Source: an uncultured Chlorobiaceae bacterium (lineage in GTDB: Bacteria; Bacteroidota; Chlorobiia; Chlorobiales; Chlorobiaceae). Taken from it: a stretch of DNA of 38,502 nucleotides. Shown piece after piece: positions 1 through 38,502 of this stretch. Location: contig CAILRB010000021.1 in the NCBI GenBank assembly GCA_903836465.1, forward strand, positions 1 to 38,502, given 5' to 3'. A program made the translations under genes and the position numbers. Under the pieces are notes generated by a model. That model saw nothing but the letters and a program-made list of their open reading frames with translations. It did not search any database and was not told the DNA's origin. Every line of letters begins with the position of its first letter. Position 1 is the stretch's first letter.

Positions 1-1
1 C

Positions 2-508
2 AGCGTTGATGGTGTCACTGCACCTCTCTTCTATGTGCTGTTCTTCGGTCCGGTCGGCGCCATTGCCTACAAGGCGATCAATACGCTCGACTCCACCTTT
101 GGCTATAAAAATGAACGCTATCTTGAGTTTGGCTGGGCTGCGGCCAAGCTTGACGATCTTGCCAACTATCTGCCAGCAAGAGTAACGGTTCTCGTCATTG
201 CACTGGCGGCGGCTATCAGTAAACTCCAGATTTATGATATCTTTCAAGCCGTTCGTCAGGGTGCCAGGATTCACGCAAGTCCCAATGCCGGATATCCAGA
301 ATGCGCTTATGCCGGTGCGCTCGGCGTCACCTTTGGCGGTGGCAGGAGTTACGGTGGGGAGTTCCATAATTCCCCATTGCTTGGTGTCAGAGCGGGGAAG
401 TGTTCGTCGCTCACGATCCGTCAGAGTGTGAGGCTGATGCGGATGACGGCGGTGTTGTTTCTTGCTCTTGGGGTGGGGATCAGAGTGGTGTTGCAGTTGG
501 TGGTGTAA
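2..508 (+). CDS. cbiB: Adenosylcobinamide-phosphate synthase CbiB/CobD, 3' part
   Basis: This is the C-terminal half of the integral membrane enzyme that attaches aminopropanol (phosphate) to adenosylcobyric acid to give adenosylcobinamide (phosphate). The frame is open from base 2, so the gene begins before the window. The visible part contains the family hallmarks [34 protein letters not shown] and, further on, [17 protein letters not shown] followed by SYGG. A hydrophobic stretch follows the LPAR motif and another ends the protein, as expected for a polytopic membrane protein. The ending looks complete. The next B12 gene, cobO, starts only at 4756, because about 4.2 kb of accessory DNA lies between them. 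The identification is firm; only the length is unknown. Confidence 0.93.
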
Positions 509-568
509 ATGCTGCGCTTCGCGCATCGAAGTGTAATATAGTGTCCGGCGGCTTGGGAAAGTGTAAAT

Positions 569-606
569 CGGTCGCCGAGTAGCGCGAAGCGCGTATCGAG
601 GCGCAG
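569..606 (+). repeat. Palindromic repeat, copy A (forward)
   Basis: The consensus is roughly GGTCGcyGAGTAG, then a short hairpin stem with a GAA loop, then gTATCGA(a/g)gCG. In this copy the stem is CGC-GAA-GCG. It lies 60 bp before the GIY-YIG gene. A further degenerate trace of a similar sequence is visible at 511-533. Confidence 0.8.
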
Positions 607-665
607 CGGTAACTTGACGGACAATCAAGGAAATAGCTTACAATAACCTCTGATTTCAGATACTC

Positions 666-956
666 ATGGGTTTTATGTATATCTTAAAATGCGCTGATGG
701 AAGCTATTATACCGGCAGTACTGTCAATTTGGAAATCCGTTTCCATCAACATCAGCATGGCGAGGGTGCAAATTATACGAAAAAGAGACTGCCGGTAGAG
801 TTGATCTATTTTGAAGAGTATTCGCGAATAGATGAAGCTTTTTACAGAGAAAAGCAGGTGCAGCATTGGAGCAGGAAAAAGAAAGAAGCATTGATTGAAG
901 GTAAATATTCTGATTTGCCAGAGCTTGCGAAAAAGATATGGAAGAAGGACGCATGA
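666..956 (+). CDS. Small GIY-YIG endonuclease-like protein (UPF0213 type)
   Basis: The protein is a 96-residue single-domain GIY-YIG nuclease. The two signature strands appear as MYILKC (GIY position, residues 4-9) and YYTGST (YIG position, 14-19), followed by LEIRFHQH with the conserved Arg and a C-terminal FYREKQVQHW segment carrying the conserved helix. UPF0213 proteins are usually 80-100 residues, so it is full length. ATG 675 (MYILKC) is an alternative start to ATG 666, and neither has a clear Shine-Dalgarno sequence. Palindromic repeats of one family lie on both sides (569-606, 959-1122), which suggests that this nuclease gene and the repeats belong together. The molecular role is unknown; family members are predicted to nick or cut DNA. 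Confidence 0.9.
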   Translation: MGFMYILKCADGSYYTGSTVNLEIRFHQHQHGEGANYTKKRLPVELIYFEEYSRIDEAFYREKQVQHWSRKKKEALIEGKYSDLPELAKKIWKKDA

Positions 957-958
957 AC

Positions 959-972
959 CGGTCGCCGAGTAG
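959..972 (+). repeat. Palindromic repeat, 5' half only
   Basis: Only the leading half (CGGTCGCCGAGTAG) of the repeat family is present, starting a few bases after the stop codon of the GIY-YIG gene and just before a full copy at 980. Confidence 0.7.
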
Positions 973-979
973 CTATCTC

Positions 980-1017
980 CGGTCGCCGAGTAGGCCGAAG
1001 GCCGTATCGAGGCGCAG
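980..1017 (+). repeat. Palindromic repeat, copy B (forward)
   Basis: This is a full forward copy with stem GGCC-GAA-GGCC. The stem sequence differs from copy A, but the change is matched on both arms so pairing is kept. It faces the inverted copy at 1027-1065, ten bases away, forming a head-to-head pair. Confidence 0.85.
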
Positions 1018-1026
1018 GTTGGTGAT

Positions 1027-1065
1027 GGTCACTTCGATACGCGCTTTGCGCTACTCAGTGACCGG
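1027..1065 (-). repeat. Palindromic repeat, copy C (inverted)
   Basis: This is a full copy on the minus strand. Read on that strand the stem is GCGC-AAA-GCGC. With copy B it makes an inverted pair resembling the REPIN arrangement of REP sequences. Confidence 0.85.
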
Positions 1066-1085
1066 TGGCTTGGTTAGGTGTAGAT

Positions 1086-1122
1086 CGGTCGTTGAGTAGG
1101 GCGAAGCCCGTATCGAAACGAC
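1086..1122 (+). repeat. Palindromic repeat, copy D (forward)
   Basis: This is a full forward copy with stem GGGC-GAA-GCCC and outer arms GTCGTTGAG and TATCGAAACGAC. The outer arms also pair (GTCGTT with AACGAC), giving a two-part hairpin. Confidence 0.85.
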
Positions 1123-1193
1123 TTGTATCTACCAAAGATATAAACAGAAATGCTTCATGGGACACCAGTTGTCCTCACTTAACATATTTTAGA

Positions 1194-2024
1194 ATGAGCA
1201 CTATCAAACTGTTTGAAGAAAAAAAAGTGCGAAGCCATTGGGATGCCGAAACAGAGGTTTGGTACTTTTCCGTAATTGATGTTGTTGAAATATTAACAGA
1301 CAGCCCCAGACCAAGAAAATATTGGAATGCGCTGAAAACTAAACTAAAAGCAGAAGGAAATGAAACGTCCCAAAAATTGGGACAGTTGAAAATGCAGGCA
1401 GAAGACGGAAAAATGCGGGAAACAGATGTTGCTGATACAGCAACATTATTGCGGATTATTCAGTCCATCCCTTCGCCCAAAGCAGAACCCTTTAAACAAT
1501 GGCTGGCGAAGGTAGGTTATGAGCGGATGCAGGAGATGAATGATCCATCATTGGGTATGGATAGAGCTCGTGCAAACTGGCAAAAAATGGGGCGTAGCGA
1601 AAAATGGATTCAGCAGCGAATGACCGGGCAGGAAACCAGAAATAAACTCACTGATTATTGGAAAGATGCAGGTATAAAAGAAAAAGATGAGTTCGCTATG
1701 CTTACCAACATCATTCATAAGGAATGGACTGAGTTAACGGTAAAGGAGCATAAACAGTTAAAAGGGTTGGAATGGCAGAATCTTCGTGACCACATGAGTG
1801 AAGCGGAATTGATTTTTACGGCATTAGCAGAACTTTCGACCCGTCAAATTGCAGATAGTGAAAAAGCACAGGGCTTAACCGAGAATACAAAGGCAAGTAA
1901 AAAAGGTGGATCTGTAGCCAGGAATGCACGCAAAGAATTGGAAGCAAAAACCGGAAAATCGGTTATAACAGGTGAGAATTTTCTGCCTCCTTCTGAAGAG
2001 GAGAAATTGCTTCAGAGAAAGTAG
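1194..2024 (+). CDS. Bro-N domain protein (prophage antirepressor-like)
   Basis: The protein has 276 residues counted from ATG 1194 (MSTIKLFEEKKVR). The longer open frame from 1065 begins inside a palindromic repeat and has no protein-like character, so it was not used. The N-terminal third (EEKKVRSHWD, WYFSVIDVVEIL, then PRKYWNALKTKLK) is a typical Bro-N DNA-binding domain. The sequence LLRIIQSIPSPKAEPFKQWL closes that domain. The remainder is the helical tail seen in the widespread chromosomal Bro-N family, ending in a Lys/Glu-rich part with KKGGSVARNARKELE. Phage relatives act as antirepressors; the role of these stand-alone chromosomal forms is unknown. It sits between copies of the palindromic repeat in the segment inserted between cbiB and cobO. 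Confidence 0.88.
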   Translation: MSTIKLFEEKKVRSHWDAETEVWYFSVIDVVEILTDSPRPRKYWNALKTKLKAEGNETSQKLGQLKMQAEDGKMRETDVADTATLLRIIQSIPSPKAEPFKQWLAKVGYERMQEMNDPSLGMDRARANWQKMGRSEKWIQQRMTGQETRNKLTDYWKDAGIKEKDEFAMLTNIIHKEWTELTVKEHKQLKGLEWQNLRDHMSEAELIFTALAELSTRQIADSEKAQGLTENTKASKKGGSVARNARKELEAKTGKSVITGENFLPPSEEEKLLQRK

Positions 2025-2081
2025 TGAATATGTTCATTTTACAATCCGGAGACTGAGTCCGAAGAGCGGGTTTGGCGAGAT

Positions 2082-2120
2082 GGTCACCTCGATACGCGCT
2101 TTGCGCTACTCGGTGACTGG
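2082..2120 (-). repeat. Palindromic repeat, copy E (inverted)
   Basis: This is a full minus-strand copy closely matching copy C (stem GCGC-AAA-GCGC) and lying 57 bp after the Bro-N gene. The repeats therefore bracket both the GIY-YIG gene and the Bro-N gene. The 2025-2185 interval holds nothing else recognisable. Confidence 0.85.
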
Positions 2121-2185
2121 CGGCGGTGGTGTATTGAAAGTATATTTAGCAGTGGGATTGAGATCGTAATCAATAATTACTAAAA

Positions 2186-2551
2186 ATGGAAAAAATATTG
2201 ACTGAATTGTTGGTTGAGTTATTGGATTATCTGAGTAAAGATCAGAGAAATTCGGAGTTGGTTGAGATTGATTTTTCGGAAGAAATTAAGAAATTAATAA
2301 TTGATAAACTTGATAAAATCACCTCTTCAGATAAAATTAACGATCTTAAAAATCATGTCGTTGAGTGCTCATGGGGGACATATATTATTGGTGTTGAATG
2401 GAAAAGTAGTATAAAAGAATTGTGTTTAGTATGTGAGGAGGGGAGGTGGCCAATTGTTCATATAAAAAAGGGTGGTAACATTGTTATTAAGCCATTAGAA
2501 ATTCAAAAATATTTAAATAATACACAATATGGAAATATTTTTCTATACTGA
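2186..2551 (+). CDS. Hypothetical protein, 121 residues
   Basis: The family is not recognised. It is an acidic, Ile/Leu/Lys-rich soluble protein of 121 residues, with a helical-looking N-terminal half (residues 1-55) and a likely beta-rich second half containing VECSWGTYIIGVEW and GRWPIVHIKKGG. It has no signal peptide or membrane segment. Base composition is strongly AT-rich, like the next two genes and unlike the neighbouring B12 genes, which points to acquired DNA. There is no clear ribosome-binding site before ATG 2186. The long open frame and sensible composition support a real gene. Confidence 0.6.
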   Translation: MEKILTELLVELLDYLSKDQRNSELVEIDFSEEIKKLIIDKLDKITSSDKINDLKNHVVECSWGTYIIGVEWKSSIKELCLVCEEGRWPIVHIKKGGNIVIKPLEIQKYLNNTQYGNIFLY

Positions 2552-2640
2552 TATTTGAGAATTTTTTTTTCATTAAAATTGCTTTCCTTTTGTTTGCTTT
2601 GTAAAAAAAACTTATAAATGTATTAATAATATTTTTTGAT

Positions 2641-3978
2641 ATGTTTAAATCAATATTTTCATTTAAAGGAAGAATAAGAAGACTTGAGTATGGTATAAGC
2701 ACTATTATCTATTCATTCTCAACTGCGATTCTAAAGTTAACAATTTCTTCAATAGCAGCAAATAATCACACGAATTCATTTTCCGAATATCGACTTCTTT
2801 TTTTATTATTAATTTTACCATTATTGTTTTTTTGGTGTACACAAGGCGCTAAAAGATGTCATGATATTAACAAAAATGGATGGTGGCAATTAATACCATT
2901 TTTTCCATTTTTCTTAATCTTTAAAGAAGGTGACTTCGGTGATAACAAGTATGGTAAAACCCCAAAAGATCAGGATAAAGATAATCTGAAAAATAAAAAA
3001 GTCGCCTCTATTGCTGGCACAAATATTAAGAAAAAAAATAATGAGTTAAATATATATTCACTACAAAACGATTTCGACACCAAAAAGAAAACTTTAGTAA
3101 AACTTAAAGAAGAAAAAATTATATCAGATAACTTATATGAAATTAAATTACTTGATTTAGAAAATCAATTCAAAAAAGATAAGGAAGATTTGCTTCTTAA
3201 GCATAAAAATAAAAAAACAGATCAAGCAATTTCTGAGAGATTTAATTCTGAGAGAAAAACGTTAGATCAATCTTTAGACTTAAAGTTACTTACTAAAGAA
3301 GAGCATCAAGTAATGGTTGACGATCTTTATAATAAGATCAAGAAAGACGTACAATATGTTTTTGAAAAGCAGGTTAATAATCCAAATACTTCAGTCGATG
3401 AAAGTAGTAACTCCGCTGTTAGCGATGCTTCTTCTGTTGTTTTTCTTGCGTCTTTAGTGGTGGTATTAATTATGATTGTAATATTTGTAGCAGTATCAAG
3501 CAAAGCACCTACAGCTCCTGAAGCTCCAGTAGAAGCACCCATCGAAGCTCCCGCAAAATATCCACCCCCATCTATTACGACTGAAATTCTAAAAAATGAA
3601 AGGGTCTTTAAAATTGGTGAAAATTATGGCGGCGGTATAATTTTTTCTCTTGATAGTACAGGTAAACATGGTTTGATTGCTTCAGCAGAAGACCAAAGTT
3701 CTTGGAGTGAATGGGTGAATGCGTTATTAATATGCAGGAAATATCGCGGGGGTGGTTTTAGTGATTGGTATCTACCGAGTAAAGATGAACTTGATAATCT
3801 TTATAAATATTGCAATGCTGTAGCTGATACTTTTGAAAGCGACGACAAGACTACCTTTTACTGGACATCAACAGAGAATAGTGCGACACATGCGTGGGCT
3901 CAGAATTTTAGTAATGGTAATCAGATTTCTGGTGCGAAAGACGCTTTGGCTCGTGTTCGTCCTGTGCGGGCTTTTTAA
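2641..3978 (+). CDS. DUF805 membrane protein fused to a DUF1566 (Lcl C-type-lectin-like) domain
   Basis: The protein has 445 residues and four visible parts. Residues 1-115 are a DUF805 membrane domain (FSFKGRIRRLEY start, hydrophobic helices, QGAKRCHDINKNGWW, then GDFGDNKYG). Residues about 135-240 are Lys/Glu-rich coiled coil. A single membrane helix lies near 263-285, followed by a Pro/Ala-rich linker. Residues 320-445 are a DUF1566/Lcl domain (GGGIIFSLD, WYLPSKDELDNLY, FYWTSTENSATHAW, ending RVRPVRAF). The C-terminal domain is probably exported or surface exposed. The gene is very AT-rich. Domains of this fold are frequent targets of diversity-generating retroelements, and the last 40 residues have the look of such a variable region, but no reverse transcriptase or template repeat is visible here. 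The function is unknown. Confidence 0.85.
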   Translation: MFKSIFSFKGRIRRLEYGISTIIYSFSTAILKLTISSIAANNHTNSFSEYRLLFLLLILPLLFFWCTQGAKRCHDINKNGWWQLIPFFPFFLIFKEGDFGDNKYGKTPKDQDKDNLKNKKVASIAGTNIKKKNNELNIYSLQNDFDTKKKTLVKLKEEKIISDNLYEIKLLDLENQFKKDKEDLLLKHKNKKTDQAISERFNSERKTLDQSLDLKLLTKEEHQVMVDDLYNKIKKDVQYVFEKQVNNPNTSVDESSNSAVSDASSVVFLASLVVVLIMIVIFVAVSSKAPTAPEAPVEAPIEAPAKYPPPSITTEILKNERVFKIGENYGGGIIFSLDSTGKHGLIASAEDQSSWSEWVNALLICRKYRGGGFSDWYLPSKDELDNLYKYCNAVADTFESDDKTTFYWTSTENSATHAWAQNFSNGNQISGAKDALARVRPVRAF

Positions 3979-4044
3979 TCTCTAAGGGTTTAATTTTCAA
4001 CCGTTTGCGGTGAATTATGTTAAACTTTCTCCCAAAAACAGATA

Positions 4045-4065
4045 CCCCGCTGCTTGCGGAGGGGG
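4045..4065 (+). other. Short GC-rich inverted repeat after the DUF1566 gene
   Basis: CCCCGC and GCGGAGG can pair around a TGCTT loop with one bulged A, 66 bp after the DUF1566 stop codon. No T-run follows, so it is a poor intrinsic terminator. It could be a terminator remnant or the hairpin often found downstream of retroelement variable regions. Confidence 0.35.
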
Positions 4066-4134
4066 GCGTTCATTTAAGAAAAATCTCCTCGTGATAGTAC
4101 AGTTTTTATACCCATTATTGCTAAGTGTTTTGTT

Positions 4135-4749
4135 ATGAATTTTAAGGAAACAATAAATATAATTAAAATAATTTTTGAGTTTCTTGTGCCATTAATATCT
4201 ATTTTCACCTTAATTAAAGGTATTTGTGAATACTCAAAAGCACAGAAATGGAAAAAATCTGAGTTTCTTGCCAAAGAAATAAAAGAGTTTAATAATGATT
4301 CTGATGTACAAAATGCATTTTTAATGCTCGATTGGAATAATATAGATATAACAACTTTAAATATAAATGTAGAGGAAACTAAGAAGATATATTTTAATGA
4401 TCGTCTGTTTGAAAATTCGTTAAAACATCATAAGGAAAAAACATTTACTCCAGAGGAAGCAGTTATTAGATTAATTATGGATGCGTTTTTGTTTAAGCTT
4501 GGAATGTTTCAGAATTATCTCGAGAGTAAACTTATTACTGCGAATGATCTGAAACCTTATATTATTTATTGGATAGAAATTATCGGTGATACTAATAACG
4601 ATAGAAAAAGTAAGAGCGTCAGGCTTCAGCTTTGGAGATATATTAATTATTATCGATATGATTCTGTTATCAAACTTTGCAAAAATTATGGGTTTAATAT
4701 TGGAACTGAGAAGAAACCGATCTTAACAACATACAAAACTGAAGCTTAA
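4135..4749 (+). CDS. Hypothetical membrane-anchored protein
   Basis: The protein has 204 residues. An N-terminal hydrophobic helix (about residues 8-32) is followed by YSKAQKWKKSEFLAKEIKEF and later MLDWNN. This layout is shared by a widespread family of accessory proteins of unknown function, recalled from general experience rather than from a named domain. The rest is helical and soluble, probably cytoplasmic. It is AT-rich like its two upstream neighbours and ends six bases before the cobO start, so it marks the right edge of the inserted segment. No function is proposed. Confidence 0.65.
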   Translation: MNFKETINIIKIIFEFLVPLISIFTLIKGICEYSKAQKWKKSEFLAKEIKEFNNDSDVQNAFLMLDWNNIDITTLNINVEETKKIYFNDRLFENSLKHHKEKTFTPEEAVIRLIMDAFLFKLGMFQNYLESKLITANDLKPYIIYWIEIIGDTNNDRKSKSVRLQLWRYINYYRYDSVIKLCKNYGFNIGTEKKPILTTYKTEA

Positions 4750-4755
4750 CCCCTC

Positions 4756-5283
4756 ATGACCCCAAGACGTATCCTCCTCTTCACCGGAAACGGTAAAGGC
4801 AAAAGCACAGCGGCCTTTGGAATGCTGGCAAGAGCACTGGGCCACGGCATGAAAGCCAGAGTGATCCAGTTTGTAAAATCTGATGATGCTGTTGGCGAAC
4901 AGCGCTTTTTCAGTCAACTTGATGGAGTTGAGTGGGAGCAGTTCGGCAAGGGATTTCTGCCTCGCGATCGCCAGAGCCCAAAAATGGAGGAGCATAGAGC
5001 TGCTGCACGAGCAGGGCTTGATGCGGCGATTGCTGCTCTTGCTTCTCCTGATTACGACGTTGTACTGCTTGATGAACTCTGTTTTGCGGTTGGCCATAAC
5101 CTTATCGCAATCGAGCCGTTGCTTGAGGCGCTACGGTCGTCAGAAGATGGCAAGATTGTGGTGATGACGGGTCGCAATGCACCAGAAGCGCTGGTGGCTG
5201 TTGCTGATACGGTGACGGAGATGACGATGATTAAACATGGGTATCAGCAGGGGATTCCTGCGCAGAAGGGTGTTGAGGATTGA
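4756..5283 (+). CDS. cobO: Cob(I)yrinic acid a,c-diamide adenosyltransferase
   Basis: This enzyme transfers the adenosyl group of ATP to cob(I)alamin or corrinoid precursors, giving the adenosylated forms used later in B12 synthesis and salvage. The 175-residue length fits the CobA/CobO/BtuR family. The P-loop GNGKGKST lies at residues 11-18, followed by AAFGMLARALGHG, VIQFVK and VVLLDELCFAVG, all typical of the family. The usual hydrophobic/Arg-rich end with MTGRNAP is present. Its last base is shared with the ATG of the btuC-like gene, so the two are translationally coupled. No clear Shine-Dalgarno sequence precedes ATG 4756; the bases just upstream belong to the AT-rich insertion, so the native promoter of this gene may have been displaced. 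Confidence 0.95.
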   Translation: MTPRRILLFTGNGKGKSTAAFGMLARALGHGMKARVIQFVKSDDAVGEQRFFSQLDGVEWEQFGKGFLPRDRQSPKMEEHRAAARAGLDAAIAALASPDYDVVLLDELCFAVGHNLIAIEPLLEALRSSEDGKIVVMTGRNAPEALVAVADTVTEMTMIKHGYQQGIPAQKGVED

Positions 5284-6329
5284 TGATTATGAAGCGTATC
5301 AAGCGTTCAGCGGTTTGTGCCGATAACAGTTTTACCACGCAAAGCCGCAGCAGGGGAGCGTGGAGGATGTTGCTCTTTTTTGCGGCGCTCATGGCGTTGC
5401 TTGCTCTTTCCATGCTTCTTGGACCTTCGGGAATCGGTATTCCTGATATGGAATCACCTTCGGGCAGTGCTATTCTCTCGCTTCGGTTCAGTCGTCTCCT
5501 GATGGGGATGATGACCGGCGCGGCACTTTCGGCGTCCGGAGTAGTCTTTCAGGCGCTGCTGCGCAACCCTTTAGCCGAACCTTATGTGCTCGGAGTGAGT
5601 GGCGGGGCTGGTCTTGGCGCAACCCTGACAATACTTGCCGGGACGGGAGTGCTTGCCTCGTTCAGCCTGCCGATTGTGGCCTTTCTTTCGGCGGTGGTGA
5701 CGTTGATGGTGGTGTACGGCATCGCCAGCCAGGGGTCAAGTGGTCAGCCATCCGTCTATAGTCTTATTCTCAGCGGTGTTATTGTAAGCTCAATCTGCTC
5801 AAGCATTATCATGTTTCTGGTATCCACCGCTAGCGTTGAGGGGATGCACAATGTGATATGGTGGATGCTTGGCAGTCTTCAGCCAGTCTCGGCAGGCCAG
5901 CAGCTCCTCTCAGCGGCGCTGCTTTTCGGGGCGCTTGCGGGAATATGGCTGCTCTCTCCACGTCTCAATGCCCTTGCGCTTGGGCGTGAGATGGCCCATT
6001 ATCAAGGTCTTCATGCCGATCTGGTTATTGTTATCGGTCTGCTGTTTGCGACGCTTCTGGCTGCCATCGCGGTCTCCCTTTCCGGGATGATTGGCTTTGT
6101 CGGGCTCATTGTGCCTCACGTCATGCGTGCTATCTTCGGGCCTGACCACCGAAAGCTTGTCCCTCTTGCCGCGCTTGGCGGGGGCGTTTTTCTTGTTGTC
6201 TGTGATGCCGTGGCCCGAACCCTGCTTGCTCCCGTTGAGATCCCGGTCGGTGTGGTGACTGCCCTTGCCGGCGGGCCATTTTTTCTCATTATTCTTCAGC
6301 GGAGAATGAAACAGGCATGGATAGCATGA
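5283..6329 (+). CDS. btuC: BtuC/FecCD-type ABC transporter permease, probably for cobalamin
   Basis: This is a polytopic inner-membrane permease of about 348 residues, the usual size for the FecCD family. Family marks include LRFSRLLMGMMTGAALSASG, VFQALLRNPLAEPYVLGVS and GMIGFVGLIVPHVMR, the last being the ATPase-coupling loop, followed by GPDHRKL and an ending with VGVVTALAGGPFF. ATG 5283 overlaps the cobO stop by one base; ATG 5289 is an alternative, with a GAGG just upstream. Iron-siderophore and vitamin B12 permeases belong to the same family, and B12 is chosen only from the neighbours. The 3' end overlaps the ATPase gene. No substrate-binding protein gene is present in the window. Confidence 0.9.
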   Translation: MIMKRIKRSAVCADNSFTTQSRSRGAWRMLLFFAALMALLALSMLLGPSGIGIPDMESPSGSAILSLRFSRLLMGMMTGAALSASGVVFQALLRNPLAEPYVLGVSGGAGLGATLTILAGTGVLASFSLPIVAFLSAVVTLMVVYGIASQGSSGQPSVYSLILSGVIVSSICSSIIMFLVSTASVEGMHNVIWWMLGSLQPVSAGQQLLSAALLFGALAGIWLLSPRLNALALGREMAHYQGLHADLVIVIGLLFATLLAAIAVSLSGMIGFVGLIVPHVMRAIFGPDHRKLVPLAALGGGVFLVVCDAVARTLLAPVEIPVGVVTALAGGPFFLIILQRRMKQAWIA

Positions 6330-7594
6330 TGCAGCACTATGCAATGACCTTCAGGAACGTCTCTGCCGGGTACAAGCAGCGAAAGGTGCTCGACAACGTC
6401 AGCTTTACCGTCAAAGAGGGGGAGTTCGTTTCTCTTATTGGCCCGAATGGCTGCGGAAAAAGCACCCTGCTGAAGACTGCTGCCGCTCTTCTCAAGCCAC
6501 TCTCAGGCAAGGTTGAACTTTTTGGTCAGGATGTGCAGCATATCAAACCGGCTCTGCGCGCATCCCTGCTGGGCGTGGTGCCGCAGAAAATCGAGTCGCC
6601 GATGGCTTTTACCGTCGATCAGATTGTGATGAACGGTCGAATCAGCTCCATGGGGCGCTGGGGAACTCCCTCTTCGGTTGACCACGATCTTGTCGAACGC
6701 TCCATGATCTACACCGATGTGCTCGATTTGCGGGAGCGATTTTTTACGGAGTTGAGCGGTGGTGAACAGCAGCGGGTTGCCCTGGCGATGGTGCTCGCGC
6801 AGGACCCGAAAATCATCATGCTTGATGAATCGATCTCCCATCTTGATATCAACCACCGTCAGGAGGTGCTTCAGATTCTGATGAACCTCAACCGCGAAAA
6901 ACAGATGACCATTTTGCTGGTGAGCCACGATCTCACCCTCTCGGCAGGTATCTCCGACCGATTTTTGCTGATGGAGTCTGGCACCCTGGTAAAGGCCGGA
7001 ACGCCGGTTGAGGTGCTGGAGCCCGAGGTGTTGAGCCGCGTCTACAACTGCGACCTCCATGTGCAGCAGGATCCCTATACCGGCTATTTGCAGGTGACGG
7101 GGGCGATTGACAGCCTGAGACGTCGCCAGAAGCTGAACCGGAGTGTGCATGTCATCGCCGGAGGGGGAAGCGGCATTGAACTCTATCGCAGACTGCTGAT
7201 TGAGGGGTACGAAGTGACCACCGGCGTTCTCAACCGTCTCGACTCCGATGCTGAAGCCGCAAGGGCGCTCAATATTCCGGCGGTGCTGGAACAGCCTTTT
7301 TCGCCGGTTGGTTCGGACACCATAGCACAGGCGTTGAAGATGGTGGGTGATTCTGACATCGTTATTCTCAGCCAGGTGCCGTTTGGCTCAGGCAACCTAG
7401 TCAATCTGACCTTGGCCGAAGCGGCGCTCAACAGTGTCAAACCGGTTTTTCTGGCCGATGGTATTGCCACTCGTGACTACACCGAGGGCAAAGCTGCCCT
7501 TGCATTTAGCACCCGCCTGATGCAGAGTGGCGCCAAGGTGTGGCACTCAATGTCCGAACTGATGACTCACCTTCAACAACAACCAGACCGATAA
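6317..7594 (+). CDS. btuD: BtuD/FecE-type ABC ATPase with an extra C-terminal Rossmann-like domain
   Basis: The protein has 425 residues. Residues 8-240 form a standard ABC ATPase: Walker A GPNGCGKST near 42-50, signature LSGGEQQR, Walker B KIIMLDES and switch VSHD. The gene overlaps the permease gene by 13 bp, so together they form the importer core. Plain BtuD proteins stop near residue 260. Here a further 160 residues follow, opening with SVHVIAGGGSGIELYRRLL, which looks like a glycine-rich nucleotide-binding turn, and continuing with alternating strand/helix pattern. The extension may bind a nucleotide or corrinoid, but this is a guess. B12 as substrate is inferred from cobO upstream and the cbiR candidate downstream. 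Confidence 0.9.
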   Translation: MDSMMQHYAMTFRNVSAGYKQRKVLDNVSFTVKEGEFVSLIGPNGCGKSTLLKTAAALLKPLSGKVELFGQDVQHIKPALRASLLGVVPQKIESPMAFTVDQIVMNGRISSMGRWGTPSSVDHDLVERSMIYTDVLDLRERFFTELSGGEQQRVALAMVLAQDPKIIMLDESISHLDINHRQEVLQILMNLNREKQMTILLVSHDLTLSAGISDRFLLMESGTLVKAGTPVEVLEPEVLSRVYNCDLHVQQDPYTGYLQVTGAIDSLRRRQKLNRSVHVIAGGGSGIELYRRLLIEGYEVTTGVLNRLDSDAEAARALNIPAVLEQPFSPVGSDTIAQALKMVGDSDIVILSQVPFGSGNLVNLTLAEAALNSVKPVFLADGIATRDYTEGKAALAFSTRLMQSGAKVWHSMSELMTHLQQQPDR

Positions 7595-7599
7595 CCACC

Positions 7600-8397
7600 A
7601 TGACCCTTAAGCAGCGCTTTCCTTTTCGCTTCGGGACAAGCTCCTATATCATCCCTGCCGACATCATTCCCAATGTGGAGTATCTCAAGGACAAGGTTGA
7701 TGATATTGAGCTGGTGCTGTTTGAGTCCGACGAATTCAGCAATCTACCCTCACCAGCGGACATTCAGAGGCTCAAGGAGTTGGCCAATGAGTGGTCGCTT
7801 ACCTTTTCCGTTCACCTGCCGCTTGATGTCTATTTTGGCCATCCCGACCGTGCAGAGCGGGAGCGCTCTGTCGGTAAATGCCTGCGGATTATTGAGCTGA
7901 CCCGTGACCTGCCGAAATCTGCCTACGTGATGCATTTTGAGGCCGGGCCGGGTGTGGATATCAACGGATTTTCTGCGAATGAGCAGCAGCGCTTCACCGA
8001 TGCTCTTCGTGATTCTTTGGCATTGTTGCTGAATGGTACCGATGAACCAGCCTCATCCTTCTGTGCCGAAAATCTCAACTACCCCTTTGAGCTTGTCTGG
8101 CCGGTTGTCGAGGAGTTCGGCCTCTCCGTGACGCTTGATGTGGGCCATCTCGAATTTTACGGATTTCCGACTGCCGACTATCTCAAACGCTATCTGCCCA
8201 AAGCGAAAGTGCTGCATGTTCATGGCACGGTTGACGGGAAGGATCACAACTCTCTGAGTTATCTGAAGCCTGAATCGCTTGAGCTGCTTATGGGTGAACT
8301 TGTGCTTCATCCATCGGCCAGCCGTGTCTTTACCATGGAGATTTTTTCTGAAGCGGATTTTGATTCGTCGTGTGGGGTGATGGAGAAGTTTGTTTAA
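7600..8397 (+). CDS. cbiR: Xylose-isomerase-like TIM-barrel protein, candidate cobamide-remodelling enzyme CbiR
   Basis: The protein has 265 residues from ATG 7600, five bases after the ABC ATPase stop. ATG 7600 (MTLKQRFPFRFGTSSY) is preferred to upstream in-frame starts inside the ATPase gene. The fold is the AP endonuclease 2/xylose isomerase barrel: SVHLPLD, AENLNYPFE (probable metal-ligand Glu), VTLDVGHLEFYG (Asp and His), VLHVHGTVDGKDH (His pair) and a late FTMEIF Glu. CbiR, known from Akkermansia as an enzyme that cleaves cobamides so they can be rebuilt, belongs to this superfamily and is found in B12 salvage loci. Its place between the transporter and cobU fits that role exactly. The fold is firm; the CbiR assignment rests mainly on context, and another sugar-phosphate isomerase-like activity cannot be excluded. 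Confidence 0.7.
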   Translation: MTLKQRFPFRFGTSSYIIPADIIPNVEYLKDKVDDIELVLFESDEFSNLPSPADIQRLKELANEWSLTFSVHLPLDVYFGHPDRAERERSVGKCLRIIELTRDLPKSAYVMHFEAGPGVDINGFSANEQQRFTDALRDSLALLLNGTDEPASSFCAENLNYPFELVWPVVEEFGLSVTLDVGHLEFYGFPTADYLKRYLPKAKVLHVHGTVDGKDHNSLSYLKPESLELLMGELVLHPSASRVFTMEIFSEADFDSSCGVMEKFV

Positions 8398-8405
8398 TTG
8401 TTGGG

Positions 8406-9857
8406 TTATTCCGCCAAGGTCTGCCGCACTGCTTTTTGCCATCCTTTCAGCAAAAGTTCCTTTTCGTTTTTACCCATTGCCGGGACAAATGAGGTTTCAA
8501 CCGGGTTCAGCTTCTTGAGCGCATCAGCCGAAGACCACACGCCAGCCTGAAGCCCGGCCAGGTAAGCAGCGCCGAGCGAGGTGGATTCGATGTTTTGTGG
8601 TCGTAGAATCGGAATGCCGAGCAGGTCAGCCTGAAACTGCATGAGAAAGTTGTTGGCGACAGCTCCGCCGTCCACGGTCAGGGCAGCAGGCTCAATACCA
8701 GTGTCAGCGGTTATGGCCCGGAAGACGTCATAAGACTGATAAGCGATAGACTCCAGTGCCGCCCGGACGATGTGCTTCCGTTCTGTCCCTCGTGTCAAAC
8801 CCACAATTGTGCCACGGGCATCCATCTTCCAATGCGGTGTTCCAAGGCCAACAAAGGCTGGCACAAGGTAAACGCCACCATTTGTTCCCGCACTCACTGC
8901 CATAGGTTCCGACTCTCCAGCATTGTTGATCAGTTGCAGTCCATCCCGAAGCCACTGTATCACCGCTCCTCCAACAAACACAGAACCCTCAACAGCATAG
9001 CAGGGAGTACCGTTGGCACTGATGGCAAGCGTCGTCAGCAGTCCATGCCGGGAGTGGACGAATCTGTTACCGGTATTCATCATCATAAAGCATCCGGTAC
9101 CGTAGGTGTTCTTGATGCTGCCCGGTTCAAAACAGCACTGTCCGAACAGTGCCGCCTGCTGGTCGCCTGCGATGGCCATAACAGGAACACCCTTCATTCC
9201 CCTGAGAGCGCTCACACTTCCGAAATCGCTCATGGATGGCCGTACCTCCGGCAACATGGAGACCGGGATCCCGAATAACCGGCACAGATCATCATCCCAC
9301 CGCTGTTCGACGATGTTGTAGAGCAACGTTCTGGATGCATTGGTAAAGTCTGTAGCGTGCACGTTCCCGTTGGTCAATTTCCAGAGAAGCCAACTGTCAA
9401 CCGTTCCGAAAAGCAGCTCGTCCGGGTTGATTTCGGGGTGATGGTCAAGAATCCAGCGGATTTTGGTGGCGCTGAAATAGGCGTCGACCGGCAGGCCGGT
9501 TTTTAAGGCAATCTGCTCTTTTTCTGCCTCATAGTTTTTGCAGAGTTCGCTTGTTCGTCGGCACTGCCAGACAATAGCGTTGTGAACCGATTTGCCGCTT
9601 CTTTTATTCCAGACGATGGTTGTCTCCCGCTGGTTCGTGATGCCGATGGCATTGATCCTGCACGTGGTGAGTTGCAGGAGTTCGCCGATGCACTCCACGA
9701 CCGTTTGCCAGATCTCCTCAGGGTAATGTTCAACCCAGCCTGCCTGTGGATAGATCTGCGTCAGCTCGCGGTATGTCCGTGCAAGAGCAACGCCGTTTTT
9801 ATTGTAGATGATGCAGGTAGTACCGGTTGTGCCCTGATCAATGGCAAGAATGGCCAT
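8406..9857 (-). CDS. glpK: Glycerol kinase
   Basis: This cytoplasmic FGGY-family kinase phosphorylates glycerol to glycerol 3-phosphate. The 483-residue length is close to the usual 495-500. Visible marks are the N-terminal phosphate-binding strand AIDQGTTGTTCIIY, the substrate region GITNQRETTIVWN and QCRRT, the GDQQAALFGQ motif, GTGCFMMMNTG, and late VDGGAVANNFLMQFQADLLG. All appear intact. It converges on the cbiR candidate with only eight bases between the stop codons, and diverges from cobU. No glycerol transporter or glycerol-3-phosphate dehydrogenase gene is nearby, so it looks like a lone gene inserted in the B12 cluster. An FGGY sugar kinase of other specificity is less likely given the close match. 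Confidence 0.95.
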   Translation of the reverse strand: MAILAIDQGTTGTTCIIYNKNGVALARTYRELTQIYPQAGWVEHYPEEIWQTVVECIGELLQLTTCRINAIGITNQRETTIVWNKRSGKSVHNAIVWQCRRTSELCKNYEAEKEQIALKTGLPVDAYFSATKIRWILDHHPEINPDELLFGTVDSWLLWKLTNGNVHATDFTNASRTLLYNIVEQRWDDDLCRLFGIPVSMLPEVRPSMSDFGSVSALRGMKGVPVMAIAGDQQAALFGQCCFEPGSIKNTYGTGCFMMMNTGNRFVHSRHGLLTTLAISANGTPCYAVEGSVFVGGAVIQWLRDGLQLINNAGESEPMAVSAGTNGGVYLVPAFVGLGTPHWKMDARGTIVGLTRGTERKHIVRAALESIAYQSYDVFRAITADTGIEPAALTVDGGAVANNFLMQFQADLLGIPILRPQNIESTSLGAAYLAGLQAGVWSSADALKKLNPVETSFVPAMGKNEKELLLKGWQKAVRQTLAE

Positions 9858-9941
9858 AAACTTATTGTTGAGAATAGATACTATCCGTCAGAAGAAAATA
9901 CCTTTTCGTAGTCATATTACCCAGCTTTGTTATAAAGAGAT

Positions 9942-10094
9942 GCTCTTATAAGGGGGAGCCAACCTCAGCAGTAAAGAGGTTGCCGAAAGAGCTTAGAAAC
10001 TCTATATTGACCATCAAAGCAGTCCAGTGAAGGTTATGGTAACTTTTCTATTTTTAAGATAGATAACCTGAAATCAACCAAGGGTAAGCTGGAC
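9942..10094 (+). ncRNA. Candidate structured leader before cobU
   Basis: Two nested inverted-repeat domains fill the 255-bp gap between glpK and cobU. Domain 1 pairs GCTCTT (9942-9947) with AAGAGC (9987-9992) and, inside it, AACCTC (9961-9966) with GAGGTT (9976-9981). Domain 2 pairs GTCCAG (10022-10027) with CTGGAC (10089-10094) and, inside it, AGGTTAT (10031-10037) with ATAACCT (10063-10069). The 3' arm ends 18 bases before the cobU ATG. The conserved B12-box sequence of cobalamin riboswitches was looked for and not found. It may be a regulatory leader, an independent small RNA or chance pairing. Confidence 0.4.
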
Positions 10095-10112
10095 GAAAAA
10101 AATTATGTCTTC

Positions 10113-10634
10113 ATGAGTAACGTTATCTATGTGACCGGTGGCGCGCGGAGTGGAAAAAGCTCGTTTGCCTTGCAGCTTGCGGCTCGCTATGCAAAGAGGG
10201 TGTTTTTGGCGACGGCAGAGCCATTTGATGACGAAATGCAGTGGCGAATCGGCAAGCATCAGGAGGAGCGGGGTAAAGAGTATACAACGGTTGAGGAGCC
10301 GCTTTATCTTGATCAGGCACTCCGCAAACTCCCGGCGGGGAGTGAGGTGGTGCTACTCGACTGTCTGACGGTCTGGGCTGGAAACCTTATGCATTATTTT
10401 GAGGAAAAGGGCGAGGGGGAGATGGACCGGCAGATTGAACTATTTCTTGACGTGCTGCGTCACCCTCCATGTGATATTATCCTTGTTTCCAATGAGGTGG
10501 GGATGGGAATTGTACCTGAAAATGCCATGGCAAGAAAGTTTCGTGACAGGGCAGGTATCATCAACCAGAAGGTTGCCTCAGTAGCCACAGAAGCCTGGTT
10601 GCTCTGCAGTGGCTTGCCACTGAAGTTAAAGTAG
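10113..10634 (+). CDS. cobU: Adenosylcobinamide kinase / adenosylcobinamide-phosphate guanylyltransferase
   Basis: This bifunctional enzyme of nucleotide-loop assembly phosphorylates adenosylcobinamide and then transfers GMP to it. The 173-residue size is typical. The P-loop GGARSGKSSFA lies at residues 9-19, AKRVFLATAEPFDDEM follows, then VVLLDCLTVWAGNL and the highly conserved VSNEVGMGIVPENAMARKFRD with GIINQKVA. There is no clear Shine-Dalgarno sequence before ATG 10113, and a possible structured leader lies directly upstream. It is followed six bases later by the iron-type alcohol dehydrogenase gene. CobS and CobT, the next steps, are not in the window. Confidence 0.95.
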   Translation: MSNVIYVTGGARSGKSSFALQLAARYAKRVFLATAEPFDDEMQWRIGKHQEERGKEYTTVEEPLYLDQALRKLPAGSEVVLLDCLTVWAGNLMHYFEEKGEGEMDRQIELFLDVLRHPPCDIILVSNEVGMGIVPENAMARKFRDRAGIINQKVASVATEAWLLCSGLPLKLK

Positions 10635-10640
10635 CCCTCT

Positions 10641-11816
10641 ATGGATACGTTTTCTCTTCTTCCGCTGCCCATCATTCATTTCGGAGCTGGCCGGTTTTCT
10701 TTGCTGGCAGATCTTGCTGGTGCTTTTGGTAGCACGGCTCTGGTTGTTACCGGGAACCATGCACTGCAACACTCCGGACGCTTGACTGCTTTGATGGATT
10801 CACTGCATAGTGCTGGAATGCGTGCGTTTCATCTTGCCGTCGCTCGCGAGCCTTCTCCCGAGATGGTTGACAGCGCGGTCGCAACATTCCGGGATGCTTC
10901 GATTGATGTTGTGCTCGCTGTTGGAGGCGGCAGTGTGATTGATGCCGGGAAGGCTGTTTCAGCAATGCTGCGTTATGAATTGCCGGTTGATCGTTTTATT
11001 GAGGGACAGAAAGAGGTCATGCAGCATGATGGGCGAAAGGTGCCCTTTATGGCTGTGCCGACAACCTCTGGTACCGGAAGCGAAGTAACCAATAATGCAG
11101 TGATCAGCCGGGTTGGCCGGAATGGCTTCAAGCGTTCTTTGAGGCATGTCGCCTTTGTGCCCGATATTGCCTTGATCGATCCGGAACTTATGGTGACGGT
11201 TTCACCGGAACTGACGGCGGCATCAGGAATGGATGCCTGTACCCAGCTTCTTGAAGCCTATACGTCGCCTTTTGCTACACCCTATACCGATGCTCTGTGC
11301 TCCAGCGGGCTTGACTATTTCAGCCGTTCTTTTCTTGCGGCCTGTAGCGACAGTGCGGATGACAGCGGTGTGCGGGGTGATATTGCTTATGCAGCCCTGA
11401 TGTCGGGGATAGCGCTTGCCAACGCCGGTCTCGGAATTGTGCATGGTTTCGCGTCATCGGTCGGCGGGTTGATTGATATCCCACACGGCACGCTTTGTGC
11501 TACCCTCCTTGCCGAAGCGACAAGGGAGAATATTGCCCAATTGCGTCTTATTGACGGCAAACATCCTCAATTGCTGAAATATTCAAAAGCAGGGGCGATA
11601 CTTTCAGGGGTTGCAGAGGATGATATATCTTCAGGATGTGAACTCTTGCTTGAAACGCTCAATAACTGGCAGGAACGGCTTTCTTTTTCCCGGCTAAGCT
11701 GTTATGGGATTCTAACTGAAGATTTTGATGGCATTGTTGCCGATACCCGCAGCAAGAGCAATGCTGTTCAACTGGATAATGCTGCTATGAAGAGGATTCT
11801 CTCAAGCCGGTGGTGA
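10641..11816 (+). CDS. Iron-containing (group III) alcohol dehydrogenase family protein
   Basis: The protein has 391 residues, the usual length of the Fe-ADH family. The N-terminal half binds NAD(P): GAGRFSLL, then VLAVGGGSVIDAGKAVS and PTTSGTGSEVTNNAVIS. The metal-site half has DPELMVTVSPELTAASGMDA, the ligand-bearing IVHGFASSVGG and IPHGTLCATLL. The product probably interconverts an aldehyde and an alcohol, but the substrate cannot be read from the sequence. It starts six bases after cobU and is likely in the same transcript. A link to B12 metabolism, for example aminopropanol or propanediol chemistry, is possible but not shown. The last 15 bases overlap a small opposing gene. Confidence 0.9.
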   Translation: MDTFSLLPLPIIHFGAGRFSLLADLAGAFGSTALVVTGNHALQHSGRLTALMDSLHSAGMRAFHLAVAREPSPEMVDSAVATFRDASIDVVLAVGGGSVIDAGKAVSAMLRYELPVDRFIEGQKEVMQHDGRKVPFMAVPTTSGTGSEVTNNAVISRVGRNGFKRSLRHVAFVPDIALIDPELMVTVSPELTAASGMDACTQLLEAYTSPFATPYTDALCSSGLDYFSRSFLAACSDSADDSGVRGDIAYAALMSGIALANAGLGIVHGFASSVGGLIDIPHGTLCATLLAEATRENIAQLRLIDGKHPQLLKYSKAGAILSGVAEDDISSGCELLLETLNNWQERLSFSRLSCYGILTEDFDGIVADTRSKSNAVQLDNAAMKRILSSRW

Positions 11817-12005
11817 CTCTAAAGATTTTCGTACTTCAATAACCTCCAATTCTATCTCATGCTGGCGTTTCATGCTTTCCAACTGTGCATTTTGCTGCTT
11901 CATGATATTGCTTAGCTGCAACTTGTGCTGCTGATACATTGCATCCAGTTGAGCTGCATGGCGGTTAAGAACGGATTCTCTGTATAATTGATCTGATTCT
12001 GTCAT
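11802..12005 (-). CDS. Small coiled-coil protein
   Basis: This is a 67-residue, charged, Gln/Glu/Met-rich peptide (for example LDAMYQQHKLQL and LESMKRQHEIELEVIE) that reads as one continuous amphipathic helix with heptad spacing. It has no signal or membrane segment. It lies 89 bp downstream of the large repeat-protein gene on the same strand, separated from it by a perfect hairpin at 12042-12069, and its end overlaps the opposing dehydrogenase gene by 15 bp. No ribosome-binding site is visible. The coding nature is plausible rather than certain, and no function is proposed. Confidence 0.45.
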   Translation of the reverse strand: MTESDQLYRESVLNRHAAQLDAMYQQHKLQLSNIMKQQNAQLESMKRQHEIELEVIEVRKSLESPPA

Positions 12006-12041
12006 AAAAGGTCGTCGAAAAAAAGTAATAAAGTTTACTTC

Positions 12042-12069
12042 TGGCGGGACTTTCCATTATATCCCGCCA
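12042..12069 (-). terminator. Eight-base-pair hairpin after the repeat-protein gene
   Basis: TGGCGGGA and TCCCGCCA pair perfectly around a 12-base loop, 26 bp beyond the stop codon of the minus-strand repeat-protein gene. On that strand a run of seven T follows about 20 bases later, so it is a plausible but imperfect intrinsic terminator. Confidence 0.5.
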
Positions 12070-12094
12070 AAAGGGTTCAAGTCAAATCACTTGG

Positions 12095-14584
12095 TCATGC
12101 GCCACCTATGTCATGTGCTGCTGCTGCCACTCCAATGAGTTGTAATGCCTGGAGGTGAACTGCCTCGGGGTGATCAGCATCAAGAATTTCTTTAAGTTGC
12201 ACATCATTTTGGTCGAAGACTGTCGTCTTCAGACCGTCGTCCAGCCACTTGCCATCATAGCCACCTTTGGCGTCAAAAATGATATCCCAATAGCTTGTGT
12301 CGGGGCTGTTGTGGCTAATCTGTTCGTAGCCAGTGATCGTCGTGTGATCACTGGCATAATTAGTTTCCTTGCTTGTAGTGTTGTAGGTAATCGGGTCAAT
12401 CTTCGTCTCGGTTATTACGCTGTAACCAATCAGCTCCCCGGTTGAGTCACTGTGTATTGTCGTGTGCGTCAGAGGGTCAGTCTTCTGGTATTCTACCACA
12501 TGATCATTACTGTCTTTGATCGCAGTCATCTGGGTAGTGTCTGCTTTTTGGCTTATGACATGACCGCTACTATCGATTTTTGTCGTAATTATACCCTCGA
12601 TTATTGTTCCACTCAATAGTCCCCACTTGGCGTCAAAATTTAAGTCAGAAGTGCTCGTGTTTGTGCTGTTATGTACAATCTTCTCGTAACCAGTGATCAC
12701 GCTATTAGTGTAATGAGTGTCCTGGCTGACGGTGGATCCGTCGGGATTCCTCCACTGTTCGTTATCAAGTACTTTATTCCATCCGGCATCGAATGTTCTC
12801 GTACCTGCCGTAACGATACCAATTTGAGTTCCATCCACAATGGTAGTACCAATTTCCGTTGCGGCATAGGGTTGGCTATAGCCAGTCGGATTGATAGCAA
12901 GATCATAGTAGGTTGTTGTGTGCAAATCCGTGGTATCCGTCAACTTGTAGCCTGTCACAAGATCAGGATGGGCGGTATCGGTCTTGAGCGGTGTCATTAC
13001 TGACCCGGACCAGTTTTTGTCGAACATCGTCATTGTCTTTGATACACCATTGTAAATCGTCCCGCCAAGGAAGTGCCAGTCTGCGTCAAAATGATACGCC
13101 CAGTTCATTGTGCCAGTGCTGTCAGCCTTATGACCAGTTTCGGTGGTGACGAGGTTGCCTTTGCTGTCAGTGGTTACGTCAGTAATGCCAGAGGTTCCAT
13201 CGCTCCTTGTCCATGACGACCCAAGCATTTTCCAGTTGGCGTCATAATTCGTCATGGTGGTCGAAAGAATACCTTTGGAGTCAACGGATGTCGATAAGGT
13301 GCGATGTCCGGTTGGTGTTCCCTGCGCATCAAAGAAAGAGATTGTGGAGGCATTATCCATCATCTGATAGCCCGTTATTACCCCGAGATTGTCCGTGACA
13401 GGAGTCAACTTGCTAATGTCTGCAACAGATGTAGGGTTCTTGAAATCCGCACCGTATGTTGTTTTTATTAACCCGTCGCTAGACCAACCGTCGATTAAAA
13501 TCCATTTGGCGTCGAAATGGTACTCCCATGTGTTGGTGCCTGTGCTGTCATGGCCTTTCTGCACATGAGTGACAATCCCTTTAGTATCCGTGATGTTGTC
13601 TTCGCTGACAGTGGTGCCGTCACTGTTCGTCCATGTTTTGTTCAGTATATTTTTCCATTTGGTATCAAATGTGATGGTGCCGGGTAAAAACTTTGAACCT
13701 ATTATTTTATCATCATTCATGCGGTAACCGATCAAATCTCCTTTAGAAGAAGAATAAAGGGTCTCGATCTTTTTGCCGGTATCAGCATCAATCGCAATTG
13801 TTTCGAAGCAGGAAACTCCATTGATCAAGACCTCCGTCATTTTGGAGATGTCTCCAGTCTGGCTGATGATTGTAAAATTCGGGCCGAATGTTGTTGTCAA
13901 TATTCCGTCGACCGCCGTCCCATCAATTAAATGCCATGATGCGTCAAAATGGTACTCCCAGGAACTTGTGTTTGCGCTATTATGGCCATTCTGCAGGTAA
14001 GTGACAATCCCCTGGCTGTCAGTAAGAGTTTTCTGGCTGACAATGGATCCATCTTTGCTGTTCGTCCAGGTATCGTCAACAAGGTGCCAGTTGGTATCGT
14101 ATGTCCTTGCTCCTGTCTTGCTATTCGTCGAAGTTTCAACTTCATTATAGGGGATGCGATAAAAGGTCAACAACCCGTTCGAATTATAATGACTCGTTGT
14201 GCCATTTGAGGTTGTCTCATAGCCGGGATCTCCATTGATTACAACCTTCGTTAACTTCGTGATGTCGGCAATCTCCGAGTATGTTTTAGATGTTAGCTGC
14301 CAGGCAGCGTCAAAATTGTACTCCCAGTTGCGCGTAACCGTCCCGTCGCTTAAATATCCCTTCTCCTGGTGAGTGACAACGCCCAGTGTAGTAGTAGTTG
14401 TTGTCCATGTGCTGCTGGTGATGGTGGAGCCTTTGCTGGTTGTCAATGTCGAGCTGAGTACTTGCCAATTAGCATCGTACAGGGTTGAGGAGCTGTGGTT
14501 GCCGTCAACGTCAGTGTAGTCGTAGGTGTAAGAATAACCAGTGACAACACCGTTCGTTTTAAGGGTTGTTATAATACCTGCCAT
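12095..14584 (-). CDS. Large Thr/Ser-rich repeat protein of unknown function
   Basis: The protein has 829 residues from ATG 14584 (MAGIITTLK); a GTG at 14620 would add 12 residues, and neither start has a good ribosome-binding site. It is built from about six degenerate units of roughly 130-140 residues. Each holds a W-x-Y-x-F-D-A-x-W-x-L-x-(D/G)-G strand pair (for example SWEYHFDASWHLIDG, NWAYHFDADWHFLGG) and a second F/Y-D-x-x-W strand followed by TWTNSDGT-like text. Thr, Ser, Asp, Gly and Trp dominate, as in extracellular beta-repeat proteins of the RHS/YD or adhesin kind. No signal peptide is visible; the short hydrophobic C-terminus (LIGVAAAAHDIGGA) could be a secretion signal, but that is a guess. 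The gene appears intact. Confidence 0.8.
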   Translation of the reverse strand: MAGIITTLKTNGVVTGYSYTYDYTDVDGNHSSSTLYDANWQVLSSTLTTSKGSTITSSTWTTTTTTLGVVTHQEKGYLSDGTVTRNWEYNFDAAWQLTSKTYSEIADITKLTKVVINGDPGYETTSNGTTSHYNSNGLLTFYRIPYNEVETSTNSKTGARTYDTNWHLVDDTWTNSKDGSIVSQKTLTDSQGIVTYLQNGHNSANTSSWEYHFDASWHLIDGTAVDGILTTTFGPNFTIISQTGDISKMTEVLINGVSCFETIAIDADTGKKIETLYSSSKGDLIGYRMNDDKIIGSKFLPGTITFDTKWKNILNKTWTNSDGTTVSEDNITDTKGIVTHVQKGHDSTGTNTWEYHFDAKWILIDGWSSDGLIKTTYGADFKNPTSVADISKLTPVTDNLGVITGYQMMDNASTISFFDAQGTPTGHRTLSTSVDSKGILSTTMTNYDANWKMLGSSWTRSDGTSGITDVTTDSKGNLVTTETGHKADSTGTMNWAYHFDADWHFLGGTIYNGVSKTMTMFDKNWSGSVMTPLKTDTAHPDLVTGYKLTDTTDLHTTTYYDLAINPTGYSQPYAATEIGTTIVDGTQIGIVTAGTRTFDAGWNKVLDNEQWRNPDGSTVSQDTHYTNSVITGYEKIVHNSTNTSTSDLNFDAKWGLLSGTIIEGIITTKIDSSGHVISQKADTTQMTAIKDSNDHVVEYQKTDPLTHTTIHSDSTGELIGYSVITETKIDPITYNTTSKETNYASDHTTITGYEQISHNSPDTSYWDIIFDAKGGYDGKWLDDGLKTTVFDQNDVQLKEILDADHPEAVHLQALQLIGVAAAAHDIGGA

Positions 14585-14818
14585 AAGTACATCATGTATT
14601 TGATTAGTCAAACAAGACACAGGCGTTGGTGATATTTTACGTCCTGTGCGATTTATAAAATTAAACTAAACGATTATCCAATGATAAAGTCATAATTTAG
14701 AAGTTAAATTATTATATCCAATAGATTAAAAGGAAATTTTCATCGGAATTTTCTGCCGAGTGCATGCCGACAACAGATTTTTTAGCGAATTTTCCTTGTA
14801 ACTTGCAAAGCTTTTCTG

Positions 14819-15277
14819 TCATTGCCTGGTGGACCACCACTCATCCCCGTAGCTGTAGAAGAGCTCTTCGCCCTTGCTAATATTCCGCAACGCATAAAGG
14901 ACAAGTTCCGGACCGAGCCCTGTCTCTTCGCGATAGTAAGCGACATTGGGTGTTGAAGAGTGGTTAAAGAGCATGCCGTTACCCATGACGACCAGTCGGG
15001 CGGCTTCATTGCTGCCGTAAAAAACGTAGTTCAGAAGCTCGCCGCCAATGTCTTTGTCAGTTACTTCAAGAGCCGGGCAGCGTTCGATAATATCACCATC
15101 CCTGATTTTTTTCAAGGCAAACGCACCCCGTCCGCTCACCGTAGAAGCACCGATCGAGACACACGCTTTTTTTTTACCTGCAGAAGCCTTATTTGCAAGG
15201 AAGATACCGGTTGCAATACCAGCTCCTATGCCGCCAGCAAAAACGATCGGAATGATGATAAAAAGGTTGACTTCCAT
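14819..15277 (-). CDS. Membrane-anchored SET-domain protein
   Basis: The protein has 152 residues. An N-terminal hydrophobic helix (residues 5-30, with a run of Gly/Ala/Ile) precedes a compact SET domain. Marks are GRGAFALKKIRDGDIIERCP (the GRG strand), the LFNHSSTPNV motif (usually NHSCxPN; here Ser replaces Cys) and the ending GEELFYSYGDEWW. SET proteins transfer methyl groups from S-adenosylmethionine to protein lysines. Bacterial members are uncommon, and an anchor at the membrane is unusual. The 234 bp upstream of the repeat-protein gene (14585-14818) are AT-rich with no feature I can name. The next gene on the same strand upstream is the glutamine amidotransferase. Confidence 0.85.
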   Translation of the reverse strand: MEVNLFIIIPIVFAGGIGAGIATGIFLANKASAGKKKACVSIGASTVSGRGAFALKKIRDGDIIERCPALEVTDKDIGGELLNYVFYGSNEAARLVVMGNGMLFNHSSTPNVAYYREETGLGPELVLYALRNISKGEELFYSYGDEWWSTRQ

Positions 15278-15309
15278 AGTATTTTTTGTTTGACAAGACG
15301 CAATGCTGT

Positions 15310-16029
15310 TCAGACAAGGCCGGCAATTCTCAGAAAATTATCCATAAGCATTCTGCCTGTTGCTGTGTATTCATCGTAAAGAGCATCAAACTGGGCAAGG
15401 AGGCTCTGGCTATCCATTTGCCTAAGGTCATGGTCGATGCTGATCAAGTCGGAGAACATCGGGCGAGTCATCTCGAAATGGCACTGCAGACCGTAGGCGT
15501 TTGCACCAACCTTCACCACCTGGTTTTTACAATGATGGCTTGTTGCAAGCAGCTCCATGCCTGATGGGGCAAGCTCCACCGTCTCTCCGTGAAGCTGAAA
15601 GACCGCAATGCTGCTCTCCAGTCCTGCAAAGAGAGGCGCCTCCTTGCCGGCGCTGGTAAGGTCGATACGGTATGGAATGTTCTCAGTGTCGGTAAATCCC
15701 GTCTCTTTGACGGGGCTTTTGATGACGTTGCCACCACCAGCTTTGACCATCGCCTGCATCCCGAGGCAGATGCCGAGGAAGGGTATGTTGTCCTCAAGAA
15801 TTATCTCAATCTGCCGAAGCTGAAGCTGCATGGCTGGCGTTTTATCATTGGCGCTCTGCGGACCGCCAAGCACCACTACGGCTCGGTAGTTTCGAGGGTC
15901 AGGGAAGGTTCCGCCTTGGGATAACTCTTCGACGTGTGATGCAATGCCGTGTTCATGCAGCAAGCTTTCAAGCAGGCCCGGGCCTTCGTGGGTGATGTTT
16001 TTTATGATGAGAAGCGAGTGTTCTGGCAT
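15310..16029 (-). CDS. Class I glutamine amidotransferase domain protein
   Basis: The protein has 239 residues with the GMP-synthase-like GATase1 fold. VVVLGGPQSAND marks the oxyanion strand, FLGICLGMQAMVKAGGG carries the nucleophile Cys, and YGLQCHFEMTRPMF holds the His-x-Glu that completes the triad. All catalytic residues are visible. Stand-alone members of this family hydrolyse glutamine or related gamma-glutamyl compounds; the acceptor partner is not known. It lies 32 bp upstream of the SET-domain gene on the same strand and may be co-transcribed with it. The 227 bp following its start (16030-16256) contain only a pair of TTGTACA words and nothing else I can support. Confidence 0.9.
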   Translation of the reverse strand: MPEHSLLIIKNITHEGPGLLESLLHEHGIASHVEELSQGGTFPDPRNYRAVVVLGGPQSANDKTPAMQLQLRQIEIILEDNIPFLGICLGMQAMVKAGGGNVIKSPVKETGFTDTENIPYRIDLTSAGKEAPLFAGLESSIAVFQLHGETVELAPSGMELLATSHHCKNQVVKVGANAYGLQCHFEMTRPMFSDLISIDHDLRQMDSQSLLAQFDALYDEYTATGRMLMDNFLRIAGLV

Positions 16030-16256
16030 AAGGTGATTATTTCAAAAACGTTCGTATGCTCTATTTTAGCAACAATATAATCATTTTGCCTGTTCCATTA
16101 TTGCTCTTGTTCCGGCAAGGTTTCAGGCAATTTGAGGTTCATCGCAGCAGTTGTACAAGAATACATAACCCACTTGTACAGAAGGAAAAAGAGCCACTAT
16201 GATTATATTGAAGCTTGTGGAGCAAAAACAAATTCAAAATTCCCGAGTAAGCAATA

Positions 16257-16522
16257 ATACCCAAAAATAACGTCATCTGGTTTGAAATAATTGTACAGGA
16301 TATGCCGCGTGCAAAATCTTTTTATGAATCGATTTATCAGGTGAAAGCGGGATGAGGGTCTCTTTCAGTTGCAAGGATTATGCTGTTGAGGCAGCTTTGG
16401 TCGACAAATCCGGTGGACAGCTTTATCGCGAAAAAATGTCGATAGGGCAATATGGTTTGCTTGCTCTTGATACCGAGGGCAATATGATCAGGCTGTATTC
16501 GATGGTGTGTTTTTTATGGTAA
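16257..16522 (+). pseudogene. Broken VOC (glyoxalase-like) family gene
   Basis: Two pieces in different frames match the start and end of a VOC-fold protein. The first (16266-16355) reads NNVIWFEIIVQDMPRAKSFY and ends at a TGA; an ATA stands where the start codon is expected (16257). The second (from about 16373 to TAA 16522) reads VEAALVDKSGGQLYREKMSIG followed by ALDTEGNMIRLYSM. Roughly 40 central codons are missing. It is non-functional as it stands. Confidence 0.8.
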
Positions 16523-16543
16523 AACAGGGGTATAAAAATACTG

Positions 16544-16813
16544 GTGCGGGAACAGAAAAAAGTGCTTTACCAGCCGCTGGTCGAGCGAATTGTGGAGGGA
16601 TGGGCTGCAGGCAAGCCACCTCTGGAAGCTACCGGAAAACCGAGCGGCTATTACCGGCTTACCAACTATCTGCTTGAGTATATCATCGCCAATGGGACTT
16701 TTCCTGTTGGAGTTCATGCCATGCCTGAAGGGCGGGATCGGCAGAACAATATTGAACCATCATTTCCGGTGGATTTTGACGCCATTCTCGGCAATGCGAC
16801 GTTGCCGGACTGA
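16544..16813 (+). CDS. Hypothetical protein, possibly a C-terminal fragment
   Basis: This is an 89-residue frame starting at GTG 16544, 21 bp after the VOC relic. The sequence is protein-like (YQPLVERIVEGW, GYYRLTNYLLEYIIANGTFP, then MPEGRDRQNNIEP), but the family could not be named. The start is uncertain: there is no Shine-Dalgarno sequence, and the frame is open back to the stop codon of the VOC relic, so it could be the intact tail of a larger lost gene. It lies 44 bp before the SRPBCC gene. Confidence 0.5.
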   Translation: MREQKKVLYQPLVERIVEGWAAGKPPLEATGKPSGYYRLTNYLLEYIIANGTFPVGVHAMPEGRDRQNNIEPSFPVDFDAILGNATLPD

Positions 16814-16857
16814 GTAGTTTCGGAGAGTATCCAAAAGTTGATACAGGGAGTGATAGT

Positions 16858-17295
16858 GTGAAATCAATACAGACTGAGATCATTATCAATGCACCGGCAG
16901 AAAAGGTGTGGACAGCTCTGACAACTTTTACTCTTTATGAAGAGTGGAACCCCTTGATTTCTGTGGTCAGGGGTAAGGCTTTGGCGGGCGAACGATTAAG
17001 AGTAAAAGTGAAACTGTCTGGTTTACCAGAGATTTCTTTTGACGCCACTGTCAGCAGTTGTGTTTTTCCCTTAAGGCTGGGATGGAAAGTAATCTTTCTG
17101 AAGGGTGTTTTTGAAGCGTATCACTCCTTCACTATCGAGAAGCTTGATGTTGGAATAAGCCGTTTTATTCATGCTGAAGAGTTCAGCGGGATTCTCGGCG
17201 TTCCTGTTCTCTTTCTGCTTGAAGGGAGATTTTGTGAGGGATATCGGTTGATGAATGAAGCGTTGAAGGCACTTGTGGAGAGACGGGTAGAGTGA
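16858..17295 (+). CDS. SRPBCC (START/polyketide-cyclase-like) domain protein
   Basis: The protein has 145 residues from GTG 16858, supported by an AGGGAG ribosome-binding site at 16845-16850. The opening IQTEIIINAPAEKVWTALTTF followed by YEEWNPLI is the classic SRPBCC start, and the alternating strands and long C-terminal helix (FCEGYRLMNEALKALVE) complete the helix-grip fold. Such proteins bind hydrophobic ligands in a central cavity; the ligand is not known here. The length is standard and no defect is visible. Confidence 0.88.
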   Translation: MKSIQTEIIINAPAEKVWTALTTFTLYEEWNPLISVVRGKALAGERLRVKVKLSGLPEISFDATVSSCVFPLRLGWKVIFLKGVFEAYHSFTIEKLDVGISRFIHAEEFSGILGVPVLFLLEGRFCEGYRLMNEALKALVERRVE

Positions 17296-17400
17296 TACGT
17301 TTCTTTTTTATCCCTGCTTTTCACAGAATTGTATTTGGTGTATCCCCTTATTACTCTTTGAAGAAAAGGTCTTTTCTTTCAGGTTACATATCAAAAAGGC

Positions 17401-17832
17401 ATGAAGATGAAAACTGAGATCAAAATAGCGCTTATTGGCGGAGTGGTTACCATTCTTGCAGCCGTTCTGCCAATCATTCTTGGCTGGTATGGGCCATCAA
17501 GAGCCGACAAGCAAAAGGTTATCACTGTGCAAAGTTCGCCTTCCGTGCAGGACAACAAGGGTCAGGTCAATGCAGTGACTGCCGTGAAAAATAAATCATC
17601 TTCATCCGGTGCCCAGCTTGACAGAGCTTCTGCCACGAAAAAATTTGCGGCTCTTGCTGAAATCATTCGTAACCGCGATCTTCAGGCGGCAAAATCCTCC
17701 CCACTGGTGAAGAAATTTGTTCAAGAACGGTATGGTAAAGGGATTGAGCAATTGGATCGCAGGCAAATGCTCAGCTTCTGGCCCGAAATGACAAAATATC
17801 TGGAAGAACAACAGCGGATAGAGAAGAGATGA
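17401..17832 (+). CDS. Hypothetical protein with N-terminal membrane anchor
   Basis: The protein has 143 residues. A short Lys-rich start (MKMKTEIK) leads into one hydrophobic helix (residues 9-30, ALIGGVVTILAAVLPIILGW), then a Ser/Gln-rich linker and a charged helical domain ending in FWPEMTKYLEEQQRIEKR. It probably has one membrane pass with most of the protein on one side. There is no family match I can name. The 105 bp before it (17296-17400) hold no recognisable site. Confidence 0.65.
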   Translation: MKMKTEIKIALIGGVVTILAAVLPIILGWYGPSRADKQKVITVQSSPSVQDNKGQVNAVTAVKNKSSSSGAQLDRASATKKFAALAEIIRNRDLQAAKSSPLVKKFVQERYGKGIEQLDRRQMLSFWPEMTKYLEEQQRIEKR

Positions 17833-17856
17833 GAGTTGTTATGGCGTTAGATGCTC

Positions 17857-17885
17857 TTGCAGAACTTGCTTTCTCGACGTACAAT
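17857..17885 (+). promoter_or_regulatory. Possible sigma-70-type promoter before the flavodoxin-fold reductase
   Basis: TTGCAG (17857-17862) and TACAAT (17880-17885) are spaced by 17 bases, and the start codon at 17951 lies 65 bp beyond the -10 box. The match is by eye only. Confidence 0.35.
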
Positions 17886-17950
17886 CTTTTCATGATGCAA
17901 AATGCTATTTTAACATCTAACTGTCTAAATAATAAAAGGATATTTTAATA

Positions 17951-18586
17951 ATGAAGGTTATAGCAATTAACGGAAGTCCCCGGAAAGAGGGAAACACTTT
18001 TCATGCGCTGACGGGAGTTGGTCAGCAATTACAGGAAAACGGTATTAACTTTGAAATGTTACAAATAGGTAACCAGCCGATCAGGGGTTGCATGGCCTGT
18101 GGAGCGTGTGCCAAAAATCGGGATGAGAAATGCAGTATCACCACTGATTCGGTGAATGAAACGATTCAGTTGATGAAGCAAGCTGACGGTATTATTCTTG
18201 CATCACCGGTCTATTTTGCCGGTATTTCGGGCACCTTGAAATGTTTTCTTGATCGAGCCTTTATGGTATCAGGATGCAACGGCGGGCTCTTCCGTCAGAA
18301 GGTTGCTGCAGCGGTTGTGGCGGTTCGCCGTACCGGCGGATCTTCCACTTATGACAGCCTGAACCACTATCTGACCTATTCAGAGATGATTCTTGCAACC
18401 TCCAATTACTGGAACATAACTCACGGACGGGCGCCAGGCGAAGCGTTGCAGGATGCCGAAGGGGTGCAGATCATGGAGGTGCTCGGACGTAATATGGCGT
18501 GGCTGATCAAGATGCGTGAGCAGACGCAAGCGTCACTTCCGGGACCAGAGGCGGTCACTAAAGTATATACCAGTTTTATCAGGTAG
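17951..18586 (+). CDS. Flavodoxin-fold NAD(P)H-dependent FMN reductase family protein
   Basis: The protein has 211 residues. It begins with the flavodoxin phosphate-binding loop MKVIAINGSPRKEGNT. RGCMACGACAKNRDEKCSI carries the cysteine cluster typical of the iron-sulfur-flavoprotein-like branch, though the spacing may serve redox or metal binding without a cluster. ILASPVYFAGISGTLKCFLDR is the conserved FMN-site segment, followed by AVVAVRRTGGSSTYDSL. It probably reduces a quinone, metal or small organic substrate with FMN as cofactor. An AAAGGA sits about ten bases before ATG 17951, and a possible promoter lies further upstream. It is a single gene followed by the ABC exporter operon. Confidence 0.9.
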   Translation: MKVIAINGSPRKEGNTFHALTGVGQQLQENGINFEMLQIGNQPIRGCMACGACAKNRDEKCSITTDSVNETIQLMKQADGIILASPVYFAGISGTLKCFLDRAFMVSGCNGGLFRQKVAAAVVAVRRTGGSSTYDSLNHYLTYSEMILATSNYWNITHGRAPGEALQDAEGVQIMEVLGRNMAWLIKMREQTQASLPGPEAVTKVYTSFIR

Positions 18587-18687
18587 AGAGTTCAGTTGAT
18601 CAAGGAGGGCGAGCTGTTAAGTGTTGTATCATCATGCACAATAAGTGGCGAATTATTCCTTTTCATTTGTAACCGGTGACTTTTCAA

Positions 18688-19458
18688 ATGGTTGCTTCCT
18701 CCCCAACAGTTAGTACTCAGAGTCACCAACCACTCCCTGTCAGTGTGGTCTTCGACGAGCCAGTCCTCAACATCAGCGACTTGTCAAAATCCTACGTCAT
18801 GGGAGAGGTGCTGGTTGATGCGCTGAAGAGTGTGTCAGTGAAGTTTTATGCGGGTGAGCTTGTGGTGCTGCTTGGGGCTTCAGGGAGTGGAAAGTCGACG
18901 CTGATTAATATCATCGGAGGGCTGGATGTGCCCTCATCAGGCAAGCTTTTTTTTCATGGGCGAGAGATTACAGCGGCAACTGAGGCTGAGTTGACGGCCT
19001 ACCGGCGGCGCTCAATCGGGTTTGTGTTTCAGTTTTACAACCTGATATCGAGTCTGACGGCGCTTGAAAATGTGCAGCTTGTGACGGAGATTGCTGAAAA
19101 TCCGATGTCGGCGAAGGAGGCGCTTCTGCTGGTGGGACTTGGCCATCGTCTCAACCATTTTCCGGCGCAGCTTTCCGGTGGTGAGCAGCAGCGGGTGGCC
19201 ATTGCCCGTGCTATTGCCAAGCGCCCTGAGCTGCTGCTCTGTGATGAGCCTACCGGGGCGCTTGATTTTCAGACCGGCAAGCTGGTGCTTGATGTGCTTG
19301 AGAAGGTGAATCGTGAACTGGGGACAACAACGCTGGTGATCACGCATAACGCTTCGATTGCCGGTATGGCTGACCGGGTTGTGCGCCTGCGCAGCGGAGA
19401 AATTGTTGAAGATCGGAAGAATCTTGAGCGTCTCTCTCCCTCTGAACTTGTCTGGTAG
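18688..19458 (+). CDS. ABC exporter ATP-binding protein (LolD/MacB type)
   Basis: The protein has about 256 residues from ATG 18688; GTG 18676 would add four. After a 30-residue polar lead-in comes a LolD-like ATPase: Walker [12 protein letters not shown]-loop [10 protein letters not shown], signature LSGGEQQR, Walker [13 protein letters not shown] and switch ITHN. This subfamily pairs with FtsX-like permeases that pull lipids, peptides or other substrates out of the membrane or across the envelope. The permease gene begins ten bases after its stop and the fusion-protein gene follows, so the three form an operon. The substrate is not known. Confidence 0.93.
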
Positions 19459-19467
19459 GGAAGTGCG

Positions 19468-21831
19468 ATGAAACCCCTGCAGAGAAAGTTGTGGCGTGAA
19501 CTGCTTCACCTGAAGGGACAGATGCTTGCGGTGGCTGCGGTGGTGGCCTGCGGAATCTCGGTCTTTGTCTCCATGAGCAGTGTGAAGTACTCGCTGGAGG
19601 CATCGCGGCAGCGCTATTACAGCCGCTTCCGCTTCGCGGATGTCTTTGTTGAGGTCAAGCGAGCGCCGGAGTTTTATCGTGAGATGGTAAGCCGCATTCC
19701 GGGGGTGGCCTCGGTCAGCACCCGCATTATTGCTGATGTGACGCTTGATGTGCCGGGTCTTGATGAGCCTGCTACGGCAAGGCTGGTGTCGATCCCCGAG
19801 TACCGGACGCCGGTGCTGAACGATGTCTTTCTGAAGAAGGGGCGTTATATCGAACCGGGCAAGCCGGAGGAGGTGATTGTCAGCAAACCGTTTCTGGAGG
19901 CCAACCATCTGGCGCCGGGCGACCATATCAGTGCGGTGATCAACGGACGAAAGAAGGAGCTGCTGATTGTCGGGATGGGTCTCTCTCCAGAGTACATCTA
20001 TGAGGTGCAGCCTGGCTCCTTTTTCCCCGACAAGCGCCGGTTCGGAGTCTTCTGGATGAGCCGCCGGGCTCTTGAGTCGGCCATGAACATGAGTGGCGCT
20101 TTCAATAACATGTCGCTGACTTTGGCGCATGGCGCATCGGAAAAGGATGTGATCATGCAGCTCGACAACCTCTTCAGGCGCTATGGCTCGCTTGGGGCGT
20201 ACGGGCGGAGTGAGCAGCTTTCTGACCGTTTTATTGTTGATGAAATCAAGCAGGTTGGCATCCAGATCACCTTCCTTCCTGTTGTTTTTCTTGCGGTTGC
20301 CGTTTTTCTGCTCAATGTGGTGCTTCGCCGTCTTGTGGCGACGCAGCGCGACCAGATTGCCGTGCTCAAGGCGATGGGCTACTCGAACGAAGATGTCGGA
20401 CTGCACTATCTCGGCTTTGCCCTGATACCCACCGCAGTGGGGTCGGTTGCAGGGACGCTGCTTGGTGCCTGGCTCGGCAGGGGGCTGATGAATATCTACG
20501 GCGATTTTTACAATTTTGCGGAGCTGGTCTACTATTTCCGTTTTGAGGATGTCGCTTTGTCGGTGCTGTTGAGTTTTGGGGCGGCGGTTTTCGGTGCGCT
20601 CGGCGCTGTTCGCAAAGCGGTGCAGCTTCCTCCGGCTGAGGCGATGCGGCCTGAATCACCGGCAATCTATAAACCGGGCTTTTTTGATCGCGAGTCGTTG
20701 CGGCAAAAAATACCAGTCTCCCTGAGGATAATTGTGCGCAACCTGGAGCGTCGTCGGTGGAAGGCAGCCCTGTCGGTGTTGATGATTTCGCTGGCGGTGG
20801 CAATTCTTGTTGCTGGACGCTTCACCTACGATTCTACAGAACGAATGGTGCAGGTGGAGTTTAATGAGAAGCATCGTGAGGATGTGACGGTACTCTTCAA
20901 CACCCCGATGCCCCCGTCGGTAGCTTATGCAATTGCTTCACTTGACGGGGTGCTGGAACATGAGTATTATCGGGAAGAGTCGGTAAAGATGGGCTTTGGC
21001 CACCGGGTCCGTCGTCAGTCGATCAGGGGCCTCCAATCTTCAGAGGGGTTGCAGCGGCTGGTTGACAAGAACAATCGTCGGTTGACTCTTCCCCCGGATG
21101 GCATTGTGCTGACCCAAACGCTGGCGGATATTCTTGGCGTCAGGGTGGGAGACAGGATGCAGGTGGATTTTCTGCAGGGAAAACAGCTTCATCGGGAAGT
21201 GGTGGTCAGTGGCACCATTGATGAAATTCTGGGTCTTTCGGCATACATGAATCTTGGAGCGCTCAACCGGCTTGCGGGTGATGGCGGGGCGTTGAATGCG
21301 GCCTATCTGCGCATTGATCAGGCAAAGGCAGCTCCTCTCTACACCACTTTTAAAAAGATGCCGGGAGTTGCCGGTATCATGATGCTGAAGGCGATGAAGG
21401 AGAGTTTCGATGAGCTGATTGCCCAAAGCATGACCACTTCGACGCTTATTCTCACCACCTTTGCCTGTGTGCTGGCCTTCGCTGTGGTCTACAACGGGGC
21501 GCGTATCTCGCTCTCGGAACTGGCACGTGAACTCTCAAGCCTCAGGGTTCTTGGTATGACGGAAGCTGAGGTCTCGGTTATTCTGCTGGGGGAGCAGGCG
21601 CTGCTCACCATTTTTGCCATTCCGGTTGGTTTTTTGATCGGTATAGGGCTCTCCTGGTTGCTGGCCGAAGGGCTCAGCTCTGAACTCTATCGGTTGCCGC
21701 TTGTCTTCAGCGCCTATAACTTTCTGTTTGCATTTACGGTTATCATTATTGTTTCAGCGCTCTCAGGCATTTTGGTCAGACGGCGGCTGGTGACGCTTGA
21801 TCTGGTTGAGGTTTTGAAAACAAGGGAATAG
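19468..21831 (+). CDS. FtsX-like ABC transporter permease with two permease repeats
   Basis: The protein has 787 residues. A start membrane helix (residues 16-37) is followed by a large periplasmic MacB-type core domain. Three helices then form the first FtsX domain (about 265-390, with RRLVATQRDQIAVLKAMGYSN), the chain crosses to a second core domain, and a second FtsX domain closes it (about 650-780, with RELSSLRVLGMTEAEVSVILLG). The doubled layout is typical of large FtsX permeases. A GGGAAG lies before ATG 19468. It is coupled to the ATPase upstream and the membrane-fusion protein three bases downstream. Confidence 0.92.
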   Translation: MKPLQRKLWRELLHLKGQMLAVAAVVACGISVFVSMSSVKYSLEASRQRYYSRFRFADVFVEVKRAPEFYREMVSRIPGVASVSTRIIADVTLDVPGLDEPATARLVSIPEYRTPVLNDVFLKKGRYIEPGKPEEVIVSKPFLEANHLAPGDHISAVINGRKKELLIVGMGLSPEYIYEVQPGSFFPDKRRFGVFWMSRRALESAMNMSGAFNNMSLTLAHGASEKDVIMQLDNLFRRYGSLGAYGRSEQLSDRFIVDEIKQVGIQITFLPVVFLAVAVFLLNVVLRRLVATQRDQIAVLKAMGYSNEDVGLHYLGFALIPTAVGSVAGTLLGAWLGRGLMNIYGDFYNFAELVYYFRFEDVALSVLLSFGAAVFGALGAVRKAVQLPPAEAMRPESPAIYKPGFFDRESLRQKIPVSLRIIVRNLERRRWKAALSVLMISLAVAILVAGRFTYDSTERMVQVEFNEKHREDVTVLFNTPMPPSVAYAIASLDGVLEHEYYREESVKMGFGHRVRRQSIRGLQSSEGLQRLVDKNNRRLTLPPDGIVLTQTLADILGVRVGDRMQVDFLQGKQLHREVVVSGTIDEILGLSAYMNLGALNRLAGDGGALNAAYLRIDQAKAAPLYTTFKKMPGVAGIMMLKAMKESFDELIAQSMTTSTLILTTFACVLAFAVVYNGARISLSELARELSSLRVLGMTEAEVSVILLGEQALLTIFAIPVGFLIGIGLSWLLAEGLSSELYRLPLVFSAYNFLFAFTVIIIVSALSGILVRRRLVTLDLVEVLKTRE

Positions 21832-21834
21832 ACT

Positions 21835-22998
21835 ATGCTCCTCTCAAAAACACAGCGCCTTATCGGGATCTCAGTGGCGATTGCTGCAGTGATCCTCTTT
21901 TTTGTCTTCAGACCCTCTCCGCTTCCGGTGGAGTCGGGTATGGTGAAGCGGGGTGCGTTGCAGGTGACGCTTGATGGCGAGGGAGTTACCCGTGTGAATG
22001 ATCGCTTTATTCTTGCCGCTCCGGTGACTGGAAAGCTGGTGCGAGTGCGGCTGGAAGAGGGTGATCGTGTCCAGAAGGGGAGTCTGGTGGCGGAGCTTTT
22101 GCCCCCGGAGCTTGATCTTCGGGCCTACAGCGAAGCCTCGTCTCGCGTCGGTTCAGCCCGAGCAGCCCTTGACGAGGCCATTGCCCGTGAGCGGCAGGTC
22201 AGGCTCTCGTTTGAGCAGGCCGAACGCCGTTTTCTTCGGCAAAAGAACCTCTATCGCGAAGGCGCTGTTTCAAAAGAGAGCTATGAACTTGCAGAGAATG
22301 AGACGAACATATCAAAAAAAGAGTCCGATCAGGCCAGATCCGCTGTTAAAGCTGCCCATTTCAATCTTGCGGCTTTTCAGGCAGTAGTTGATCTGCAGAC
22401 GTCAGGAAAGCCTGTTCGTGTCTTCTCTCCGGTTGATGGGAGAGTGCTCAGGATCCATGAAAAAAGTGAAAGGATCATTACTGCCGGTTCACCACTGCTC
22501 GATATTGGCGACCCTTCGGCGATTGAAATTGTAATTGACGTGCTCTCTTCTGATGCCATTGCGGTAAAGCCGGGAAACCGGGTGCTTATAACCAACTGGG
22601 GTGGTGATAAGGAGTTGCAGGGTGTGGTGAAAACCGTTGGCCCTGCGGCCTTCAACAAGGTCTCAGCGCTTGGCATTGAGGAAAAACGGGTCAACATCAT
22701 AGCGGTTCTTGGCGCAAATGAACCGCTGCTCGGCGATAACTTCCGTGTTCAGGCAAGCATTGTGCTTCGTGAAGCCAGGAGTGTGCTTCAGGTGCCGGTC
22801 AGCAGCCTCTTCAGGGGAAAGAGTGGATGGCATCTCTTCGTTATTGAGAATGGCAAGGCGGTTGACAGAAGCGTTACTCTCGGGATGCGCGGCACTTGGC
22901 AGGCCGAGGTGCTTAGCGGAGTCAGTGAGGGGCAGAGGGTTGTGGTTCATCCCTCTAATGAGTTGAAAGACGGGATGGCGGTGCAGGTTCAGGAGTGA
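21835..22998 (+). CDS. HlyD-family periplasmic adaptor (membrane-fusion protein)
   Basis: The protein has 387 residues. An N-terminal signal-anchor helix (residues 8-30) is followed by the first half of the barrel-sandwich (APVTGKLVRVRLEEGDRVQKG), a long alpha-hairpin (about residues 95-180, rich in Arg, Glu and Ala), the second half (VFSPVDGRVLRIHEKSERII), and the beta-barrel and proximal domains ending in GVSEGQRVVVHPSNELKDGM. The adaptor would bridge the FtsX-type permease to an outer-membrane channel, which is not in the window. It is the last gene of the three-gene exporter operon. Confidence 0.92.
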   Translation: MLLSKTQRLIGISVAIAAVILFFVFRPSPLPVESGMVKRGALQVTLDGEGVTRVNDRFILAAPVTGKLVRVRLEEGDRVQKGSLVAELLPPELDLRAYSEASSRVGSARAALDEAIARERQVRLSFEQAERRFLRQKNLYREGAVSKESYELAENETNISKKESDQARSAVKAAHFNLAAFQAVVDLQTSGKPVRVFSPVDGRVLRIHEKSERIITAGSPLLDIGDPSAIEIVIDVLSSDAIAVKPGNRVLITNWGGDKELQGVVKTVGPAAFNKVSALGIEEKRVNIIAVLGANEPLLGDNFRVQASIVLREARSVLQVPVSSLFRGKSGWHLFVIENGKAVDRSVTLGMRGTWQAEVLSGVSEGQRVVVHPSNELKDGMAVQVQE

Positions 22999-23022
22999 CG
23001 TCGGCTTTTTGATTGATGTGTT

Positions 23023-23050
23023 TTGATGGGGTGAGATTGTGTGTTATACT
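23023..23050 (+). promoter_or_regulatory. Possible promoter of the membrane amidohydrolase gene
   Basis: TTGATG (23023-23028) and TATACT (23045-23050) are separated by 16 bases, in the 165-bp gap between the exporter operon and the amidohydrolase gene. The match is by eye only. Confidence 0.4.
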
Positions 23051-23163
23051 GCGGAAAGCATGTTTTTTAAGTATTAGGTATTGGGTGATGCCTTAGAGAA
23101 CGCCTCCGGCAGGAAGGGTGTCATACGGCTTCCATTCTTACGAATCTAATCAGGAGGAACACC

Positions 23164-24594
23164 ATGGCAGTTTTCTATGATTCCCATTGCCACATGATGA
23201 ACCTGAGTCATCCCAATCTTACGGTGATGATCAAGAGAACATTCAGGGAGGCAATGCCAAGAGTGCTCGTCAAGCTTTTCGAGAACGTAAGCGCACTACC
23301 TCTGGTTCTCAAACTCGTTCTATGGCTTTTGCTGTTTCTGCCCCTGTTGTTTTTGCTGACACTTGTTGTGTTGATCGGGTTGATTGTATTACTGTTTCTG
23401 ATCATTTCGCCAACCAGGGCTGCTCTTGTCGGGAAGTTCAAGAAAAAGGTGGCCAATATCATGAATCTCCTTGCCGTGATGGAGACGGACATCGGCGATT
23501 GTTTGATCCAACTGGAGGAGGAGCTGAGAAATAAATTTGAAACAAAGGGCGGTCTGACTTTGTATGGCGATAGTGGAGAAGAGCAAGTCTATGACAAAAT
23601 AGTAATGACTCCTCTTATTATGGACTTTGGCCTGAAGAATTACCAGAACTCCAACTCCCCTTACAAAATACGGTGGAAGCCAGTTGTCGCTCAGATTGAG
23701 GATTTGTGCCTTGGAATAAGGGACTATTACCGCCACAGGGAAGCCTATATAAAATCAGCAAGCAGCCCGATTCCCCCTCTTTTCGAGATTCATCCGTTTA
23801 TGGGTGTCAATACACAGAATTATCAGTTGAAATCATTCCCTCCCGCTGATGGTCTTACGAGCTTTCTCGAAGATCTTCTCAACAAGAATTTTAGTGGATT
23901 TGAAAATGACTCGACTCCCGAAATGCGTCTCCGCAAGCTTTCGGATTGTGACTGGAGCACCTTCAACGGCAATATCGAATCGCTCGGTTCATATCACTTT
24001 GCCGGTATCAAAGTCTATCCGCCATTGGGTTTTAACCCCTGGCCGGAGAAGACGGATGGATATATGAACAACAAGGAGATGGAGATGGAACGGGAAAAGG
24101 TTCACTATCTCTATGAGTTCTGCATATCGCACAACATTCCCCTGACGGCACATTGCAGCTCCGGCGGCTTCCTTGTCGACAAGAAATATCGGGACTTTGC
24201 CAGCCCGGCCAAATGGGAGAAAGTTTTACAGCAAAAACAATTCGAGCAACTGCGACTCAATCTCGCCCATTTCGGAGGGGTTGAGAGGGATGACTGGAGA
24301 GACCAGGTTGCGGAGCTTGTGCTGAATTACGCCAATGTTTATACCGATATATCGTACCAGGGTGTCGACCGGAAAATTTATGGCAAGCTGAAGCTGTTTT
24401 TCGATAGTAAAGGTGCAGACAGGCAGCGGTTGATGGAGAAGATTATTTTCGGCTCCGATTTCATGATCAATCTTCAGGATATCACAACCTATGGCACCTA
24501 TCTGCAATATTTTGCTGAAACCCAGGCGTTCACACTGGAGGAGAAAGAGCTGTTGTGTAACCGAAATGCGATGCGGTATCTTTACCTGGCGTGA
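23164..24594 (+). CDS. Amidohydrolase-like metal-dependent hydrolase with an inserted membrane hairpin
   Basis: The protein has 476 residues with a strong ribosome-binding site AGGAGG at 23152-23157, six bases before ATG 23164. The first strand carries the metal-binding DSHCHMM (residues 6-12). A very hydrophobic stretch (about residues 44-82) that must form membrane helices follows. The catalytic barrel then resumes: FAGIKVYPPLGF, IPLTAHCSSGG, LNLAHFGG and the late IIFGSDF, which together supply the remaining His and Asp ligands of the amidohydrolase_2 type. The active site would lie near the membrane. The substrate is unknown. The gene is monocistronic, with a likely promoter just upstream. 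Confidence 0.8.
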   Translation: MAVFYDSHCHMMNLSHPNLTVMIKRTFREAMPRVLVKLFENVSALPLVLKLVLWLLLFLPLLFLLTLVVLIGLIVLLFLIISPTRAALVGKFKKKVANIMNLLAVMETDIGDCLIQLEEELRNKFETKGGLTLYGDSGEEQVYDKIVMTPLIMDFGLKNYQNSNSPYKIRWKPVVAQIEDLCLGIRDYYRHREAYIKSASSPIPPLFEIHPFMGVNTQNYQLKSFPPADGLTSFLEDLLNKNFSGFENDSTPEMRLRKLSDCDWSTFNGNIESLGSYHFAGIKVYPPLGFNPWPEKTDGYMNNKEMEMEREKVHYLYEFCISHNIPLTAHCSSGGFLVDKKYRDFASPAKWEKVLQQKQFEQLRLNLAHFGGVERDDWRDQVAELVLNYANVYTDISYQGVDRKIYGKLKLFFDSKGADRQRLMEKIIFGSDFMINLQDITTYGTYLQYFAETQAFTLEEKELLCNRNAMRYLYLA

Positions 24595-24604
24595 TTATCA
24601 GGAT

Positions 24605-24817
24605 ATGAGAGTAACAGCAAAAGAGTTCATAGACTCCCTAAAAAGGGGGGAGGAATTTGTTATTACCTTCCGGGGAAAACCCTGCGCCAAACTTTTTCCC
24701 TACCAGACACTTAAAAGGCAAACCGAAACAAATGAATTGTTCGGAATGTGGGAAGATAACGATATGGCAAAAAATGTGGATGAGTATATACGAGGTTTAA
24801 GAAAAGGACGATTCTGA
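24605..24817 (+). CDS. Phd/YefM-type antitoxin
   Basis: The protein has 70 residues from ATG 24605. RVTAKEFIDSLKRGEEFVIT followed by FRGKPCAKLFPY is the standard N-terminal DNA-binding half of the Phd/YefM fold, and the tail (WEDNDMAKNVDEYIRGLRKGRF) is the toxin-binding end. The stop codon overlaps the ATG of a PIN-domain toxin gene (TGATG), as in intact toxin-antitoxin pairs. The toxin is truncated, so this antitoxin is probably an orphan. It begins ten bases after the amidohydrolase stop and marks the left edge of the defence island. Confidence 0.8.
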   Translation: MRVTAKEFIDSLKRGEEFVITFRGKPCAKLFPYQTLKRQTETNELFGMWEDNDMAKNVDEYIRGLRKGRF

Positions 24818-24909
24818 TGATTATTGATACTGACGTTCTCATTTGGTATATGCGTGACTCTCTTCGGTCAGAAAAAGAACAGGATTCATTCTCTATAAAG
24901 GAGCATTGA
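24817..24909 (+). pseudogene. Truncated VapC-type PIN-domain toxin
   Basis: Only 30 codons remain. MIIDTDVLIWYMRD is the first strand of a PIN domain with the first catalytic Asp, and a stop follows shortly after. The remaining three acidic residues are missing, so it cannot be an active RNase. The 113 bp after it (24910-25022) hold no feature. Confidence 0.8.
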
Positions 24910-25022
24910 ACGTGCAACCTAAAAAGTGACTTGAAGAAAGTTGGTGACAGCCGTAGCTTGAACATTAGAAAAAGGTGAATTGGCACCATCACCTGGCATC
25001 GTTTATGTATTTAAACTGATCT

Positions 25023-25507
25023 GACGTTTTACAAGACGCTGATGATCGGCATAAAGCAGCGTATACAGAAAGCGCAAACAAAAGCGATTCTTTCCGCTAA
25101 TTCCGAACTGATTTCCATGTTTTGGGATATCGGAAAGATGTTTGTGCAGAAACAAAAGCTCGAAGGTTGGGTGCTGCACTTATTCCAAGGCTTTCAAAGG
25201 ATATCCACAACGAATTACCTGAAATCAAGGAGTTTTCGGAATGGAACGTCAGGTATATGAACTGTCTCGCGAAAGAATATGGGAAATCAGTTTTGCCACA
25301 GGCTGTTGCAAAATTAACGGTGCAGGCCTTGCTTGCTGATATTCCCTGTGGGGGCATCCCGAAAAATATCTGGTTGAACTTTGGGCCGGATTTGCCTTTG
25401 TCGGCTCCAAACCGGAATATGCCGGAAAGTTGATTTATTCCTGCTCCGTTGACGCTAATGAGCTGACACAAATATTCCGCAACCACTGCGTGATTTTTCT
25501 CTTGTAA
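25023..25507 (+). pseudogene. DUF1016 (YhcG-type PD-(D/E)xK nuclease) relic, copy 1
   Basis: Pieces of a DUF1016 protein appear in more than one frame. LTFYKTLMIGIKQRIQKAQ opens it, then AILSANSELISMFWDIGKMF; after a frame change comes LIPRLSKDIHNELPEIKEFS and WNVRYM. The C-terminal part reads GHPEKYLVELWAGFAFVG joined directly to SKPEYAGKLIYSCSVDANEL. In full DUF1016 proteins some 50-60 residues containing nuclease residues stand between those two pieces. From 25291 onward it matches copy 2 (31323 onward) closely, including this same internal junction. Confidence 0.8.
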
Positions 25508-25591
25508 CCTCCTGCACTCCTTTTATTTGATATGAATATTCGGTAAATAAAAGGACTCCGTAGAATGACCGAATATCACAAATAACGACCA

Positions 25592-25816
25592 ATGCGCATT
25601 GAAGAGATAACGTCGGGCAGTTCGCTTACAGGCCTTGAACTTTATGCGGTTACATCGGTTATCGCGGTCATTCCAATTGCTGACGGAGCTGTTCGGGTGA
25701 TTTACCAGACACCTGACGGTATCCTCCAAGAGCGGCTTCTTGGTCGGGCAGATGAAAGCGAGCTTCTCAGCAATCAATTACAATATCGCCAATCTTCTCG
25801 CTCTTGCAGGAGGTAA
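25592..25816 (+). pseudogene. Large-helicase relic, copy 1
   Basis: MRIEEITSGSSLTGLE followed by AVRVIYQTPDGILQERLLGR matches the N-terminus of the large SNF2-type, DUF3883-containing helicases of defence loci, as recalled from the family. After about 60 codons the frame jumps, and the last bases (25775-25821) carry the end of the same gene, NLLALAGGNQ, in another frame. Sequence similarity to copy 2 continues past the end to about 25845, where the start of a DUF4062 gene would have been. Confidence 0.7.
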
Positions 25817-25892
25817 TCAATCAGTGCACGATACTGTCTATTCAGGATGATGGACCCAGCGGTTATGGGCCGGTAATGCCACAGTAATAAGT

Positions 25893-27404
25893 ATGGAAAT
25901 GAGTGATTTTGAACATAAAACACTGGAACTGATCAAGCAAGGGGAAGGTTTGACTCTTGAGTTTAAGGAGTGTTGCCATACCCTGAACAGGGATGTGTAT
26001 GAAAGTGTTTGCGCATTTTTGAACCGGCATGGGGGAACCCTGCTACTTGGGATAAAGGACAACGGTGATATTTTGGGGGTTGATCCAGATCGTGTCGATC
26101 AGATCAAAAAAGATTTTGTAACAGCCATAAACAATCCTCAAAAAATCAACCCGGCCTGTTACCTCTCTGTCAATGAAGTAAAGTTGCAGAACAAAACGGT
26201 ACTCTCTGTTTATATCCCGGAAAGTTCTCAGGTTCACCGTTGCAACGGTCGTATTTTTGATCGAAACGAAGACGGTGATTTGGACATCACTGACCATACC
26301 CGTCTGGTAGCCGATCTCTATCACCGAAAACAGTCTACCTATTCGGAAAACAAGCTCTATCCTTATGCGACGCTTGCCGACCTCCGTATGGATCTGCTCT
26401 CCAAAGTTCGCAAGATAGCGGAACTTCGACATGAAGATCATCCATGGAGAGAGATGGCTGATCTTGATGTACTGAAAAGCGCACAACTCTATCAGACCGA
26501 TCGCGAAACCGGTAAAAGCGGCCTGACACTGGCAGGAATAATGCTCCTTGGCAAAGACGATGCCATTCTTACCATTGTTCCTCACCATCGTACCGACCTG
26601 ATTTTGCGCAAGGTCAATCTTGACCGTTATGATGACCGTGATCTTGTTTGCACGAACCTGATTGAGAGTTATGAACGCATCATGGCGTTCGTTGCCAAGC
26701 ACCTGCCCGACCCTTTTTACCTTGAAGGAGACACCCGTATAAGCCTCCGGAAGGTAATTTTTCGTGAAATAGCTTCAAATACGCTGATACACAGGGAATA
26801 TCTGAATCCCTTTCCGGCCAAGCTGATTATAGAACGTGGACAAGTGCTTACCGAAAACAGCAATAAACCGCACGGGTTCGGGCCCATAAATCCGGCAAAT
26901 TTTTCGCCCTATCCCAAGAACCCTGTCATCGCCCGTTTTTTTCGTGAAATCGGGCGCGCTGACGAACTCGGTTCCGGAATGCGAAAGTTGATAAAATATG
27001 GTAAAGCGTATGGTGGAAGTGATCCAGCAATGATTGAAGGTGATATTTTTCGGATAATTGTCAAATACCCTGATTTTGAGGCTCGAACTACAGAAAAGGT
27101 GGAAGGGAGAGATACCCCTACAGTCGCCCCTACAGTCGCCCCTACAGTCGCCCCTACAGTGGGGATTCTGCTTGCCTTGCTGCAGAAAAACGGAGAGTGC
27201 AGCAGTATGGATATCCGCCAGGCATTAGGGCTGAAAGACCGCTCACATACGCATAAAAGCTACCTGCAGCCAGCCTTGGTGGCTGGTTACATTGAAATGA
27301 CCCTCTCTGAAAAACCAAACAGCCGTTTTCAGAAATATCGTCTCACTGATGCTGGCCGTGCATGGTTAGCAATTGTAGGAGAAGGAAAAATGAGATCGTT
27401 ATGA
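25893..27404 (+). CDS. AlbA_2/Schlafen-like ATP-binding protein
   Basis: The protein has 503 residues. Residues about 12-140 are an AlbA_2 (Schlafen-like) domain: EGLTLEFKECCHTLNRDVYE, LNRHGGTLLLGIKDNGDILG, HRCNGRIFDRNEDGD. Residues about 280-390 are a GHKL-type ATP-binding half (VIFREIASNTLIHREY, IGRADELGSGMRKLI). A Pro-Thr-Val-Ala linker built from a 12-bp tandem repeat follows, then a winged-helix-like C-terminus (SRFQKYRLTDAGRAWL). Such proteins are often called RecG-like or transcriptional regulators and are common in defence islands; the exact function is not known. ATG 25899 is an alternative start. The stop overlaps the next start by ATGA. Confidence 0.85.
   Translation: MEMSDFEHKTLELIKQGEGLTLEFKECCHTLNRDVYESVCAFLNRHGGTLLLGIKDNGDILGVDPDRVDQIKKDFVTAINNPQKINPACYLSVNEVKLQNKTVLSVYIPESSQVHRCNGRIFDRNEDGDLDITDHTRLVADLYHRKQSTYSENKLYPYATLADLRMDLLSKVRKIAELRHEDHPWREMADLDVLKSAQLYQTDRETGKSGLTLAGIMLLGKDDAILTIVPHHRTDLILRKVNLDRYDDRDLVCTNLIESYERIMAFVAKHLPDPFYLEGDTRISLRKVIFREIASNTLIHREYLNPFPAKLIIERGQVLTENSNKPHGFGPINPANFSPYPKNPVIARFFREIGRADELGSGMRKLIKYGKAYGGSDPAMIEGDIFRIIVKYPDFEARTTEKVEGRDTPTVAPTVAPTVAPTVGILLALLQKNGECSSMDIRQALGLKDRSHTHKSYLQPALVAGYIEMTLSEKPNSRFQKYRLTDAGRAWLAIVGEGKMRSL
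27115..27160 (+). repeat. 12-bp tandem repeat inside the AlbA_2 gene
   Basis: The unit CCCCTACAGTCG is present three times perfectly plus ten bases of a fourth. It encodes a repeating Ala-Pro-Thr-Val linker. The unit is a multiple of three, so changes in copy number would keep the frame. Confidence 0.95.
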
Positions 27405-27547
27405 CCTATCCCATAAAATCACCCCGTAAGCTTATCGAGGTTGCACTGTCATTGGATGCAGTGAAGAATGGTTACACGGATTTGCAGAAGTTGGCAGATA
27501 ACAGAGCGGTGGCGGCAGGTAGAGCAACTGATTTGAGCGACAAGTAA
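27401..27547 (+). pseudogene. N-terminal relic of a DUF1156-type DNA methyltransferase
   Basis: This is a 48-codon frame. The first 20 residues, MTYPIKSPRKLIEVALSLDA, match the start of DUF1156 adenine methyltransferases found in defence islands (from memory of the family). The remaining NRAVAAGRATDLSDK part seems to come from elsewhere in that or a neighbouring gene. All catalytic motifs are missing. Its ATG overlaps the AlbA_2 stop (ATGA), so the original operon junction has survived. Confidence 0.6.
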
Positions 27548-27622
27548 TACATGAAAGCGCTCAACGGAGAGGTGAACGTGTTGTAAGTCCTCTTCTGACA
27601 GCCTAAAAAAACAAAAAACTCA

Positions 27623-30146
27623 ATGGCTCATAAACTTTCATTGTCGTGGTTAGAAAATTTCCTTGAAGAGGCGTGCGAATCGCTGCGCGGGAATATGGAT
27701 GCGTCGGAGTTCAAGGAGTATGTCATTGCCATGCTCTTTCTGAAACGAGTCAACGACCAGTTTGCTCTTGAACGCCTGATGCGAAAAGGGCAGCTTGAAA
27801 AACGAGGTGTAGCAGGCAAAGAGCTGGAAGAGGGTCTGGAGCGTGAAGATGCCTACAAGTTTTTTGTGCCGCAACGTGCTCGCTGGGAAAAAATCAAGCA
27901 TCAAAAGCAGGAGGTGGGCTCTGAGCTGATGAAAGCCTTTGCCGAGCTGGAAGAGAAGAATCTCGGCAGCCTTGAAGGCGTTCTGAAACCGATCGACTTC
28001 AATAAAACCTTTGGCAAAAACAACAAGCGGATTACCGATGCCGACATGGTTGAACTCATCGCCCATTTCAACAAGGTGGTGCTCACCGATGACAACCTCG
28101 AATTTCCCGATCTGCTTGGTTCGGCTTATGAATACCTGATCAAATACTTTGCCGACAGCGCAGGGAAAAAGGGGGGAGAATTCTATACCCCTCGCACCGT
28201 TGTCAAGCTGCTGGTAACCATTCTCGACCCGGCGCAGGATGCCGAGATCTGCGACCCCACTGTTGGCTCGGGCGGTATGCTGATTGAATCGTTCAACTAC
28301 GTCGAAAGCAAGTATGGCAGCGCCAGAAAACTGACTCTCTATGGTCAGGAAAAGAATGGAACCACCTGGGGCTTGTGCAAACTGAATATGCTCTTTCATG
28401 ACATTCTGGATGCACAGATTGAAAACGGCGACACGCTCAATGAGCCCAAGCACAGGGAGGGGGCAGAGCTGAAACGGTTTGACATTGTCATTGCCAATCC
28501 GCCCTTTTCGCAGAACTATTCCACCGACAGCATGAAGTTCAAAGATCGCTATCAATTCTGGATGCCGACCAAGGGCAAAGCGGATTTCATGTTTGTCCAA
28601 CATATCATCAGTACGCTCAAATCCACCGGGCGCATGGCGGTGATTATGCCGCACGGTGTTCTTTTTCGTGGCGGTGAAGAGCGTAAAATGCGGGAGTGGA
28701 TGATCAGGCGCGGCTACCTTGAAGCGGTTATCGGTCTGCCACCGGCCCTTTTTTACGGTACAGGCATTCCCTATCAACCGAGCTGGTGCCGCAACCCGCA
28801 AGGAGGTACTCTTTATCAATGCCGACCACGAATACAAAGAAGGCAAGGTTCAGAACACCCTGCGCTCCGAAGATATCGAGAAGATAGCTTATGTCTACCG
28901 GAACAGGTGGTCGCTCAACAAATACAGCAAATTGGTGACGGTTGCTGAGCTGGAAAAAGAGGAGTTCAACTGCAACATCCGGCGCTATGTCGATAACAGC
29001 CCGCCCGCAGAATCGCATGATGTCCATGCACACCTGCATGGCGGTATTCCTGGGGCTGAAGTTGATGCCCTTGCCGAGTACTGGAAGAGCTACGCCGGTA
29101 TTCATGAACAACTTTTTATGCCGGTGAAGAACGGCTACTGTGAATTTGTACCGTCCATTGCAAGCAAAGAGAGTTTAAAAGCATTTCTGGATGCAAGCAG
29201 CGAACTAAAGAGCAAACACCTGGAGTTTGCTCAAAGCCTTGCCGACTGGTGGAAAGAAAACCTGCCAGCGCTGGAAGATTTGCCAACAAAGCAGAACGTC
29301 TATGACCTCTACCACGCTTTTTCCAAAACCATAGCTGATCGCATCAGCAAGCTTGGTATTCTTGATGAGTTCAAAAGTCGTGGCGCCTTTGCCAGTTACT
29401 GGAACGCTCTCTTTACCGACCTTCGCAGCGTCTCGGCCAGCGGATGGAATGCCGACCTTATTCCCGATGAGGAGATTCTGCAAAGCCAGTTTCCCAATGT
29501 GCTCAAGGAGATGAATGATAATGAAGCGCGGCGTGATGAGCTGGATGCGTTGTTCAAGGAGGTGAACGAACTGGAAGAGGGCGCGTGGAGCGAAGAGGAT
29601 TACGATGTTTACCCCAAGGCTGAACTTGCTGAAGTCAAGGTGCAGATCAAGAGTTTGGGCGGGGAGCTGAAAGAGATTGAGCGGGCCATAAAAAACAAAC
29701 GGCAGCAGGTTAAAGCGCTGAAACATGCAGGCGAATCTTTTCAGTCGATTGAAAACGAGATTACCGCGTTAACACTACAAGCAGATGCCTTGACTGCTCG
29801 TATTGCCGAACAGGAAAAGCGCATTGCCCGTCATGCGGAACGGGAGGCGGAGCTGAAAGCCTGCAAGAAGATCATCAAAGAGATAAAAGAGCGCAAAGAG
29901 AAGCTGGTTGAAGAGGCCCGCAACAAGATTGACAGCGCTGAAGCCCGGCAACTCATTCTTGCGCGGTGGGAACGAACGCTTTACGCAACGGTTGAAGAGT
30001 ACCTTGCGCAATACAGCCGGGCGCTTCGCTCAAGCCTCGAAAACCTCTGGGAGAAATATCACCAGCCGTTGCACAGTATTTTGAAAGAACGGGATGCTGC
30101 AAGTGTTGAACTGGCAGGGTATTTGATGGAGTTAGGGTATGAGTGA
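27623..30146 (+). pseudogene. hsdM: Type I restriction-modification DNA methylase, frameshifted
   Basis: Two overlapping frames make up one HsdM protein. The first (27623 to about 28772) has the HsdM_N helical domain ([20 protein letters not shown]), the S-adenosylmethionine site [10 protein letters not shown] and the catalytic IANPPF. The second (from about 28773 to 30146) has [20 protein letters not shown] and the long coiled-coil C-terminus. HsdM proteins normally read GTGIPAC(I/V)LV-INR across this point. Here IP is followed after one base by INR in a new frame, which fits a 14-base deletion at about 28772. The first frame then runs on to 28948 with unrelated residues. The product would lack the specificity-subunit contact half. 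Confidence 0.9.
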
Positions 30147-30243
30147 ACCATTCGCAGGCTTGGCAATAAAACCCCCCGGGATCATCACCGACTCAAGGTC
30201 GGGAGAGGATTTCTCCGGGAGCCCTTATGCAAGAAATGAGTAA
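30139..30243 (+). pseudogene. hsdS: Stub of type I specificity subunit gene
   Basis: ATG 30139 overlaps the end of hsdM as hsdS genes usually do. Only 34 codons follow (MSEPFAGLAIKPPG...), without a target-recognition domain. Identification rests on position more than on sequence. No hsdR gene is present. The next 137 bp (30244-30380) hold no recognisable feature. Confidence 0.45.
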
Positions 30244-30380
30244 GCCGATGGCGGAGGTGATGAAAAAAGCTATATTTCGAAAGGACTGTAGCTGGTTTAG
30301 ACTGATCTGTACAAGCCGCGATGACAAACAGTGATGTTGTTTTCTGTCTCTATTAATTTTGCACCATTCCGGCAAGCAGC

Positions 30381-30854
30381 ATGAAGTCAGTTTACATAGA
30401 ATCATCTGTCATAAGCTATATCACAGCTCGTCCGAGCAGGGATGTAGTGACATCTGCGCGACAGGCGATCACTATTGAATGGTGGGAGACCTACAGGGAT
30501 CTCTTTGATGTTTTTATTTCAGAATTGGTGTTAGAGGAAATTGGAACTGGTGATCTACAAGCTGCAAGTAATCGGTTGGCAATCGTTGAAAATATCCCCG
30601 TGCTTGTGGCAACAGATAGTGCGAAGGAATTAGCCAAGGCTTTAATTGTAGAAAATGCTATTTCTGCCTCAAGCGCAGAAGACGCATTACATATCAGTAT
30701 TGCCGCTGTGCAAGGTATAGATTTTCTGCTTACATGGAATTTCAAGCACATAAATAACGCAAACATGAGAGATAAAATAACTCAAGTTGTCAATCATTTG
30801 AATTTCCGTAGTCCAATACTTTGTTCCCCGGAGGAGTTAATCAATGAAAGATGA
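30381..30854 (+). CDS. PIN-domain protein, probable toxin of a toxin-antitoxin pair
   Basis: The protein has 157 residues. VYIESSVISYITARPSRD is the opening strand of a PIN domain (with Glu in place of the usual first Asp or adjacent to it), followed by ISELVLEEI (second acidic site), SSAEDALHISIAAV (third) and FLLTWNFKHI (fourth region). PIN toxins are metal-dependent RNases acting on RNA in the cytoplasm. The reading frame overlaps the downstream small gene by 11 bp, with toxin first, which is the reverse of the usual vapBC order but common in this PIN subfamily. It appears intact. Confidence 0.82.
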   Translation: MKSVYIESSVISYITARPSRDVVTSARQAITIEWWETYRDLFDVFISELVLEEIGTGDLQAASNRLAIVENIPVLVATDSAKELAKALIVENAISASSAEDALHISIAAVQGIDFLLTWNFKHINNANMRDKITQVVNHLNFRSPILCSPEELINER

Positions 30855-31077
30855 TCCAATCGTAGAAGAAATTCGTAGAGTTAGAAGCGCCCATGCGGCG
30901 AGATATGGTAACGATCTTGATCGTATTTTTGCGGCCATCAAAGAGTCAGAAAAAAAGTCTACCGCCAAGTTGGTTAATCGCGAGCCAATACTTCAATCAT
31001 TATTTGTCCCAAACATTGACGCTCAAATTTCGATGAGAGAGATTGTAGATTGTATCCGTGAAGGGAGGGATAGGTAG
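30844..31077 (+). CDS. Probable antitoxin partner of the PIN protein
   Basis: This is a 77-residue charged protein (PIVEEIRRVRSAHAARYGND followed by LDRIFAAIKESEKKS) of a small family often found right after PIN genes of this type. The overlap of 11 bp with the toxin gene and the size support an antitoxin role. There is no DNA-binding motif I can name with certainty. A GGAGTTAATCA stretch inside the toxin gene supplies the ribosome-binding site. The following 175 bp (31078-31252) hold no feature I can support. Confidence 0.7.
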   Translation: MKDDPIVEEIRRVRSAHAARYGNDLDRIFAAIKESEKKSTAKLVNREPILQSLFVPNIDAQISMREIVDCIREGRDR

Positions 31078-31252
31078 AGCCCTCAAAAAGATATAATAAG
31101 CCAACAGCTTGTTGGCCAATTACCCTGGGGTCATAACATTGCAATTATTACCAAATGCAAGGATTGCAATGAAGCGCTCTATTATGCACAGCAAACCGTG
31201 TAAAATAAATGGAGCCAAGCGATTGTGGCGTATCAAATCAGCACGTTGACTA

Positions 31253-31521
31253 ATGAGCGAACTGACTTTTTACAAGACGCTGCTGATCGCCGTTTATCGA
31301 AAGTATCCTGCCTTCTGGACAATTTTGCCACAGGCTGTGGCAAAAATACCGGAGCTGGCCTTGCTGTCAGGTATTCCCTGTGGGGGCATCCCGAAAAATA
31401 TCTGGTTGAGCTTGGTGCCGTTTTTGCCTTTGTCGGCTTCACATCGGGATATGCCGGAAAATTGAATTATTCCTGCTCCGCTGACGCTGATGCGCTGACA
31501 CAAATATTCCACAACCACTGA
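31253..31521 (+). pseudogene. DUF1016 (YhcG-type) relic, copy 2
   Basis: MSELTFYKTLLIA is the start of a DUF1016 protein. After a large deletion and a frame change come LWGHPEKYLVELGAVFAFVG and, across the same internal junction as copy 1, YAGKLNYSCSADADALTQIF. Compared with copy 1 almost all of the N-terminal domain is lost. No catalytic core remains. Confidence 0.8.
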
Positions 31522-31623
31522 GTGATTTTTCTCTTGTAACCTCCAGCATTCCTTTTATTTGATGTGAATATTCGGTAAATAAAAAGAGACCATGGAATGA
31601 TCGAATATCACAAAAAACAACCA

Positions 31624-31884
31624 ATGCGCATTGAAGAGGTAACGTCGGGCAGTTCACTTACAGGCATTGAACCTTCGGCTGTTGCATCGGTTATCGCGGT
31701 CATTACAATTGCCCTCAATCAGGCCGAAAAATTTGTGCTTGGTATTGTGCAGATTGACGAAAATGAGCAGATTGATGGCTCGCACTACCTGCGTAACCCC
31801 TTTCATAGCGCACCAAGCTGGGGAGTCTCATCAATCAGTTACAATACCCGGGATCTTCTCGCTCTTGCAGGAGGTAATCAATGA
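31624..31884 (+). CDS. Miniature remnant of a large helicase, N- and C-ends fused in frame
   Basis: The frame gives 86 residues from ATG 31624 (or 95 from ATG 31597). The first 35, MRIEEVTSGSSLTGIEPSAV and what follows, match the N-terminus of large DUF3883-type SNF2 helicases. The rest, QAEKFVLGIVQIDENEQIDG and on to NTRDLLALAGGNQ, resembles the C-terminal DUF3883 region. Hundreds of codons, including all helicase motifs, are absent between them, yet the frame is open, and its stop overlaps the next start by ATGA. It may be a dead relic kept open by chance or a small retained protein. Family matches are from memory. Confidence 0.55.
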   Translation: MRIEEVTSGSSLTGIEPSAVASVIAVITIALNQAEKFVLGIVQIDENEQIDGSHYLRNPFHSAPSWGVSSISYNTRDLLALAGGNQ

Positions 31885-33383
31885 GTACCCGATACCGTAT
31901 TTTTCTTTCGAGCGTCCAAAAAGAGCTGGCTGAAGAGCGTCAGGCTCTGAAAACGTTTATTCTGAATGATGTTCTTCTGCGGCAGTTTTTTGATGTCTTC
32001 CTTTTTGAAGATATACCGGCTTCAGACCGCCGACCTCATAACGTCTATCTTGAAGAGGTGGATCGTTCTGATCTCTATATCGGACTTTTCGGCGACAGTT
32101 ATGGTTCCGAAGGGCTGGAAGGCATCTCACCCACAGAAGAGGAATTTGATCGCGCTACCAAGGCAGCAAAACCCCGAATCATCTTTGTAAAAAGTGAGAA
32201 CGCATCGGGTCGCCATCCGAAAATGCAGGCGCTTATTCGCAAAGCAGGCGATCAGCTCATCAGGCGCCGGTATACAAGTATCCCTGAACTGACCGCAGGC
32301 GTTTACGCCAGTCTGGTAGAATATCTGGGACGATGGGGCGCAATTACCAAAGGCCCTTTCGATGCTTCAGCCTGCCGGGGAGCTGCACTCGCCGATATTT
32401 CAGAAGAGAAGGTGGCAACATTTCTTGATAGGGCAGTGCATGCACGCGGTTATGCCCATGGCCGGGGAACGCCGATGCGCAATGCACTGGTTCACCTCAA
32501 TCTTCTCGACCATGATTGCCCGAGTAACGCGGCCATATTGCTCTTTGGAGCGCAACCGCAACGCTTTCTGCTTTCATCCGAAGTCAAATGCCTCCACTTT
32601 CACGGAACCCAGGTAAGGAAACCGATTCCCTCCTATCAGGTTTATAAAGGCGACCTCTTCCAACTGGTGGATTCCTCCATAGATTTTGTGATGGGAAAGC
32701 TCAACAGAGCAGTTGGTACCCGGGCAGTAAGCAACGAGGCACCGGTCACTTACGAAATTCCCCGAGATGCCGTGGCTGAAGCAATTGTCAATGCCATTGC
32801 GCACCGTGACTACAGTTCCAATGCCTCTGTTCAGGTCATGCTCTTTTCCGACAGGCTTGAGGTGTGGAACCCGGGAAGCTTGCCGCCATCGTTGACCATT
32901 GACTCACTGCGCCGTCCCCATGCTTCGGTACCGCACAACCCGCTTATTGCCGAATCACTGTTTCTGACCAGAATCGTTGAACGGGCAGGTTCAGGCATTC
33001 TCGACATGATCGAACTCTGCGCCGAAAGCGGGCTCCGGCCACCTGAATTCCGACAGGATGCTGGTTCGTTTATACAAACCTTGTGGAGACCGGTTCAATC
33101 CGGCTCGACAGAAGAGAACGTTACCGCGCAAGTCGGCACCAAGTTGGCACTAAGTCGGCACCAAGTCCAAGTTCTCTCTAATTGTATGGAGGATAGTGAG
33201 TTATCCAAGCTCATGATCATTGTTGGTCGCTCAGATCGCACCAAGTTCCGGCACCAAGTTCTTAACCCGCTCATCGCAGCGGGATTGATTGAAATGACCA
33301 TTCCAGATAAACCACGAAGCAGCCTGCAAAAATACAGAATAAAAGAAAAAGGCAGAATCTGGCTTACAGAAAGAAAGCAATGA
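31881..33383 (+). CDS. DUF4062 plus GHKL-type ATP-binding protein
   Basis: The protein has 500 residues. Residues 4-110 are a DUF4062 domain (RYRIFLSSVQKELAEERQAL, then LEEVDRSDLYIGLFGDSYG and SPTEEEFDRA), a Rossmann-like module related to TIR-type folds. Residues about 290-385 form the GHKL/HATPase_c_4 part (DAVAEAIVNAIAHRDYSSNA, RLEVWNPGSLP, RIVERAGSGILDMI). A linker with imperfect GTCGGCACCAAGT repeats follows, then a winged-helix-like end (RSSLQKYRIKEKGRIWL) very like that of the AlbA_2 protein at 25893. It is found in defence islands; its activity is not established. Both ends overlap neighbours by ATGA. Confidence 0.85.
   Translation: MSTRYRIFLSSVQKELAEERQALKTFILNDVLLRQFFDVFLFEDIPASDRRPHNVYLEEVDRSDLYIGLFGDSYGSEGLEGISPTEEEFDRATKAAKPRIIFVKSENASGRHPKMQALIRKAGDQLIRRRYTSIPELTAGVYASLVEYLGRWGAITKGPFDASACRGAALADISEEKVATFLDRAVHARGYAHGRGTPMRNALVHLNLLDHDCPSNAAILLFGAQPQRFLLSSEVKCLHFHGTQVRKPIPSYQVYKGDLFQLVDSSIDFVMGKLNRAVGTRAVSNEAPVTYEIPRDAVAEAIVNAIAHRDYSSNASVQVMLFSDRLEVWNPGSLPPSLTIDSLRRPHASVPHNPLIAESLFLTRIVERAGSGILDMIELCAESGLRPPEFRQDAGSFIQTLWRPVQSGSTEENVTAQVGTKLALSRHQVQVLSNCMEDSELSKLMIIVGRSDRTKFRHQVLNPLIAAGLIEMTIPDKPRSSLQKYRIKEKGRIWLTERKQ
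33128..33170 (+). repeat. Imperfect short repeats in the linker of the DUF4062 gene
   Basis: The word AAGTCGGCACCAAGT occurs twice, with a close variant (AGTTGGCACTAAGT) between, in the stretch coding for the linker before the winged-helix domain. It is the same position at which the AlbA_2 gene carries its 12-bp tandem repeat. Confidence 0.8.
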
Positions 33384-33760
33384 TATCAGACTATCCCGTT
33401 AAATTATCCCGCAAACCGAAGACATCTCTCTCAAGCAAGTTGGGTGAGGGGTCGTCGGTTTCTTCCAATAATCTTGGCAGTTCATCTCAGGTTGGCCCCG
33501 GAACAACGCAAACAACAACAGACCCATCGAAGTCGAAAACATTCATCGGCACCGTTGACGTGAATGCAGCCACCGCGAAGATGCGCTTTGTGGAGATAGC
33601 AGAAGATATTATAGCGCTACTTGCCAGTGATGCCAAGGCAAACGTAAGGGTCAGCGTGGAGATCAGTACCGATTTTCTGGATGGAGTTTCTGACCAGATT
33701 AAACGGGTGGTCTCTGAAAATGCTGCGAGTCTGGGGTTTAAGAACAGGAGTTGGGAGTAG
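33380..33760 (+). CDS. Fusion of a methyltransferase-like N-end with a DUF499-like C-end
   Basis: The frame has 126 residues. The first 12 (MISDYPVKLSRK) resemble the start of the DUF1156 methyltransferase relic at 27401. A Ser/Gly/Thr-rich linker follows. The last 75 residues (FIGTVDVNAATAKMRFVEIA, then VRVSVEISTDFLDGVSDQIK and NAASLGFKNRSWE) match the C-terminal domain of DUF499-family ATPases, as recalled from the family. The middle of the methyltransferase, any gene between, and the ATPase motor are all missing. ATG 33380 overlaps the preceding stop by ATGA. Whether the product is used is unknown. Confidence 0.55.
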   Translation: MISDYPVKLSRKPKTSLSSKLGEGSSVSSNNLGSSSQVGPGTTQTTTDPSKSKTFIGTVDVNAATAKMRFVEIAEDIIALLASDAKANVRVSVEISTDFLDGVSDQIKRVVSENAASLGFKNRSWE

Positions 33761-33812
33761 GGTAAGGCGTTTTCTGCAAGGCGGCAACTGTGAAGAATAA
33801 TATGGGATAGTC

Positions 33813-33881
33813 ATGGGGCAACTGACTCCATCTCAAAAAAAGCGGCTCAATAGAAAAAATGGATTCGATGACCACCTTTGA
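33813..33881 (+). other. Very short leader frame overlapping the start of the large NTPase gene
   Basis: ATG 33813 opens a 22-codon frame (MGQLTPSQKKRLNRKNGFDD...) that ends at TGA 33879-33881, 23 bases inside the NTPase gene and in another frame. It could be a translational-coupling leader or the relic of a lost gene start. No ribosome-binding site is evident for either start. Confidence 0.3.
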
Positions 33882-36800
33882 TTCAGGCTACGATTTTATC
33901 GAGCTTAACAGGACGTTCCACGAGATATCGAATGAAAGCAGTAAAAACGATGACGTGGATATCAGCCAGACGTTTGGTGTTGAGAGTTTTAACTGGGCCA
34001 ATCTCATCAACGAATACCGTATTATCATTTTGTCCGAGGCAGGATCAGGCAAAACTGCCGAAATCCGTAATGTCACTCGTACTCTTCGGGATCAAGGAAA
34101 GCCTGCGTTTTTTCTTCGACTGGAACATATCCCCACAGATTTTGAGGCAGCCTTTGAGGTAGGAACTTACGAAGCCTTTGAAGAATGGCTGGTATCCAGT
34201 GATCATGGATGGCTTTTTCTGGATTCGGTTGACGAAGCGCGTCTTCGATACCCCGGTGACTTTGAACGTGCTATCCATAAGTTAAGCAGGCAAATCAGTA
34301 CGGCTATAGATCGGTCACATATTTTCATAACCAGTCGAATGACAGCGTGGCGGCCTAAGACCGATCTTGATCTGTGTAGAGCGAAACTGCCTTATGCAAT
34401 GGCAGCCATATTGAAACCTTCTCCGCAAACTGAGGATGAGGTGCCTGATGGAAGCCTGCATATAAAAACTGAACTTCAAGATCGAGATAAGCCAATTTTC
34501 AAAATCGTTTCGCTTAATGATCTTTCATCTGATCAGATTGCGTTGTTTGTCAAGGCTCGAGGTATCGACGAAAGCAATGCGTTTCTCGATGCAGTGGAGC
34601 GTGCAGATGCCAAGTGGTTCACATCACGCCCTCAGGATTTGGAGGAGCTGACCGAATTTTGGAAAGACAACGGTCGGATTGGGAGTCGTCTTGAGATCAT
34701 ACGAAACAGCATCAATCGAAGACTGGCTGAGCGTGACCAAGGGCGTGCTGATGTTTATCAACTTTCGGCAGATAAAGCTCGTGAAGGCGCAAGGCTTTTG
34801 GCAGCAGCAACTACGTTAACTCACGATCCGACAATCGGGGTTCCCGATGGATTAGATAATACAAAAGGGATTGCAGTACAATCGATACTTTCCGATTGGG
34901 AAAACAAGGAGCAGTCAACTTTGTTGTCGCGCCCCATATTCGATGAGGCGATTTATGGTACGGTACGTTTCCATCATCGCTCGGTACGGGAGTACCTGAC
35001 TGCCGAGTGGTTTGCCGAACTACTCAAGCATGAAACATCGCGTCGAAATATTGAGTCGCTATTCTTCCGTAATCAGTATGGAATGGACATTGTTGTACCT
35101 ACGTTACGTCCGATTTTGCCTTGGCTGGCCATTATGGATGGGAAGATCCTGGAACGAGTCCGTAAAATCGCACCAGAAATTATTTTTGAAGGCGGTGACC
35201 CTGCTCGGTTGCCATTAGAGATTCGTCGTCACCTACTGCGTGAAGTTTGCAAGCAAATGGCCGATGGAGTCAGAGGCCGCTCTGCACGAAGCTATGAGGC
35301 TGTTCAGCGCTTTGCTAACCCCGACCTGACTGATGAGGTTCGAGAGTTGATACAGCAGTATGCAGACAACCATGTTATGACGGAATATCTGCTCCGCATG
35401 GTCTGGCTCGGAGAGCTTGCGGGTGCAAAGCCTGAAGCCATGAAGGTTGCGCTGATGCCAAAAGCTGAAAAGAACGCCCGTATATCTGCGTTCAACGCGG
35501 TTAACGCCATCGGTTCCAGGGAGGATCAAGTGCATGTTCGCCAGAGCTTTTTGACAGAAGCATCTGAACTTAATCGGGAGTGGCTTGCTGAACTTCTCAA
35601 GGATCTCCAACCAACAGAAGAAACATCGGGTTGGCTATTGTCATGCCTGAAAAAAAATGAAACCAAAAAGCGTTTTGCTTATGACCTTCTAACGAAAGCC
35701 GTAACTGAATTTGTTACTGCCGCTGATATTGAACTTCTTCCACTGCTTGTTACTGGCTTGAACAGTTTGCTTGACAGTCCGCCCATAGTCGCCCAGTATT
35801 GCGAAATATCAGAAAAATTTCAGTGGTTGATAATGCCAGCATGCAAAGCGGTTGAACGACTGATTCTGATCCGTCATTCTGCATCGCTCGAACCAGATAC
35901 GCTTGCAATCTTGCGCAAATGCTCAGTTATGCGTGGTCACGGTAGTAATGACCTGCCTGAAGTTAAAACCGAATTCTCAAAGCTCGTTCCCGAATGGCCG
36001 GAGCTGAACAGGGCATTGTTCTGGTTTGAAATACAAAGAGCAAGAGAGGCGGTTGACAGGAAACCAGATCAGCATTTGACCGACTTCCGGGAAGCTAATA
36101 CCTGGTGGTCGTTCTGGAAGTTTGAGATTTCTGATTTTGAGTATGTAACTGGGGAGATTTCCCGCCAAACGTTTCAGGACAACAAATTGGTTGCTTTGTC
36201 TTTGGCTTTCGATCTCTATAAAAAAAACAATCGACCTTGCGCATGGCGGAAGCACCTGAAGAAATTGGTCGAAGGCAACGAAGAGCTTTCAACGCACCTT
36301 GGTTATTTATTGAGGCCACCTGCTCAAAGTCAGAAGTTGCGCCAAATGAAACAACAGGATGCCAAATGGAGGAAAGTTGACGAAGCCAATCGAAAGAAAC
36401 AAGAAAACGATCACGCTGACTTGAGAAAATACTTCAAAGAACATCTTGACGAGGCACGAGCCGAACTTAGCTACAAACCAGGCACCGTTACGAACTCCTT
36501 GTACTACCTCTTCAATCAACTTCGAGATAAGAACTTAACAAGCCGGTGGACTGAGTATAACTGGAAAATGTTGATACCCGAGTTCGGAGAGGAGGTTGCT
36601 CACTTTTACAGAGATGGCGTAGTCTCGTTTTGGCGGTACTACGAGCCAAAATTACGATCGGAAGGCGCTCCTTTCAACGAAACGCCCTGGACTGTCATCA
36701 TTGGTCTTGCAGGCATCGAAATTGAGGCCATTGAAACCATTGAGTGGCCGAAGACTCTGAGCAGTACGGAAGTGAAACTTGCCTGCAAGTATGCCTCTTT

Positions 36801-38199
36801 TGAGTTAACTGGTTTTCCTGCCTGGTTTCCGGCGCTTTTTGAGATGCATCCAAAGATTGTCTGCGACTTTATCATGCAAGAAATCCAGTACGAGTTATCA
36901 ATTGAGAAGCCGGAAAGTGATACGAATTATCTCATAAATATAGCGTTTTGGCGTGGGCAGTGGGCCTGGAATCAAATTGCACCCAACATTTATGAGATTC
37001 TCCAGATAACGGAACCGAAGAACCTTTCCAATCTGGACAAGCTGTTGAAGATGGTTGAGGGATCAACCTTGCCGGGCGAGCTGATTGAAAAACTGGCATC
37101 CCAAAAATGCAGCGCCGTTGAGGATCTGGATCATCTGGCTCGCTGGTTTGCGTTATGGATTCGTGTGGCGCCCGAAGCGGCAATTGCCTCGTTCAAAGCC
37201 CGGATTGAAGCGATAGCTGACCCGAAAGAGCAAACTTTCTTCGCGATGACCTTCGTTACCCATCTTTATATCGGCCGCAGCGCTGAGCGCAGAGGTGAAA
37301 TAAATGCAACACGCCAAGCGTTTAAAACGCCTCAGTACCTCAAGTCACTCTACATGCTGATGCACGAGTACATCAAGAGCCAAGAGGATGTCAACAGAGG
37401 GGATGAAACGTACGTTTACACGGGATTGCGTGACAACGCTCAGGATGCGCGGAATAACCTATTTAACCTGCTAAAATCAATTCCCGGTAAAAAGTCGTTT
37501 TTAGTCATGATTGACATCGCAGAGGCGCATCCTGACGAAGCGATTCGACCGTGGATAATGCTTGATGCAAAAACAAAAGCGGAACGGGATGGCGATATTA
37601 CAACCATGTCACCCAAGCAGGTGAGAGGTTTTCACGATATGCAGGAGTGTACACCCGCCAATCACAAGGAGTTGGCTGAACTTGCCGTATTGCGGCTCGA
37701 AGATCTCAAGGACGATCTGGAGAACGGTGACCATAGCATCGCAAGCATTCTGAAGACTCTTACGCTGGAAACCGAGATGCGCAAGTTCATTGGGCGTGAA
37801 CTCCGAGAGAAAGCCTTCGGGCGGTATTCCATTCCACAAGAAGAGGAACTTGCCGATGCCAAAAAGCCTGATTTAAGATTCCATGGAGCAGGTTTTGATG
37901 GAGCAGTTCCTGTCGAGCTCAAGCTCGCCGATAATTGGACGGGTCCAAAACTGTTCGAGCGCCTTGAAAATCAACTTTGCGGCGACTATCTGCGAGACAA
38001 TCGTTCAGGTCGAGGTGTTTTCGTGCTCGTATATCGCGGCGAGAGCCATCATTGGGAAGTACCCGGAAGCGGTAATCGTTTAGATTTTGAAGGATTGACA
38101 GTCGCTCTTCGTGAGCATTGGCTGCTGATTTCTCCGAAATATTCAAATATAGACGACATTCAGGTGATTGGAATAGACCTGACGAAAAGATCGAGCTGA
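33859..38199 (+). CDS. STAND/NACHT-like NTPase with helical repeats and a C-terminal PD-(D/E)xK-like nuclease domain
   Basis: The protein has 1446 residues and no frameshift. Residues 52-250 carry a P-loop NTPase: Walker A SEAGSGKT (59-66), Walker B WLFLDSVDEAR (118-128, the DxxDE-like form typical of NACHT/STAND proteins) and a sensor strand IFITSR (155-160). A winged-helix-like stretch with RFHHRSVREYLTAEWFAELL (about 374-393) matches the region that ends many NACHT modules. Residues about 450-1280 are almost all helical, with degenerate repeats as in HEAT or TPR sensors. The end looks like a PD-(D/E)xK nuclease: D1338 in PDLRF, E1353-L-K1355 in VPVELKLAD, and Q1372 with Y1377 in NQLCGDYL. 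I infer sensor-NTPase-effector logic as in Avs-like antiviral proteins. I do not recognise it as a named system. Confidence 0.8.
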   Translation: MDSMTTFDSGYDFIELNRTFHEISNESSKNDDVDISQTFGVESFNWANLINEYRIIILSEAGSGKTAEIRNVTRTLRDQGKPAFFLRLEHIPTDFEAAFEVGTYEAFEEWLVSSDHGWLFLDSVDEARLRYPGDFERAIHKLSRQISTAIDRSHIFITSRMTAWRPKTDLDLCRAKLPYAMAAILKPSPQTEDEVPDGSLHIKTELQDRDKPIFKIVSLNDLSSDQIALFVKARGIDESNAFLDAVERADAKWFTSRPQDLEELTEFWKDNGRIGSRLEIIRNSINRRLAERDQGRADVYQLSADKAREGARLLAAATTLTHDPTIGVPDGLDNTKGIAVQSILSDWENKEQSTLLSRPIFDEAIYGTVRFHHRSVREYLTAEWFAELLKHETSRRNIESLFFRNQYGMDIVVPTLRPILPWLAIMDGKILERVRKIAPEIIFEGGDPARLPLEIRRHLLREVCKQMADGVRGRSARSYEAVQRFANPDLTDEVRELIQQYADNHVMTEYLLRMVWLGELAGAKPEAMKVALMPKAEKNARISAFNAVNAIGSREDQVHVRQSFLTEASELNREWLAELLKDLQPTEETSGWLLSCLKKNETKKRFAYDLLTKAVTEFVTAADIELLPLLVTGLNSLLDSPPIVAQYCEISEKFQWLIMPACKAVERLILIRHSASLEPDTLAILRKCSVMRGHGSNDLPEVKTEFSKLVPEWPELNRALFWFEIQRAREAVDRKPDQHLTDFREANTWWSFWKFEISDFEYVTGEISRQTFQDNKLVALSLAFDLYKKNNRPCAWRKHLKKLVEGNEELSTHLGYLLRPPAQSQKLRQMKQQDAKWRKVDEANRKKQENDHADLRKYFKEHLDEARAELSYKPGTVTNSLYYLFNQLRDKNLTSRWTEYNWKMLIPEFGEEVAHFYRDGVVSFWRYYEPKLRSEGAPFNETPWTVIIGLAGIEIEAIETIEWPKTLSSTEVKLACKYASFELTGFPAWFPALFEMHPKIVCDFIMQEIQYELSIEKPESDTNYLINIAFWRGQWAWNQIAPNIYEILQITEPKNLSNLDKLLKMVEGSTLPGELIEKLASQKCSAVEDLDHLARWFALWIRVAPEAAIASFKARIEAIADPKEQTFFAMTFVTHLYIGRSAERRGEINATRQAFKTPQYLKSLYMLMHEYIKSQEDVNRGDETYVYTGLRDNAQDARNNLFNLLKSIPGKKSFLVMIDIAEAHPDEAIRPWIMLDAKTKAERDGDITTMSPKQVRGFHDMQECTPANHKELAELAVLRLEDLKDDLENGDHSIASILKTLTLETEMRKFIGRELREKAFGRYSIPQEEELADAKKPDLRFHGAGFDGAVPVELKLADNWTGPKLFERLENQLCGDYLRDNRSGRGVFVLVYRGESHHWEVPGSGNRLDFEGLTVALREHWLLISPKYSNIDDIQVIGIDLTKRSS

Positions 38200-38249
38200 A
38201 AAGATTAGCTGGGTGGGTCGACAAGGTTTGTTTGTAATGGTTTTGCGTA

Positions 38250-38430
38250 TTATTTACGGTTATACTGTTCCGTTGTCATTAAACTCAAAAAAGGTGAGTT
38301 CAAACCGGAATATGCCGGGAAGATGAATTTTTACTGCTCCGCTGTGGATGATTTGCTTAAACCTGAGTTCTGCCACTTTTTGAAATATCTCAAAGTCAAA
38401 AACACAACTCATTTATTCTCTTATAGTTAA
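38250..38430 (+). pseudogene. DUF1016 relic, copy 3 (C-terminal fragment)
   Basis: The frame reads YCSVVIKLKKGEFKPEYAGK then MNFYCSAVDDLLKPEF and stops at TAA 38428. This is the C-terminal part of the DUF1016 nuclease fold (normally VVIELKxGEFKPEYAGKMNFYL). It includes the stretch before KPEYAGK that copies 1 and 2 have lost, so it is an independent fragment. The acidic residue before LK is replaced by Lys. Nothing else was found between 38200 and 38460. Confidence 0.75.
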
Positions 38431-38465
38431 GTTTTTCCGATTCGTCAGTTTCCGCACTAATATTA

Positions 38466-38492
38466 TCTTTTCCCCATGCGTGGGGACTTGAC
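38466..38492. other. CRISPR-repeat-like palindrome at the window edge
   Basis: TTTTCCCCATGCGTGGGGACT has the stem CCCCA/TGGGG with a four-base loop that is common in type I-E style repeats. Only one copy is visible before the window ends ten bases later, so an array cannot be claimed. Confidence 0.25.
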
Positions 38493-38502
38493 AATCAGAA
38501 AG

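What the first reader, a model, noticed from the sequence alone, without database searches (positions are those of the whole stretch)
569..2120. Palindromic repeats with compensatory stem changes around a GIY-YIG gene
Five full copies and one half copy share outer arms, but the inner stems are CGC-GAA-GCG, GGCC-GAA-GGCC, GGGC-GAA-GCCC and GCGC-AAA-GCGC. The changes are paired on both arms, which is direct evidence for selection on a hairpin. Copies are in both orientations, and they bracket a single-domain GIY-YIG nuclease gene. By analogy with REP elements and their RAYT transposases, the nuclease might act on or spread these hairpins. That link is inference.
Basis: partly seen in the sequence, partly recalled or inferred. 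Interest (0 to 1): 0.6.

Follow-up and report, generated by a model that had tools for sequence, protein, structure and literature searches.

The report
Nuclease gene ringed by its hairpins
A small DNA-cutting enzyme gene in a green sulfur bacterium (Chlorobium) is surrounded by short hairpin-forming DNA repeats that are very probably its own target sites, and the same gene-plus-hairpin pairing recurs in about a dozen bacterial phyla.

Summary
The window (Chlorobium-type MAG) has five full hairpin repeats and one half copy around a 96-aa single-domain GIY-YIG gene (666-956). Sixty-one copies from eight related genomes show strong paired changes in both stems.

The association is general. GAG...TCGA palindromes occur at 6.1/kb within 250 bp of homologous genes but 0.045/kb at 4-10 kb (80 loci, 14 listed lineages); seven control cores stay at or below 0.12/kb. 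Protein clade and the bases 5' of the hairpin match perfectly: the YTG-ST clade (the window's) has G-N-N, usually GGT (87 loci against 0), and the sister clade has GTC (31 against 0). In four genomes and on one further contig both types occur, each gene with its own type. RAYT transposases are absent from the window's genome.

Best reading: the protein is a sequence- and structure-specific single-strand nuclease and the repeats are its cognate sites. From memory, this is the kind of system described in 2025 as Ssn (GIY-YIG ssDNA nuclease with repeated target sites, Neisseria); I could not read that paper here. Whether the nuclease spreads the repeats is unproven: two repeat-rich relatives lack a detectable gene. 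REP/RAYT is a good functional analogy, not a family membership.

The parts
570..606 (+). hairpin repeat copy 1: GGTCGCC-GAGTA-GCGC-GAA-GCGC-GTATCGA-GGCGCAG
666..956 (+). single-domain GIY-YIG nuclease gene, 96 aa (PF01541, E 1.1e-16); probable cognate nuclease of the repeats
   Evidence: conserved Y5, Y15, G17, R25, H29, E62; model pLDDT 92.8 resembles UPF0213 and Slx1 structures
960..980 (+). half copy: GGTCGCCGAGTAG followed by unrelated bases
981..1017 (+). hairpin repeat copy 2, inner stem GGCC-GAA-GGCC
1027..1063 (-). hairpin repeat copy 3 (inverted), inner stem GCGC-AAA-GCGC
1087..1123 (+). hairpin repeat copy 4, inner stem GGGC-GAA-GCCC
2082..2118 (-). hairpin repeat copy 5 (inverted), inner stem GCGC-AAA-GCGC, beyond the BRO-N gene

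Best explanation
The gene at 666-956 encodes a small GIY-YIG nuclease, and the repeats around it are its cognate recognition sites. SHOWN: the repeats are hairpins under selection on one strand (both stems covary; a constant, not fully complementary GAG/TCGA pair sits between them; conserved bases lie on the 5' side only); they cluster around this gene family in many phyla; the conserved 5' bases match the protein clade. INFERRED: the protein recognises the folded single strand by the 5' motif plus the hairpin foot and cuts at or beside it. Such a strand would be exposed in replication, in DNA uptake or in recombination. Cutting there could limit or direct uptake and recombination of incoming single-stranded DNA and could also let the short hairpins be copied to new places. 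This is the Ssn type of system as I recall it (Neisseria, 2025), here as a branch with a GGT-type 5' motif and a GAG/TCGA core.
For: Density of GAG..TCGA palindromes: 6.14/kb within 250 bp, 1.28 at 250-500 bp, 0.045 at 4-10 kb; 70 of 80 loci have at least one within 1 kb, 63 at least two; seven control cores at or below 0.12/kb. The motif came from Chlorobium and from L075-L098 before it was tested on these loci. Several of the loci without a strict hit carry relaxed copies (for example TGAG..CCGAA in L168, L172 and L174). Clade against 5' motif: 87/0 and 0/31. G105, G236, G071 and G172 and the contig L123 hold both gene types, each with its own repeat type. Conservation on the 5' side only: G at -3 in 310 of 322 copies (window's clade), GTC in 94-95 of 99 (sister clade), with the 3' side much looser. 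More distant single-domain GIY-YIG genes mostly lack these palindromes. Covariation; DNA folding z = -3.4 and -3.2 for the two Chlorobium-type copies. Catalytic-type residues kept in 25 homologues. Fold resembles UPF0213 and the structure-selective Slx1.
Against: No biochemistry was possible. G019, G060 and G262 carry such repeats without a detectable GIY-YIG of this family, and G169 (40 short-type copies) has only a distant one. The 5'-motif match is essentially one switch on the tree, so it is weak as a count of independent events. The Ssn paper could not be read and no Neisseria sequence was compared, so the family name rests on memory.
Confidence: 0.72

Rival explanations
1. REP/RAYT-like mobility: the nuclease is the mobiliser. 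It excises or copies the hairpins (mostly as inverted pairs) and moves its own gene between flanking copies, as Y1 transposases do for REP elements.
For: Dispersed Chlorobium copies sit mainly as (-,+) inverted pairs, mostly about 30-40 bp apart (16 of 24 adjacent pairs). The commonest bracket is +gene- (37 of 79). In the genus of G105 the left-flank gene is conserved without the nuclease locus in 8 genomes, while the nuclease gene occurs without that flank in about 6 others. Homologues of 65-78% identity lie in other phyla. G053 has a minimal repeat-gene-repeat unit.
Against: No target-site duplication or clean insertion footprint was found; the one presence/absence site examined (G000 C15) fits deletion as well as insertion. 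A GIY-YIG domain alone hydrolyses DNA and is not known to join it (general knowledge). Two repeat-rich genomes lack the gene.
Confidence: 0.3
2. The repeats are general intergenic hairpins (terminators, mRNA stabilisers) and the nuclease gene merely settles at such hot spots.
For: Repeats without the gene in G019, G060, G262 and G169.
Against: Clade-specific 5' motifs, two types in single genomes, and steep decay with distance.
Confidence: 0.07
3. The repeats are REP elements moved by a RAYT (Y1) transposase; the GIY-YIG gene is a passenger.
For: Y1 transposases occur in 47 of 61 family genomes.
Against: None in G000, G053 or G057, which carry both repeats and the GIY-YIG gene.
Confidence: 0.02
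4. The repeats act as RNA structures that regulate or terminate the nuclease gene's own transcript.
For: Copies lie close upstream and downstream of the gene (medians 62 and 43 bp).
Against: Both orientations, many copies per locus, dispersed copies elsewhere, and no Rfam family.
Confidence: 0.03

Closest known systems
Ssn family of GIY-YIG site-specific single-strand nucleases and their repeated target sites (Neisseria NTS; recalled from memory, Nature Communications 2025, paper not held here)
   Same: Small single-domain GIY-YIG protein; short hairpin-type repeats in many copies; different homologues have different cognate sequences. The sister clade here has a 5' GTC(A) motif, and two more distant GIY-YIG genes (L180, L202) have GTCAT hairpins beside them, which resemble the Neisseria repeat as I remember it.
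   Different: The window's clade has GGT instead of GTCA, a constant GAG/TCGA mismatch between outer and inner stem, and (in Chlorobium) a second covarying inner stem. Identity to the Neisseria protein and cleavage were not tested.
REP elements and RAYT (TnpA-REP) Y1 transposases
   Same: Short imperfect hairpins with conserved 5' bases, intergenic, often as inverted pairs, clustered around a nuclease-type gene and dispersed elsewhere.
   Different: The protein is GIY-YIG, not an HUH/Y1 transposase; the 5' motif is not GTAG; RAYT is absent from this genome.
UPF0213 / COG2827-type single-domain GIY-YIG proteins (BH0048, EF2693)
   Same: Same fold and domain (1zg2 E 3e-20, 1ywl E 2e-16).
   Different: Those entries are 'hypothetical', with no repeat association that I know of; the Bacillus subtilis yazA locus has no such palindromes.
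GIY-YIG homing endonucleases of group I introns (I-TevI type)
   Same: Same catalytic domain; weak NCBIfam hits in 2 of 12 homologues.
   Different: No intron here (no Rfam match), no extra DNA-binding domain.

Membership tests
Ssn nuclease/target-repeat system | Small single-domain GIY-YIG protein with kept catalytic residues | tested here: met
Ssn nuclease/target-repeat system | Cognate repeats in several copies, around the gene and dispersed | tested here: met
   16 matches in the genome, 10 beside the two genes, the rest dispersed
Ssn nuclease/target-repeat system | Repeat sequence differs between homologues in step with the protein | tested here: met
   87/0 and 0/31, and both types within single genomes; essentially one switch on the tree
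Ssn nuclease/target-repeat system | GTCA(T)-type 5' motif (Neisseria type, recalled; not known to be obligatory) | tested here: not met
   Window clade has GGT; GTC is met in the sister clade (94-95 of 99) and GTCAT beside two more distant genes. Whether this motif is obligatory in Ssn could not be checked.
Ssn nuclease/target-repeat system | Sequence relationship to the characterised Neisseria protein | not tested
   No Neisseria sequence at hand; paper not held
Ssn nuclease/target-repeat system | Site-specific cleavage of single-stranded DNA | not testable with these tools
   needs purified protein
REP/RAYT | RAYT (Y1/HUH transposase) gene | tested here: not met
   PF01797 absent from G000
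REP/RAYT | GTAG-type tetranucleotide 5' of an imperfect hairpin | tested here: not met
   The position is occupied by GGT
REP/RAYT | Inverted pairs of hairpins dispersed between genes | tested here: met
   16 of 24 adjacent dispersed pairs are (-,+)
Group I intron homing endonuclease | Lies in a self-splicing intron | tested here: not met
   No Rfam match in 400-2300

The most novel reading that the evidence does not exclude
A GIY-YIG nuclease by itself drives the spread of short hairpin repeats and of its own gene between flanking copies: a REP-like mobile system without any HUH transposase, present in many phyla and accounting for widespread bacterial repeats of the TGAGCCTGTCGAAG and TGAGCGAAGTCGAAG type.
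Probability: 0.25. Interest if true: 0.85.

Novelty: new member of a known kind. Interest (0 to 1): 0.6.

Why it matters
Short palindromes with a TGAG...TCGAA core occur in many bacterial genomes, and I know of no named mobiliser or reader for them. Here they are tied to one nuclease family, with a readable protein-to-DNA specificity code (YTG-ST proteins with GGT hairpins, their sister clade with GTC hairpins). That makes the function directly testable with oligonucleotides, and supplies many natural nuclease/target pairs of the kind useful as single-strand-specific cutters.

Tried and rejected
RAYT as mobiliser: rejected for this genome. Assembly gap as the reason why G019 lacks the gene: in G019 cobD is followed directly by BRO-N with no GIY-YIG between them, so the gene is missing from that site rather than lost in a gap there. 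Insertion footprint at G000 C15: inconclusive, fits deletion too. Defence-system library: no match. Rfam: no match. Text searches for GIY-YIG with REP, REPIN, RAYT or palindromic repeats, for COG2827 and UPF0213, and for the repeat strings themselves found no paper on this association; the Ssn paper is not in the library. Genome-wide short-type pattern counts across 296 Bacteroidota genomes follow the gene only loosely: several of the highest counts (G061, G066, G070, G071, G074, G105) have a gene of this family, but G169 and G262 do not.

Full report
1. What is there. The window is contig C21 of a 2.77-Mb genome (107 contigs) that falls in the same genus as named Chlorobium/Chlorobiaceae MAGs. 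Between the end of cobD (35-508) and a BRO-N gene (1194-2024) lies a 96-aa single-domain GIY-YIG gene, 666-956. Five full hairpin repeats and a half copy surround it at the stated places. Consensus: GGTCRYY-GAGTA-N4-RAA-N4'-GTATCGA-RRYGACC.

2. Chance and selection. The core occurs 16 times in the genome and the reversed control 0 times. Ten copies lie beside one of the two GIY-YIG genes, the window's and a 95% identical one on contig C7. C7 and C21 share the cobD - GIY-YIG - cobO - btuC order at 88-92% identity, so these are homologous loci, not independent events. In 61 distinct copies from eight genomes, 108 cells are changed on both sides of a pair against 43.6 +/- 5.4 in shuffles; sliding the partner destroys the signal; the inner stem is 98.8% paired. 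Columns 1-2 (GG) are nearly invariant, while their 3' partners fail to pair in about half the copies. So the 5' bases are conserved for themselves and not only as part of the stem. The GAG and TCGA stretches that face each other are constant and not fully complementary. Together this points to recognition of one folded strand.

3. Across the family. Among 61 family genomes, eight are rich in the repeat (5-33 copies; the rest 0-3, the level of the control). Six of the eight carry the close GIY-YIG (over 90% identical) and none of the 53 others does. The exceptions are G019 and G060. The gene lies in the cobD-cobO region wherever it was examined; outgroup genomes have cobD and cobO next to each other. 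RAYT/Y1 transposases are absent from G000, G053 and G057.

4. Across the bacteria. A search of 296 Bacteroidota genomes gave homologues of 45-78% identity in unrelated families. Their flanks carry palindromes of the same plan: variable outer stem, YGAG, inner hairpin or a 4-5-base spacer, TCGAR, outer stem. This includes the common TGAGCCTGTCGAAG and TGAGCGAAGTCGAAG repeats. The motif was fixed there and then tested on 80 loci from a separate collection (three of these are Chlorobium). Density is 6.14 per kb within 250 bp and 0.045 per kb at 4-10 kb; 70 of 80 loci are positive within 1 kb; seven control cores give next to nothing. By lineage all are positive except Dojkabacteria and Cloacimonadota (one locus each) and 10 of 59 Bacteroidota. 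Several negatives carry relaxed copies. Many of these records are MAGs, so single-locus lineages may be mis-binned.

5. Specificity. On a tree of 164 genes the YTG-ST clade, to which the window belongs, has repeats with G at -3 (mostly GGT) in 87 loci and GTC-type in none; the sister clade (YTG followed by V, M, C, I, F or L) has GTC-type in 31 and G-type in none. In G105, G236, G071, G172 and on contig L123 both gene types occur and each is flanked mainly by its own type. A genome-wide background of hairpins cannot easily produce this. The limit: the switch happened essentially once on the tree. More distant single-domain GIY-YIG genes mostly lack the GAG/TCGA repeats; two of them (L180, L202) have GTCAT-hairpins instead. 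Sphingomonas (L300) has GAG/TCGA palindromes preceded by GTTCA or GTTCG.

6. The protein. Pfam GIY-YIG; nearest solved structures are UPF0213 proteins, then the structure-selective nuclease Slx1 (weak, E 0.05-0.3). Y5, Y15, G17, R25 and H29 are invariant and E62 nearly so in 25 diverse homologues, which suggests a working nuclease.

7. How it probably works. Shown: selected hairpins, strand asymmetry, physical clustering, clade matching. Inferred: binding and cutting of the folded strand by the neighbouring enzyme. A role in limiting or steering uptake and recombination of single-stranded DNA follows from the Ssn work as I recall it. A role in spreading the repeats is suggested by the inverted-pair units, by empty orthologous sites and different locations within the genus of G105 and by the patchy distribution, but no footprint was found.

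8. Relation to known systems. REP/RAYT is a good analogy but two defining features were tested and not met (RAYT gene, GTAG motif). The Ssn family is the closest known kind; it is cited from memory because the paper is not in the library. Its GTCA-type motif is not met by the window's clade but is met by the sister clade. I therefore file the finding as a probable new member of that kind, with moderate confidence, and keep 'works like Ssn' apart from 'is Ssn', which needs a sequence comparison and a cleavage test.

Noticed in passing
window 1-6345 and L020 1-2802 (G000 contig C7): The cobD - GIY-YIG - cobO - btuC region is present twice in the assembly at 88-92% identity; segmental duplication or a second strain in the MAG.
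   Followed up: partly
window 1194-2024: BRO-N domain gene between the repeats, also near the same place in G033, G048 and (71% identical) G019, where the GIY-YIG gene is missing.
   Followed up: partly
L046 3663-6043 (G019 contig C9): In the gene-less, repeat-rich genome G019, repeats bracket ORFs that look like toxin-antitoxin or abortive-infection genes (nucleotidyltransferase-like; judged by eye).
   Followed up: no
L180 and L202 (G174): More distant single-domain GIY-YIG genes with GTCAT-hairpin repeats (GTCATACCGGACTTGATCCGGTATC, GTCATCCTGAACTTGTTTCAGGATC) on both sides.
   Followed up: partly
G174 and G171: These genomes hold 16 and 11 GIY-YIG matches (UvrC included), unusually many single-domain copies.
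   Followed up: no
L078 1507-1959, L084, L089: The GIY-YIG reading frame runs on into the hairpin repeats, so repeat sequence appears to be added to the C-terminus.
   Followed up: no
L168, L172, L174: A subgroup has CCGA instead of TCGA in the 3' arm (TGAGCGTAGCCGAAG), as if the core itself can drift.
   Followed up: no
G169: 40 copies of the short-type repeat pattern but only a distant GIY-YIG gene without palindromes beside it.
   Followed up: partly
window 25288-25587 and 31320-31619: Two 300-base direct repeats, 88% identical, 6 kb apart.
   Followed up: no
window 2641-3978: Protein with a DUF805 N-terminal part and an Lcl_C C-terminal domain.
   Followed up: no
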